Assembly (NCBI RefSeq): GCF_000015445.1
Contig: NC_008783.1
Coordinates: forward strand, 937,001-1,001,000
Length of the DNA: 64,000 nt
Reading direction: 5' to 3'
From: Bartonella bacilliformis KC583
GTDB lineage: Bacteria > Pseudomonadota > Alphaproteobacteria > Rhizobiales > Rhizobiaceae
The notes beneath the pieces were generated by a model. It had not been told where the DNA came from and ran no database searches. It saw nothing but the letters and a program-made list of their open reading frames with translations. Positions 1-64,000 of this stretch are shown in pieces (the first letter of the stretch is position 1; each line of letters opens with the position of its first letter). The position numbers and the translations under genes were made by a program.

Positions 1-3000
1 ATCCTTGCTCCAACCTAAAGAATCTGACTCTGCTTTGTTTTGATCTACCTTGTTTTCAACTTCCTGAAGGCGATCATTCATGCCGGACATACTCTCATTC
101 ACACCACCAAAAGCATCAGCAACATTGTTATAGGCCTTTTCACTAGAGGTACCATTAGTACCGAAGTGAGAAACCTCGTAAGTAGGAGCTGTCCATTTTC
201 CATTATTATATCCAGCGCCACCGCCAAAATAATGAGAAAATATATCGCTTATAGTATAAATCTGGCCAAAGTGTCTGGAAATCTCATTCTGAATATTATC
301 AAGAGAATCATTAACAGCAGAAAAGGCAGAGCCAACATTATTATATTGCTTTCCTTCAATAGTGTAAGTTGGTGCTTTACCACTACTTATGTCCGCACCA
401 CCGCCGAAATATTGTGATACGTTTGTATGAGTTTCATCAACACGATGATTTAAGTTATGAACCTCTTCATTAGTTTCCCAAAGCTGTGCACCATTAATAG
501 CTTCAGTTGATTCTTCTGTAACTTTACCACCTGAAATACCGGAAATAGTCCGCCTTACACCATCCTTATTCAAGATATTAATTTCAGTGCCACTATTTCC
601 TGCACCAATGGTGATACGACCATTTTCATCTTCATTTTCTCCTTGCTGAATAAGGCCACTTCCTTTTATTGCCTCTTTTACCTTGTTTAGCTGTGCAACA
701 TTAACGGCATCACCGTCTAAAACACCATCTGCTAATCCTGTAAGTGTTTTATCTCCAGCATTAATACCACCAGCAGTTACTGATGGACCATTCTTACAAG
801 CAGTACCATCATTACACCCTTTAATCACTAAACCAGCATTACTTAAACTGCTCAATCCTGTTGTTATGCGACCAACTTCAATGTGCTCAGCCAAATCAAA
901 AGTTAGCTTGTTTTTGTTATCTTTTGTTATAACAAGATTACTACTTCCAACTGAAAAATCTGCACCATCTGCACCAACAGGCGTAGCATCTGCACCGTTA
1001 ACAGTAAGCATCCAACCTTTGTCTACCGTTTCTTTTAATGCTTTCAACTGTGAAAAATTAACGGCATCACCGTCTAAAACACCATCTGCTACTCCACGAA
1101 TATTTTTAGACGCAAAATCAGCACCATCAGCACTTATCTGAGGCCCCCCTTCGATCATTACGCTATTATTATCTAAGCTGATTTTTCCTACTTTTATGCT
1201 ATTCACATTAATGTCTTTAGCCAAATCAAAAGTTAGCTTATTTTTGTTATCTTTTGTTATGACAAGATTACTACTTCCAACTGAAAAATCTGCACCATCT
1301 GCACCAACAGGCGTAGCATCTGAACCGTTAACAGTAAGCATCCAACCTTTGTCTACCGTTTCTTTTAATGCTTTCAACTGTGAAAAATTAACGGCATCAT
1401 TATCTAAAACAGCATCTGCAACCCCTGTAAGTGTTTTATCTCCAGCATTAATACCACCAGCAGTTACTGATGGACCATTCTTACAGGCAGTACCATCATT
1501 ACACCCTTTAATCACCAAACCGGCATTGCTTAAGCTGCTCAATCCTGTTGTTATACGACCAACTTGAATATGCTCAGCTAGATCAAATGTTAGCTTATTG
1601 CCTGATCTCACAATGCTCAGGTTAGGAGTATCCAAATTGGGATTTTCAACTGAAAAATCTAAGCCATCTGCACCAACAGGCGTAGCATCTGCACCGTTAA
1701 CAGTAAGCATCCAACCTTTGTCTATCGTTTCTCTTAATGCTTTTAACTGTGCAACATTAACAGCATCAGTCATTTCACTACCAGCTGCAACCCCTGTAAT
1801 CTGCCGTGTTACCTTCTGACTAACATCACCAATGCTAACTGCACCCCTTGTACTCACCCATACGTGATCACTACTCTTTGTTGTGGCACCAGTCGCAGGA
1901 TTATAACCAGAAACGTTATGCTCAGTACTAGCAATGGATGCAGTACCCAAAGCAACACCAGTATCAGCAATTACATGTGCACTCGCACCAATAGCAACCC
2001 CAGCACTCCCACCTTGCCTAACGACAGCTCCCCTGCCCAAAGCAATACCAGCTTCATCACGCACCTGTGCGCTTAACCCAATGGCAACCGCTTCTTTAGA
2101 ATCTTCTGAAGCGTAAGATCTAACACCTATCGCAATAGCATTTTCAGCTTCCACCATTGCTCCAAATCTCTTACCTTGATCATTTTCTTCCTGTGGGATA
2201 TCACCACCTATTGCAATAGAACCCCGCTGCTTGGCTAAAGCTTCTGTACCTAAAGCAACCCCATAATCGCCACTTGCCTTTGCTTTGGTCCCTAAAGCAA
2301 CACTATTTTTACCAAGTGCAACTGCACGCCCACCAACAGCAACCGCAGATGTATCCCATGCCTCCGCTCCTACCCCCATAGCAATAGTTGCTTGCCCTTT
2401 AGCAAGCGCAGAAACACCATAGGCTTGTGCTCCCCCACCATTTGTAGTTGCACCTGCACCAAAAGCTGTTGAATAATTACCTGACGCATAAGATCCACAA
2501 CCAGTCGCAAAGGAATAAACCCCAAAAGCAGTAGGCATAACGTTACTATGACCACCGGTAGTAGAGCTCCCCATATAACCACCGTTGGAGGATGTTACAC
2601 CATCAGCTTCCCACTTAACCTGTTCAGTCGTAACACCATAAGGATGACGGTTGAAAAACTCGCCATTATTAACAAATCTCTCATATTGCTCCTCTGCACT
2701 GATTTCTTTCACTGCTCTTGATGACTGTGGTAAATGTTTACCACGATCAGTAACATTATCCACACCACACCAATTATTATCACCAGCCAAAACAATACTT
2801 CCATGACTACCATTTGAATAAGGAATACTACCATCGTTCGAGCTTTGAACATTGCTTCCTAGTATAGCAACATTAGCAGCGAAAACAGGAGAAACACTTG
2901 ATAAAAGTGCAGCCATGACAGTTCCTAACGAAACCGCTTTAACCAAAGGTGAACAACGAAGAGAATGATGACAATTTAAATCATTCTCCTCTGGTATTAG

Positions 3001-3015
3001 ATACAATTTTTTCAT
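1..3015 (-). CDS. Trimeric autotransporter adhesin, BadA/Vomp type (C-terminus beyond left edge)
   Basis: Surface adhesin of the YadA-like type Vc secretion family. The start is the ATG at 3015, with GAGGGG seven bases upstream. The frame stays open for 1005 codons to position 1, so the stalk end and membrane anchor are missing. Residues 1-47 form an extended signal peptide (MKKLYLIPEEN..., hydrophobic VSLGTVMAALLSSVSPVFA). Next comes a YadA-like head rich in GVALGTEA/NSVALGT-type repeats (about 2500 down to 1850), then neck motifs (DAVNVAQLKAL) and alternating stalk modules containing GWMLTVNGADATPVGADG and NAGLVIKGCNDGTACKNG. YFGGGA blocks with YNNVADAFGGVNESM follow near 400-50. These are hallmarks of Bartonella BadA/Vomp proteins, which bind host matrix and cells. 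The internal module duplications are listed separately. Which paralogue it is cannot be told from the truncated copy. Confidence 0.93.
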   Translation of the reverse strand, partial: MKKLYLIPEENDLNCHHSLRCSPLVKAVSLGTVMAALLSSVSPVFAANVAILGSNVQSSNDGSIPYSNGSHGSIVLAGDNNWCGVDNVTDRGKHLPQSSRAVKEISAEEQYERFVNNGEFFNRHPYGVTTEQVKWEADGVTSSNGGYMGSSTTGGHSNVMPTAFGVYSFATGCGSYASGNYSTAFGAGATTNGGGAQAYGVSALAKGQATIAMGVGAEAWDTSAVAVGGRAVALGKNSVALGTKAKASGDYGVALGTEALAKQRGSIAIGGDIPQEENDQGKRFGAMVEAENAIAIGVRSYASEDSKEAVAIGLSAQVRDEAGIALGRGAVVRQGGSAGVAIGASAHVIADTGVALGTASIASTEHNVSGYNPATGATTKSSDHVWVSTRGAVSIGDVSQKVTRQITGVAAGSEMTDAVNVAQLKALRETIDKGWMLTVNGADATPVGADGLDFSVENPNLDTPNLSIVRSGNKLTFDLAEHIQVGRITTGLSSLSNAGLVIKGCNDGTACKNGPSVTAGGINAGDKTLTGVADAVLDNDAVNFSQLKALKETVDKGWMLTVNGSDATPVGADGADFSVGSSNLVITKDNKNKLTFDLAKDINVNSIKVGKISLDNNSVMIEGGPQISADGADFASKNIRGVADGVLDGDAVNFSQLKALKETVDKGWMLTVNGADATPVGADGADFSVGSSNLVITKDNKNKLTFDLAEHIEVGRITTGLSSLSNAGLVIKGCNDGTACKNGPSVTAGGINAGDKTLTGLADGVLDGDAVNVAQLNKVKEAIKGSGLIQQGENEDENGRITIGAGNSGTEINILNKDGVRRTISGISGGKVTEESTEAINGAQLWETNEEVHNLNHRVDETHTNVSQYFGGGADISSGKAPTYTIEGKQYNNVGSAFSAVNDSLDNIQNEISRHFGQIYTISDIFSHYFGGGAGYNNGKWTAPTYEVSHFGTNGTSSEKAYNNVADAFGGVNESMSGMNDRLQEVENKVDQNKAESDSLGWSKD
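741..1601. repeat. Direct repeat pair A within the adhesin stalk (741-914 and 1428-1601)
   Basis: Two copies about 174 bp long and 687 bp apart differ at only scattered positions. Both encode the module containing GLSSLSNAGLVIKGCNDG followed by the GINAGDKTLTG neck. The near identity at DNA level, not just protein level, suggests recent duplication or gene conversion, and gives a substrate for RecA-dependent deletion or expansion. Confidence 0.85.
892..1410. repeat. Direct repeat pair B within the adhesin stalk (892-1080 and 1222-1410)
   Basis: Two copies of about 189 bp at an offset of exactly 330 bp are nearly identical; one difference changes Ala to Ser in the NGADATP segment. A third, partial copy lies near 1645-1760. 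Each encodes a stalk module with the segments NFSQLKALKETVDKGWMLTV and FSVGSSNLVITKDNKNKLTF. Because A and B interleave, the stalk appears to be built from A-B units. Confidence 0.85.
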
Positions 3016-4024
3016 AACAAACCCCTCAATAAAAAATACATTTAAACGCTAAAACAAAAGTCCAGCACCATAACAGCAAGCAAAAGAGTGCCACTCGCAA
3101 AACCGCTCTTGCGCACTAAAAAATTAATAAACAAAGATAAATTTCGTAACTTCGATGCCAAATTTACAGAAGCATCATCCTACAATCTCTAAAAGGAGAC
3201 TGGATCTCAGAGAAAGCTAAAACTTCTCCTGCCAAGCATCTCAAAACAAAGAAAAAAGCAAAACATACAATTTATCTGAAAATATTGTATACCCCCTATC
3301 AGAAAACAGCGCGGCTTACCTTTCGATAAAAACAGCCTTTATTAATAATCTATCTTCCCTTCAGATAAAGCGTGTCAAAAAAATGGCAAGAGTATGACTC
3401 AAATAATTTTTTAATCTATTTTAAAAATGTGTCCTAATAGACCTTTAAACATATGAGATAAGCATAACTGCGTGATGTAAGCATCGGTAATATGCAAAAA
3501 ATAACTATACAACAAAGCTTTCCATCTGCCTTTTATCTGGAAATCGCTGATAATCACCCAATGATTAACTTTGGACTGCTGCAATGCTTTAACTTAAAAA
3601 TGATTCAAAGTAAGATCACATATCAAATGACTTAAATTTATAACAAGCACATTTATAAAATAAAGCCTATTCACGAATATTTGGTATCTTGCTGCAAGCT
3701 TTTCGCTGGCTTATTCATTATTGGCATCACACGCGAAATCTACATCATTTGACATCATAGCTTTAACACATTAAAGTATTTTCTGTGGTCTCGTATACCT
3801 TTGAAAGCTACATTAAAAGATTTATCCTAAATTTTGATCAAATTTTTGAACAAATAATATCAACTTTACATCAATTGTCTTCTGTATATAAACCAATATG
3901 AAAGCATCAAAATCATTGAAACGTTTTTCTTCTTTACGACTCACTTTTATCATGCTTTTATGTGCGTGACTGCCTTTTTTGTTAGCCTATTTGTGTCTTA
4001 AATAATAAAGGGAATCCTCTAAAA
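3016..4024. other. 1-kb intergenic region between the divergent adhesin and cycA-like genes
   Basis: AT-rich, with no ORF longer than about 25 codons apart from a possible 23-codon leader frame at 3898-3969. It must hold the promoter and 5' leader of the adhesin (minus) and of the permease (plus), but I could not fix either promoter with confidence. No recognisable RNA gene or mobile-element remnant was seen. Confidence 0.5.
3898..3969 (+). other. Possible 23-codon leader ORF upstream of the permease
   Basis: ATG at 3898 opens a short basic and hydrophobic frame ending in FIMLLCA before a TGA at 3967-3969, 55 bases before the permease start. There is no clear Shine-Dalgarno sequence. It could be a regulatory leader peptide or chance; I do not recognise it. 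Confidence 0.2.
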
Positions 4025-5425
4025 ATGGATCACAAACGAAATTTAGATGAAGGGCATAAAAGAAAATTGCAACGTGGTTTAGATAATCGCCATGTGCAAC
4101 TTATCGCTATTAGTGGTGCTATTGGCACAGGTCTTTTTATGGGCTCAGGGAAAACAATCAGTGTTGCTGGTCCTTCAATTATATTAGTTTACTCTATTAT
4201 TGGTTGTGTTTTATATTTCATAATGCGGGCCATGGGAGAGCTGCTGCTTTCTAATACGCAATATCGGTCTTTTATCGACTTTTCAGCTGATTTATTGGGA
4301 CCAAGCGCTGGTTTTTTTATTGGCTGGACTTACTGGTTGTGCTGGATTGTAACCGGAACCGCAGATATTATTGCTATTGTCAATTATACGCAATTTTGGT
4401 GGCATGAACTCAACCCCTGGATCCCTGCTCTTATCTGTATCTTTTTCTTTTTAGTATTTAACCTTGTAGCAGTTAAACTATTTGGTGAGCTTGAATTTTG
4501 GTTTGGTCTCATTAAAATTGCAGCAATTTTAGTATTAGTCTTTGTTGGATTATATATGATCCTTGTTGGCTTTACCTCTCCCAATGGGACTATCTCCTCT
4601 TTTAATCATGTATGGAACAATGGAGATATTTTCCCTCGAGGTATGATGGGATTTTTTGCGGGTTTTCAGATTGCTATTTTTTCTTTCGTTGGTATTGAAC
4701 TTGCTGGTACAGCAGCAGCTGAGGTAAAAGAGCCTGAAACAGTCTTGCCAAAAGCAATCAATTCAATCCCTATACGTATCGTATTCTTTTATATTGTTTC
4801 TCTCATTGTGATTATGTCAGTCACACCTTGGAATCAAATTATGCCACATAAAAGCCCATTTGTAGAAATGTTTCTGCTTATTGGTATCCCAATTGCTGCT
4901 GGCTTAGTTAATTTTGTTGTTTTAACATCAGCAGCATCTTCAGCAAATAGTGGTGTTTTTTCTACTAGTCGTATGATATATGGACTTGCTATTAAACGAG
5001 GAGCGCCTAGCTTTTTAGGAAAGCTTTCCAATAACTCTATTCCTTCTAATGCATTACTCTTTTCTTGCTTATGCATTTTACTAGGATATACAATTTTATC
5101 ATTATCCCCAACAATCATAGATGCGTTTACAATCGTCACTACCATTTCAGCAGTTTTATTCATGTTTGTATGGTCTTTAATTTTGGTCAGCTACATTGTC
5201 TACCGTCGTAACCGCCCTACACAACATGCTATGTCAATCTATAAAATGCCAGGAGGCGTTTTTGTTTGCTGGGGTATTCTGGCCTTCTTTGCGTTTATCG
5301 TCTTTTTATTGACATTAGAACCCGATACCTTAATCGCTCTAAAATATACCCCATTATGGTTTGTTTTTTTGGGTATCGTATATTTCATGTTTGGAAATAA
5401 GAGTTTTAGTTCACACAAAAAATGA
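4025..5425 (+). CDS. cycA: D-serine/D-alanine/glycine-type amino-acid permease
   Basis: Inner-membrane amino acid:H+ symporter of the APC superfamily, AAT family, 466 aa, close to the usual 470. The N-terminal block NRHVQLIAISGAIGTGLFMG and the following GSGKTISVAGPSII are the consensus of TM1 and its loop. About 12 hydrophobic segments follow. The conserved NSIPIRI and VLTSAASSANSGVFSTSRM blocks match E. coli CycA closely along the whole length, so a substrate range of glycine, D/L-alanine and D-serine is likely. The gene stands alone, with a large upstream gap and a hairpin terminator just after the stop. With the serB relic at 10443-10712, uptake of serine and glycine may be important to the cell; that link is inference. 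Confidence 0.9.
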   Translation: MDHKRNLDEGHKRKLQRGLDNRHVQLIAISGAIGTGLFMGSGKTISVAGPSIILVYSIIGCVLYFIMRAMGELLLSNTQYRSFIDFSADLLGPSAGFFIGWTYWLCWIVTGTADIIAIVNYTQFWWHELNPWIPALICIFFFLVFNLVAVKLFGELEFWFGLIKIAAILVLVFVGLYMILVGFTSPNGTISSFNHVWNNGDIFPRGMMGFFAGFQIAIFSFVGIELAGTAAAEVKEPETVLPKAINSIPIRIVFFYIVSLIVIMSVTPWNQIMPHKSPFVEMFLLIGIPIAAGLVNFVVLTSAASSANSGVFSTSRMIYGLAIKRGAPSFLGKLSNNSIPSNALLFSCLCILLGYTILSLSPTIIDAFTIVTTISAVLFMFVWSLILVSYIVYRRNRPTQHAMSIYKMPGGVFVCWGILAFFAFIVFLLTLEPDTLIALKYTPLWFVFLGIVYFMFGNKSFSSHKK

Positions 5426-5438
5426 AAAAAGTATATCT

Positions 5439-5463
5439 AAAAGGCTTCTTTTTAGCCTTTTAT
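5439..5463 (+). terminator. Hairpin terminator after the cycA-like gene
   Basis: Inverted repeat AAAAGGC (5439-5445) and GCCTTTT (5455-5461) with a 9-base loop, starting 14 bases after the stop codon. The downstream T-run is short. It lies between convergent genes and could also serve ilvC on the minus strand, where the arm ends in A/T-rich sequence. Confidence 0.65.
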
Positions 5464-5498
5464 GTGTTCTGATCTTTTTATATAAATCCGGTTGGAAC

Positions 5499-7209
<1,711 letters not shown>

Positions 7210-7944
7210 TTACACCAATAATTTAGTAAAACGCTGGACTGTTTCATGCATCCCATATTTTAAAGCATCAGCAATAAGTCCATGACCAACGGAAACTTCA
7301 TCAAACCAAGGGATCTGACTAATAAGAGCAGGAAGATTAGCAACGGTTAAATCATGCCCTGCATTGATGCCTAATTCTAACTCTTTAGCTTTTTTTGCTG
7401 CTAAAAAAAGTTTATCCAATTCGTGATCTCGTGTTTTTTTGTCTTTAAACGCACCACCATACAACCCAGTGTAAAATTCTACACGATCAGCACCAATTTT
7501 TTTAGCAATATCAAGACCTTCTAAAACCGGATTAGCAAATAATGATACACGAATTTTTTTTTCCTTCAAACGCTGAATAATAGGTGTCAAAAATTCTGCA
7601 TCTTTGGCAAAATCCCAACCATGATCAGAGGTTGACTGATCTGGACTATCAGGCACGAGAGTAATCTGATCAGCATATTTTTCTGCTAAATCCAAAAATG
7701 TATCACTTGGATAACCTTCAATATTAAATTCAGCAGCAGGAAAATTATGATTAATTAAAAAACGCATATCTGGTAAATCAGAAAAACGAATGTGCCTCTC
7801 ATCTGGTCGGGGATGAACCGTTAAACCTGCTGCACCAGCGGCAAGCGCTATATGCCCCATATCGATAACATTAGGCCATGGTAAATGACGCCGATTACGC
7901 AAAACAGCAATAGCATTGAGATTGACTGAAAGTTTCACTGCCAT
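7210..7944 (-). CDS. pdxJ: Pyridoxine 5'-phosphate synthase
   Basis: Condenses 1-deoxyxylulose 5-phosphate with 3-amino-2-oxopropyl phosphate to give pyridoxine 5'-phosphate, the last ring-forming step of the DXP-dependent vitamin B6 pathway. The product is 244 aa, of normal length. It starts with the family signature [20 protein letters not shown], followed by the phosphate/catalytic segment [18 protein letters not shown]. Near the C-terminus are the conserved [13 protein letters not shown] and [12 protein letters not shown] blocks of this TIM-barrel enzyme. It lies 80 bp downstream of the RecD-like helicase gene and may be cotranscribed with it. Confidence 0.95.
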
Positions 7945-8024
7945 TTACAGTCACCTTTCCATAAATATTCAAAAAACAATTGATCTCCTCATATAATATC
8001 AGACAAGGAAAATATTCCTTTATC

Positions 8025-9146
8025 TTATCGAACAATCGTTAAACGTTCTGCTGAACGTGTAATTCCTGTATAAAGCCAACGTGCATACATATCACGAAAT
8101 GCAAAACTTTCATCAAATAAAACGACATTATCCCATTGTGATCCTTGAGCTTTGTGCACAGTTAATGCATATCCATAATCAAAATCATCATATCGTTTTC
8201 TTAATTGCCATGAAATTGTATTATCAACGCTCTCAAATATTGCTTTTAAAAGCTTAATTTTCACTACCCCAAACTCGCTCTCTTCTGGCTTAACGAGAAG
8301 ATTGATACCTGGCTTAACAGTTTCTTTCTGTGAAGTCAGAACTTTCCATAAAGAACCATTCAATAAGTTTTTAGCAGGATCATTACGCAAACATACGAGT
8401 TTATCTCCAGCCTGCGGATAATTGGCTGTAAATCCTTTTAACTCACGCAAACGCCTGTTATAAAGATAACGTGTTCGATTAATCCCCACTAACAGCTGAT
8501 CAGCATCAAGGACTAATTTCTGGTCAACTTCTTTACGTTTGATAACACGTGCCATCCCATAATCACCATAAGCGATATCACGCCCCTCACGTACATCCAT
8601 TGCTAAACGAACAATCGGATTATCACGTGCTTGTCGGTGAATTTCTGATAAAAGAAAATCCGGTGTACCTTCAGAGAAAAAACCACCCCCAGATATAGGA
8701 GGCAACTGGCCTGGATCACCAAGAACAAGAAGTGGTACCCGAAAACTCATTAAATCATGCGCCAATTTTTCATCGACCATTGAACATTCATCAACAATAA
8801 CCAGTTTGGCTTGTGCAATCGGACTCTGTCGATTCAAAGCAAATGTTGGCGCAATCGATGTCTTTCCTGTTACTTCATCAGAAACTTCTTCTTCTCCACG
8901 AGGACAATAAATCAATGAATGAATAGTACGAGCATTACTCGCGCCCTTAGAACGCAAAACTTGCGCTGCTTTACCTGTAAATGCAGCAAATTGAACAGAA
9001 CCATCAATTGTTTCCGCAAAATAACGAGCAAGCGTCGTTTTCCCTGTCCCAGCATAACCAAAAAGGCGAAAAACAGGAAAACGTCCATCTTTCAACCATG
9101 CGGCAACAGCCTTCAATGCATTGTCCTGCTCCAACGAAAACTGCAT
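8025..9146 (-). CDS. RecD/PIF1-like ATP-dependent DNA helicase (superfamily 1B)
   Basis: A compact SF1 helicase of 373 aa. Walker A GYAGTGKTT lies at residues 30-38, Walker B VDECSM at about 118-123, and motif III GDPGQLPP at 143-150. A UvrD_C_2-type segment near the C-terminus carries ALTVHKAQGSQWDNVVLFDE, followed by the motif VI arginine in YTGITRSAERL. It is shorter than RecD of RecBCD or RecD2 and lacks their N-terminal extensions. Small proteins of this kind are commonly annotated as exodeoxyribonuclease V alpha-like or RecD-like in Rhizobiales. A role in DNA repair or recombination is likely, but partner proteins are not encoded here. Confidence 0.85.
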   Translation of the reverse strand: MQFSLEQDNALKAVAAWLKDGRFPVFRLFGYAGTGKTTLARYFAETIDGSVQFAAFTGKAAQVLRSKGASNARTIHSLIYCPRGEEEVSDEVTGKTSIAPTFALNRQSPIAQAKLVIVDECSMVDEKLAHDLMSFRVPLLVLGDPGQLPPISGGGFFSEGTPDFLLSEIHRQARDNPIVRLAMDVREGRDIAYGDYGMARVIKRKEVDQKLVLDADQLLVGINRTRYLYNRRLRELKGFTANYPQAGDKLVCLRNDPAKNLLNGSLWKVLTSQKETVKPGINLLVKPEESEFGVVKIKLLKAIFESVDNTISWQLRKRYDDFDYGYALTVHKAQGSQWDNVVLFDESFAFRDMYARWLYTGITRSAERLTIVR

Positions 9147-9451
9147 AACTCACCAAGATAAGGTTCGCATACAAAAAGCAAATATTGTGAAAATAAAACA
9201 ACTCTTAAAATAAGATTTGATTGTTACGATATTTTCTGAAACGCAGTTCATTTTTTACTACTCGCTGAATATTCTTCAATTCTTTTACCAATAACGAAGT
9301 AACAACCACAACCAATTGTTCCAAAGCTATTAGAGATTATCCATCATTTTAATCAATCAAAATGACAATAATTCTCCTTATCTTTAATATTTTTTTAAGA
9401 TTTTCATTCAAAATCCCCCCTTCTTGAAGTTTTCAGTGCTCTTTAATTGTA
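9147..9451. other. Intergenic region downstream of miaA
   Basis: About 305 bp of AT-rich sequence with no supported gene. In many Rhizobiales miaA is followed by the acetolactate synthase genes; nothing recognisable from them remains here. Confidence 0.4.
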
Positions 9452-10323
9452 TTAAGAGATGATTTTCCATTCTTCATTAAATTGGTGACGAAACCACGTC
9501 ATCTGCCTTTTTGCATATTGTCTAGTTCGAGTTTTAGCGACTTCAATAGCATTCTCAAAATTTCTACATCCGTTTAGGTAATCCATAAATTCGAGCACAC
9601 CAATAGCTTTCATCGCTGGTGATAAAGGAGAAATTGTAAGCTGCTTCATAACCTCTACTTCTTCTAGAGCTCCTTTTTTAACCATATGATTAAATCGCTC
9701 GTTAATACGCTCATATAGTAATTGACGTGGAGGCAGGAGAAGAATTTGTTCTAAACAATCTTGTGCAATCAAAGATTTTTTTTTTTACTTTGCCACCAAC
9801 TTAGCTTCTTGCCAGTTGCCTCATACACTTCCAAAGCACGTACGATACGTTGACCATCTTGTGAAGAAACACGCTCAGCTACAACAGCATCAACCTGCAA
9901 TAATTCACGATACAGACTTTCAGCTCCTTCTTTATAAAGCCTCATTCGCCATTTTTGCCGCAAAATATCTGGAATATCAGGAATCTCTGAAATTTCTCCT
10001 AAAAGTGCACGAAAATACAATCCTGTTCCACCGACAAAAATGAGTTGTTTTAACTTGATTGTACTTAAAAGCTTAGCAACATCACACAACCACTGTCCTA
10101 CTGAATAGCTAAGAGTAGGACTTACATAACCATAAAGATAGTGCGGAACAATCATAGTATCAGCTTTTGTTGGTCTTGCCGTTAAAATATTCAACACATC
10201 ATACACTTGCATTGAGTCAGCATTGATAATAACAGCATTCCTTTCCTGCGCCATTTTCAATGCAAGCTCTGATTTTCCACTTGCAGTTGGACCAGCTATC
10301 AATGTAACCGTTCTGTGTGTCAT
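9452..10323 (-). pseudogene. miaA: tRNA dimethylallyltransferase, interrupted by a frameshift in an A11 tract
   Basis: MiaA adds dimethylallyl to A37 of tRNAs reading UNN codons. The N-terminal part (10323-9769, 184 aa) has the P-loop GPTASGKS at residues 11-18, the DSMQVY substrate motif and the GGTGLYFRALL segment. It ends soon after a minus-strand run of eleven A (plus-strand T, 9776-9786). The C-terminal part (down to 9452, 106 aa) continues with LIAQDCLEQILLLPPR and the KRQMTWFRHQF motif typical of MiaA. Together they make about 290 aa, a normal length. Adding one A or removing two restores a single frame (SKKKKSLIAQD). It may be a true lesion, a gene rescued by polymerase slippage, or an assembly error; I list it as broken but possibly functional. 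Confidence 0.85.
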
Positions 10324-10442
10324 GAACGAAAACCTTTATGACTATCAATCAACAAGTTATTGCAGCATTCATTACTGAGCCTAAAGCATAATATAGAAAG
10401 ATAGAGCTCTTCTCCTCAAATTTTGCCATTTGAGAAGTATCC

Positions 10443-10712
10443 ATGCACTCCATGGAAGCTTTTTACTGCAATGTTTCTCTATCTTTTGAAAAAAGAAAAA
10501 AGCAATATAATGACTTTAAATCTAAAAATATATTGAAGTACAACCTTTTAATATTGCTTCAAGAACAAACATCCAACACAAAAGTTCTTACTTTAAAATA
10601 TAAACCCTACCACATTGACCACTTAGCTGATGAAGCAGAGTTGCGCGAAGATATTCCTTTATATCAAGATATCAAAGCACTAGCCATGAATAGTAACATT
10701 CTTTTTCAATGA
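10443..10712 (+). pseudogene. serB: Probable serB (phosphoserine phosphatase) relic
   Basis: An 89-codon frame whose C-terminal third, IDHLADEAELREDIPLY and KALAMNSNILF, lines up from memory with the SerB segment IDELAEEAGLRD...TARAMNGEIAFE that follows the catalytic DMDST motif. The Asp motif itself is gone: the preceding residues KVLTLKYKPYH occupy the place of KILIADMDST. The frame stops where SerB would continue for over 150 residues. In related Rhizobiales serB sits exactly here, divergent from miaA and next to degP, which supports the call. The N-terminal half has no recognisable similarity and its composition looks decayed. The alternative is a small orphan ORF arising by chance. Confidence 0.5.
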
Positions 10713-10858
10713 ACACTGCATAAACATATTTTCTTATCAAGCTGATATTTGAAACGTAAAAATACTAAAAAAGTCATCTTAATCATAACAAAAAATACAT
10801 TAATAAAACCCATAAAAATTCTATTTCATAGAAATAAAAGAAAGACTTATTAAAAAAA

Positions 10859-12349
10859 TCAATCCATTTGAATCGTTACAAACCGCAATTCTCCATCTGG
10901 GCGAGCAACAATAAATAAAGCATTTTTACGCCCAGCTTCACGTAATTTATGAAAACGTTTTTTGGCATCATCAATTGTAGTAACCGCACTTTGATTGATA
11001 TCAATGATTACCTCACCAACTCGAATACGCTTTTTATCAGCCTCACTATTCTTTATAACGGATGTTACAACCAGCCCATTGACTTTATCAACGATTGAAT
11101 AACGTTGGCGCAAATCAGCCGTAAGTACGGATAATCTCATTCCCATGAATTCCATTGCTACATTCTCTGATGTAACATCGCCTTTTTTATCATTAAACTT
11201 TTCTACCGTATTTTCATTCGAATCTGTTTCAGCCAAACGACCAAGCTTAACTTTTACTACTTTTTCCTCTCCATTACGTAAAATTGTAACGTCCACCACC
11301 TGCCCCTCTAAGCTTTCTGCTATTAAACGCGGCAAATCACGTGCATTCTTAATTTCAGTTTTCCCAAAACGAAGAATAATATCACCAACATGTAACTGGC
11401 TATTATCCACCCCTGTATTTTCTATTTTACCTGCAACCAGCGCTCCAATAGCTTTGTCTAATTTTAGACTTTTCGCAATATTATCTGTTATTGGTTGAAT
11501 CCGGACAGCCAACCAACCACGCCTTACTTCCCCAAAATCACGCAATTGATTAATAATAGAAATAGCCATAGCAGATGGTATAGAAAAACCAATACCTATC
11601 GATCCACCAGAAGGAGAAACAATAGCTGTATTAATCCCGATTACCTCACCGTTTCCATTAAAGAGTGGTCCTCCTGAATTACCTTGATTAATTGCTGCAT
11701 CTGTTTGAATAAAATTATCATAAGGACCAGCATTAAGATCACGATTGCGTGCAGAAATAATTCCTACCGTTACACTACCACCAAACCCATAGGGATTTCC
11801 GATAGCCATAACCCAATCACCAATACGTGCCTTTTCTGAATCACCAAAACGCACAGCTGTTAATTTTTTATTTTCTGGTTTCACCTGCAGCAAAGCTAAA
11901 TCTGTCTTACTGTCTTTCCCAAGCAATTTTGCTTTTAGCTTTGTACCATCAGAAAAATTAACCTCAATATCATCAGCATCAGCAATAACATGGTAATTTG
12001 TAACGATAAGCCCCTTTTGCGCATCAATTACAAAACCTGATCCTAGAGAACGCATTTTTCGTAACTGGCTGTTTTTCTCACCATCTTTTGGCACAAAAAA
12101 ATCATTAAAATATTCTTGTAATAGTGAACCTTTGGGAATAGCAGGCACAAGAGTATGTTCACCCTGCTCAGTGCCATCAACTTTTTGTACTATAGAAATA
12201 TTCACGACTGTATTTAAAAGCGCAGCCGCTAAATCAGAAACTGATAACGGTGCATTTTTCTGTAAAATATTACTGGACCAACTGATTGACCCTGACAAAA
12301 ATAAAACCACACAGACGGTAATTATTGTATAAAAACGCTTTAGCAACAT
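10859..12349 (-). CDS. degP: Periplasmic DegP/HtrA-type serine endoprotease
   Basis: Protease and chaperone for misfolded envelope proteins, 496 aa. Residues 5-25 form a signal peptide (FYTIITVCVVLFLSGSISWS). The trypsin-like domain has the triad His120 (TNYHV), Asp150 (KTDLALL) and Ser225 (GNSGGPLF). Two PDZ domains follow: one at about residues 270-370 (GWLAVRIQPI ... VGDIILRFGKTEI) and one near the C-terminus (GLVVTSVIKNSEADKKRIRVGEVI). It lies downstream of hflK-hflC with a 222-bp gap, an arrangement conserved in Rhizobiales, and forms part of an envelope quality-control group. Confidence 0.95.
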   Translation of the reverse strand: MLLKRFYTIITVCVVLFLSGSISWSSNILQKNAPLSVSDLAAALLNTVVNISIVQKVDGTEQGEHTLVPAIPKGSLLQEYFNDFFVPKDGEKNSQLRKMRSLGSGFVIDAQKGLIVTNYHVIADADDIEVNFSDGTKLKAKLLGKDSKTDLALLQVKPENKKLTAVRFGDSEKARIGDWVMAIGNPYGFGGSVTVGIISARNRDLNAGPYDNFIQTDAAINQGNSGGPLFNGNGEVIGINTAIVSPSGGSIGIGFSIPSAMAISIINQLRDFGEVRRGWLAVRIQPITDNIAKSLKLDKAIGALVAGKIENTGVDNSQLHVGDIILRFGKTEIKNARDLPRLIAESLEGQVVDVTILRNGEEKVVKVKLGRLAETDSNENTVEKFNDKKGDVTSENVAMEFMGMRLSVLTADLRQRYSIVDKVNGLVVTSVIKNSEADKKRIRVGEVIIDINQSAVTTIDDAKKRFHKLREAGRKNALFIVARPDGELRFVTIQMD

Positions 12350-12571
12350 ATTTTTACCTGAGACATACGTTTGACCAATATTATGATCAAAAAATTATTA
12401 AATTGATTTATACAACCAGCGTCCCACCTTACAACACTATACCATCTTCATCTGAAAAAAAGAAAGCATGGACAAAAACTTTAATAGAAAAGCTCATCCA
12501 TAATCTATTCTTTCATTTATGAACTAGCAATTACTAATTATTGTTTTCTATCAAAAGTTTATGCAGATATT

Positions 12572-13444
12572 CTATTTACTTTGCGACAAATTACGAAAAT
12601 AGAAAAAGAAATCTTCTTTGGGTGAAATCACCATCGATGTACTCTCTAAGTTCTTATATTGCTCCATTGCTAGCCAAAAATCATAAAATGATGGATTGGC
12701 TTTCCTTGCATTTAGTAAAAGGCGGATACTTTCAGCTTGACCCTCACCACGAGTAATTTCAGCATCACGCTTTGCTGCCGCTACAATTTCCTCATATTCA
12801 CGATTAGCTTCTGCTATAATCCGATCCCTTTCTTGCTGACCACGAGCACGAATATGTTCTGCTACTGCCTCACGTTCAGCTGCCATTTGTCGATATACAT
12901 CTTCTAACACAGCATCAGTCAAATCGGTTTTGCGAATGCGTACATCAACAATAGAAATACCTAATGAGCCGGCATCTACAGAAAATTGCCGCTGGACTTC
13001 GGCCATCATTGCTCCACGCTCATCTGATAATGCTGCTTTGAATTCTCGTCTCCCATAAACAGCACGTAAAGCGTCAATAAAACGTGGTGCAAGATTTTCA
13101 CGTGCAGCAATTTGTGGCCGCCCTGATGCAATACGCTGCAGAAACAATTTAGGATCTGCGATACGGTATATAAAGAATGCATCTACTTCATAATAGGCAC
13201 CACCACGGACCTGCACAGACTGAGTAGGTAAATCATAACGCAATAATCGATTATCAATAATAACTGTCTGATCAAAAAAAGGAACTTTAAAATAAATCCC
13301 AGGATTAAGCTCTACGTTAACAATTTGTCCGAAGCGTTTAACTGCTACCTGCTGACGAGGATAAACAATAAAAACAGATGCCCACAAAGAAACTAAAACG
13401 AACACTAGAGTACCCAAAAGAAAAAAGAAACGAGACTGCTGCAT
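12572..13444 (-). CDS. hflC: HflC, SPFH-domain modulator of FtsH
   Basis: Membrane-anchored, periplasm-facing SPFH/stomatin-type protein that forms the HflKC cage around the FtsH protease. The product is about 290 aa from the ATG at 13444, which has GAGGG upstream; a TTG two codons earlier is less likely. One N-terminal TM segment (FFLLGTLVFVLVSLWASVFIV) precedes the SPFH domain (RQQVAVKRFGQIVNVELNPGIYFKVP). A charged coiled-coil region (REAVAEHIRARGQQERDRII) and the AEITRGEGQAESIRL segment follow. It begins two bases after the hflK stop, implying translational coupling. Confidence 0.95.
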   Translation of the reverse strand: MQQSRFFFLLGTLVFVLVSLWASVFIVYPRQQVAVKRFGQIVNVELNPGIYFKVPFFDQTVIIDNRLLRYDLPTQSVQVRGGAYYEVDAFFIYRIADPKLFLQRIASGRPQIAARENLAPRFIDALRAVYGRREFKAALSDERGAMMAEVQRQFSVDAGSLGISIVDVRIRKTDLTDAVLEDVYRQMAAEREAVAEHIRARGQQERDRIIAEANREYEEIVAAAKRDAEITRGEGQAESIRLLLNARKANPSFYDFWLAMEQYKNLESTSMVISPKEDFFFYFRNLSQSK

Positions 13445-13446
13445 AA

Positions 13447-14589
13447 TCAACGCCCTCCAGAAATATCAGAACCCAATCGCGATGCAGGACGTTCTGATGT
13501 TATGGTTGCTTTTTCTGATGCACTACGCAACAATTCATTAAGCGGTAAATAAGATACGGCTGGAGAATCTACTTGATCTAAAACTAACTTATTGGGTGAA
13601 GAGAGAATACGACCCATTGTTTCCATATAAATACGATAGCGAGCAGCTTCTGGTGAAATTGCAGCTTCACGAGCTATAGCTGCAAAACGCTCAGCACGCC
13701 CTGTTGCTTCCTCAATCATCTGTACTTTTTCACCTTTGGCGACTTCCCGTGTACGAGAAGCTTCACCATTAGCTAAACCAATCTTAGTAAAACGTACACG
13801 ATTACCCTCTTCAATCATCCGCCCACGCGCTTGCTCTGCTTGTTGAACGAAATTAAATGCAGCAGCAACTTTAGTAGGAGGAGCAGCCTCACTAATCGAT
13901 ACACGATTTATATCAACACCAAGCTGATATTTATTCACTGTCGACTGAATAATCTTTTTAACATCATCAGCTACTTCTTCTTTTTTGTCACGTAAAACAT
14001 CATCAACCGGCCGAGAACCAATTACTTCACGCATTGCACTCTCTGCAACCTGACGAACTGTTCCTTCTTGGTCATTTACATTAAACAAGAATTGGCTTGG
14101 ATTGGAAATCCTATAATACACAGAAAAATTAACATTCACGATATTCTGATCGCTCGAAAGCATCAAACCTTCACTTTGCTGTATTTGACCAGATGAACTG
14201 CCAATTGCAATTGTTTTTTCAGTTAAGGGCACTTTCATATAAGTTTCAATTGGCCAGAAATGAAAATGCAGACCATCACTAACAATCCCCTCCTTAGGCA
14301 CCCCAAAACGTAACTCTACCGCTTGTTCATTTTGCTGAATAATATAAACAGATTGAAAAAGCCAAAAAAGCAATGCAAGAAAAAACAGTATGATGAAAAT
14401 ACCACTATCACCAATTTTTTTAAGATGATGCTGCCCTTTACGTAAAATATCATCAATATCAGGACCGCTACTACCGCCGTTTTTACCACCGGAACCAAAA
14501 GGATTCTTAGGTGGTGCGTTTTTATCACCACTGGCTTTACTTTTATCGCCATCCCATGGGCCACCGCCATTTTGATTTGTCCAAGGCAT
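13447..14589 (-). CDS. hflK: HflK, SPFH-domain modulator of FtsH
   Basis: Partner of HflC in the HflKC complex that regulates FtsH, about 380 aa. The ATG at 14589 is chosen because AGAGGTG precedes it. The N-terminus is rich in Gly, Asn and Lys (MPWTNQNGGGPWDGDKSK), as usual for HflK, and is cytoplasmic. One TM segment lies at about residues 60-80 (IFIILFFLALLFWLFQSVYII). The SPFH domain then starts at QNEQAVELRFGVP, and a helical stalk carries QQAEQARGRMIEEGNRVRF. A 113-bp gap separates it from folA upstream. Confidence 0.95.
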   Translation of the reverse strand: MPWTNQNGGGPWDGDKSKASGDKNAPPKNPFGSGGKNGGSSGPDIDDILRKGQHHLKKIGDSGIFIILFFLALLFWLFQSVYIIQQNEQAVELRFGVPKEGIVSDGLHFHFWPIETYMKVPLTEKTIAIGSSSGQIQQSEGLMLSSDQNIVNVNFSVYYRISNPSQFLFNVNDQEGTVRQVAESAMREVIGSRPVDDVLRDKKEEVADDVKKIIQSTVNKYQLGVDINRVSISEAAPPTKVAAAFNFVQQAEQARGRMIEEGNRVRFTKIGLANGEASRTREVAKGEKVQMIEEATGRAERFAAIAREAAISPEAARYRIYMETMGRILSSPNKLVLDQVDSPAVSYLPLNELLRSASEKATITSERPASRLGSDISGGR

Positions 14590-14708
14590 TATCACCTCTT
14601 TAAATTAGTGTGTCCTTAATTAAATACTCAAGCATGCAAGCCAACTACTTATAGAGTCTTCTTCGCTCACCATGCAGTCAATCAGCTACTTTTAACAATC
14701 TTAAACGA

Positions 14709-15218
14709 TCAATGCCGCTCATAAATCACAAAGCGTGTTGGATGACTGTCTTTATCCTGCTCTGGAATATACTGTGTTTCCACAATAGTCCAGTTTTCTT
14801 TATCAAAAACAGGAAAAAAACTATCCCCTTCGATAGAAGCTAGAATTTCTGTGAAGAATATTTTATCAGCAATATGTAACCCTTCTTTAAAAATCTCACC
14901 ACCACCAATAATAAAAACTGCATCTGCACCAGATTGAGACGCTACTTTTTGTGCAATATCATGTGCGTGAGATAAAGAACCTGTAACCACAGCTCCCTCA
15001 GCTGTGAACGTGCGATTGCGGGTAATAACAATGTTTGTGCGCCCTGGTAGAGGACGACCAAGAGAATCCCAAGTCTTGCGCCCCATAATAACGGGCTTGC
15101 CTAAAGTCAAAGCCTTAAAACGCTTCAAATCTGTTGACAAATGCCAAGGCATCTGACCTTCACGACCGATAACACCATTTTGTGCAACAGCTGCAATCAA
15201 ATAAACTGGAAAGGTCAT
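14709..15218 (-). CDS. folA: Dihydrofolate reductase
   Basis: Reduces dihydrofolate to tetrahydrofolate with NADPH; the target of trimethoprim. The product is 169 aa. The conserved N-terminal [21 protein letters not shown] contains the substrate-binding Trp and acidic residue. [19 protein letters not shown] is the NADPH-binding signature, and IIGGGEIF follows. The start codon overlaps the thyA stop by four bases (ATGA at 15215-15218), so the two are translationally coupled. This fits their metabolic link: ThyA makes the dihydrofolate that FolA recycles. Confidence 0.95.
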
Positions 15219-16009
15219 ACTGCTACCGGTGCCTTGATGTGTGGTTGAGCTTCATAATTAAGCAACTCAAAATCTTCAAATTGAAAAGAAAAAAGATCTG
15301 TTACTTTTGGATTTATGCGAATCAATGGCAAAATACCCGGTGTACGCGATAATTGCTGCTTTGCTTGTTCAAAATGGTTAGAATAAAGATGAGCATCACC
15401 AAGGGTATGAATAAAATCCCCTACTTTCAACCCCGTAACTTGAGCAATCATCATCGTCAACAAAGCATAAGAAGCAATATTGAATGGAACGCCCAAAAAA
15501 ATATCTGCCGAACGCTGATAAAGTTGACAGGATAATTTACCATTAGCGACTTGAAATTGGAATAAACAATGACAAGGCGGTAGCGCCATTTCATCTATTA
15601 ATGCTGGATTCCAAGCTGTCACAATCAAGCGGCGTGAATTAGGATTGTGATTAATCATAGCCAAAAGATTACTAATTTGATCAATATAACGCCCATCAGA
15701 TGAAGGCCAAGAACGCCACTGATAACCATAAACAGGACCAAGATTCCCATCTTTATCAGCCCATTCATCCCAAATGGATACGCCATGTTCCTTTAACCAC
15801 GCAATATTTGTATCACCTTTAAGAAACCACAACAGTTCATAAATAATTGATCGCAAATGCAATTTTTTTGTCGTTAACAGAGGAAATCCCTCTTGCAAGT
15901 TAAACCGCATCTGATATCCAAAAACTGATCGTGTTCCAACACCTGTTCGATCTGAGCGATCGGTGCCATTATTTAAAACATGAGATAAAAGATCAAGATA
16001 AGCTTTCAT
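15215..16009 (-). CDS. thyA: Thymidylate synthase (ThyA)
   Basis: Methylates dUMP to dTMP using methylene-tetrahydrofolate and releases dihydrofolate. At 264 aa it has the same length as the E. coli enzyme, and the catalytic cysteine falls at the same number, Cys146, within [10 protein letters not shown]. Other signatures are [12 protein letters not shown] near the N-terminus (folate/phosphate loop), [13 protein letters not shown] and the dUMP-binding [17 protein letters not shown]. It is the first gene of the thyA-folA pair; about 210 bp separate it from the divergent transporter gene. Confidence 0.97.
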
Positions 16010-16221
16010 AATAATATTATGACTGATTCTATCTAATTACAAAAAATAGAAACTTTAGAAATTAATAAAAACACAATTTAAATAAACCCATGCAAAGAAT
16101 TTTTCATTAAGAAATTGCTACTATACCATTTAAATTGTGATGACGTAAAAGACAAAATGTTGTAAAAGAATCGAGTGTTTAAGTAAATGGTAAAAATGAT
16201 AAATATAATAGGGATGATTTT

Positions 16222-17529
16222 ATGGGAAATGAAAAAACTTTAGCACCAAACGATTCAAAGAAGCGTGTTTTATCCATTGTATCTAGTGCATCAGGTAATT
16301 TAGTAGAGTGGTATGATTTTTACATCTATTCCTTTACATCGATCTATTTTGCGTCACAATTTTTTCCCTCAGATGGTGACGTTATTGCGCAACTTTTAAA
16401 AGCTGCGGGTGTCTTTTTTGTCGGTTTTCTTATGCGCCCAATTGGTGGATGGCTCTTTGGTTTCATTGCTGATCGTTACGGTCGTAAACGCTCAATGCTC
16501 ATTTCTGTCATTATGATGTGTAGCGGTTCATTCCTAATCGCTATACTTCCTACCTATGAAACCATTGGAGTAACAGCAGCATTTCTTTTGCTTTTACTCA
16601 GAATGCTTCAGGGACTATCAGTTGGTGGTGAATACGGAACGACAGCAACTTATATGAGCGAAATTGCTATCAAAAATCGCCGATGTTTCTTTAGCTCTTT
16701 TCAATACACTACACTGATTGGTGGACAGCTTCTCGCTAGTCTTGTTATATTCATTCTAGCACTTTATTTTACAGAAGATCAGTTAAGAGCATGGGGTTGG
16801 CGCATTCCATTTGCTATTGGTGGATTAGCAGCAATTGTTGCAATTTATCTACGTCGTTCTCTCCATGAAACAACAACAAAAGAAAGCCGTTCCAAAGAAC
16901 AAGCCGGTAGCCTTAGAGGGATTCTGCGCAATCACCGAAAGGCTTTTTTCCTAGTTATTGGTTTTACAGCTGGAGGATCATTAACGTTCTACACCTATAC
17001 AACTTACATGCAGAAATATCTTATTACGACTACGGGGCTTGATAACCACACAGCCACAACTTTGATGACTGCTGCATTGTTTGTATTTATGTTGCTTCAA
17101 CCAGCATTTGGTGCCCTAGCTGATAAGATTGGAACAAGAACTTCTCTCCTCATTTGGAGTGGTTTGTCAATTATCTTTACAATTCCTGGACTTCAAATAA
17201 TTGGCAATACTGATAACACATGGGTTGTCCTGATAACTATTATCGGAATGCTATGCATTATAAGCTTTTATACCTCTGTCTCTGGTATCGTGAAAGCAGA
17301 AATGTTCCCTTCCTCAGTCCGAGCAATGGGAGTTGGATTTTCTTATGCTATTGCTAATGCAATATTTGGTGGATCCGCTGAATCTGTAGCACTTTGGTTA
17401 AAAAACATGGGTTATGAATCTCTGTTCTATTTTTACGTAACCGGTATAATGATTATTGCATTTATTGCAGTTTTCTTAATGCCTGATGCCCGAAAAGAAG
17501 GGTACCTTCAAGGTGATGACATTCATTAA
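16222..17529 (+). CDS. MFS transporter, metabolite:H+ symporter (KgtP/ProP-like)
   Basis: Inner-membrane major facilitator of 435 aa with about 12 TM segments. The N-terminal region ASGNLVEWYDFYIYSF and the loop 2-3 motif GFIADRYGRKRSM are typical of the MHS subfamily that includes alpha-ketoglutarate permease KgtP and osmoprotectant transporter ProP. The motif RMLQGLSVGGEYGTTATYMSE also fits that group. The substrate cannot be settled from sequence; a dicarboxylate such as 2-oxoglutarate is plausible. The ATG at 16222 has AGGGATG upstream. It is monocistronic, with a strong terminator just after the stop. Confidence 0.88.
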   Translation: MGNEKTLAPNDSKKRVLSIVSSASGNLVEWYDFYIYSFTSIYFASQFFPSDGDVIAQLLKAAGVFFVGFLMRPIGGWLFGFIADRYGRKRSMLISVIMMCSGSFLIAILPTYETIGVTAAFLLLLLRMLQGLSVGGEYGTTATYMSEIAIKNRRCFFSSFQYTTLIGGQLLASLVIFILALYFTEDQLRAWGWRIPFAIGGLAAIVAIYLRRSLHETTTKESRSKEQAGSLRGILRNHRKAFFLVIGFTAGGSLTFYTYTTYMQKYLITTTGLDNHTATTLMTAALFVFMLLQPAFGALADKIGTRTSLLIWSGLSIIFTIPGLQIIGNTDNTWVVLITIIGMLCIISFYTSVSGIVKAEMFPSSVRAMGVGFSYAIANAIFGGSAESVALWLKNMGYESLFYFYVTGIMIIAFIAVFLMPDARKEGYLQGDDIH

Positions 17530-17555
17530 AACCTACTATGGTAAATACTAAACGA

Positions 17556-17586
17556 AAGAAGCCCAGAAATCTGGGCTTTTTTTATG
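17556..17586 (+). terminator. Rho-independent terminator after the MFS gene
   Basis: Perfect stem AAGCCCAG (17559-17566) and CTGGGCTT (17571-17578) with loop AAAT, followed by a run of T. It lies about 30 bases after the stop codon. Confidence 0.92.
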
Positions 17587-17620
17587 ATCATTATACAGAA
17601 AATTCAGTTTGCAAAATCAT

Positions 17621-17926
17621 TTAAATTTTATCTAGCACATTCAATTGTTTGGCTACACAATAGTAAAAAGTCACACGACTTTTTCTATTATCTCCTGACA
17701 TCATTTCAGCAACTTTTGAAACAGCACTTTTAGCATTTTTTTCATTAACGCCTAACGCTTTTTGAGTCCATTTCTCAACACGCTCCAGCTCTTTTTTATC
17801 CGATGCAGAAACTAACGATGCATCTTTATTTCTCATAACTAAAGCTAAACGACGCCTGAGCCGTCTTACTGCATCTTCGTCAGGCTTAGGATCATATAAT
17901 TTAATATCTGCTAGATCATTTGTCAT
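17621..17926 (-). CDS. DUF2853 family small protein
   Basis: A small soluble protein of 101 aa. The start is placed at the ATG at 17926 because GGAGGTGGT lies just upstream; the frame could begin 11 codons earlier, but that extension overlaps the ribosome-binding site. The layout of an N-terminal DEDAVRRLRRRL helix, a central SASDKKELERVEKW and a C-terminal SRVTFYYCVAKQL resembles DUF2853 proteins as I recall them. No function is known for that family. It is convergent with the MFS gene and divergent from ssrA. Confidence 0.75.
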   Translation of the reverse strand: MTNDLADIKLYDPKPDEDAVRRLRRRLALVMRNKDASLVSASDKKELERVEKWTQKALGVNEKNAKSAVSKVAEMMSGDNRKSRVTFYYCVAKQLNVLDKI

Positions 17927-18056
17927 TTTATACCACCTCCAAATAATTAGCGACCACATTGCACAGCCGCATCGTAAAGTTTTTAGGGTAATTAGAGGAT
18001 TTAAAATATTAACAACCCCCCTTCCCCAAAAACTATTCTTCCTCTATACTTAGAAA

Positions 18057-18376
18057 GCTGGTTTTCTAGCTATGGTAATAAATGGACAATGAAATAAGCT
18101 CATTGGACCCGGGGGCGGTACCCGGCGCCTCCACCAAAGTATAATTGAAGGAATTATACTTTGGCGGGGGCGAAATAGGATCGACAAGAGTGTAAAGATT
18201 GCTCTTTTACTCGGCATTGTACCACCGTTATCGGACTAAATGAGTAGTTGCAAATGACAACTATGCGGAAGCACGTCTCGCCGCTTAAGCGGTGCGAATG
18301 TTTCAAACTAAGTCTTAATCTGTCGCAAGGTTAAGCGGGGTTCGAAGGCACCTGGCAACAGAAGCCTTCACTTTTT
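18057..18376 (+). ncRNA. ssrA: tmRNA, circularly permuted two-piece type
   Basis: Rescues stalled ribosomes and adds a degradation tag. The gene is permuted as in other alphaproteobacteria. The acceptor piece comes first (about 18057-18136), ending CGCCTCC-ACCA after a T-arm CCGGG/CCCGG. A linker follows, then the coding piece starting GGGGGCG at 18166, which pairs with CGCCTCC to form the acceptor stem. The tag reading frame is at 18250-18288 and encodes ANDNYAEARLAA followed by TAA, the typical alphaproteobacterial tag. The GGATCGAC motif after the 5' stem is also typical. A TATACT at 18045-18050 is a possible -10 box, though no good -35 box was seen. Outer ends are approximate. Confidence 0.95.
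18134..18164 (+). other. tmRNA linker hairpin removed on processing
   Basis: Perfect 13-bp inverted repeat, CCAAAGTATAATT (18134-18146) and AATTATACTTTGG (18152-18164), with loop GAAGG. The mature 3' CCA of the acceptor piece is paired inside the stem. The linker between CCA and the 5' end of the coding piece is excised to give the two-piece tmRNA. Confidence 0.85.
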
Positions 18377-18378
18377 CA
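18344..18378 (+). terminator. Terminator of ssrA
   Basis: Stem GAAGGC and GCCTTC separated by about 15 bases, followed by a short T-run at 18372-18376, immediately after the last conserved tmRNA sequence. Confidence 0.75.
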
Positions 18379-18539
18379 TGCATTATTTTTAACCTGTTAG
18401 ACATTATTTATCGAAAAATTCATACTTTCTCTTATTAATAAGGTGCATAGTGGAAAAAATATTGCTAACTTAAATGAATATTTCATTTCATATGTTGCTC
18501 GTACTAAGTTACCTTATAAAATAAAGGAAATAAACTTCG

Positions 18540-19073
18540 ATGGTTCAAGATCAAATCCGTTACGACATTCTCGTTCAGGATGCGCTCCGTGGAGTTATCC
18601 GAAAAGTTTTATTAGAAACTTCTCAAGCTGGCCCCCTAGGTAATCATCACTTTTTTATTACCTTTTTAACAAATGCGCCAGAAGTGCAAATTTCTGATCG
18701 ACTCAAAAACCGCTACCCTGATCAGATGACGATTGTATTGCAGCATCAATTTAAAGATTTAAGTGTATCAGAAACTTCCTTTGAAGTGACACTTTTTTTT
18801 GAAGAAATTCCTGAAAAACTGGTTATTCCTTTCTCTTCTATCCAAGTTTTTTATGACCCTGTTGCAGCATTCGAAGCAGCGTTTGATCTGCCCTCAAATC
18901 TTATTTCTGGAGAAAGTGAAAATTCAGAAAATGCTCTGCATACACCTACTACTCTTTCAAATGAACAAAAAGAAGAAAATCTGTTTACAAAAAAAATAGA
19001 TAAAGATCCCTCCAACAGTGATACCAAACAAAGTGCTGATATTGTTTCTTTAGATTCTTTTCGAAAAAAATAA
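18540..19073 (+). CDS. sspB: SspB-type ClpXP adaptor
   Basis: Binds the ssrA tag and delivers tagged proteins to the ClpXP protease; 177 aa. The N-terminal IRYDILVQDALRGVIRKVL, the HHFFITFLTNAPEVQI segment and the beta-rich FKDLSVSETSFEVTLFFEE followed by VIPFSSIQVFYDP are characteristic of the alphaproteobacterial SspB fold. A disordered acidic linker ends in VSLDSFRKK, the likely ClpX-docking tail. The start ATG at 18540 has AAGGA upstream. It sits directly downstream of ssrA, whose product makes its substrates. Confidence 0.93.
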   Translation: MVQDQIRYDILVQDALRGVIRKVLLETSQAGPLGNHHFFITFLTNAPEVQISDRLKNRYPDQMTIVLQHQFKDLSVSETSFEVTLFFEEIPEKLVIPFSSIQVFYDPVAAFEAAFDLPSNLISGESENSENALHTPTTLSNEQKEENLFTKKIDKDPSNSDTKQSADIVSLDSFRKK

Positions 19074-19083
19074 GTGAATTGTC

Positions 19084-19266
19084 ATGGCCACATTGATTAA
19101 TCTTCGCCAATTTCGAAAACAGAAAAAGCGTACTGAACGAATGGTTCATGCGGAAGAAAATCGTTATCGTTTTGGGCAAACAAAATCTGAAAAACTGTTG
19201 AATAAAAAAGAAGCTCTAAAAGCTCAAAAATTCCTTGATCAAAATCGTCTGTCAAATAGTGAATGA
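19084..19266 (+). CDS. DUF4169 family small basic protein
   Basis: A 60-aa, highly charged protein with the family-like opening MATLINLRQFRKQKKR and further Lys/Arg-rich helices (EENRYRFGQTKSEK). It begins 10 bases after the sspB stop and is likely cotranscribed with sspB, as often seen in Rhizobiales. The function is unknown. Confidence 0.85.
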   Translation: MATLINLRQFRKQKKRTERMVHAEENRYRFGQTKSEKLLNKKEALKAQKFLDQNRLSNSE

Positions 19267-19623
19267 AAATAAGGTGATAACAAGCGGTTCTATTATTGGT
19301 TGATTAAAGTAATCTTTCAAAAATATTCATTCATATTGATGATTTCTCTGTAAGTGTATTTTTAAAAGAAAATTCCTAAAATATCTCTTACCAACAAGAG
19401 CTTCCATAAGCATTGATATTGATAGAAAAAACTATGTATGATAATGTTTTAGGTCTCATTGCATATTGCAAGCACTTTATAGCATGCTCATACAGCAAGC
19501 TTTAATATCTTTTTCCTATTCCGCAATCTTTACATTCCTGTTCAACTGTAAGAATTGCGGTTTTTCTAAGAAAAAAAATTTTAGACCTAGCGTTCAAATC
19601 AAAAAAATAATACACAAAATATA
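19267..19623. other. Intergenic region with a strong hairpin before uvrD
   Basis: 357 bp without an ORF. It holds a long hairpin terminator at its downstream end (19521-19565). The 250 bases before the hairpin could be a long 3' UTR of sspB-DUF4169 or a separate small RNA; no promoter could be fixed. Confidence 0.4.
19521..19566 (+). terminator. Rho-independent terminator upstream of uvrD
   Basis: Stem arms CCGCAATCTTTACA (19521-19534) and TGTAAGAATTGCGG (19547-19560) pair over 14 positions with about two mismatches, followed by five T. It faces the plus strand and lies 58 bases before the uvrD start. Confidence 0.85.
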
Positions 19624-22074
19624 ATGAATGACTTTTCCAATCATATACCATTTTTCGATGATGAAGAGCCTCTTTACAGGTCTGAAGATAATTCTGAGAC
19701 AGGTAATGCTATAGAAGCAAAAGAACAAATACAATACGAATCCGACTATTTGAAAAAGCTTAACCCAGAACAGCAACAAGCAGTTATAAATACAGAGGGA
19801 CCTATTTTAGTTCTTGCAGGTGCTGGTACTGGAAAAACCCGTGTTCTCACAACTCGCATTGCTCATATTTTGCATCTCGGCCTTGCCTACCCCAGACAAA
19901 TACTTGCTGTTACTTTCACCAATAAAGCAGCAAATGAAATGAAAATTCGTATTGGTGAACTTGTCGGGAAAACTGTTGAGGGTATGCCTTGGCTTGGAAC
20001 ATTTCATTCAACTGGTGTAAAAATTTTGCGTCGCCATGCAGAACTGGTTGATTTAAAAAGCAACTTCACAATCCTTGATAATGATGATGTACTTCGTCTT
20101 CTGAAACAGCTCATTCAAGCTGAAAACTTAGATGACAAACGTTGGCCAGCGCGTAGCCTTGCAATGATGATTGATTCTTGGAAAAATCAAGGACTTTCAC
20201 CAGAACATATTTCAGAAAGCGACGCTCACTCTTTCGGTAATGGTGTAGGACGTAAGCTTTATCACAGCTATCAAAACCGGTTAAAAAGTCTCAATGCCTG
20301 TGACTTTGGTGATCTTTTGCTGCACCCTATCCACATATTTCAACATAATCCAGATATTCTTCGTGAATACCAAGATAAGTTTCGCTATATTCTTGTAGAT
20401 GAATATCAAGATACAAATACAGCACAATATCTTTGGCTTCGCCTTTTAGCTCAAAGCTCTACAAAATCACAAGTCAATCTCTGTTGTGTTGGCGATGATG
20501 ACCAATCCATTTACGGATGGCGTGGTGCTAAAATTGATAATATATTGCGCTTTGAAAAGGATTTTCCTCCTGCAAAAATCATTCGTCTAGAACGTAACTA
20601 TCGTTCCACATCGCATATTCTAAAAACCGCTTCTCATCTTATTTCTCATAATCAAGGAAGATTAGGAAAAACACTATTTTCTGACCAAAGCAATAACGAA
20701 GAAACAAAGGTAAAAATTCATGCAGCATGGGATTCAGAGGAAGAATCTCGTGCTATTGGGAAAGAAATAGAACAAACACAACAAAGTGGACATTCCTTAA
20801 ATCAGATAGCTATCTTGGTAAGAGCATCATTTCAAATGCGCGAATTTGAAGATCGTTTTGTTGCACTCGGTCTTAATTATCGTGTTATTGGTGGTCCACG
20901 CTTTTATGAACGAATGGAAATACGAGATGCTATGGCTTATCTGCGTGTTGTCGTTCAACCAGCTGATGATTTAGCCTTTGAGCGCATTCTGAATACACCT
21001 AAACGTGGTTTAGGAAATGCAGCGCTACGCCATCTTTACAATAGTGCACGTGCACGCGCTATCCCCCTTTTTGCAGCAGCTGCTGAAATTATTGAAACAG
21101 ACGATCTAAAACCCAAAGCATGCAGTGCCTTGCGAAGCGTTATTGAAAATTTCCATCGCTGGCAAGATATGCTAAAACACACACCACATACAGAACTTGC
21201 TGAAACAATTCTTGATGATTCAGGCTATATAGCCATGTGGCAAGAAGATCGTTCTCCAGAAGCACCAACACGATTAGAAAATCTGAAAGAAATGATCCGC
21301 TCTATGGAAAAATTTGAAGATCTTCATAGCTTCTTAGAACATGTTTCACTCGTTATGGATGCCGATAGCAATGAAAATATGGATGCCGTTAATATCATGA
21401 CCCTTCATTCAGCTAAGGGGCTTGAATTTGATACAGTCTTTCTTCCTGGTTGGGAGGAAGGACTCTTTCCTCATCAACGCTCATTAGATGAAGGTGGTCG
21501 TTTAGGACTGGAAGAAGAGCGGCGGCTTGCTTATGTAGGCATAACAAGAGCAAAAAAACATTTGCATATATGGTTTGTATCCAATCGACGCATTCATGGA
21601 CTTTGGCAATCTACGCTTCCTTCTCGTTTTCTTGATGAATTACCTGAACAACATATAGAAGTAGCAGATATTGAAACATCTTATGGTGGTTATGGCCAAC
21701 CGCGCTTTAGAAAGCAGGACCCTTTTCACAATAATTATTCAACACCAGGGTGGCAGCGTGCACAACAAAACCAAACAGAAGCAACACGCAATAATTGGGG
21801 AAGACGATCAAATGTTAACACACAACAAATCAATTATGGTGATAATGATTTAGGTTTTGGGCTCACCCATCCTCGTCAGACAAAAAATATTGAAAAACAA
21901 ACCACCACTAAATCAGTATCGAATATACCATCAACTTTTGTCATTAATGATCGAGTTTTTCATATAAAGTTTGGTTATGGTCATATTTTAGCAATAGAGG
22001 ATAATAAACTAACCATTTCATTTGAAAAAGCTGGAGAGAAACGTGTTCTCGACAATTTTGTTACCAAAGCTTAA
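19624..22074 (+). CDS. uvrD: UvrD/PcrA-type superfamily 1A DNA helicase
   Basis: 3'-5' helicase for nucleotide excision and mismatch repair and replication-conflict clearance; 816 aa. LNPEQQQAVINTEGPILVLA is the Q-motif region, and Walker A AGAGTGKT lies at residues 65-72. Next come motif Ia AVTFTNKAANEM, Walker B VDEYQD at 258-263, motif III GDDDQSIYGWRGA and motif IV RLERNYRS. Motif V MTLHSAKGLEFDTV and motif VI EERRLAYVGITRA follow. A linker rich in Gln and Asn leads to a C-terminal Tudor-like domain (residues about 770-816, VFHIKFGYGHILAIED) that in PcrA/UvrD contacts RNA polymerase. No strong Shine-Dalgarno sequence is seen before the ATG. Confidence 0.95.
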   Translation: MNDFSNHIPFFDDEEPLYRSEDNSETGNAIEAKEQIQYESDYLKKLNPEQQQAVINTEGPILVLAGAGTGKTRVLTTRIAHILHLGLAYPRQILAVTFTNKAANEMKIRIGELVGKTVEGMPWLGTFHSTGVKILRRHAELVDLKSNFTILDNDDVLRLLKQLIQAENLDDKRWPARSLAMMIDSWKNQGLSPEHISESDAHSFGNGVGRKLYHSYQNRLKSLNACDFGDLLLHPIHIFQHNPDILREYQDKFRYILVDEYQDTNTAQYLWLRLLAQSSTKSQVNLCCVGDDDQSIYGWRGAKIDNILRFEKDFPPAKIIRLERNYRSTSHILKTASHLISHNQGRLGKTLFSDQSNNEETKVKIHAAWDSEEESRAIGKEIEQTQQSGHSLNQIAILVRASFQMREFEDRFVALGLNYRVIGGPRFYERMEIRDAMAYLRVVVQPADDLAFERILNTPKRGLGNAALRHLYNSARARAIPLFAAAAEIIETDDLKPKACSALRSVIENFHRWQDMLKHTPHTELAETILDDSGYIAMWQEDRSPEAPTRLENLKEMIRSMEKFEDLHSFLEHVSLVMDADSNENMDAVNIMTLHSAKGLEFDTVFLPGWEEGLFPHQRSLDEGGRLGLEEERRLAYVGITRAKKHLHIWFVSNRRIHGLWQSTLPSRFLDELPEQHIEVADIETSYGGYGQPRFRKQDPFHNNYSTPGWQRAQQNQTEATRNNWGRRSNVNTQQINYGDNDLGFGLTHPRQTKNIEKQTTTKSVSNIPSTFVINDRVFHIKFGYGHILAIEDNKLTISFEKAGEKRVLDNFVTKA

Positions 22075-22136
22075 TGTAACACAGTAAAAATCTTCTTTTT
22101 AGAGAAAAAGTATTTTTCTATTATTTCACTTTAATA

Positions 22137-22766
22137 TTATTTCCATTTGTCAATAAAGGTTTTAATTGGCAAATTTTGCATATCAGACAATGCATTATAA
22201 ATCTTACTCAGCGGCCAATCCCACCAGGTCATATTCAAAAGTTCCTGGATCACATCATCTGGAAAACGCATACGCAAAAGCTTTGCAGGAACACCGGCAA
22301 CAATTGCATAAGGCATAACATCTTTCGTTACTACAGCATTAGCACCAATGATGGCACCGTAACCAATTGTCACTCCAGGCATAATAACAGCACCATGTCC
22401 AATCCATACGTCATGCCCAATAATCACACGCTTTGCACGACGCTTCACACGAAAGCCCTGATCCAAAGCCATATGATAGAAATATTCATTAGGGCGATAA
22501 GTCATCTTATGTGTTGTCAGCCGTTCCATTGGATGCTCTAATGCATTTATACAGACATGAGATGCTATAGAACAAAAACGCCCAATGTCACTATAAACAG
22601 CCTCACTATTGCATTCAAAATAAGAAAAATCACCAACGCTTACATCATGTAAAAGAACGCGCTCATTAACTTCTACATAAGGCCCTAATTTACAGCCACG
22701 CAATCGTGCTGTTGTATGAATGCGAGGTTTACTATCACGGAATTGAAAATCCTGCTGAATATTCAT
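22137..22766 (-). CDS. Hexapeptide-repeat acetyltransferase (xenobiotic/antibiotic acetyltransferase-like)
   Basis: A left-handed beta-helix acyltransferase of 209 aa. Hexapeptide repeats are visible in VIIGHDVWIGHGAVIMPGVT and IGYGAIIGANAVVTKDV, followed by the conserved YAIVAGVPAKLLR end cap. The HDVWIGHGA motif with its catalytic His and the insertion between coils fit the VatD/CatB/PhnO-associated group that uses acetyl-CoA. The substrate is unknown, and resistance cannot be claimed from sequence. It is convergent with uvrD and divergent from the SCO1 gene. Confidence 0.85.
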   Translation of the reverse strand: MNIQQDFQFRDSKPRIHTTARLRGCKLGPYVEVNERVLLHDVSVGDFSYFECNSEAVYSDIGRFCSIASHVCINALEHPMERLTTHKMTYRPNEYFYHMALDQGFRVKRRAKRVIIGHDVWIGHGAVIMPGVTIGYGAIIGANAVVTKDVMPYAIVAGVPAKLLRMRFPDDVIQELLNMTWWDWPLSKIYNALSDMQNLPIKTFIDKWK

Positions 22767-22997
22767 CCACCTTAGCCAGCTGTATTTATACGAATGAACA
22801 TGAAAAGCATATCAACTAGATTGACAAAATTGACTAAAAACCATTCCCATACTCTCAATCATCAATTATAATACACGATTGCATGGTATGATATGCTTTT
22901 ATAATACTCATAATATCTATTTTTCAATACTGAAACAAAGATTGCAAAACTAACTTGCCAATGTTATCATTTTTTAGCCTTGCAAGGAAGTGAAGTG

Positions 22998-23576
22998 ATG
23001 AAAAATGTGTTGTATATCCTAGGCCTAAGTGTCGTATTTTTAGCTGGTGTTTTTATTTATGATGCATTGAAAAATAAACCTTTAGGGGATAATTTTACAC
23101 TCACTTCTTCCAATGGAGAAATCGTTACTGAAGCCGATATTCGCAGTAGACCTGCTGTCCTTTTCTTTGGCTACACGACGTGCCCTGAAAGCTGCCCAAC
23201 TACGCTTGCTGATCTTAGCCGGTGGCTCACAGAAATTGGCCCCAACGCTGATAAATTAGGCATATGGTTTGTTACGGTTGATCCTGAACATGACACTCCG
23301 GAAATACTCCGCGAATATCTAAGCAATTTTACCGATAAAGTCGTCGGGATCAGTGGAGATCCTGAAAAAGTTCATGCAATGGTAAATTCTTTCAATATCG
23401 TTGCTGAAAAAATCCCTGGAACAAATGATGATAACTATACCTACAATCATACATCTGCAATCTTTTTGCTTAAAAAAGGTGGAAAATTAGCTGGTATTAT
23501 CCCTTATAATGCCGAAGAAGACGAATTAAAAGATGATATAGCTATTACACGGCTTAGGAAACTTGCCTCAAACTAA
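22998..23576 (+). CDS. SCO1/SenC family copper chaperone
   Basis: Thioredoxin-fold, membrane-anchored protein that delivers copper to the CuA site of cytochrome c oxidase; 192 aa from the ATG at 22998, which has AAGGAAG upstream. An in-frame TTG six codons earlier is less likely. One N-terminal TM anchor (VLYILGLSVVFLAGVFIY) is followed by the copper-binding Cys62-x3-Cys66 (TTCPESCPTT) and His151 (YNHTSAIFLL). The VTVDPEHDTPEIL segment is also conserved. Only 26 bases separate it from prmA. Confidence 0.93.
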   Translation: MKNVLYILGLSVVFLAGVFIYDALKNKPLGDNFTLTSSNGEIVTEADIRSRPAVLFFGYTTCPESCPTTLADLSRWLTEIGPNADKLGIWFVTVDPEHDTPEILREYLSNFTDKVVGISGDPEKVHAMVNSFNIVAEKIPGTNDDNYTYNHTSAIFLLKKGGKLAGIIPYNAEEDELKDDIAITRLRKLASN

Positions 23577-23602
23577 TTGAAAAAACTTCATAGAAAAATA
23601 AT

Positions 23603-24478
23603 ATGTCACAACAAATTCGCCTATATTGTGCTGCTCATAAAAGAGAAGCCGAGCATTTTTATAATCTCATAGAAAATGCTTTTGATGAAGAAGGATATCC
23701 TCTTGTTCTTGCTGAAATAGACGAAGAAAAGGCTCTTTATGAACTTTCACTTTATGTTGATAAAAATAATCAAGAAAATGTTCGTAGAGACTTTGCACGC
23801 ATTCTATCTTTGGATCTAAGTAAAATTAATATAGAAATTTTACCTGACATTGATTGGGTAAAAAAGAGCTTTGAAGAGCTAAAACCCGTGCATGCTGGCC
23901 GTTTCTTCCTTCATGGACATCATGACCGGGATAAAATTCCTTCCAATGTTTTTCCCATTGAAATTGAAGCTGGTCAAGCCTTTGGTACAGGCCATCATGG
24001 AACAACATCTGGTTGTTTAGAAATGATTACCAAAGTCGTGCAAAATGAAAATCCACAAAATGCTCTTGATCTTGGCACTGGCAGTGGCGTATTAGCCATT
24101 GCTATTGCTATGCTCAAGCCTATTCCTGTACTTGCATCTGATATTGATCCAATTGCTATTCAAGTAGCACAACACAATATTAAGCTTAATGGCGTAGAAA
24201 AATATGTCACAGCCGTTACAGCGTCAGGTTTTAACTATGATGATAAAGAGACTGTACCGTGTGCGCCTTTTGATCTCATTGTTGCCAATATCCTAGCGAA
24301 CCCTCTTATTGAACTTGCAGAAGAAATGGTAAAAGCACTGCAAAAAAATGGATCTATTATCTTGTCTGGAATTCTCGAAGAACAACATGACAATGTTTTA
24401 CAAGCTTATGTACAGCAAGGCTTAAAACATATTGAAACATACCACCGCCAAGGGTGGGTTACTTTACATTTACAATAA
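23603..24478 (+). CDS. prmA: Ribosomal protein L11 methyltransferase
   Basis: SAM-dependent methyltransferase acting on ribosomal protein L11; 291 aa. The central AGQAFGTGHHGTTSGCLEM is the PrmA signature. The SAM-binding motif I ALDLGTGSGVLAIA starts at about residue 154. The LIVANILANPLIELA segment matches the catalytic NxLxxPL loop. The C-terminus ends in RQGWVTLHLQ. The next gene begins about 18 bases downstream. Confidence 0.95.
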   Translation: MSQQIRLYCAAHKREAEHFYNLIENAFDEEGYPLVLAEIDEEKALYELSLYVDKNNQENVRRDFARILSLDLSKINIEILPDIDWVKKSFEELKPVHAGRFFLHGHHDRDKIPSNVFPIEIEAGQAFGTGHHGTTSGCLEMITKVVQNENPQNALDLGTGSGVLAIAIAMLKPIPVLASDIDPIAIQVAQHNIKLNGVEKYVTAVTASGFNYDDKETVPCAPFDLIVANILANPLIELAEEMVKALQKNGSIILSGILEEQHDNVLQAYVQQGLKHIETYHRQGWVTLHLQ

Positions 24479-24495
24479 AAGAAAAGAATGTCGTT

Positions 24496-26319
24496 GTGTA
24501 TCAATCTTTTGAAGCGATAACAAATCCAACCTACGCTGCAGAACGTATTTCCGCTCTTCGCATACAGCTTAATCACTTTGGATTAGATGGCTTTCTGGTA
24601 CCACGTACAGATGAACATCAAGGAGAATATATCCCCCTGCATGCTCAACGCCTTAGCTGGCTAACTGGCTTTACTGGATCAGCTGGTATAGCACTAATTT
24701 TAAAAAATAAAGCTATCATATTCACAGATGGGCGTTATACACTCCAAGTTCGCCAACAGACAGATCCTCATATTTTTGACTATGAAGATTTGACAACTTG
24801 CTCACCATCACAATGGCTTGAAAAAAATGGGCAAAAACTTTCTATCGGCTTTGATCCGTGGCTTCACACTATTTCTGCCACAGCGACGCTAAAAAAAGCA
24901 TTAGAACAAGCAAATGGCAAACTTATAGAAAGCAAAACAAATCTGATTGACCTCATTTGGCATGATCAACCACCCTTACCACAATCTGCTTTATCGCTTC
25001 ATCCTCTCGAATATGCAGGACGTAATACTGATGAGAAGCTAGCATTAATTCGCAAAGATATACAGCAGGCCGGCGCAAACGCATTTATTTTCACAGATCC
25101 TGCCTCTATTGCATGGACATTTAACATACGTGGCAATGACATTTCCAACACACCTTTTGCCCTTTGTTTTGCGCTCATTCCTATTAAAGAAATGCCAATC
25201 CTATTTATTGATGGCAAAAAACTTGGTGTGGAACAGAGAGAATATCTAAAACGCCATGCAAGATTATGTGAACCAGAAGAACTCATTCCAACAATCAAAG
25301 ACCACGTTCAAGCAGGAACGATTTTTGCCTTAGATCCAACGCTTACTTGTGAAAAACTGCGTACCGTTATTGAGGAAAGAGGCAGTCCTTTCATTACACT
25401 TTCTGACCCTGCTTCCTTACCACGTGCTATTAAAAATAACACAGAGCTGAATGGAGCACGCAAAGCACATTTACGTGATGGCTTAGCACTTATCCGTTTT
25501 TTATCTTGGTTAGATAAACAAATATCAGGAACAATTAGTGAAATTTCTGCTGCCCAAAAATTAGAAGAATTTCGCATAATAACCGCGCAAGAAATGGGTG
25601 TAAAACTCGAAGATCTCTCCTTTGATACCATTTCAGCAACGGGGGAACATGGCGCGATTATTCATTATCGTGTAACGACTGAAACAAATAAATTACTAAA
25701 TGCTGGTGAACTTTATCTCGTTGATTCCGGTGGACAATATCGTGATGGCACGACAGACGTCACCCGTACAGTAGCCATAGATCATGTTGGAGGAGAAGAA
25801 AAACGCTGTTTTACTCTTGTTCTCAAAGGTATGATTGCCCTTTCAACAGCGCGCTTTCCAAAAGGAACACGCGGACAAGATATTGATGTTTTAGCACGTA
25901 TTGAATTATGGAAAGCTGGTTTTGATTATGCACATGGGACTGGCCATGGAGTTGGCTCCTATCTTTCTGTTCATGAAGGACCACAAAATCTCTCATGTCG
26001 TGGCAGCCAAGAACTTATCCCTGGAATGATCGTCTCTAATGAGCCTGGCTATTATCGCGAAGGGGCTTTCGGTATTCGTATTGAAAATTTGATGATTGTA
26101 AAACCAGCACAAACAATTATTGCTGGCGATATAGACATGCTGTCATTTAAAACACTGACAAATTGTCCTATTGATCGACGGTTAATTTTACCAGAACTTT
26201 TAACTATACAAGAACGACAATGGCTTAATGATTACCATACCCACATTTATGAAGTCAGTGCGCCTTATCTAAATAAAGAAGATAGACAATGGCTGAAAGA
26301 AGCGACAATGCCTCTTTGA
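24496..26319 (+). CDS. pepP: Xaa-Pro aminopeptidase (M24B)
   Basis: Removes N-terminal residues preceding proline; a dinuclear metal enzyme of the pita-bread fold, about 607 aa, with two creatinase-like N-terminal domains and a C-terminal extension. The GTG at 24496 (giving MYQSFEAITNP) is chosen because related proteins start with an MxQSFE-like sequence; the open frame extends upstream into prmA. Metal ligands are seen in VDSGGQYRDGTTDVTR (two Asp), GTGHGVG (His), SNEPGYY (Glu) and GIRIENL (Glu). It lies in the SCO1-prmA-pepP run. Confidence 0.92.
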   Translation: MYQSFEAITNPTYAAERISALRIQLNHFGLDGFLVPRTDEHQGEYIPLHAQRLSWLTGFTGSAGIALILKNKAIIFTDGRYTLQVRQQTDPHIFDYEDLTTCSPSQWLEKNGQKLSIGFDPWLHTISATATLKKALEQANGKLIESKTNLIDLIWHDQPPLPQSALSLHPLEYAGRNTDEKLALIRKDIQQAGANAFIFTDPASIAWTFNIRGNDISNTPFALCFALIPIKEMPILFIDGKKLGVEQREYLKRHARLCEPEELIPTIKDHVQAGTIFALDPTLTCEKLRTVIEERGSPFITLSDPASLPRAIKNNTELNGARKAHLRDGLALIRFLSWLDKQISGTISEISAAQKLEEFRIITAQEMGVKLEDLSFDTISATGEHGAIIHYRVTTETNKLLNAGELYLVDSGGQYRDGTTDVTRTVAIDHVGGEEKRCFTLVLKGMIALSTARFPKGTRGQDIDVLARIELWKAGFDYAHGTGHGVGSYLSVHEGPQNLSCRGSQELIPGMIVSNEPGYYREGAFGIRIENLMIVKPAQTIIAGDIDMLSFKTLTNCPIDRRLILPELLTIQERQWLNDYHTHIYEVSAPYLNKEDRQWLKEATMPL

Positions 26320-26535
26320 TCAAATAAAATTTATATGCATTTCCTTTATTCAAAAAACATTTTTTTGAGAAACAGTTTTTAATTTTTCAAAATACGATAA
26401 CTTCACAGAAATGAGAAATAAAAAAGCTGATATTAAAGAGAAAAATTAAAAAATTACCAGAATTTTATATGGTGTACCACATAGCCAAATAGCATTAATG
26501 CATAAACATATCATCAATGTTATTTTGCAAAAAAC

Positions 26536-28710
<2,175 letters not shown>

Positions 28711-28804
28711 CTATAATCAGCACAAATTTCCACTTTTTTAGCAACAAAAATCTAAAAATATATGCTTACCTGTATCACTATCAATCATTTATCAATGATA
28801 ATCA

Positions 28805-30472
28805 TTATATCTGCGCTAAAAGCTTTTGTGCTGCTGCACGTGCCTCTTCAGTGATCTGTTCCCCTGCTAACATACGTGCAATTTCTTCTGCACGTTCATG
28901 CTTTTCCAATTTACGAATGTCCGTAACAAAATGCCTTCCATCACTCTCTTCAATTTTTGAAATAAGAAAATGATTATGCGCTTTAGAGGCTACCTGTGGC
29001 GCATGTGTAACAGCAAAAACCTGAACATCTTTTGATAAACGTAGCAACCGTTGGCCAATTGCTGCTGCAACAGCTCCACCTACGCCTGTATCTATCTCAT
29101 CAAAAATCAGTGTAGGTGCTGACCCGCAATCAACTAATACAACTTTTAATGCCAATAAAAAACGAGATAGCTCACCACCAGAAGCCACATTTAACATGGG
29201 CCCAGCTCGTGTTCCAGGATTTGTCTGCACCCAATATTCAACACGGTCTATACCATCTGCACTACGTTTTTCAGCATCACTTTGTATTTTAACAATAAAT
29301 TCTGCCTTTTCTAATTTCAAAGCTGGTAACTCAATCATAACACTTTCAGATAAACGACGTGCTACTTCCTTGCGTTTTACAGAAAGAGCTTGTGCTAATG
29401 TGTCATAATTTTTTTGTGCTTCCTGCATTTCCACTTCTAGATGCTCCAATGTGATCTGAGCAGTATCAAAATCTGCAAGATCCGTATTCATTTTATCTCG
29501 CAACTGAGCTAATTCATCTACAGAAATATGGTATTTGCGCGCTAATCCCCGAAGTGCAAAAAGACGCTCTTCTATACGTTCTAATTCACTGATATCAAAA
29601 TCTAATGCCTGCATTGTAGTTTCAATACCTTCTTGCGCTATTTCGAGCGCGCACAATGCATCATCAATGGATTTTACGATAGGTTCAATTAACGCTTGCG
29701 ATTCATCAATTTTTCGCTCTAACCGTCTCATTAAATTTGACAGAACAGGAATTGGTGATTTTTGACCATTAAAGAGATCATTGGCTTCCTTTATATCCGT
29801 CGCTATTTTTTCTAATTTAAGCATATCTGAACGGCGTAAAGACAGCTCTTCTTCTTCACCAATTTTAAACTCAAGCTTATCAAGTTCCTCTACACTCGCA
29901 CGAAGATAATCAGCCTCACGTGCAGCATTTTCTACTTTAACACGCTGTTGTTGCACACGTTGTTCCAATTCACGCCATATCTGATAACATTTACGTAAAT
30001 TGCTTACATCACCGTCAAGCTGGCCAAAAGAATCTAATAACTGACGATACGTATTAGCATCAACAAGCGCACGATCATCATGTTGGCCATGAATTTCAAC
30101 CAACATACGACCAACATTGCGCATTAAAGAAATGCTGACCACTTGATCATTAATAAAAGCACGACTACGACCATCATTTGATTGTACACGTCGTAAAATT
30201 ATATCACCTTCATCATCGAAACCATTTTCACGTATCAGCTGACGCACAGGATGTGAAATGGGAACATCAAAAACAGCTATCACCTGCCCTTGTACGGCAC
30301 CATGACGCACAAGCGAAGCGTCTCCACGCCCACCAAGAGATAAGGATAAAGAATCAAGTAAAATAGATTTCCCCGCCCCCGTTTCCCCGGTTAAAATCGA
30401 TAAGCCCGCTGAAAAATTAACATCGAGCTTTTCGATTAAAACAATATCGTGAATCGAAAGCTGCACCAGCAT
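28805..30472 (-). CDS. recN: DNA repair protein RecN
   Basis: SMC-like ATPase for double-strand-break repair; 555 aa. Walker A GETGAGKS lies at residues 29-36. The HGQHDDRALVD block is specific to RecN. Two long coiled-coil stretches (about 150-240 and 290-360) flank the hinge. The signature VASGGELSRFLLAL, Walker B TLIFDEIDTGVGG and the AVTHAPQVAS switch lie at the C-terminal ATPase half. The start lies six bases after the bamD stop, so bamD and recN are cotranscribed, a pairing conserved in Rhizobiales. Confidence 0.96.
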   Translation of the reverse strand: MLVQLSIHDIVLIEKLDVNFSAGLSILTGETGAGKSILLDSLSLSLGGRGDASLVRHGAVQGQVIAVFDVPISHPVRQLIRENGFDDEGDIILRRVQSNDGRSRAFINDQVVSISLMRNVGRMLVEIHGQHDDRALVDANTYRQLLDSFGQLDGDVSNLRKCYQIWRELEQRVQQQRVKVENAAREADYLRASVEELDKLEFKIGEEEELSLRRSDMLKLEKIATDIKEANDLFNGQKSPIPVLSNLMRRLERKIDESQALIEPIVKSIDDALCALEIAQEGIETTMQALDFDISELERIEERLFALRGLARKYHISVDELAQLRDKMNTDLADFDTAQITLEHLEVEMQEAQKNYDTLAQALSVKRKEVARRLSESVMIELPALKLEKAEFIVKIQSDAEKRSADGIDRVEYWVQTNPGTRAGPMLNVASGGELSRFLLALKVVLVDCGSAPTLIFDEIDTGVGGAVAAAIGQRLLRLSKDVQVFAVTHAPQVASKAHNHFLISKIEESDGRHFVTDIRKLEKHERAEEIARMLAGEQITEEARAAAQKLLAQI

Positions 30473-30478
30473 ATAAAA

Positions 30479-31372
30479 TCAATACGCCTTATTTTTATCA
30501 CCACTCAAAGCACGTGAGATCCAAGAAGATTTATGCTCTCGTGGCACCATATTATTCTTTTTTAACAAATCACTAGCAAATTTATACCAGCTACTTTCGG
30601 GATAATAACGCTCTAACATAACCGCAGCTGTTTGCGCTTCCTCAATTAAACCAAGAGCAAAACTCACTTCTGTTAACCGGAAAAGTGCTTCCTCAATTTG
30701 CTTTGTATCTGAATATTCTTCAATGACCGTACGGAACCTCCTACTGGCTGCTAAATATTGCTGACCTCTTTCATAATAACGACCAATTTGCATTTCTTGG
30801 CCAGCTAACTGCTCTCGACCAAAAAGTATTTTAGCTTTAGCATCATTGACGTAATCAGATTCTGGATAACGTTCTATGAGAAGTTGCATAGCAGCAATAG
30901 CACGCTTGGTATCTTGTTGATCGCGCGTAACATGAGAGATCTGCTGGAAAGAAGAAAGACCAACCAGATAATAAGCGTAAGCAGCATCACCTGCAGTCGG
31001 ATAAAGAGTAATATAACGTTGTGCCGCACTAATTGCATCATCATATTTAGCAAGCCGGTAATTTGTAGAAGCACTCATTATCAAAGATTTACGACCCCAC
31101 TCAGTATAAGCATGTTGTTCTTCAATAATAGAAAATTTCTTCAATGCCTCATCCAATTTCCCTGAATGAAAATGAGAAAGAGCTTGAGCATACACTACAT
31201 CCGGCGAATCGATTTTTAAAACATGTACAGCTGGATCAAGAGCATTTTTATCTTTGAACCAACAGCCTGCCAATAAGAAAATTCCTCCCCCACAAACTCC
31301 AATTAAGATCTTACGCACAATGTTAGATTTCCTATGGACTATATTTCCAACATATACACTAGATTTCGTCAT
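30479..31372 (-). CDS. bamD: Outer-membrane assembly lipoprotein BamD
   Basis: Essential BAM-complex lipoprotein (ComL/YfiO), 297 aa. A basic N-terminus and hydrophobic segment end in the lipobox LLAGC, with acyl-Cys at residue 37. A run of tetratricopeptide-type helices follows: VVYAQALSHFHSGKLDEAL, YPTAGDAAYAYYLVGLSSF, then RYPESDYVNDAKAKI and RYYERGQQYLAASRRF. GGGAAATT precedes the ATG. It sits between lpxC and recN. Confidence 0.93.
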   Translation of the reverse strand: MTKSSVYVGNIVHRKSNIVRKILIGVCGGGIFLLAGCWFKDKNALDPAVHVLKIDSPDVVYAQALSHFHSGKLDEALKKFSIIEEQHAYTEWGRKSLIMSASTNYRLAKYDDAISAAQRYITLYPTAGDAAYAYYLVGLSSFQQISHVTRDQQDTKRAIAAMQLLIERYPESDYVNDAKAKILFGREQLAGQEMQIGRYYERGQQYLAASRRFRTVIEEYSDTKQIEEALFRLTEVSFALGLIEEAQTAAVMLERYYPESSWYKFASDLLKKNNMVPREHKSSWISRALSGDKNKAY

Positions 31373-31541
31373 AATTTCCCTAGCCTCACGAAAATACTAT
31401 CTTGTAATAAAAGCCATACATTAAAAAGCTTTATGTTACATCATATAAAAAGTCATTAGTGCATTTAGCGTTTTTAGATCAATTTTCTTCTTAAAAATCA
31501 AATATATTAAAGAAAAATTTTTAAATTTTCTTTTATTTTAC

Positions 31542-32408
31542 TTATAAAGTAATTTTCTCATAACATGATTCATCTGCCAAAACGGCTTTCACTAACTGCG
31601 AATTAAGCGCATGTCCACTACAGTATGAGCGAAATAACCCAATAAAAGGTGCTCCAAGTAAAGCAGTATCACCAATTGCATCAAGCATTTTATGTCGAAC
31701 AAACTCATCATCAAAATACATACCCTCTGGATTAATGATTTGATTATCAAGACCAATGACAAGAGAATTTTCTAAAGAAGCACCTAATCCCTTTCCAGAA
31801 GCCCATAATTTCTCTATATCTTTAACAAAACCAAAAGTACGTGCACGTGATAAATCATCTAGAAACCCTTGTGAGGTGAGATCAAAACTAAGATGTTGTT
31901 TGCCAATAGCAGGTGAAGAAAAATCAATCATAACGTCAAAACGACATCCATCAAACGGTAAAAACTCTGCAAAACCACTCTTTGTTTCAGTCCGCACTGG
32001 TTTTTTTACGATAAAATAAGAACGCAATGCTGGCTGCTGCACAATACCAACTTGTTCAAAAGCTTGACAATACTGCCATGAGGACCCGTCTAAAATCGGC
32101 ACCTCATTGCTCGATACCTCAATAACAAGGTTATCCAAACCATAAGCAGCAATTGCTGCCATCAAATGTTCAATAGTCTCAACTCTTACATCCCCAGACC
32201 TAAGTGTTGTTGATAATTCAGTTTCTCCTATCTGCGATGCATGTGCTCGCAATATTTGTTCACTTTTATCTATTCCGCAACGCTTAAAAATAACACCACT
32301 ATCGATATCAGCGGGATAAATCCTAACCACAGATACATTGCCACTATGAACACCATATCCTTCAAATGTCACTGCATTTTTCAAAGTTGATTGATATTTT
32401 TTCACCAC
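31542..32408 (-). CDS. lpxC: UDP-3-O-acyl-N-acetylglucosamine deacetylase
   Basis: Zn-dependent first committed step of lipid A synthesis; 288 aa, slightly shorter than E. coli LpxC (305). Zinc ligands are His81 (VETIEHLMAA), His239 and Asp243 (RHKMLDAIGD), with the catalytic His266 (GHALN). The N-terminal GYGVHSGNVSVVRIYPA block is conserved. The start is a GTG (two GTG codons in a row), so the exact first codon is uncertain. It follows ftsZ by 220 bp, as in many dcw clusters. Confidence 0.94.
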   Translation of the reverse strand: MVKKYQSTLKNAVTFEGYGVHSGNVSVVRIYPADIDSGVIFKRCGIDKSEQILRAHASQIGETELSTTLRSGDVRVETIEHLMAAIAAYGLDNLVIEVSSNEVPILDGSSWQYCQAFEQVGIVQQPALRSYFIVKKPVRTETKSGFAEFLPFDGCRFDVMIDFSSPAIGKQHLSFDLTSQGFLDDLSRARTFGFVKDIEKLWASGKGLGASLENSLVIGLDNQIINPEGMYFDDEFVRHKMLDAIGDTALLGAPFIGLFRSYCSGHALNSQLVKAVLADESCYEKITL

Positions 32409-32628
32409 TGCATTAAATCACTTCATGGGTTTTTTACAGTTTTTGAAGATTTGAATAAAATCTCTAAAAAATTATCTTCAATAATAAATATAAACCCATT
32501 TATTACAAACGGGTTCACAATAAAGATTATAAAAACCTTTATAAAAGCTCAATATGTCTTCTAGGAATCAAAAATCTTTGTTTCATTATAAAAAATATAA
32601 AAATCTTCTCTCTTTCATTTTTTATTCA

Positions 32629-34407
32629 TTAATTCGCTTGGCGACGTAAAAATGCTGGTATTTCCAATTGATCTTCCTCGTTTACAAAAGCACGCTGGTC
32701 TTGTAGCGCACGTGACTGTAACTTTGTAGAACGGTGTGGAGCGTAAACAGAAGAATCCTGAGAAGACACTTTTTGCACGTTTTTATTGTAAATGTGAGAC
32801 TCTTCATTCTGGAGAGGTTTCACAGCAGGCTCTAATCGAGCTTCCGGCTCAATTTCTTCACGGTATGTTAAGCTTTGCTTTAAACGCTGCCAGAGACTAC
32901 GTGGTCCTTGTTCTAAACCAGAAGAATGTATCCCTTGACCATGAGTAAAAGGAGAAAAATCTTTCAACTCAGGCATACGTGCTGGCGCTATATAAGGCTG
33001 AATTTGGGCTTGCTTTTCCTCACTTTGCTCTACAATGTTAGTCATTTCACTAAGAACATGCGCCGTTGCTTCCATACTCACCGCCGCTGCCGTAGACTGC
33101 TGAGGAATGCTGTTAACCTGTATACGTGATGCATTTGATATCTTCCCATAAATATCACTTTGTCCATGTCCAAAAGGATAAGTAGCAGCACTCCTACTTG
33201 AGGTAGAAGCTGTATCTGTAGGTTTAGCAAAAATTTGGCTCTTTGGAGAAAACATCTCTTCAACCGGCTGACTCTGGCTCACTTCAACTTCAAGAGATTC
33301 AATTGTCTCAACCATTGATTCAGAACGCAATTGTGATGACTGAGGATGAGAAGCTGTCTGATTTATTCCAGAGTCGTTCTTACGAACTGAAGATACGGAT
33401 TTCTGAAATTTAGAATGAGAAGGCTGAACTACATCACTAGCCAAACGATCAATACCTGTTGCAACAACCGATACACGAATAACACCCTCAAGCGACTCAT
33501 CATCAATAGCACCAAAGATAACATTCGCATCAGCATCAACTTCTTCGCGAATACGATTAGCAGCTTCATCTACTTCAAATAGAGTCATATCACGGCCACC
33601 AGTAATGGAAATCAAAAGACCACGAGCTCCACACATAGAGGTTTCATCTAATAGAGGATTTGCAATAGCAGCTTCAGCAGCAGCTAAAGCACGCCCTTCA
33701 CCAGATGCCTCACCAGTGCCCATCATTGCACGACCCATTTCATGCATAACAGAACGAACATCAGCAAAATCTAGATTAATTAAGCCTTCTTTAATCATCA
33801 AATCTGTAATAGAAGCAACCCCAGAATAAAGAACCTGATCAGCCATAGCAAAGGCGTCAGCAAATGTTGTCTTTTCATTGGCAATGCGAAATAAATTTTG
33901 GTTAGGAATAACAATCAATGTATCAACGGATTTTTGTAACTCCTCTATGCCAGCCTCTGCTGTCTTCATGCGACGCGCACCTTCAAACTGAAAAGGCTTT
34001 GTCACAACGCCAACGGTCAAAATACCTTTTTCACGTGCTGCACGAGCAACAACAGGCGCTGCTCCCGTTCCTGTGCCTCCTCCCATACCTGCTGTAATAA
34101 AAACCATATGAGAATCTGCAAGATGATCAATGATTTCATCAATACATTCATCTGCAGCAGCTTGCCCAACCTCTGGTAAAGCACCAGCTCCTAATCCCTC
34201 TGTCACTGCTGCGCCAAGCTGGATTACACGTTCAGCTTTTGACATAGCTAAAGCCTGTGCATCCGTATTGGCAACAACAAAATCAACGCCTTGAAGGCCC
34301 GCATTAATCATATTATTTACGGCATTTCCACCACCACCCCCAACACCAAAAACGGTAATGCGCGGCTTTAATTCAGCAATATCTGGCCGGTGCAGATTAA
34401 TTGTCAT
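32629..34407 (-). CDS. ftsZ: Cell division protein FtsZ
   Basis: Tubulin-like GTPase that forms the Z ring; 592 aa from the ATG at 34407 with GGAAGG upstream. The GTPase domain shows [16 protein letters not shown] at about residues 19-34 and the signature GGGTGTG at 109-115. The T7 loop/synergy residues lie in the [13 protein letters not shown] region. The core ends near residue 320 and is followed by a long, Ser/Gln-rich linker of about 240 residues, typical of Rhizobiales FtsZ1. The C-terminal peptide [11 protein letters not shown] binds FtsA and other partners. It is the last gene of the dcw cluster. Confidence 0.97.
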
Positions 34408-34476
34408 TTTCTTTTCCTTCCTATAAAACACCGCAAGCCAAAGCGATGGAAATTAATATTTCTAAAATAAATTTAC

Positions 34477-35775
34477 TTAAAAAGTCTTACGCAACCACTG
34501 ACCAACACGTTGAAAATACTTACCTCTACCTGTCGATAAATATTTGACTGCAGTTTGAACTGTTTTTTTCTCAAAACCCACTAACTGAGGATAAATTAAT
34601 AATCCAACAGCAGATGAAAATGTCGCCCCTTTTGCAAAGGAAGGAAGCCTAGAAATACCTAAAGGCCGTCCTATACGAACATTTCTTCCCAATATATTAC
34701 GTGCCATCTCTGGCAGTCCTGTTAACTGACTTGCTCCCCCAGTCAAAATAACACGTTTACCGATGATGTGCCCAAAACCAGAACGGTTTAAACGATCACG
34801 CATCATCTCCAATATTTCTTCAACACGCGCACGAATAATACGACCAAGAACAGCGCGTGGATACTCGGTTTCATGATGTCCATTGCCGATTTCTAATACA
34901 TTAATCATACAGCGATCATCGGCACTCATTGAAAACGTCGAACCATATACAATTTTTAAACGCTCTGCTTCTTCAATAGACATAGAAAAACCACGCGCAA
35001 CATCAAGAGTTACATGATGCCCTCCAACTGGAAGAACATCCGTATGAACGAATTTTCCTTCAGAAAACACTGAAAGTGTTGTCGTTCCACCACCCAGATC
35101 AATACATGCAGCTCCTAAACGCGCCTCATCATTAATTAAAACTGAAAGACCACTAGCAAAAGGCGTTGCTACCATTGCTTCAACGCTCAAATGAGCACGG
35201 TTAATACAAGTTTCTAAATTACGCAAAGGTGCTGTTTCTGCTGTTACAACATGTACATTCACACCGAGTGTTTTTCCTATCATCCCAATAGGATCAACAA
35301 TCCCTTTATTGCCATCTAATGCGTAAAAAGCTGGAACTGTATGCACAATATGATGTTCAGCATCAAAAGCTTTGCGAGAAACATCTGCTAATGCCATACG
35401 TACATCGTATGGAGTCACTTCATGCCCATCTAAACACACTGTACCATTAATAAAGCTACTTTTTAAACAACTTGAGGAAAAATTCACAATCACTGAATCC
35501 ACCACCAAACCAGCCATCTTTTCTGCTGCATCAACAGCCAAACGTATTGATCGCTCTGCTGCAACCATATCCATTATGACACCAGATTTAATGCCACATG
35601 AACGCTGCATACCAAAACCTAAAATTTCTATAGAATGCGTACGACCATACAAATGCCGTGCATGTTCTAAAGGATGCAAACAGGCAATAAGACAAACGAT
35701 CTTACTTGAACCTACATCAAGAACTGTTAGAAAACGCGTTTTGCGCCATCCTCCATGAGGTAAGCTGAGAAACAT
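34477..35775 (-). CDS. ftsA: Cell division protein FtsA
   Basis: Actin-like ATPase that tethers FtsZ to the membrane; 432 aa. The phosphate-1 loop VLDVGSSKIVCLIA begins at about residue 19. ACIDLGGGTTTLSVF is the second phosphate loop, and VILTGGASQLTGLPEMA the adenosine motif. The C-terminus has a basic amphipathic helix (VGQWLRKTF), the likely membrane-targeting sequence. Its start overlaps the ftsQ stop by one base, and ftsZ follows after 69 bp. Confidence 0.96.
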   Translation of the reverse strand: MFLSLPHGGWRKTRFLTVLDVGSSKIVCLIACLHPLEHARHLYGRTHSIEILGFGMQRSCGIKSGVIMDMVAAERSIRLAVDAAEKMAGLVVDSVIVNFSSSCLKSSFINGTVCLDGHEVTPYDVRMALADVSRKAFDAEHHIVHTVPAFYALDGNKGIVDPIGMIGKTLGVNVHVVTAETAPLRNLETCINRAHLSVEAMVATPFASGLSVLINDEARLGAACIDLGGGTTTLSVFSEGKFVHTDVLPVGGHHVTLDVARGFSMSIEEAERLKIVYGSTFSMSADDRCMINVLEIGNGHHETEYPRAVLGRIIRARVEEILEMMRDRLNRSGFGHIIGKRVILTGGASQLTGLPEMARNILGRNVRIGRPLGISRLPSFAKGATFSSAVGLLIYPQLVGFEKKTVQTAVKYLSTGRGKYFQRVGQWLRKTF

Positions 35776-36701
35776 TATACACTCCCTGCTTTCAGCATCT
35801 TCAAAAGACGCTCTTCTTCCAATACAACAGCACGACGACGTGTTAATGCTTCATCCGATAAAGAAACTGTTATTCGATCAGAAAGACGCAAATCAATATC
35901 TGAAATATCACGCGAAAAAAGATCTTCTGCTACACCCTGTTCAATAAAAGAAGCAAGCCTTTCAATAGCACCATTTTCAGGCAACATAATACGCATCCCA
36001 TTCGCTAAAAAAAGATCCCAACGTCGATCACCTACACGCACATAAGCACGAACATGATTTTGTAGTTGCGGATATACTGAAAGCGCTTGAATAAATAATT
36101 TGGCTGTCTTTTGCGCACCCTGGCCAACTACGAATGACAAATTCTGAACGAGACCTGCTTGAAATGGTGCAATCACATACCCGGTATCATCAATAATATT
36201 CATTTCGCCATTATGCTGCCAAATCGCATATGGCTCACGCTCTACTAATGAAATACGTAATCGATCAGGATAAATTTTTTGAACATCAGCTAATCGCACC
36301 CAAGGCTGCTGTTCCAAGATAAAACGGGCTTTATCAATATCAAAACTAATCATTGATGGATATTCATCAAGCCCCAAAACTTTTAAAATATCCTGTTCCA
36401 TCATACGTTTGTTGCCACTCATATCAACATGAGTAACTAAAAAGCCAGAATTCGATATTGCGACTTTCATGAAATGGTTCATATAACCACCAGATGAAAT
36501 GCTATAAAGTATCGAAAGAAAGAAAAAAGAAAAAACAGCAAGAGAACCTGCATGGCGAGGGACATCAATACCAGCAACACACTTAAATAAAAACCAGAAT
36601 ACGCGACGGTAAAGACGTTGCAAAACCGTCACTGATAATATTCTCAGAAAACCTGTTTTCTCAACATTCAGCGCATACACGATGCGTCCTCCACTATCCA
36701 T
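35775..36701 (-). CDS. ftsQ: Cell division protein FtsQ
   Basis: Bitopic divisome protein linking FtsB/FtsL; 308 aa. A cytoplasmic N-terminus precedes one TM segment at about residues 50-68 ([14 protein letters not shown]). The POTRA domain follows, with [20 protein letters not shown] and the [19 protein letters not shown] block typical of FtsQ/DivIB. The start lies inside the end of ddlB, with a 34-bp overlap, implying coupled translation. Confidence 0.93.
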
Positions 36702-37588
36702 TTAACAATATCGCCATAAGTACGACCACTCGCTTTTGCAATATCAGGAACAAGAGAAGTCGATGTCATACCTGGCTGCGTATTGATTTCAAGCCAAATT
36801 AATTCCCCTGTTTCTTCATTAAAACGAAAATCAGAACGACTAACACCCCGACAACCAATAGCTTGATGTGCCGCCAAAGACATTCTTTGCACATTTTGGT
36901 AAATATTTGATGAAAGTTTTGCAGGACAAATGTGAAGAGAACCACCAGACTTATATTTTGAGTCATAATCATAAAACTGGAAACACTCTTTGGGTACGAT
37001 TTCACAAACATCCAAGACTTCATCCCCTAAAACAGCGCAGGTAAGCTCGCGCCCTGGAACATATTTTTCAACCATTATCTCATCATCATAAACCCACTCA
37101 TTATTCATAATGTCATGAAGTGGCATAGTTTCATCACTCCCCACAATCACGACACCAAAACTTGATCCTTCACGTATAGGCTTAATTACATAAGGGGGCT
37201 TCATAGGATGTTCTGCTCCCAAACTAAAGCGGCTCATCACACAAGAAGGAGCAACAGAAACACCAGCACTGGCAGCAATAATTTTTGCACGCCCTTTATC
37301 CATTGCCAAGGCTGATGCCATCACTCCAGAATGCGTATAAGGAATTTTTAAATATTCAAGAATACCTTGAATACAACCATCCTCACCAAATGGCCCATGC
37401 AATGCGTTAAAAACAGTAGTCGGCCGCAATTCCTCAAGAACAGAAACAATACGATCATCGACATCCACACGAACGACATTATACCCCTGTGCTTCCAAAA
37501 TATCTGCACAAGCAGTACCTGAAGATAAACTAACAGACCGCTCAGATGACCACCCTCCCATCAAAACGGTTACATGCTTACCTGTCAT
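36668..37588 (-). CDS. ddlB: D-alanine--D-alanine ligase
   Basis: ATP-grasp enzyme making the D-Ala-D-Ala dipeptide for peptidoglycan; 306 aa. The N-terminus [19 protein letters not shown] is the substrate-binding signature. The motifs [33 protein letters not shown], and the C-terminal [17 protein letters not shown] with its metal-binding Glu/Asn are all present. It opens the ddlB-ftsQ-ftsA-ftsZ run, separated by 227 AT-rich bases from murB, so a promoter probably lies in that gap. Confidence 0.96.
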
Positions 37589-37815
37589 GATACTTATCCT
37601 TCTTTAGATACTATATATATACCCTGCAAAACAACCAATCACTATATATTAGAAAAAACTAGATTTATCATTTTGAATCAACAATCTAGTGATTTTTTCT
37701 AATGAATCAGAATCAGGAGAATGAAGCAAGAGCTTTTCTATTAATTTATTGATTTTTAATAGAAAATTCTGCTTATCTCTTTGAAATGACTCAATTTTTT
37801 AATGATGTGAATAAA

Positions 37816-38793
37816 TCAATGAAATTGATCAAAGGGAAGAACGATACGATCTTGCTCAAATTGACCAATGCGCTGTATTTCCCACTCTAAATGATGGGCT
37901 GAATGATTGAAAACACGAGCACGCACTGTTTCACCCAATTTTTCAAGATCATAACCTGTAGCTTCACCCATATTAATCATAAAATTACAATGCATTTCGC
38001 TCATCTGAGCACCACCTATCTGCAAACCACGGCACCCTGCTTCATCAATAACCTTCCATGCAGAAATATCTTCAAGATTGCGAAAAGTTGATCCACCTGT
38101 TTTTTCACGAATGGGTTGCACTGTTTCTCGATGAAGAGCAACTTCATGCATAGCTGCACGAATATCATCTTTGTTCCCTACATCTCCCTCCAGCAAAGCG
38201 GCGGTAAACACAAGACCTTCAGGAATATTACAATGACGATAAGCATAATTCATATCTCTCAAATTTAAGATATGACGCTCTCCCTTACGATCAAGTGCAT
38301 AAACCTCAACAACACGCTCAGCCGTCTCAACACCATTAGCTCCAGCATTCATTTTCAATGCCCCTCCCAAGCCACCTGGAATCCCATGATAAAAATGAAA
38401 ACCAGAAATCTCTGCTTCTAAAGCTGCTGATGCCAAATGCTTATCCGCTGTAGCAGCACCAACCAAAAACCGTGTTGAAGAAACCTGTTTTATTTGCCCA
38501 AAACTTTTTGTTGAAAGACGAATAACAACACCAGGAATTCCCCCATCACGCACAAGAAGATTAGAACCTATCCCTACAATTGTTACAGGAACGAATTCAG
38601 GTAACACTTTAAAAAATAAAGCTAAATCATCTTCATCAGCAGGCTGATAAAAAAGCTCAGCCAACCCACCCGTGCGAAACCACGTTACCTTGCGCATTTC
38701 GACATTGGGCGTTATTTTTCCCTTTATATCACTTAACACCGGCTGCAACCAGGCTAACAGTTTTTTACCGTCAATTGGCTGAAAATTCATCAT
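37816..38793 (-). CDS. murB: UDP-N-acetylenolpyruvoylglucosamine reductase
   Basis: FAD/NADPH enzyme producing UDP-MurNAc; about 325 aa. The ATG at 38793 (or 38790) is chosen over an in-frame TTG because GGAG lies about 10 bases upstream. FAD-binding segments are [25 protein letters not shown] and [18 protein letters not shown]. The catalytic Ser region GGSTFRN and the final Glu in MGEATG-type sequence are present; it is a type I/IIb-like MurB as usual in alphaproteobacteria. It overlaps the end of murC by about 20 bases. Confidence 0.95.
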
Positions 38794-40198
38794 TGTTATC
38801 AAGCTCCGCTAACCGCTTAGGCAATGCATAAGCCCATTGTGTAATACTACCAGCACCAAGAAAAACCACATAATCACCAGACTTAGCGACTGTAGATACA
38901 ATCGAAACAACATCTTCCAGATCATCAATCAAACGCACATCACAGTGGCTTGCCATTTGTATGTGCTCTACAAGTTCTTTAGAACCAAAACCAGTGATCG
39001 GCTCTTCACCTGCTGCATAAACCGGTGCAATCATGATTGTATCAGCATCATTAAAACACGTAGTAAAATCATCAAATAAATTGCACAAACGCGAATAACG
39101 ATGCGGTTGAGCAATTGCAATTACCTGCCCGTTTGTGCTCTCACGAGCTGCACGTAAAACAGCTTTTATTTCAACGGGATGATGCCCATAGTCATCGAAT
39201 ACATCAATACCACGCCAACTTCCTGTTTGGGTGAAACGCCGCTTTACCCCTCCAAATTCTGCTAATCCTTTTCTAATAACTTCATCTGAAATTCCAAGCT
39301 CATGAGCAATCGCAATCGCTGCAGTAGCATTAGAAACATTATGCTTTCCAGACATCGGCAAAACCAAATCTCTTAGTTCAGTTTGTATACCTGTCTTTCG
39401 TGATCGAATAAGAACATCAAAATGTGCTTTTTTATTTTTCATTGAAAAATTAAGAAAACGAACATCTGCTTGTGGATTTGCACCATACGTGATTACCCAA
39501 CGATCATCAATCCGACTAGCTAATGTCTGAACCTCTGGATGATCAAGGCACATAACAGCAAAACCATAAAAAGGCACATTTTCTACAAATTGTCGAAAAG
39601 ATTCACGCACAGCATCAAAACTCCCATAATGGTCTAAATGCTCAGAATCTATATTCGTCACTACAACAATGTCAGCAGGCAATTTTAAGAATGTACCATC
39701 ACTCTCATCAGCTTCAACCACCATCCAATTACCGTTCCCCATGCGTGCATTGGTTCCATAAGCATTGATAATGCCGCCATTAATCACCATCGGATCAAAA
39801 TTACCAGCATCAAGAAGCGCAGCTACCATTGACGTAGTGGTTGTTTTGCCATGTGTACCACCAATAGCAATTGCTTGGCGAAAACGCATCAATTCAGCAA
39901 GCATTTCCGCACGCTTAACAACTGGCAAATGCTTTTCCTTGGCAGCTATATATTCAGGATTTGTTTTTTTAATCGCAGTGGAAATAACAACAACTTCTGC
40001 TTCCCCTAGATTTTTAGCCTGATGACCTATATGAACGTTGATCCCTTTACTTCGTAAACGCTCAATATTTGTATTGTTAGCTTGATCAGATCCTTGAATT
40101 TTATAACCAAGGTTATGCAAAACCTCAGCAATTCCGCTCATACCAATACCACCAATGCCTACAAAGTGAATAAGGCCGATATTAAGTGGTATTTTCAT
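38771..40198 (-). CDS. murC: UDP-N-acetylmuramate--L-alanine ligase
   Basis: Adds L-Ala to UDP-MurNAc; 475 aa from the ATG at 40198. The N-terminal Rossmann [17 protein letters not shown] is specific to MurC. The ATP loop is [13 protein letters not shown], followed by the central-domain [12 protein letters not shown] and [12 protein letters not shown]. The C-terminal ligase domain has [14 protein letters not shown] and AQPHRYSR. It overlaps murG by about 17 bases. Confidence 0.96.
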
Positions 40199-41318
40199 CA
40201 AAAAACTCCCTTTTCATGTCTAATAATGATCTTCCTACAATTAACGCTTCAGCCATATCCGCAAGAACTCTGGTTGCTTGAGGTTTTCCAACTTTTTTTG
40301 CAGCCAATGCTCGTTGTTCTAATGAGTGCGGCTCACAACAAAATTTTGTTAAAAGAGAAGAAAGTATCTGTGCGTTTAAATCTTTTTCTAACATAATTTG
40401 TGCTCCCCCTCTTGCAGCAAGCAAAGCCGCATTTGCTGCTTGATCGTGATCAAGAGCGTGCGGATACGGAATAAGTAAAGCTGGCCGACCAATGATAGCT
40501 ATTTCACAAACTGTTGAAGCACCAGCACGCGACATAATAAAATGAGAGCGAGCAATATGTTCAACCATATTATCAAAAAAAGGGGCGACTTCTGCCTGCA
40601 CTCCCATATCTTGGTAAATTTTTGCCAAATCTATCTCTTCACCACGAACTTGCTGAACAATATGCAAACGCTCACGTATATCATGATCAAGCAACTTAAC
40701 AGCTTCAGGAACAATGCGTGAAAAAGCAGAAGCCCCTTGACTACCGCCAAAGACCAAAAAATAAAATGGTTGTTTACTAGTGGAAGCACAATAAGGAATT
40801 TCTGCTGCCTTAAGAATAGCTTCACGAACAGGATTGCCCGTAACAAATGTTTTATGAATATGTATTTTGTTCTCTAGCAACAAACCACTTGCTATTGCAT
40901 TCACTCGAGTTGCTAACACCCTATTAGCACGCCCCATAACAGCATTTTGTTCGTGAATAAATGTTACACGCCCGGTTAAAGCAGCAACCCAAACTGGAGG
41001 AACAGTGGGATAACCACCAAATCCACCGACAAGAACAGGACGCAATTTACGAAAAAGTATCCATGACTGAACCATTCCTCTCAGCAAAAGCCAAAATGTT
41101 TTTATAAGTGCAAAAGGGTGATGTCGTACCAATGTTGCTGATGAAATTATATGGATATGCTTTTCATCAAAATGACGTACAAAACGCTTAGCTCTTTCAT
41201 CTGTTGCTAAATGCACATCATATCCGCGCTGCCTTAACTCAACAGCAAGCGCTTCTGCGGGAAAAAGGTGCCCACCTGTACCACCAGCAACTAAAACAAC
41301 AACTTTTTTATTTGTCAT
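40182..41318 (-). CDS. murG: Lipid II synthase MurG
   Basis: GT28 glycosyltransferase that adds GlcNAc to lipid I on the cytoplasmic face of the membrane; about 378 aa. The ATG at 41318 ([21 protein letters not shown]) is chosen since the motif GGTGGHxxPA normally lies near residue 12; a start ten codons earlier is possible. Other signatures are [50 protein letters not shown] and [14 protein letters not shown]. The start overlaps the ftsW stop by 11 bases. Confidence 0.96.
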
Positions 41319-42468
41319 GAATAACGTCCGAAACGGCAGGTGGAACAAAGACTGAAAATCGTGCTTCTGGCCAGCGGCGTGTTAAACTGAGCAAAATACC
41401 CATCGAAATAGCAATCGCCAACATAGATGAGCCACCATAAGAAATAAATGGCAATGTCATACCCTTTGGAGGTATTAAATGCAAATTAACTGCCATATTA
41501 ATTGCTGATTGCAAACCAATTACCATTGATACACCAGTAATACCCAAACATGTAAATGAGTCACGCGTGTTTAATGCTACATAAAGTGAGCGTGTAATGA
41601 TAAAACCAAAAATTGCCATAATCAATAAACAAAAAATAATACCATATTCCTCAGCCGCCACAGAGAAAACAAAATCTGTATGACCATCAGGAAGAATACG
41701 TTTAATCGTACCTTCACCTGGCCCTTGGCCAAACCATCCACCATTCAAAATGGCTTCACGCCCCATATCAACCTGAAATGTATCACCTTCACCTGTCAAA
41801 AAACCATTGATGCGCTCACGCACATGGTGAACAAAAAAATAGGCTAGAAAACCTCCCAAAATACCTAAAACAAGAAATAGAAAAACAATAGTAAGAGGTA
41901 AACCTGCAACAAAAAACAAACCACCCCATGCTGCACTAATTAAAAGCGTTTGACCAATATCAGGTTGTAAAATAAGAAGGATGCAACAAATGGCATAAAG
42001 TGTAACGGCTAATGTATAATGAGGAATACCACGACGTCCTACCTGATCTGAAAAAAGCCAAGCAGACATAACGATAAAAGCCGGCTTCATAAATTCTGAA
42101 GCTTGTACAGAAACACCAAACACAGAAATCCAACGTCGTGCTCCTTTAACTTCAATACCAAACAATAAAGTTGTAACCATAAGAATAAGCGTTACAACTA
42201 ATAAAAGAGCACATAGACGGCAAATATTGCGAGGCGAAAAAAAAGAAATAGTCATCATGGTAAAAAACGCGGGAATGCAAAAAATGATATGCCAACGCAC
42301 AAAATAAAAGCTATCATTAATCCCTATTCTCTCTGCAACAGCAGGGCTGGCTGCAAAAGACAACATGATGCCAATTCCCATCAAGATTAAACAAGCAGCA
42401 AGGATAGAACGATCAATCGTCCACCACCAATTCGTGATCGGATCTCGATTTGCGCGAGTAAACATCAT
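41308..42468 (-). CDS. ftsW: Lipid II polymerase FtsW (SEDS family)
   Basis: Septal peptidoglycan glycosyltransferase, about 386 aa with around ten TM segments. The ATG at 42468 follows AAGGATAAAG; a GTG two codons earlier is possible. SEDS-family markers include IEVKGARRWISVFGVSVQASE, LLILQPDIGQTLLI, and the C-terminal LIPPKGMTLPFISYGGSSMLA. The conserved Asp of the catalytic cavity is in the QPDIGQ segment or in the following extracellular loop. It works with FtsI, encoded in the same cluster. Confidence 0.95.
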   Translation of the reverse strand: MMFTRANRDPITNWWWTIDRSILAACLILMGIGIMLSFAASPAVAERIGINDSFYFVRWHIIFCIPAFFTMMTISFFSPRNICRLCALLLVVTLILMVTTLLFGIEVKGARRWISVFGVSVQASEFMKPAFIVMSAWLFSDQVGRRGIPHYTLAVTLYAICCILLILQPDIGQTLLISAAWGGLFFVAGLPLTIVFLFLVLGILGGFLAYFFVHHVRERINGFLTGEGDTFQVDMGREAILNGGWFGQGPGEGTIKRILPDGHTDFVFSVAAEEYGIIFCLLIMAIFGFIITRSLYVALNTRDSFTCLGITGVSMVIGLQSAINMAVNLHLIPPKGMTLPFISYGGSSMLAIAISMGILLSLTRRWPEARFSVFVPPAVSDVIHDK

Positions 42469-42587
42469 CTTCACTTTATCCTTTTCACAATTCTATTTAC
42501 AGAGGTATAGTCCTTTATTTTTTGACAAGTACCTCAAAAATTGAATTACACTGAAAAAGATTCCAGTTTCTTAACGCAGAATATTTT

Positions 42588-43994
42588 TTACAATTCGTGT
42601 TTATTTAACTGCATAACAAAAGATATGAAAGCCTCTCCACGCATTTCATAATTCTTAAACTGATCATAACTTGCACACGCTGGGGACAATAAAACAACTG
42701 CCTCTTTCACCTTTTCATGAGACGCATCAATAGCAGCTTCACGCACAGCATTCTCTAAGGTTAAACTCATGGAAATAGGAAAAGAAGAGCCAATAACGCG
42801 AACAAAATCTTCTGCTGCTTCCCCAATCAAATAAGCTTTACGGATTTTAGGAAAAAATTTTCTCAAAGCACCAATTCCACCTTCTTTTGCTTTCCCTCCT
42901 AAAATCCAAAAAATATCATCAAAGGTAGCAAGAGCAACAGCTGATGCATCTGCATTGGTAGCCTTACTATCATTGATAAACAAAACCGATCCAATTTTAC
43001 GCACCTGCTGCATACGATGCGCAAGCCCTGCATAACTGACTAAATGCTTCTCTAAGTGTGGATCAGTAATTTTTAATGCCTGCAATGTTGCCAAAACCAT
43101 AAGAGCATTTTGTGCATTATGACTACCGCGTAATGAGGTAACAGCAGCAAGATCAACAAGCATATGGCGCTGCCCATGACGAACAGAAAAAAGTTGTGTT
43201 CCTTCTACATAAAAACCATTTTCAACAAAATGTTTCTTAGAAATAGCCTCAACTTGATGCTTCTCGTCCACAAGTTGTTGATACAAAGTTTTACAGGCCG
43301 CATCATCAACTGAAATTAAAGCATGGGACGCTCTAGAAACTAAAAGCCCTTTTACCTGAGCATAATGAGCAAAGGTACCATGACGATCAATATGATCCGG
43401 TGTTAGATTCAACAAAATACCGATAGTTGGTTGAAGAGAAGGTGCTAAATCAATCTGAAATGATGAACATTCAATAACATAAATACGTTTTTTAACAAAT
43501 GGCTTCAGTGTTAATATCGCTGTTCCAACATTCCCCCCCATCTGCACATCATAACCCATTTGTTCTAAAAGATGAACAAGCAAAGTCGTGGTCGTCGATT
43601 TACCATTTGTACCAGTAATAGCAATAAATGGAACATCCCAATCGCAAAAATCATATTGTTGCAAAAAATGATTCCGCGCGCGGACAAATAATTCAATATC
43701 ACCAATGACTTCTACATTTTCTTGACGTGCTTTATCAACAACCCAATGGGGCTTTGGATAAAATAAAGGCACTCCAGGTGCTAAGATTAATGCAACAAAT
43801 TCTGACCAATCCTCATGATGAAGATCCCTCGTTGCAATATTTTCTTTACAAGCGGCTTCCACACCAGCAGGATTATCATCCCACGCAATGACTTCTGCCC
43901 CACCAGAGATGAGCGCTTGTGCTGTTGCCAAACCTGATTTCCCTAATCCAAATAGAGCAACTTTTTTACCTTTATAACACTCAACAGAAATCAC
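42588..43994 (-). CDS. murD: UDP-N-acetylmuramoylalanine--D-glutamate ligase
   Basis: Adds D-Glu to UDP-MurNAc-L-Ala; 468 aa with a GTG start. The N-terminal [17 protein letters not shown] is the UDP-binding Rossmann motif. The ATP loop [14 protein letters not shown], central [25 protein letters not shown] and the C-terminal [17 protein letters not shown] and [16 protein letters not shown] are all MurD signatures. A 113-bp spacer follows before ftsW; mraY ends four bases upstream. Confidence 0.96.
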
Positions 43995-43998
43995 GATC

Positions 43999-45069
43999 TT
44001 ATCTCAACTTAAGTGTTGAAAGACCAATAAGCGCTAACACAATCGCAATGATCCAAAAACGTACCACGATCTGACTTTCGGTCCAGCCTTTTTTTTCAAA
44101 ATGATGGTGAATCGGTGCCATAAGGAATACACGCTTTTTCGTCAACTTAAACCAACCGACTTGAATGATAACGGATAATGTTTCCAAAACAAAGAGCCCT
44201 CCAATAAAAATGAGAACAATTTCGTGCTTCGTTGCAACAGAAACAATCCCTAAAAGCCCTCCAAGCGCCAATGAACCAGTATCCCCCATAAAAATAGCTG
44301 CTGGAGGCGCATTAAACCATAAAAACCCGAGGCCTGCACCAAAAACTGCTCCTAATAAAACTGCCAATTCACCTACCCCCGATACATAATGGATTTGTAG
44401 ATAATCAGCAAAATTTATATTACCAGAAAGGTAAGCGATCAGAGCAAAAGATAAAGAAGCAACCATCACAGGGACAATGGCAAGCCCATCAAGGCCATCA
44501 GTCAAATTAACAGCATTACCAAGCCCTACGACAACACAAGCAGAAAAAGGAATGAAAAACCAGCCTAAATTAATAAAATATTCTTTTACAAAAGGTAAAG
44601 CCAATCCCGGTGAACCAACTTGTAAGATAATAAAAGAAGCAATAGATGCTACTAAAAATTCTAAGCTTAACCGTGCCTTACCAGAAAACCCCTTATCTGT
44701 TTGCTTTGTCACTTTAAGATAATCATCATAAAAGCCAATCGCCCCAAAAAAAAGCATGACAAACAAAGATACCCAAAGATAAATATTGAATAAATTACCC
44801 CATAACAGTGCTGATATGACAACCCCACTTAAAATCATCAATCCACCCATAGTGGGTGTTCCAGCTTTTTTAAAATGTGTTTGAGGCCCATCAGCTCGAA
44901 TGGGTTGTCCCTTACCCTGTCTTACTTTTAGGGAAGAAATAATGCTAGGACCAAATAAAAAAACTATTAAACCCGAAGTTAGCATCGCCGCCACAGTGCG
45001 AAACGTAATGTAACGAAAAACGTTGACACCTGGAAGCCAATCATAAAGCGAAGAGAAAAATAGCATCAT
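43999..45069 (-). CDS. mraY: Phospho-N-acetylmuramoyl-pentapeptide transferase
   Basis: Transfers phospho-MurNAc-pentapeptide to undecaprenyl phosphate, giving lipid I; 356 aa with about ten TM segments. Family motifs are [11 protein letters not shown], the catalytic aspartates in [23 protein letters not shown] and [12 protein letters not shown]. The C-terminal [12 protein letters not shown] histidine loop is complete. It starts 21 bases after murF and ends four bases before murD. Confidence 0.97.
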
Positions 45070-45090
45070 AGTATAAAAATCCCTTTTAAA

Positions 45091-46509
45091 TTATAGAGAT
45101 ATAACTTTATAGCGGTCAAGAAATGCAGCTACAATATGCGACGAATGAGTGCTGTGGGATGATTTCACTATAATGAGATCCCCCTTTGAAATTTCAGTAA
45201 AAATAAGTGGTAAAATTTCCTCAACATGCTCTGCATAATGAACCTCAACATAAGAAGAGAGATCAACAGCTAAAAATTTCATTTCCTTGCCAAATAAAAA
45301 AACTGGATTAGCACCAGAAGTACATATTGGCTTTACTAAAGCACGATGAAACTCTTCACTATAAACTCCCAATTCAAGCATATCTCCTAAAACAGCAATT
45401 CGTCGACCACAGGCACCCACTGGTCCTATAGATAGGAGATTAAGGGCAGCACGCATAGAAACAGGATTGGCATTATAACTTTCATCGATCAAATGAAATT
45501 CTTCACCATCTGGTAGAGATAATCGATAACGGGTACCACGACCTTGTGGAAGAGAAAAATGGCTCAAAGCAGGCGCGATACGTGATAAATCAGCACCAAC
45601 TGCATCACAAGCTGCTATAACTCCTAAACTGTTATCCACAATGTGTCGACCAGGAGCACCAATTTTAATCATCACATCTCGCCCAGAAAATCGTACAGTC
45701 ATACAAGAGTGATTTTCTAAAAGACAAATCTCCTTTGCTTGATAATCAGCACAGTCCGATTCACCAAAGCTCAAAATCTTTTTCACATTGCATTGTTCTG
45801 CCTTTTGAACTAAGTAAGAAAAAAAATCGCTATCTGCATTTAAAATAGCGATTCCCTTATTATCCAGCCCTTCAAAAATTTCAGCTTTTGCATCTGCAAT
45901 TTCCTCAAGATTCTTAAAAAATTCTATATGTCCAGCAGCAATATGAGTAATCAAAGCGACATGCGGACACACCAATTTTACGAGAGAACGAATTTCATCT
46001 TTATGATTCATACCAATTTCAAAGATACCATAATCGCTATCTAAAGGCATCTGTGCTAAAGTCAGCGGGACACCCCAGCAATTATTAAAAGAAGCAATAT
46101 TAGCATGAACTTTTCCAACAGTTTGAAGGACTTTCTTAAGAGCTTCTTTTGTTGTCGTTTTTCCAACAGAACCTGTCACCGCTATAATCTTAGCTTTGGA
46201 ACGCTTACGTGCTTCTTGTGCAAGCTGTTCTAGTGCTTTCAAAACATCAGGAACAACAATAAGTGGAGCCGATAATTGTTTCATGTCATCTAAACGATTT
46301 TGCGCAATGACAAGAGCTCCTGCGCCTCTTGCAAGAGCCTGTGCAGCAAAATCATGTCCATCTAGACGATTTTTAATACAGAAAAAAATATCACCTTTTA
46401 CAAGAGTTCGGCTATCAATCGAAACCCCAGGAAAACTCTCTGGTAAGCACCCAATCGCAACACCATCCATTGCAGAAAGCAGTATTTTTTGATCCCACAA
46501 CACTGTCAT
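45091..46509 (-). CDS. murF: UDP-N-acetylmuramoyl-tripeptide--D-alanyl-D-alanine ligase
   Basis: Adds D-Ala-D-Ala, made by Ddl, to the muramyl tripeptide; 472 aa. The N-terminal [16 protein letters not shown] matches MurE/MurF fold I. The ATP loop is [15 protein letters not shown], followed by [12 protein letters not shown] and [11 protein letters not shown]. The C-terminal [16 protein letters not shown] and [10 protein letters not shown] are diagnostic for MurF. The start overlaps the murE stop by four bases. Confidence 0.96.
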
Positions 46510-47957
46510 TTATTCAATTCCTTCAAAGCAGAAATTGCTTCTAAACGATCTGAAAAAGGACGTGTTTCCTGTCCTACAACCTGACCATTTTCATGACCTT
46601 TTCCTGCAATAATTAATGTATCTCCAGCCTCAAGTAACCCCACGGCATAATAAATTGCTTCACTACGATCTGCTATTTCCAGTGCCCCTGGTGCTGCTTG
46701 TAAAATATCCTGTCGAATTTTTTCTGGCTCCTCAGTACGAGGATTATCATCCGTGACAATAACAATATCAGCCTTATCAACTGCAATTTTTCCCATCAAT
46801 GGCCTTTTCCCTTGATCACGATCACCACCACAACCAAAAACAACAATCAAACGCCCTGGAGTAAAAGGACGAGCAGCAAGCAACACCTGCTCTAAAGCTT
46901 CTGGCTTATGAGCATAATCTACATAAACAGATGCATTGTCTTTCGTCTTGCTAACTAACTCTAGCCGACCAGGTGCTCCCTTCAATTTTTTAAGAGAGCT
47001 AAAGACCTTATCTGAAGAACTCCCTGTTGTAATTGCTAAACCTGCAGCCATGAGCGCATTAGTAACCTGAAAATGTCCTACAAGCGGCAAATCAAACGTG
47101 TAAACATCATTTTCTATACGACACTCAACATATTGTTTTGAACGTCGATGTTCAATACGATTAATTTTGATAAATTGCCCTTTACGCCCAATTGTTAAAG
47201 CCCGGCGACCTGCTTGTGTAACATGATTAATTACTTCTTGTGAATAACCATCATCGGCCATAATAAGTGCAGGTGCATCCGGTGGCAACAATGTATCAAA
47301 CAACCTCATCTTAGCACGCAAATAATCTTTTACACACGCGTGATAATCCATATGATCACGCCCTAAATTAGTAAAAGCAGCTGCTGCTAAATTTACTCCA
47401 TCAAGCCGACTTTGATCTAGACCATGTGAAGAAGCTTCAAGCGCTGCATGCGTCACACCCTCATCAGCAAGTTCATATAACAGGCGATGTAACATCACCG
47501 GATCAGGAGTTGTTAGAGAACCATAATCATTTCGCTTAGGAGAGACAACACCTACTGTGCCAATACTAGCTGCACAAAATCCAACATGTTGCCAAATTTG
47601 CCGAATAAACGAAACAACCGATGTTTTACCACTAGTCCCCGTAACAGCCAAAACAGTTTCCGGCTGAGTACTATAAAAACGTGCAGCTGCTAAAGCCAAG
47701 TTATGGCGTACATCTGAAACCTGCAAAACTGGAACGGATAAATTTTCGGCAACAAAATCAAAATCTGTAACCACAACCCGCGCACCCCGCTTTATAGCAT
47801 CATTTATATAATGTCTGCCATCACCCTTGTTTCCTTGAAGAGCAACAAAAACATAACCCGGCAATATTTGCCGAGAATTTGCACTGATCCCTGTAATTTT
47901 AATTGAGGCAAGATTATTATCATCAACACATTCTGTAAATAATGCTCCAAGAAACAT
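46506..47957 (-). CDS. murE: UDP-MurNAc-L-Ala-D-Glu--2,6-diaminopimelate ligase
   Basis: Adds the third peptide residue; 483 aa. [18 protein letters not shown] starts fold I. The ATP loop is [15 protein letters not shown], and the central domain has [18 protein letters not shown] and [12 protein letters not shown]. The C-terminal substrate motif reads DNPRTEEP, the DNPR sequence that selects meso-diaminopimelate rather than lysine. It follows ftsI after 33 bases. Confidence 0.97.
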
Positions 47958-47990
47958 ATTTTCTCACATTTATAAGGTATGATTTTTTCA

Positions 47991-49709
47991 CTATTGTTCT
48001 TTTGATAATTCTAAACCATCAAAAATCGTCTCATATTCTTTCTTGAAATCTGATTTTATTCCAAGAAAACTAGCTGAACGGCGAATAATATTGGCAAGCA
48101 CTGGTGCTGCATTCATTCCAGCTGTTGCTAAACGTTTTCCCTCTCCAGGTTGTGGTTCATCAATAATTGTTAAAACAACATAAGAAGGATTATCAATAGG
48201 AAAAGCAGCAAGAAAACTATTAAAATTTTTTGTTTTAGAATATTTTCCATTTTCAATTTTTTCAGCCGTCCCTGTTTTCCCACCAATACGATACCCTTCT
48301 ACTTGTGCGTTACGTCCAGAACCAATGACACTATTCAATTTATAAAGATAGCGCATCTCTTGACTTGTTTGAGGATGAAGAACCTGTTTGGCATATTTCA
48401 TAGCTTGCGCTTCAGTGCGTTTTAATAATGTCGGTTCAATCAACCAACCATTATTCATTAAAGCAGCTGCACCTACTATCGTTTGTAATGGCGTTATGGC
48501 TATACCGTGCCCAAAAGAAATTGTCATAGAATTAATATCACGCCACTGACGTGGCAAAATAGGATTAGCAACTTCAGGCAATTCTACTTTCATACGATCT
48601 AATAAACCAAACCGTTTCAAAAAATCGCGATGTCCATCAACCCCTACCGCTAATGCTTCCTTAGCAGAACCAATATTAGAGGAATAAATAAAAATCTCCC
48701 ATAATTTTAATGGGCGATTCTTTCCATGAAAATCGTGAATAAAATAGTTCTTACTTGCTTGAAGTGGTTTGGACGCATCAATGACACTGTTTAGGTGAAA
48801 AATTTCTGAATCAAGCGCCATCGCTGTCGTGAAACTTTTGATAATGGATCCCATTTCAAAAGCTCCAGCTGTTATCCGGTTTAAGCGATCACTTTTAAGA
48901 GCATCAACAGGATTTCCAGGATCAAAATCAGGAACAGACGCCATAGCTAAAACTTCACCGGTATGAATATTTAAAATAACAGCTCCCGCAGCAAGCGCTT
49001 TGTAAATCTTCATCGCCTTTATGAGTTCATCGCGCACAATTGTCTGAACACGCACATCAATCGAAAGTTGAACAGGATTCAATGACATATCCGTTGTAAG
49101 ACCAGAAGTACGCAGAACACTTAAACCAGCGTCATCAATATATTTCTCCATCCCCGCTATGCCCTGATTATCAACATTAACCATGCCAAGAATATGCGAA
49201 GCAACAGAACCACCTGGATAAAAACGACGTATTTCTGTGCGGAAACCAATACCTGGAATACCAAGTGCCATAATTTGCTGTTTTTGTTTTGGGGTTAACC
49301 CACGTTGAATCCAAGAAAAACCAGATTTGCTCTTTAAACGCTTGTAAATTTCCTGAAAATCAAGCTTCGGTAAAACCGTTGAAATCAATTCTATTGTTTC
49401 GTCCACGTCAATAATGCGCCGTGGTTCAGCAAAAAGCGAGTAGGTTGCGATATCGGTTGCTAATAAACGCCCATTACGATCAATAATATCAGGTCGAGTA
49501 GCTAATTGCAGTGTTCCTGGACCTTTTGCTTCTTCAATGCGATCATCTTCAAGCCCATAAAAAATAAGGCATTTTCCCATAATGCTATAAAAAATAAGAA
49601 CGCATATTAACGAAAAAATCAAACGTGAACGACGGATAGAAAAATCTAAATTATTTACTTGACTGTTTAAGCGCTTTTTTTTCCGAAAAAATAGACGCAA
49701 TAATTTCAT
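47991..49709 (-). CDS. ftsI: Septal peptidoglycan transpeptidase FtsI (PBP3)
   Basis: Class B penicillin-binding protein, 572 aa. One N-terminal TM segment (about residues 28-50, SRLIFSLICVLIFYSI) is followed by the dimerisation domain (RPDIIDRNGRLLATD). Transpeptidase motifs are SxxK at Ser288-Lys291 (MGSIIKSF), SxN near 343-345 (YSSNIG) and KTGT (GGKTGTAEK). It overlaps the ftsL stop by one base and forms a septal synthase with FtsW. Confidence 0.96.
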   Translation of the reverse strand: MKLLRLFFRKKKRLNSQVNNLDFSIRRSRLIFSLICVLIFYSIMGKCLIFYGLEDDRIEEAKGPGTLQLATRPDIIDRNGRLLATDIATYSLFAEPRRIIDVDETIELISTVLPKLDFQEIYKRLKSKSGFSWIQRGLTPKQKQQIMALGIPGIGFRTEIRRFYPGGSVASHILGMVNVDNQGIAGMEKYIDDAGLSVLRTSGLTTDMSLNPVQLSIDVRVQTIVRDELIKAMKIYKALAAGAVILNIHTGEVLAMASVPDFDPGNPVDALKSDRLNRITAGAFEMGSIIKSFTTAMALDSEIFHLNSVIDASKPLQASKNYFIHDFHGKNRPLKLWEIFIYSSNIGSAKEALAVGVDGHRDFLKRFGLLDRMKVELPEVANPILPRQWRDINSMTISFGHGIAITPLQTIVGAAALMNNGWLIEPTLLKRTEAQAMKYAKQVLHPQTSQEMRYLYKLNSVIGSGRNAQVEGYRIGGKTGTAEKIENGKYSKTKNFNSFLAAFPIDNPSYVVLTIIDEPQPGEGKRLATAGMNAAPVLANIIRRSASFLGIKSDFKKEYETIFDGLELSKEQ

Positions 49710-50113
49710 TACCGCATGCCTTTTTGAACAACACCATTCATGGGAAAGATACGATTATTAACAAGGAAAGGCTTATTTTCTTCAAAATCATATTGTTTGA
49801 TTAATTCTTCAATTGGATCATGCAAACGTACTGGAATATCTTCTAATTCAACAACTTGTCGAGGTTGTATAATCTCTAAATTTAGTTCTTTTTTATAACG
49901 CTCTGCAAGTATTGCCATACGTGAGGGCTCTATCATCGTAGCCCATTCAGCACGAAGAAGTTTTACCGTATTTTTTTCTACTGCAATTTCATGTTCAATA
50001 CGAAGCACTTCACCAATTTGTTTTTGAACATCATATTTTACTTTGTACGTAATAGCTGCCATAAAAATCATGATTATGACGAAAATGACATCCAATGTAC
50101 GAAAAACTATCAT
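49709..50113 (-). CDS. ftsL: Cell division protein FtsL
   Basis: Small bitopic divisome protein, 134 aa, joining FtsQ/FtsB and activating FtsWI. A TM segment lies at about residues 6-24 (LDVIFVIIMIFMAAITYKV). A coiled coil follows (VQKQIGEVLRIEHEIAVEKN), then LLRAEWATMIEPSRMAILAER, a segment typical of alphaproteobacterial FtsL. It overlaps rsmH and ftsI by one base on each side, which also supports the assignment. Confidence 0.92.
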   Translation of the reverse strand: MIVFRTLDVIFVIIMIFMAAITYKVKYDVQKQIGEVLRIEHEIAVEKNTVKLLRAEWATMIEPSRMAILAERYKKELNLEIIQPRQVVELEDIPVRLHDPIEELIKQYDFEENKPFLVNNRIFPMNGVVQKGMR

Positions 50114-51108
50114 TATTTATTGCTTTCAAAATTAGCAATTTCTTTTAAGCCAAACAATTTCATATCTGCTTCCATTGCATCTACCTGAGTACGGATGCCT
50201 ATACGCAACCTTGCAGAACGTGCACGAGGGTTTTTCTGTAATTCCTCTTCACTTGCAGTTTTTCCACCTTTAAATAAAGGAAAAAACGTCGCTGGAGCAG
50301 ATTCTACTTCTGGAAGATAGCGTGATCCTTTACGATTTCCTGAACAAAAAGAAAAAAATTTTTTCACTATGCGATCTTCAAGTGAATGAAAACTTACGAC
50401 TCCCAAACGCCCCCCTGCTTTTAAAACCCGCTCAGCAGCAAATAAACCGCGTGTAAGTTCATTAAGCTCATCATTAACGTAAATGCGAAGAGCCTGAAAT
50501 ACACGTGTTGCAGGATGAATACGATCTCCTGGTTTACGACCTATTAAAACCTCAATTTCATGAGCAAGATCACGTGTACGCAAAAAAGGGCGAATACGAC
50601 GACGCTTTTCAATCATTTTTGCAATTCGGCTTGAATGACGCTCTTCTCCTAATATCCTAAATATCTGAATCAAATCATCTATTTTTAAGTGATTCACAAC
50701 ATCGCTTGCAGATAAACCCGTCTGTGCCATTCTCATATCTAACGGACCATCTTTTTGAAAAGAAAATCCTCGTTCAGCCTCATCAAGCTGCATAGAAGAA
50801 ACACCAATGTCAAGAATAACTGCATCTACCTTTTCTTCAATCACACGATCCAACTGTGAAAACTCTGTTTGTACTAAACGAAGACGTGGAAAAAATTGAT
50901 CGACAAGCGGTTTTCCTTCACGGATTGCATGCGGATCACGATCAAGAGCAGTAACATTCGCACCTGCATTCAAAAGAGCACGCGTATAACCACCAGCACC
51001 AAAAGTTCCATCAATCACTGTTGCACCAGACAATGGCGCAAGCCCAGCCAAAACCGGCTCTAATAATACTGGAATATGGCGTTTAGTTCCGTTATCTCGT
51101 TCTATCAC
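50113..51108 (-). CDS. rsmH: 16S rRNA m4C1402 methyltransferase RsmH (MraW)
   Basis: Methylates N4 of C1402 in the ribosomal P site; about 331 aa. The start is uncertain: the GTG at 51108 ([20 protein letters not shown]) gives the usual N-terminus, while a TTG at 51144 would add 12 residues. Motif [38 protein letters not shown] (split here), [22 protein letters not shown] segment and [14 protein letters not shown] all match RsmH. It is the first gene of the dcw cluster; the usual preceding gene mraZ is absent. Confidence 0.94.
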
Positions 51109-51352
51109 AATAACCCAATCTTGATTTATGTTTTTGCAGATCAACAGCCATCAATGGTAGATAACATCATCATAATCAAAACTTTAACTTTCATGTCTAT
51201 TTAAAGCTAAAATTGATCCAACATGCTACGTTAGCTCATTATACTTAAAAAAATATTATGATTTTTAAAATCATCTCCTCTTAAGCGCGTAATTCAAAAA
51301 CAAAAAACAAGCCTTCAAAGAAACTTATATAAACACCGTATAAATAAATATC

Positions 51353-51733
51353 AGTCGGCCTATAAGCCGGGTTCTGTATGGTAAAGCTTATACTTTACAT
51401 GGCAACCATTCATCTAGGACGGATGTTACCATCCGCCTCGTGCAACCTACCCAAATGACTCACCTGGAAACTGGCTGCAAGCCAAACCTTGCACGTCATT
51501 TCTATTTGGTCTTGCTCCCGGTGGGGTTTACCTTGCCACACCCATTACTGCGTGCGCGGTGAGCTCTTACCTCACCTTTTCACCCTTACCTATAAAAATA
51601 GGCGGTTTGCTTTCTGTGGCACTTTCCCTAGGGTCACCCCCGCCGGGTGTTACCCGGCACCGTTTTTCCATGGAGCCCGGACTTTCCTCACCTATCTTAA
51701 CATGAGACAAGCGCGGCTGCCCAGCCGACTGAT
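51353..51733 (-). ncRNA. rnpB: RNase P RNA (bacterial type A)
   Basis: Catalytic RNA of RNase P, which matures tRNA 5' ends. Read on the minus strand, the 5' part (complement of 51672-51690) is the hallmark GAGGAAAGTCCGGGCTCC. The 3' end (complement of 51356-51380) is ACAGAACCCGGCTTATAGG followed by CCGACTG, which pairs with CAGTCGGC at the 5' end. The length of about 380 nt fits alphaproteobacterial RNase P RNA. The gene lies about 240 bp upstream of rsmH in the same orientation. End positions are set by the terminal pairing and may be off by a few bases. Confidence 0.95.
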
Positions 51734-51738
51734 CTGAT

Positions 51739-52205
51739 ATTTATAAAACATTTTTCATAACGTGAAAATAGATGCTAAAAATATTTTATATATTGTAGTA
51801 AAAGAATTGATCACATTCGTTGATTGTTTATTTATTTTTGTGACACTATAAACAGTGGTTTTACGCACAATTTAGTATTTTCAAGCTGGTGGCCTAAAAT
51901 ATATTATCATTTTATAAAGCTAAATAGATTTTAACTTTTAAACAATGTTTTATTAAAAACGGTATCCACTTTTTTATTTCATAATCCATATCATGTTTAA
52001 AAATTATAGAGCACACATTGCTAGTGCTTAATTTATGCACTTTGCATATTCATGATACCATTAAAAAAACTTCTGTTTGCATATTATTTTATGATTAAAC
52101 TCACTGACCATTTTCACTATAGGCTTAATAGAATAAGAAGATTCTTCAAATAGCAACAGAACGAAAATACTCTTAAATCAGTTTCAAATAATGACCAAAA
52201 TATGA
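51739..52205. other. Intergenic region upstream of rnpB
   Basis: 467 bp, AT-rich, no supported ORF. The minus-strand rnpB promoter must lie close to 51740-51790, where TATAAAT-like sequence is present but no clear -35 box. Confidence 0.4.
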
Positions 52206-52565
52206 TTACAAATTAGTATCTATAACAGAAGAACGAGAAATTGCTTTTAATGCAATTGCAGTAACAGTTTTACCAAATTTTTGTGCTTGTTCATTGTTCT
52301 GACCACTCGCAAGAACAGCAAAAATTGCATCCCGACGTGCTTGGTCAACAACACTTTGTTTTTTTTGAGTATCTATTTTAGAAAAGCTCATTGCAACACC
52401 TGAAAAAAACGTCGCCAGATCTTCTGAAAGTATACCTTTTGTTATTACTATCTGGTGAGAAAAAATCATCTTTTTTACAGATTGATAAGCCAAAAAACTA
52501 ACAGCAAAAACTAATAAAAAAAATAAAATGAGAAAAATAATACGATGCCAACAGAATTTTATCAT
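52206..52565 (-). CDS. Hypothetical single-pass membrane protein
   Basis: 119 aa, not recognised. Residues 8-28 form one strong TM segment or uncleaved signal anchor (RIIFLILFFLLVFAVSFLA). The rest (about 90 residues) is probably periplasmic and contains KKQSVVDQARRDAIFAVLASGQ, a helical segment. Codon use looks coding and a GGAC precedes the ATG, so I regard it as a real gene, probably lineage-restricted. It sits downstream of the candidate sRNA with the hairpin terminator between them. Confidence 0.55.
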   Translation of the reverse strand: MIKFCWHRIIFLILFFLLVFAVSFLAYQSVKKMIFSHQIVITKGILSEDLATFFSGVAMSFSKIDTQKKQSVVDQARRDAIFAVLASGQNNEQAQKFGKTVTAIALKAISRSSVIDTNL

Positions 52566-52773
52566 TTTTTGTCCTAAATACTACAAACACAAGTCTGCAC
52601 ATCACACATAAAATGTTTTTATATTTTCTTAACCCCTAAAAATAATGACTCATACTGGTTTTTAAACCATTCTCGATGCATTTTATACATAACGTGTCAT
52701 ACAACACTGACTCTTAATGCTTTTCTCAGTGACATAAGAATTCGTGTAATCATGAAGTAGATTATTGATTGAA

Positions 52774-52808
52774 ATAAAAAAACCCGACTGAAAAATTTCA
52801 GTCGGGCC
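52774..52808 (-). terminator. Strong Rho-independent terminator (minus strand)
   Basis: Perfect inverted repeat CCCGACTGAA (52783-52792) and TTCAGTCGGG (52797-52806) with a four-base loop, followed on the minus strand by seven T (plus-strand A, 52776-52782). It has no annotated gene directly upstream other than the candidate sRNA. Confidence 0.93.
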
Positions 52809-52920
52809 AAAAACTCTCAGGGATCCACGCGGGGGGGGGGGGGGAGAGGCTCCCTGATTGTCCTTGATCACATCGATTCTAGATCATCGATGAGACACCC
52901 CTGCTATGGAATAAAATATT
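52776..52920 (-). ncRNA. Candidate small RNA with a C14 loop (approximate ends)
   Basis: On the minus strand three hairpins follow one another. The first is CATCGAT/ATCGATG (52871-52877 and 52886-52892) with loop sequence containing TCTAGA. The second is CAGGGA/TCCCTG (52818-52823 and 52851-52856), whose loop includes 14 consecutive C (plus-strand G, 52831-52844). The last is a strong terminator stem with seven T. No convincing ORF lies here. Stacked hairpins with a C-rich loop and terminator resemble trans-acting alphaproteobacterial sRNAs that pair with Shine-Dalgarno sequences. The 5' end and promoter were not identified, so this is a structural prediction only. Confidence 0.45.
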
Positions 52921-53531
52921 TTAAACAACAAGAAATTCTTGTCATTTTTTCCAAAAAAAAAGTAAAAATTATTACTAATCTTGTAAAAATGAAAAAATTT
53001 AGGCAAAAAATACTAAACCCGGCCCAATTTGAAGCAATTTTGTTTTAAAATATATCCATAAGATTTTTCTGCTTATTGGAATTTATATTATAATTTTTAC
53101 AAAAAAATCTTTTGCTATAATAATTAAAAACAATAAGAAGTTTTTACGAATCAAATCCTAATTAATCGGTAAATCACGCAAACTGAATTAGTATGCTTCA
53201 AAATATAAAAATGAAAATCCTCAATACCATATTTTACTACACAAGCACTTTATTCCAAGAATAGTGCATCAGCATGTCAACCGCATAACCATATATAAAT
53301 GCTAACCATAACAGTTTGACTAATAATAATTGCTTTCACACACCATCGATCCAATAAAACAATAGATTATTTACTTTGTGAAAGCCATGATCAAAACTTG
53401 TTCTCTTTTCATCTCCCATGCAATGAAGAGACACTGGCAACATGGAATATAATTTGCTTTTTGAAAAATTTAGACGACACAAACATATCGATACTTTTTA
53501 AATTTAAATAGCTTATACAAGAAGAAGAATA
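52921..53531. other. Intergenic region between ettA and the candidate sRNA
   Basis: About 610 bp of AT-rich sequence, with no supported ORF, hairpin or RNA gene. It could hold the promoter for the minus-strand candidate sRNA. No terminator for ettA was recognised. Confidence 0.4.
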
Positions 53532-55181
53532 TTAGCGTGTGAGTGGCTTATAATTCACACGCTTAAGATTAAGCGCATCTGGGCCAAGACGGCGAATCTT
53601 ATCTGCTTCATAGTCAGCAAAATTACCTTCAAACCATTCCACATGACCATTACTTTCAAAAGCCAAAATATGCGTTGCTAATCGATCAAGAAACATACGA
53701 TCGTGCGATATAATAACGGCACAACCAGCAAAATTTTCTAAAGCGTCTTCCAATGCACCTAATGTTTCCGTATCAAGATCATTGGTTGGTTCATCGAGAA
53801 GAAGAACATTGCCTCCCTCTTTTAAAAGCTTAGCCAAATGTACACGATTACGCTGCCCACCTGACAAATCAGTCACTTTTTGCTGCTGGTCCCCACCCTT
53901 AAAGTTAAAAGCACCACAATAAGCACGACTGTTCATTTCATATTTGCCTAACTTGATAATATCATTGCCGCCAGAAATTTCCTCCCAAACAGTCTTCTCA
54001 CCCTGCAACGTATCACGACTCTGATCAACATAACTTATCTGAACTGTCTCCCCAATGCGTATTTTCCCTGAGTCTGGTTGTTCTTGCCCTGTTAACATCT
54101 TAAATAAAGTAGATTTCCCTACACCATTGGCACCAATGACCCCAACAATCCCACCGGCAGGAAGCTTGAAAGAGAGAGAATCTATCAACACGCGATCACC
54201 ATAGGCTTTTGACAGACGATCAACTTCAATAATAACCTGGCCTAATCTTTCACCAACAGGAATAATAATTTGTGCATCACCAGGGCGACGTTCATGCGCA
54301 GCCTGAACCAATTCATCATAAGCCTTGATACGAGCTTTTGATTTTGCTTGACGTGCTTTTGGGCTAGAGGAAATCCATTCTTTTTCGCGTGATAACGCAC
54401 GCTGACGAGTAACCTCTTCACGACCCTCCTGCGCCATACGTTTAGCTTTAGCATCCAAATAAGCAGAATAATTCCCCTCATAAGGAATGCCTTTGCCACG
54501 ATCCAATTCTAAAATCCAACCTGTTACATTATCGAGAAAATAACGATCGTGCGTAATCAAAAGGACCGCACCTGGATATTCACGCAAATGTTTTTCAAGC
54601 CAAGCCGTCGTTTCTGCGTCTAAATGATTTGTAGGTTCATCCAAAAGCAATAAATCAGGTTTTGATAAAAGCAATTTACAAAGTGCAACACGCCGCTTTT
54701 CACCGCCTGAAAGTTTTGTTACACTCTCGTTTGTTGGTGGACAATTAAGAGCGGCCATAGCCATTTTCACTTGGCTTTCTAAGTCCCAAAGATTCTGGCT
54801 ATCGATAATATCCTGAAGTTTAGCGCTTTCATCAGCTGTTTCATCATTATAATTCATCATTAATTCATTATAGCGATCTATGATCGCCTGCTTATCTGCA
54901 ACGCCTTCCATTACATTGCCATACACATCCTTATTTTCATCAAGAACAGGCTCTTGCGGAAGATAACCACAACGCGCCCCCTCAGCAAGCCATGCTTCCC
55001 CCGTGTATTCTTTATCCAATCCAGCCATAATGCGTAAAATAGTCGATTTACCTGCACCATTTGGTCCCAAAATGCCAATCTTTGCATCCGGATAAAAGGA
55101 CAGATGAATATCCTCTAAAATTTTTTTATTACCGTAAGCTTTACTGACCCCATCCATATGGTAGATAAATTGGCGTGCCAT
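53532..55181 (-). CDS. ettA: ABC-F translational throttle protein EttA
   Basis: Soluble twin-ATPase that binds the ribosomal E site and gates elongation according to ATP level; 549 aa. First ATPase: Walker A GPNGAGKST at 39-47, signature TKLSGGEKRRVALCKLL, Walker B LLLLDEPTNHLDAET. The interdomain linker (about 245-310) carries the P-site-tRNA interaction motif region. Second ATPase: GANGVGKST, signature TDLSGGQRNRVHLAKLL, and VLLLDEPTNDLDTET. The conserved arm LDENKDVYGNVMEGV matches EttA rather than Uup or YheS. There are no TM segments, so it is not a transporter. Confidence 0.94.
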   Translation of the reverse strand: MARQFIYHMDGVSKAYGNKKILEDIHLSFYPDAKIGILGPNGAGKSTILRIMAGLDKEYTGEAWLAEGARCGYLPQEPVLDENKDVYGNVMEGVADKQAIIDRYNELMMNYNDETADESAKLQDIIDSQNLWDLESQVKMAMAALNCPPTNESVTKLSGGEKRRVALCKLLLSKPDLLLLDEPTNHLDAETTAWLEKHLREYPGAVLLITHDRYFLDNVTGWILELDRGKGIPYEGNYSAYLDAKAKRMAQEGREEVTRQRALSREKEWISSSPKARQAKSKARIKAYDELVQAAHERRPGDAQIIIPVGERLGQVIIEVDRLSKAYGDRVLIDSLSFKLPAGGIVGVIGANGVGKSTLFKMLTGQEQPDSGKIRIGETVQISYVDQSRDTLQGEKTVWEEISGGNDIIKLGKYEMNSRAYCGAFNFKGGDQQQKVTDLSGGQRNRVHLAKLLKEGGNVLLLDEPTNDLDTETLGALEDALENFAGCAVIISHDRMFLDRLATHILAFESNGHVEWFEGNFADYEADKIRRLGPDALNLKRVNYKPLTR

Positions 55182-55740
55182 AAGTTTCCTTTTGATATTA
55201 TGTGATTAAAGAAATTAGAATTCCAAGAACACTGTTTTTGCTTGTCTCAAATTTTGCGATAAACAATCTTTACAGGCACGAACAGCTTCGCACCATATTG
55301 ATACATTTTCTTCTCTCATCTCACAAGCCCTTCATAATTTCAAATACGAAAAAACATCCCTCAATGCAAAAAAGGCTTTCTTTTTTGTATCTGAAATGTG
55401 CTAAAGAACTAGCCTCTCTCCTGATCTTATATACAAAGGTGTATCAATCAGCTTAAACTATCCTGCAAATCAACAGATAATTACGCAGCAACTAAACTTC
55501 TTATTCTCTTCTATCTTATGAACATTACACCATGTCTCCTACTCATTAAACATTGACAGATAGTGGTATGTAATTGCAATTAGTAAAAAATAAGCAATAT
55601 CATCCAAAATTTATCTATATCTCTCTTTTACGACCTGATATTGGAGAGTTCTGAACTTGAATCAAGTCATCTTATAGCTTCAAAACGAAACAGAGCCTTA
55701 AAACTACTGAAAGAAATAAGTTGCCTACAGGAATAGATTG
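55182..55740. other. Intergenic region between divergent ettA and pncA
   Basis: About 560 bp. An 84-codon plus-strand frame at 55202-55456 has no recognisable features and probably is not a gene. Promoters of both genes should lie here, but no convincing boxes were found. Confidence 0.4.
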
Positions 55741-56349
55741 ATGGAAAAGAAAGCTTTAATCGTTGTGGATGTTCAAAATGATTTCCTTCCAGGTGGAGCA
55801 CTTGCAGTACTACAAGGCAATACTATTCTACCAACTATCAACGATCTCATAACCCGTTTTGACCATGTCATTTTAACCCAAGACTGGCATCCAAAAGGGC
55901 ATCTCAGCTTTGCTTCTTCCCACCCTGATAAATCCCCTTATGATATGATTAATCTTGATTATGGTCCTCAAATACTCTGGCCTGACCATTGCGTACAAGG
56001 AACAAAGGGAGCGGATTTTCATCAATCTCTCAACATTGATAAAGCACAGCTTATCATCCGCAAAGGCCATAACCGGAAAATTGACAGCTATTCTGCTTTT
56101 TTTGAGAATGATCAAAAAACGCCAACAGGCTTACAAAATTACCTCAAAGAACATAGCTTTACAAAATTGATTATGTGCGGTTTAGCAACTGACTTCTGTG
56201 TTGCATTTTCTGCACTTCACGCTGTACAATGTGGTTTTCAAGTCAGTGTCGTGTTAAATGCTTGTGCTGGTATTGATGTCAATGGGTCACTTAATATCAT
56301 GCTTAAAACTATGCATGAAGCCGGTGTAGAACTTTTAATGATTTACTAA
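55741..56349 (+). CDS. pncA: Nicotinamidase
   Basis: Hydrolyses nicotinamide to nicotinate for the NAD salvage pathway, and is the activator of pyrazinamide in other bacteria; 202 aa from the ATG at 55741. The catalytic triad is Asp10 (VVDVQNDF), Lys108 (IIRKGH) and Cys153 (GLATDFCVAFSAL). Metal ligands are Asp48 and His50 (TQDWHPKGH), His54 and His83 (WPDHCVQGT). All key residues are intact. The gene is monocistronic and convergent with the DUF475 gene. Confidence 0.95.
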   Translation: MEKKALIVVDVQNDFLPGGALAVLQGNTILPTINDLITRFDHVILTQDWHPKGHLSFASSHPDKSPYDMINLDYGPQILWPDHCVQGTKGADFHQSLNIDKAQLIIRKGHNRKIDSYSAFFENDQKTPTGLQNYLKEHSFTKLIMCGLATDFCVAFSALHAVQCGFQVSVVLNACAGIDVNGSLNIMLKTMHEAGVELLMIY

Positions 56350-56394
56350 AATCCTCTCCTAACAACTACAGAAACAAAATAAATTCATATCATA

Positions 56395-57447
56395 TCACTT
56401 AGATACAACATGTTTGCTTGAAAAATCATGTTTGAAACGAAGGGAGGAATAAAATGCCATTCCAATCACAAATATACCAATAAATCCTGTTAATATTTCA
56501 GGTACCGGCATAATAATTTGCATATACATAATAACTGCAAGAATTAAGATCGCATAAAAAGCACCATGTTCCAGATAACGGTAACGCAATAATGTTCCTG
56601 TTTCAACAAGCATGACTGTCATAGAACGTACATAAAATGCGCCAATACTAAGACCTATGGCAATGATAAAAAGGTTATGTGAAAAAGCAAAAGCGCCAAC
56701 AACACCATCAAAAGAAAAACTAGCATCCAAAATTTCTAAATAAAGAAATGAGCCTAGCCCTCCCTTAGCAGTCGTGGTCAAGGTCATTTCTTTAGAATCT
56801 AAAAACGCACCAACTGCTCCAACTACTAAAAATGTCAAAAGCCCATAAAGCATAGCTAGTAAAACAGTCAGCTTATCTGCTGTGACAACTTGTCCTGAAA
56901 AAAATAATATCAAAATTAAAACAATTGCAATATCAATCCCTACGAGAAAACCAAGTTTCTGAGCTGGTTTTTCTATAAAAGGCAGCCAATGTACTTTTTT
57001 TTCAGGATCAAAAAAATATTTTAAACCAACCATCATGAGGAAGGTTCCTCCAAAAGCTGCAATCCCTGCATGAGAATCCGTTAAAATCGTAGCATATTGA
57101 TCTGGCTCCCATATTGCTAATTTGACTGCTGCAATTGGACTAATCCAAGCAGCAAAAGCAACAACCAACAGTGGGAAAATGATCCGCATACCAAACACTG
57201 CTATTATAATGCCCCACGTCAAAAAACGACGCGACCATAGCTGGTTCATTCTTCCAAGAATCCGTGCATTAACAATAGAATTATCAAAAGACAGAGAAAT
57301 TTCTAAAATTCCTAAGGTACAACAAATGAAAAAATATTTCAGAATCCCAATAATGCTGTTCGTTTCGAACCAACCAATAACCCCACCTAAACAAACACCA
57401 ATAATTGTGAAGGAAAAAGCCCATTTAAAATATCTGAATAGGACCAT
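56395..57447 (-). CDS. DUF475 integral membrane protein (TerC-related)
   Basis: 350 aa with about eight or nine TM segments. The first acidic motif LEISLSFDNSIVNARIL and the second LEILDASFSFDGVVGAFAFSHN each carry the SFDN/SFDG acidic pair seen in TerC/DUF475 proteins, which have been linked to metal (notably Mn2+) export during co-translational metalation. The exact function of this subfamily is unknown. It is divergent from the XRE regulator gene, which might control it. Confidence 0.88.
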   Translation of the reverse strand: MVLFRYFKWAFSFTIIGVCLGGVIGWFETNSIIGILKYFFICCTLGILEISLSFDNSIVNARILGRMNQLWSRRFLTWGIIIAVFGMRIIFPLLVVAFAAWISPIAAVKLAIWEPDQYATILTDSHAGIAAFGGTFLMMVGLKYFFDPEKKVHWLPFIEKPAQKLGFLVGIDIAIVLILILFFSGQVVTADKLTVLLAMLYGLLTFLVVGAVGAFLDSKEMTLTTTAKGGLGSFLYLEILDASFSFDGVVGAFAFSHNLFIIAIGLSIGAFYVRSMTVMLVETGTLLRYRYLEHGAFYAILILAVIMYMQIIMPVPEILTGFIGIFVIGMAFYSSLRFKHDFSSKHVVSK

Positions 57448-57680
57448 AATTATTCCTCAAAATTCATCTTCTGGAATCTATTTTTTAAATCAAAAACTAC
57501 ATCTATCAATAATAAAATAGTATGCACATAGAAAATTCATACGCCTCTCCCTTAAAAAGAATCAAGAAAATAGAATTAGTAAGTCTATATTCCTTTCAAT
57601 TCAAATATTATTCTTAGAATAAAAAATGAAAATTCACTCTATATTTATTGAATTTAAAAAAAATAAAGGACTAAAAGACA

Positions 57681-57711
57681 TTGACATTGAGTAATGAGAT
57701 ATTAATACAAT
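57681..57711 (+). promoter_or_regulatory. Sigma70-like promoter of the XRE regulator gene
   Basis: A perfect -35 TTGACA (57681-57686) and -10-like TACAAT (57706-57711), 19 bases apart; an overlapping TAATAC at 57703 gives a 16-base spacer. It lies 54 bases before the GTG start of the regulator. Confidence 0.6.
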
Positions 57712-57723
57712 GTGTAGTTTTAT

Positions 57724-57742
57724 TGGTATAAAGCTCATACCA
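57724..57742. promoter_or_regulatory. Palindromic operator candidate in the XRE gene leader
   Basis: Inverted repeat TGGTAT (57724-57729) and ATACCA (57737-57742) with a seven-base centre, immediately downstream of the promoter and before the Shine-Dalgarno. The position fits autoregulation by the XRE protein; this is inferred from sequence alone. Confidence 0.5.
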
Positions 57743-57764
57743 TACTTACTGAGGGAGATAATTC

Positions 57765-58304
57765 GTGGCACGTCCTGAAACTGAAGCAAAAACCGTATTT
57801 GGAAAGCGTTTGCGTCACATTCGCCTCGCTTTAGGCGATCCATCACGTGAAACATTAGCTAAAAATTTTAACATGACAAAGAACTCCATTGCTTTTTATG
57901 AGCGAGGAGAAAGAGAACCTAATCTTAGTGTATTACAAGCATATCGGACATTATATGGAGTCAATATTAATTGGCTTTTAACAGGCCAAGGAAAAATGTT
58001 TGATACTGAATATACCAGAAGTGAATTTGACTGGAATTACTTTATTAAAAAAATTGAAACGATTGAAGATATTCTTACTAACAGCGATTACAGTGATATA
58101 CTCAATCAAAATAAACTTAAAAAATCTTATGAAAAATTGCAAAAATATCCACTGGCACAGAGTATATCGAATAATCTTAATCCAAAAGCAATCGCTTCCC
58201 TGGTCAATATGAAAGCAAATATGGCAAATTCTTATGCTCTTAGTTTGTTTATAGAGCTCCTTATTCGAAGCATATCGCATAAAGATACTACAGCTAATCA
58301 ATAA
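57765..58304 (+). CDS. XRE-family transcriptional regulator
   Basis: 179 aa with a GTG start and GAGGGAG seven bases upstream. The N-terminal helix-turn-helix (about residues 9-65) reads FGKRLRHIRLALGDPSRETL then AKNFNMTKNSIAFYERGE, the Cro/C1 type with recognition helix around TKNSIAFYERG. The INWLLTGQGKMF segment that ends the domain is common in phage-repressor-like regulators. The C-terminal 100 residues are helical with no recognised ligand or peptidase domain and no LexA-type catalytic residues. It might repress its own promoter and the divergent DUF475 gene. Confidence 0.88.
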   Translation: MARPETEAKTVFGKRLRHIRLALGDPSRETLAKNFNMTKNSIAFYERGEREPNLSVLQAYRTLYGVNINWLLTGQGKMFDTEYTRSEFDWNYFIKKIETIEDILTNSDYSDILNQNKLKKSYEKLQKYPLAQSISNNLNPKAIASLVNMKANMANSYALSLFIELLIRSISHKDTTANQ

Positions 58305-58335
58305 GATTTTATTACAAAAAACACTAGAACTTAAA

Positions 58336-58373
58336 CTCTATCAATATAAAAAATTTTTGCTGTATTGATAGAG
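58336..58373. terminator. Hairpin after the XRE regulator gene
   Basis: Eleven-base perfect inverted repeat CTCTATCAATA (58336-58346) and TATTGATAGAG (58363-58373), 32 bases after the stop codon. There is no following T-run on the plus strand, so it may be an imperfect terminator or an mRNA-stabilising stem. Confidence 0.5.
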
Positions 58374-58475
58374 CTTAATACGCTTTATTATTTTGTCATG
58401 AAAGCTTGAGCGTATCTGCACACCATGATCAAGAGAAGCCTCCTTCTATTTAGGAAGAAGGCGGTATTGCTATAA

Positions 58476-58679
58476 TTTTCCAACAATCTACTCAATAGCA
58501 CAAAATATTGTTTTCTTTTTGAAACACTGACATATATTGCGAAATGTATTCTTGCAAACCAAGAAAAACTTAAGGGGGATGTTGATCTTTCATTGAAAGC
58601 GTGTTTGGCACTCATGTTAGAAACTGAGTGCTTATCCTGCAAGCTAGTTGTTGTTTATGAGGTAAAACATGTATTTTGA
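58476..58679 (+). other. Open frame without clear start, possible gene remnant
   Basis: A frame open from the TAA at 58473 to the TGA at 58677 gives 67 residues, including ETLTYIAKCILANQEKLKGD and SLKACLALMLETE. Only an internal ATG (58614) or TTG (58593) could start it. Amino-acid composition looks protein-like, but I do not recognise a family. It overlaps the start of the DUF1508 gene by 11 bases. It could be the tail of a decayed gene. Confidence 0.25.
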
Positions 58680-58848
58680 GGTGTTTCGGGGTGTCCACAA
58701 TCAGTGGTATTGGCGTTTAATTTCAACAGATGAGCAGAAAATTGCTTTTTCCAGTATAGGTTACCCAACAAAAGAAGATATCCTGATAGGTATCGAACAA
58801 ATCAAAAAAGTTACACGTCGTACATCTGTCGTAGAATTAAAATCTTAA
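58669..58848 (+). CDS. DUF1508 (YegP-like) small protein
   Basis: 59 aa, MYFEVFRGVHNQWYWRLIS at the N-terminus, then KIAFSSIGYPTKEDILIGIE and a basic KKVTRRTSVVELKS end. This single copy of the repeat F-x-V/W-RL followed by S-x-GY-x-(S/T)K fits the DUF1508/YegP fold, whose function is unknown. ATGAGGT precedes the ATG by six bases, giving a weak Shine-Dalgarno. Confidence 0.8.
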   Translation: MYFEVFRGVHNQWYWRLISTDEQKIAFSSIGYPTKEDILIGIEQIKKVTRRTSVVELKS

Positions 58849-59014
58849 TGTTTTTTGCTGTCTAAATGAAAATTTTTATCTCAGAGAGTGAATATAAGCA
58901 ACGGACTACTGCAGTAATACATATAACTTTAGTATTAGCTCTAAGCAGATCTATCAAACTCTAGCGCATATGAGAATTTTTCCTTATAGACTAGAAAATT
59001 CTCCCTAAAGAAAA

Positions 59015-59091
59015 TGGTGGGCCCGGAGGGACTCGAACCCCCAACCAAGCGGTTATGAGCCGCTGGCTCTAACCAATTGAGCTACAGGCCC
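59015..59091 (-). tRNA. tRNA with CAT anticodon, probably tRNA-Ile2 (lysidine type)
   Basis: On the minus strand a full cloverleaf: acceptor GGGCCTG pairs with CGGGCCC, discriminator A and an encoded CCA (59015-59017). The D-arm is GCTC...GAGC, the anticodon loop CTCATAA (CAT at 59055-59057), and the T-arm GGGGG-TTCGAGT-CCCTC. The variable loop TTGGTTG and the acceptor sequence are more like the tRNA-Ile2(CAT), whose C34 is converted to lysidine by TilS to read AUA, than like elongator tRNA-Met. The isotype needs confirmation, but the tRNA itself is certain. Confidence 0.93.
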
Positions 59092-59234
59092 CACAAGACT
59101 GCTTCTCTCTAAACTAAAATACTTTATAATACAAGAGATTGCCTCAATTATAATTCATATTTTTTTCTTTCCTCTCGCTTTTTTTCTTTCAGCGCCCTAA
59201 TTACTTTACAATAATTCCTGAAAATGAGAAAGTA

Positions 59235-60002
59235 ATGAAGACACAAATGAGACGAATGAATATGACAAAAGCAATTTCCCAACTTTTTAATATCTATTGG
59301 ACAAAAATCACTATATTGACAATTCTGGCACTGTTAACCAGCTCTCTGTCTGTATACGCTGAAAAAAGCACAATAAAAAATTCCACTATTACTGTTACTG
59401 CAACCGGTGAAAGCCAAGCAACTCCAGATATGGCGATTATGAATTTAGCCGTTATTACACATAATAAAACAGCTCAAAAAGCATTAGAAGCCAATAATAA
59501 ATCTATAAATAACATTATTGATTCTTTTAAAAAGGAGGGTATTCAAGAAAAGGATATACAAACATCAAATTTATTTATTCATTACATCAATTCTGATAAA
59601 CATCAAGAACAAAGAGGTGATGAAAACCTCTATCAAGTTTCACATTCTTTGACAGTGCGCATCCGTGATCTTTTAAATGCTGGCATGATACTTGACCAAG
59701 CAATGGCGCTCGGTATTAATTCTGTTAGAGACATTACCTTTACTAATACTGATACAAAACCATTTTATACAGCAGCGCGTAAACAAGCTATTGCTGAAGC
59801 TATTGAAAAAGCAGAAACTCTAGCTCACGCAGCCAGTGTGAAATTGGGGAAAATTATTGAGATTAATGAAAGTAATGATCCTCCTCATCTCATGCCACGC
59901 CTTATCAGCAGAGCACAAACTGCAAGCTATGCGGATACACATTTTTCAAGTGGTGAATTGAACTATAGTGTTACTGTCACTGTAACATTTGCTATCGACT
60001 GA
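59235..60002 (+). CDS. Periplasmic SIMPL-domain protein, BP26/Omp28-like
   Basis: 255 aa. Residues about 25-47 form a signal peptide (ITILTILALLTSSLSVYA, cleavage after AYA-like YAEK). The SIMPL (DUF541) domain follows: ITVTATGESQATPDMAIMNL, the helix LEANNKSINNIIDSFKKEGI, YQVSHSLTVRIRDLLNAGMI, AEAIEKAETLAHAASVKLGK and the C-terminal YSVTVTVTFAID. Order and sequence closely follow Brucella BP26 (Omp28), an immunodominant periplasmic protein that forms channel-like oligomers. Function in the cell is unclear. An alternative in-frame ATG ten codons later exists. Confidence 0.9.
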   Translation: MKTQMRRMNMTKAISQLFNIYWTKITILTILALLTSSLSVYAEKSTIKNSTITVTATGESQATPDMAIMNLAVITHNKTAQKALEANNKSINNIIDSFKKEGIQEKDIQTSNLFIHYINSDKHQEQRGDENLYQVSHSLTVRIRDLLNAGMILDQAMALGINSVRDITFTNTDTKPFYTAARKQAIAEAIEKAETLAHAASVKLGKIIEINESNDPPHLMPRLISRAQTASYADTHFSSGELNYSVTVTVTFAID

Positions 60003-60352
60003 AACACATTCAATCTCTGATTTTTTTGAAACATTCCTTATCAAGTTACAGGCTCTCTCGATAAAATGCTCGTGATACGTTGGAAGAAGTAAAGCATTGA
60101 AGCTAGTTTCAATAAACCACCTTCATGAATTTTAATTTTCCTACGCGCAAAATTGTGTTTGATATACTATTTGAAATTTCATAATACCGACCGAGTGATG
60201 TAACTGAACATCTTCACTTTCATCAATAAACCAACAAATATAACTTTCCAGAGATGAACGTGAACTGCTTCAATCATTCAAAATTGAAAATATACAATCT
60301 TTTACAGCTGATTTAAGGATAACTGACCATAAAAAAGCACGCTTTCATTACA
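60003..60352. other. Convergent intergenic region between BP26-like gene and rpoD
   Basis: 350 bp with no supported ORF or strong terminator for either gene. Confidence 0.4.
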
Positions 60353-62353
60353 TTATGAATCAAGAAAACTACGCAATTTACGTGAACGACTAGGATGCTT
60401 CAATTTACGAAGTGCTTTTGCTTCAATCTGACGGATACGCTCACGTGTGACTGAAAATTGCTGACCAACTTCTTCTAACGTATGATCAGTATTCATCCCA
60501 ATACCAAAACGCATTCTTAAAACACGCTCTTCACGTGGCGTTAATGAAGCGAGTACGCGAGTTGTTGTATCACGCAAATTAGCCTGAATAGCTGCATCAA
60601 TTGGCAATAAAGCATTTCTATCCTCAATGAAATCCCCTAAATGAGAATCATCTTCATCACCAACAGGCGTTTCAAGTGAAATAGGCTCTTTCGCAATTTT
60701 AAGAACTTTTTGCACTTTTTCTAAAGGCATAGAAAGTTTACTGGATAATTCTTCTGGTGTAGGTTCGCGCCCAATTTCATGTAAAATTTGGCGCGATGTA
60801 CGAACAATTTTGTTAATAGTTTCAATCATATGAACAGGAATACGAATGGTACGTGCCTGGTCAGCAATTGAACGCGTAATTGCTTGACGAATCCACCATG
60901 TTGCATAAGTTGAAAACTTATATCCACGCCGATATTCAAATTTGTCAACGGCCTTCATCAAACCGATATTACCTTCCTGAATAAGATCAAGAAACTGCAA
61001 ACCACGGTTTGTGTATTTTTTTGCAATTGAAATAACAAGACGCAAATTCGCTTCTACCATTTCTTTTTTAGCAATCGTCGCTTCGCGCTCACCCTTTTGT
61101 ACTTGGGTAACAATCCGACGAAACTCTCCTATCGAAATAGCAGTTTCTTGCGCAAGATTTTGTATCTCACTACGCAAATTACGAATGACCTCAACTTCAC
61201 GAGTTGAAAATTCTTTCCAACCAGATCCTGGTAAAGTTGCAATATAATTAACCCAATCTGAATCCAATTCACGGCCTTGATATTCTTTTAGAAAATCTTC
61301 GTGCCCAATTCCATAACTATTCGCAATCCGCTTTAATTTACCCTCATTATGAACCAACCTTTTATTAATATCATACAGTTGTTCAACTAAGGCTTCAATA
61401 CGATTTTGGTTCAGGGAAAGAGATTTTACTGCTTGAATCAAATCAGATTTCAATTGAGTAGATTTCTTCTTTTGAGCAGAAGAGAGATCACTTGCTTTAC
61501 AAGCAGCTAAACTACTTTCAACATGCTGATTTTGCAATTTCCTCAATTTGACATAAGTTTCAGCAATAAAGTTCAAAGTTTCCATAATCTGAGGATATAA
61601 TTCATTTTCCATTGCTGCAAATGACAAATTAACCTCATCATCTTCATCATCTTCAGCACCTATATCCTCTGCAATAATGTCCACGTCATCTTTATCAGAC
61701 GGGGATGCTTCTTTTTTAATTTTTTCTACTTCACTCCGCTCAATAATTGGGGCTTGCTTGGCTTCTGGTCCAGCGTAAGTCATTTCAAGATCAATAATTT
61801 CACGAAGAAGGATACGCTGTTCTCTCAATTCTTCACGCCAAATAATAAGCGCCTGAAATGTTAAAGGACTTTCACAAAGCCCCGAAATCATTGTTTCACG
61901 TCCTGCCTCAATGCGCTTAGCAATGGCAATTTCCCCTTCACGAGAAAGAAGCTCAACTGCTCCCATTTCACGCAAATACATACGCACCGGATCGTCTGTT
62001 CTATCTGTTGCTTCACGTTTAGGTATCGTCGCAACTTCACGGCTAGTGGCCTCTACCAAATCACCACCTTCTACCGTAATTTCCCCTTCATAATGCTCAG
62101 CTTCTATTTCATCTTCATCGTCTACAACGTTAACACCCATCTCAGAAAACATCATCAATATATCTTCAATTTGTTCGGATGTAACTTCATCAGAGGGAAG
62201 AACCGCATTTAATTCATCCATTGTTACGTAGCCATTTTTTTTGGCAAGCTTTATCATTTTTTTGATGGCGTCATCGGAAAAATCAAGAGGAGCATTGTCT
62301 AAGCTTCCTTGACCCATTACTTCTAGATTGTCTTTCTTTTTAACCTTTGCCAT
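60353..62353 (-). CDS. rpoD: Primary sigma factor RpoD (sigma70)
   Basis: Housekeeping sigma factor, 666 aa, usual alphaproteobacterial size. Region 1.1 covers residues 1-100 (acidic, [14 protein letters not shown]). Region 1.2 starts at [11 protein letters not shown] (121-131). A non-conserved acidic insert of about 200 residues follows. Region 2 has [18 protein letters not shown] for -10 recognition and melting. Region 3 is [17 protein letters not shown], and region 4 ends with the helix-turn-helix [17 protein letters not shown] for the -35 box. It follows dnaG after 337 bp, the order of the macromolecular-synthesis operon. Confidence 0.97.
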
Positions 62354-62690
62354 ACTGTCACTCCAACTTGACCACTACACAGACTTCGTGTGATCAAATT
62401 CTTTTGCATTCTCACTTAGCGCATCAATCATGTTTCATCTTCTTAAGGTAATCTCTTACTGAAAATGAATACATCTTCATATACACTCTTATTTGCATAA
62501 AAATATTGAAAAACTTCAAAAGTTTCCCTCGGTACTCTCAGCCTTTCTGAGACAACCTTTACACTACATAGCTTAAGAGTCACTTTTTGATTATTCCTGA
62601 AATTTAGTCACCATTCTTTAAAATACTATTTCCACAATAGATTAATCCTATCATGAGGCTTTGGTGACTGATTCTCTTTTAAAAAGCGAA
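62354..62690. other. Intergenic region between dnaG and rpoD
   Basis: 337 bp, AT-rich, without an ORF or obvious terminator. It probably holds an rpoD promoter, since the gap is too long for simple cotranscription, but no boxes are assigned. Confidence 0.4.
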
Positions 62691-64000
62691 TCATTTTATC
62701 TTATTTTCCTCACTCTCGTCTGTTCTTTCATTAAACCAACAGCCAAATCCTTCAATTAAAGCTTCTGTTGCGTGTGTCTGCTCTAATTCAACCTTTGTTT
62801 CACGCAACAGATCAAAAATTTCGCTACTAGGATTATTCAAGAGTTGCTCCTCAATATCTTGCAATCTCTTATGTAGGTGGTGTTCTTGAAGATGCAAGTA
62901 GATAGCTTGTTTCAACACAGAACGAGCATCTTCTATAGGAGCTCTAGCGAAGAAAGTACGCATACCAACCTTTTGTACAAGATTCATCATATGCTCTAAA
63001 ATAATCTTTTGTCCTTTTTTTTCTAAAGCTATGATCATCGTCTCTTCAGCAAGAAGACACTGACTACCAAGAATTTCTAACATAGATTGATGAAAATTCA
63101 TCAATTGAGTATTTTTCAATTCTAACTCAGCAAGAACTTCAAAATTTTCATGCCAAAGATCAGGATAGTGTGCTAAAACTAGCAAAATAACTGCTTCTCG
63201 TAAAGGAATAGAGTGTGACGAAGTGCGCACCATGTCGGAATTTTCTAAAGCAGAAAAAATTTTTCCCTGAAATATCCCATTTTTTTGATTTTCACTGTAC
63301 CCTTCTGTACTCTTCTTTTTTGAAAAAGATGAACGAAAAAAATCAAAAAGTCGCTTTTTTATATCTTGCAAATAATAACGACGTACACTCTCATCTTTAA
63401 TCTTAAAGATCTCCTGTTTCAGTTCTCGTTCTAACGCTGCTCGCTCTTCTGGTGTTTCAAAACGCTTTCCATAAGTGGCACGCAACCATAAAAGTTCAAT
63501 TAGCGGAATTGATTTTTGCACATAAGAATCAAAAAATTTTGCACCACCAACACGAACAATCTCATCAGGATCTTGTCCTTGTGGCAACAAAATAAAGCGC
63601 ACAGACAGCCCTGCTTTCAAAAGAGGCAAGACACGATCGGCAACACGAAAAGCAGCTTTTAAACCAGCATCATCCCCATCAAAGCATAAAATTGGATCAG
63701 AACTCATCTTCCACAAAAGCTCAATTTGAGCCTCTGTTAACGCTGTCCCCAGAGGAGCAACCACTTTCTCAAAACCAGCCTTAATTAAACTGATAACATC
63801 TATATAACCTTCAACAACAAGGATGGAAGGTGCTTTTTCTCCACTCGTGAAGGAGTTATTTTTGCGAGCAGAAGCTGCGTTATAAAGTATATTTCCCTTA
63901 TGAAACAGCACCGTTTCAGGACTATTGAGATATTTTGCCTGGACATCTTGATCTAGCGTACGTCCTCCAAAAGCGACAACGCGCCCGCGTAAATCTTGAA
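62691..64000 (-). CDS. dnaG: DNA primase DnaG (N-terminus beyond right edge)
   Basis: RNA primer synthesis at the replication fork. The frame is open to the right edge, so the N-terminal zinc-binding domain and part of the core are missing; about 436 codons remain. The reading frame enters with RGRVVAFGGRTLDQDVQAKY and LNSPETVLFHKGN, both typical of DnaG. The TOPRIM domain has VVEGYIDVISL (catalytic Glu) and CFDGDDAGLKAA (metal-binding Asp pair). The C-terminal DnaB-binding region is divergent and ends in ALIEGFGCWFNERTDE. A GTG at 63911 is only an internal codon. Confidence 0.95.
   Translation of the reverse strand, partial: QDLRGRVVAFGGRTLDQDVQAKYLNSPETVLFHKGNILYNAASARKNNSFTSGEKAPSILVVEGYIDVISLIKAGFEKVVAPLGTALTEAQIELLWKMSSDPILCFDGDDAGLKAAFRVADRVLPLLKAGLSVRFILLPQGQDPDEIVRVGGAKFFDSYVQKSIPLIELLWLRATYGKRFETPEERAALERELKQEIFKIKDESVRRYYLQDIKKRLFDFFRSSFSKKKSTEGYSENQKNGIFQGKIFSALENSDMVRTSSHSIPLREAVILLVLAHYPDLWHENFEVLAELELKNTQLMNFHQSMLEILGSQCLLAEETMIIALEKKGQKIILEHMMNLVQKVGMRTFFARAPIEDARSVLKQAIYLHLQEHHLHKRLQDIEEQLLNNPSSEIFDLLRETKVELEQTHATEALIEGFGCWFNERTDESEENKIK

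Follow-up and report, generated by a model that had tools for sequence, protein, structure and literature searches.

The minus strand of the Bartonella bacilliformis genome was found to carry what is probably a stand-alone sRNA gene of ~124 nt, which has its own sigma-70-type promoter and terminator, occurs genus-wide and would act in trans through a C-rich loop on G-rich stretches of mRNAs. The analysed window is a stretch of 64,000 nucleotides, bases 937001-1001000 of the 1,445,021-bp genome, and positions below refer to it. By sequence inspection, a promoter, three hairpins and a strong terminator follow one another in that order on the minus strand (~52899-52776). The limits of the gene (52776-52899, minus strand) rest on the predicted fold, on blastn and covariance-model matches in 71/71 Bartonella genomes and on a drop in conservation past the terminator. 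Judged by its sequence, the element is a genuine sRNA gene, whose transcription we infer. An independent minus-strand sRNA gene had been proposed in a preliminary description of this DNA, and this proposal was borne out: promoter, stems, loop and terminator are kept throughout the genus, with compensatory changes.

Gene limits, promoter and predicted fold

The three minus-strand hairpins and the strong terminator of the preliminary description are present; the end reads GGCCCGACTGAAATTTTTCAGTCGGG followed by seven T, with 12 pairs. Also correct was its statement that no gene lies directly upstream. The nearest gene on the same strand (53532-55181; Pfam ABC_tran and ABC_tran_Xtn) encodes an ABC-F ATPase, which we take to be ettA-like, and ends at 53532, ~630 nt away. 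The RNA had been drawn as reaching to 52920. Its T run occupies 52782-52776, and its 5' end was probably placed too far upstream, transcription most likely starting near 52898. Past the terminator, column identity falls from 0.90 to 0.65 and then to ~0.55 (ten-base blocks, 57 genomes; range 0.47-0.65). The own genome contains a single full-length copy of the element.

The RNA of 52899-52776 folds at -51.0 kcal/mol, compared to a shuffle mean of -33.4 (sd 3.65; z -4.8), and 0/200 shuffles were as stable. For a longer piece (52911-52776) z was -3.9, with 1/200 shuffles as stable. The predicted fold consists of hairpin P1 with a variable loop (52867-52896, 9 pairs), hairpin P2 with the C-rich loop at its tip (52808-52866, 15 pairs), and the intrinsic terminator hairpin P3 with its T run (52776-52807, 11 pairs), all on the minus strand; P3 was found by pattern scan as well as by folding.

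The gene is preceded by a predicted promoter of the alphaproteobacterial sigma-70 type, CTTGTT-N17-CCATAG (52904-52932, minus strand), which is conserved across genomes; column identity is 0.89-0.98 per ten-base block over 57 genomes. The pattern CTTG-N19-[CT]CATA precedes the RNA in 65/71 genomes, namely 53/57 of the main clade and 12/14 of B. tamiae and the B. apis group (by which we mean the 13 divergent genomes other than B. tamiae, presumably of bee origin). A looser form occurs in 3/71, and 3/71 have none. Shuffles are expected to give 0.04/71, and windows farther upstream gave 0/213. This promoter pattern is in line with the sigma-70 consensus of alphaproteobacteria, which the accessible text of PMC7717549 gives as CTTGAC-N17-CTATAT. 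An alternative sigma-70 site from the pattern scan (52945-52918) was set aside, because CTTG-N19-YCATA is the site kept across genomes. The sigma-EcfG promoter motif is GGAAC-N16/17-CGTT; the pattern GGAACN{14,18}CGTT had 0 matches in the window.

The -35 region is overlapped by an inverted repeat, AAGAANTTCTT (52930-52940), a possible operator that is near-invariant in the 57 main-clade genomes and was not seen upstream of the RNA in B. tamiae and the B. apis group. Since the window holds one exact site, a hit on both strands, and six listed matches at up to one mismatch compare with 3.8 expected, no regulon can be claimed for the repeat. A second conserved block lies ~100-140 nt upstream of the start site (53041-53001, minus strand). 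It has an identity of 0.84-0.99 per ten-base block over 57 genomes, contains ATTGCTTCAAATTGG and TTTTTTGCCT, and is possibly a regulator site or a second promoter.

Distribution, covariation and gene neighbourhood

A blastn search with a 181-base query gave a single match per genome in 58/71 Bartonella genomes. In B. tamiae (G063) the match covered 38 nt only, and this genome was omitted from alignment A1, which comprises the other 57 matched genomes, was not fitted to the structure and is the source of covariance model R1. R1 found the element in all 13 genomes missed by blastn, and at full length in B. tamiae; this search matched 15/15 genomes, the own genome included (E 1.3e-19 to 2.5e-4). 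The element is thus carried by 71/71 Bartonella genomes, 58 by blastn and the 13 misses by the covariance model. A covariance search had been suggested in the preliminary description. The set extends to B. tamiae and to the B. apis group; B. apis, B. apihabitans, B. choladocola and B. tamiae are among the divergent genomes. At E 0.001 the model gave 84 matches in 71 loci. The 13 extras (E 0.0003 or more), which lay on the opposite strand or overlapped the terminator, were dropped by a stricter threshold, and a further, weak match in G056 (E 0.2) was not used. The RNA thus seems to be a conserved, apparently ancestral riboregulator of Bartonella, present in pathogens and in bee-associated species. 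Because the latter carry it, it is open to study in Bartonella that do not infect mammals.

Further support for the fold is provided by covariation. In A1, 98.6% of the cells form standard pairs and 11/35 pairs show changes on both sides. Seventy-six cells changed on both sides, compared to a shuffled mean of 21.7; the covariation score was reached by 0/500 shuffles and the number of both-side-changed pairs by 2/500. The number of pair types was in little excess (38 versus 35.9 in shuffles, reached by 56/500). When partners were slid by one to three columns, pairing dropped to 31-44%. Both-side changes were found in 29/35 pairs of A4, the alignment of 71 genomes, a count that leans towards the model because A4 was fitted to it. 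For P1, four of the 9 pairs changed on both sides in A1 and 9/9 in A4. P2 is paired in 99.3% of cells over 57 genomes, with both-side changes in only 2/15 pairs of A1 (11/15 in A4), and P3 in 99.4%, with such changes in 5 of its 11 pairs (A1). Compensatory changes across species, whose absence had been named beforehand as counting against an sRNA, are present and favour one.

Scans beyond the genus sampled part of the Rhizobiales with stricter filters that lose weak matches, so that relatives outside Bartonella may be missed. The family scan with R1 matched 6/247 genomes, four of Bartonella and two others (G165 and G276), and the order scan with R2 matched 6/297, two of Bartonella and four others (E 0.002-0.009). 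The six matches outside Bartonella scored 27.9-31.5 bits, and none has a run of at least five C followed by GC at the loop position. Such a run is absent from G165, G276 and two of the four order-scan loci; L111 has one close to the match's 3' end, L110 one outside the match. The six were regarded as weak, chance or terminator matches. From these samples, the sRNA gene is apparently restricted to the genus. A scan for relatives of metF, which addressed synteny beyond the genus, gave 15 loci, 13 of Bartonella and two of Alphaproteobacteria beyond it.

The arrangement of neighbouring genes bears on a reading in which the RNA is a cis element only, either the 3' end or terminator of an mRNA starting far upstream or a leader or attenuator of the next gene. 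That gene (52206-52565, minus strand) encodes a 119-aa protein with no Pfam family. It was located by tblastn and serves as a synteny marker that is not part of the sRNA. In the window it starts ~210 nt downstream of the RNA on the same strand, and the pattern scan shows no other minus-strand terminator between the stop of the ettA-like gene (53532) and the RNA. Both observations speak for such a role. By tblastn, the 119-aa gene adjoins the RNA in 28/30 loci of ~3 kb (another 28 loci, at ~1.2 kb, did not extend far enough to tell). Of eight wider loci from B. tamiae and the B. apis group, six have it near the RNA. However, in each of the five loci whose genes were read one by one (B. tamiae and four of the B. 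apis group), the RNA and the 119-aa gene are separated by opposite-strand genes, so the RNA is no leader in these loci. On the upstream side, an ettA-like gene is found within 1.5 kb in 10/30 loci and an ArsR-like regulator, by eye, in L007 and L013; in three main-clade loci that were read (L005, L007, L013), no metF adjoined the sRNA. In L093, L094, L095, L097 and L098, which are B. tamiae and four of the B. apis group, the sRNA was seen by eye to stand behind arsR-like/methyltransferase and metF-like genes. With an upstream gene that differs between lineages, the RNA does not form a constant 3' UTR. Any fixed role of this sort, as leader or as 3' UTR, is unlikely, and synteny ruled out the cis-only reading as the main one. 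The conserved promoter immediately before the RNA also argues against it, as do the extra stems and the invariant loop, which termination does not need. We consider it very unlikely that the element acts in cis only.

The 119-aa protein has a hydrophobic N-terminus, and its gene stands beside the sRNA in most loci checked. Further downstream, the window encodes a class A RNase P RNA (51347-51732); a permuted alphaproteobacterial tmRNA lies at 18018-18379.

The C-rich loop and how it may act

P2 presents a C-rich terminal loop, UCU-C(14)-GCGU (52827-52847, minus strand). The run of 14 C that had been described in the middle hairpin is there, the plus-strand G run at 52831-52844 being exactly 14 long. 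The predicted loop exceeds this run and measures 21 nt (UCU, 14 C and GCGU). No other C or G run of at least 8 occurs in the window, where the sole other run of at least 7 is 7 long (at 43533), and no other of at least 10 occurs in the whole 1.445-Mb genome. The loop core, at least five C followed by GC, is kept in 71/71 Bartonella genomes. Over the 57 genomes, the C run and GCGUGG have a column identity of 0.99. Between its closing CC and GG, the loop measures 16-22 nt in 57/57 main-clade genomes, most commonly 18-19 nt. The lower half of P2 in the B. apis group reads CAACC/GGUUG instead of AGACGAUC/GAUUGUCU, with AGGGA/UCCC retained above, and B. tamiae has AGGGAUACCA/UGGUAUCCCU. This exchange of the lower stem in the divergent set, where the C run and GC are kept, suggests that the loop is the functional part. 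A loop so constrained and so close to a homopolymer would be an unusual target-recognition element.

The length of the C run before GC varies among the 71 genomes: 5 (n = 4), 6 (13), 7 (2), 9 (2), 10 (16), 11 (16), 12 (12), 13 (5) and 14 (1, B. bacilliformis). The genomes with five C have a longer run broken by T, and those with six are the B. apis group. A 62-aa ORF crosses the tract, and a coding reading was rejected: the C run is not a coding repeat, because its lengths differ by non-multiples of three. The simplest history suggested by these sequences would be an ancestral CCCCCCGC core that was extended in the blood-borne lineage. In a fuller version, which we regard as a possible if doubtful scenario, the loop began as a fixed CCCCCCGC motif, still kept in the B. 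apis group, and expanded in the blood-borne lineage, which arthropods transmit, to a homopolymer of 9-14 C; selection would hold a working loop length, the tract would slip between species and perhaps between cells, and its length would tune the reach of the riboregulator. The RNA opens two questions to direct test, namely whether loop length affects regulation and whether slippage in an RNA gene, not in a reading frame, makes variants.

The preliminary description had called such a tract prone to slippage, so that the length of the loop, and hence its pairing with targets, could vary between cells. As a contingency locus, the run would vary in this way among the cells of one strain. Tracts as long as 10-14 C are known to slip in other bacteria, and the nearest relative, 93% identical, has 7 C against the 14 of B. 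bacilliformis. Yet the loop is held at its 16-22 nt over the 57 genomes, and the run is interrupted by T in some species. Variation of this kind within a strain seems to us rather improbable.

The reading that we prefer is of an RNA acting in trans. From its own sigma-70-type promoter a ~124-nt RNA would be made, ending at its own terminator. Stem P2 would display an unpaired loop with the C run and GC as its fixed core, and this loop would pair with G-rich stretches of several mRNAs. Pairing may then alter translation or stability of these mRNAs, as has been reported for the Caulobacter sRNA GsrN and for PmaR of Agrobacterium, a mode that fits the anatomy of the sRNA. GsrN likewise has an exposed C-rich loop, which binds G-rich mRNA sites, raises katG expression and is the most conserved part of the RNA in Caulobacteraceae; in contrast to the Bartonella RNA, its promoter is of the sigma-EcfG type, and its usual place is beside the general-stress locus (accessible text of PMC5869019). 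PmaR resembles the Bartonella RNA in its long stem with a single-stranded C-rich loop. It binds its targets mainly through cytosines, at predicted sites mostly away from the ribosome site, but is spoon-like and confined to Agrobacterium and a close Rhizobium, as far as the available part of PMC6234868 describes it. Both RNAs were compared by description only.

A loop of this composition might also act as a general anti-Shine-Dalgarno element and keep ribosomes off many mRNAs, as a counterpart of BbsR14 or of the Rhizobiales sRNAs with CCUCCUCCC loops. The preliminary description had noted that the C run is complementary to purine-rich Shine-Dalgarno sequences. The RNA has CCUCCU in 42/57 main-clade genomes and CCUCC in 9 more, with neither in 6, and an sRNA with anti-Shine-Dalgarno loops, BbsR14, exists in B. 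bacilliformis according to the accessible part of PMC7717549. In a test of loop pairing energy, the start regions of 43 genes of the window were compared with control stretches. The main-clade loop with CCUCCU paired somewhat better with start regions, at a marginal p of 0.02, but there was no such bias for the B. bacilliformis loop (p 0.12) or the B. apis-type loop (p 0.31). Moreover, neither B. tamiae nor any of the 13 divergent genomes has CCUCC in its loop, where the C run and GC are kept. Pairing with Shine-Dalgarno sequences as a general mode is thus weakly supported, and blocking of many ribosome sites is unlikely as the function of the RNA. SmelA075 and SmelA099, whose CCUCCUCCC loops expose a C-rich anti-Shine-Dalgarno motif, differ in having three and four hairpins with the motif in each (available text of PMC3927594), whereas the Bartonella RNA has one such loop, a homopolymer with GC. 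An invariant single-stranded C run that tolerates changes in length would also suit a decoy or scaffold, which binds a protein or sponges G-rich sRNAs instead of mRNAs. The alphaproteobacterial C-rich loops described in the accessible parts of PMC5869019 and PMC6234868 pair with mRNA, however, and we give the decoy or scaffold only a slim chance.

Relation to described RNAs

The B. bacilliformis sRNAs of PMC7717549 were considered as the source of an existing name. In the part of that paper available to us, 160 sRNAs are counted, of which a few, BbsR9 (BB092) included, occur widely in Bartonella. BbsR9 is expressed in sand-fly-like conditions, has a promoter and a terminator, and binds ftsH, nuoF and gcvT mRNAs in vitro via GC-rich parts of a large stem-loop. 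Wide occurrence with promoter and terminator was likewise found for the present element (71/71 genomes), a trait that is not specific to BbsR9, because the same paper counts several widespread sRNAs. The fold energy of the sRNA is compatible with BbsR9 and not specific. Plausible loop pairings were predicted with nuoF (-13.3 kcal/mol), the DUF475 gene (-11.6) and gcvT (-11.2), but shuffled and unrelated RNAs reached comparable scores on this gene set. Among 48 genes, the predicted targets listed for BbsR9 ranked 3 (nuoF), 5 (DUF475 gene), 6 (gcvT), 8 (hflK), 21 (trmD) and 39 (ftsH). Together these six gave p 0.021, with lower p for 3/17 control RNAs, so that the test does not discriminate. Without the opening cost, ftsH showed a long pairing that includes UUUGGCCC with GGGCCAAA at its start. 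Comparing BbsR9 by description, we lean towards the judgement that the sRNA is BbsR9, and we rate it higher that it is somewhere among the 160.

The sRNA is of a known kind, and its family is absent from Rfam 15, where no family reached the gathering score at the locus. In 7 homologous loci, RNase P RNA was the sole Rfam match. Sub-threshold matches at the locus were to anti-hemB (30.3 of 49.5 bits), NsiR1 (28.4 of 39) and Hrs13 (24.6 of 52), and all of them include the terminator. The preliminary description had named AbcR/mmgR-like sRNAs as the nearest described analogues. Both mmgR/suhB (RF00519) and AbcR are alphaproteobacterial sRNAs with C-rich parts, but the locus scored too low for RF00519 (13.7 bits against a cut-off of 41) and 0/71 Bartonella genomes matched this family in a screen that used stricter filters for over 40 of them; no AbcR family was among the Rfam matches at the locus. 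Membership in mmgR was rejected. No poly-C loop in a Bartonella sRNA is described in the accessible text of the literature searched, which included PMC7717549, PMC3927594, PMC2245857, PMC5387305, PMC5869019, PMC6234868, PMC12559287 and PMC8070961, with supplements and closed-access papers outside the scope of the search.

The Brt RNAs of Bartonella are multicopy, each ~15 nt upstream of an HTH (trp) gene, in the accessible part of PMC8070961. Assignment to this group was rejected, as the present element has one full-length copy and is followed by the gene for the 119-aa protein without a Pfam match. An HTH_3 regulator gene was noted elsewhere in the window, at 57765-58304; in B. henselae, Brt RNAs are followed by genes of this type.
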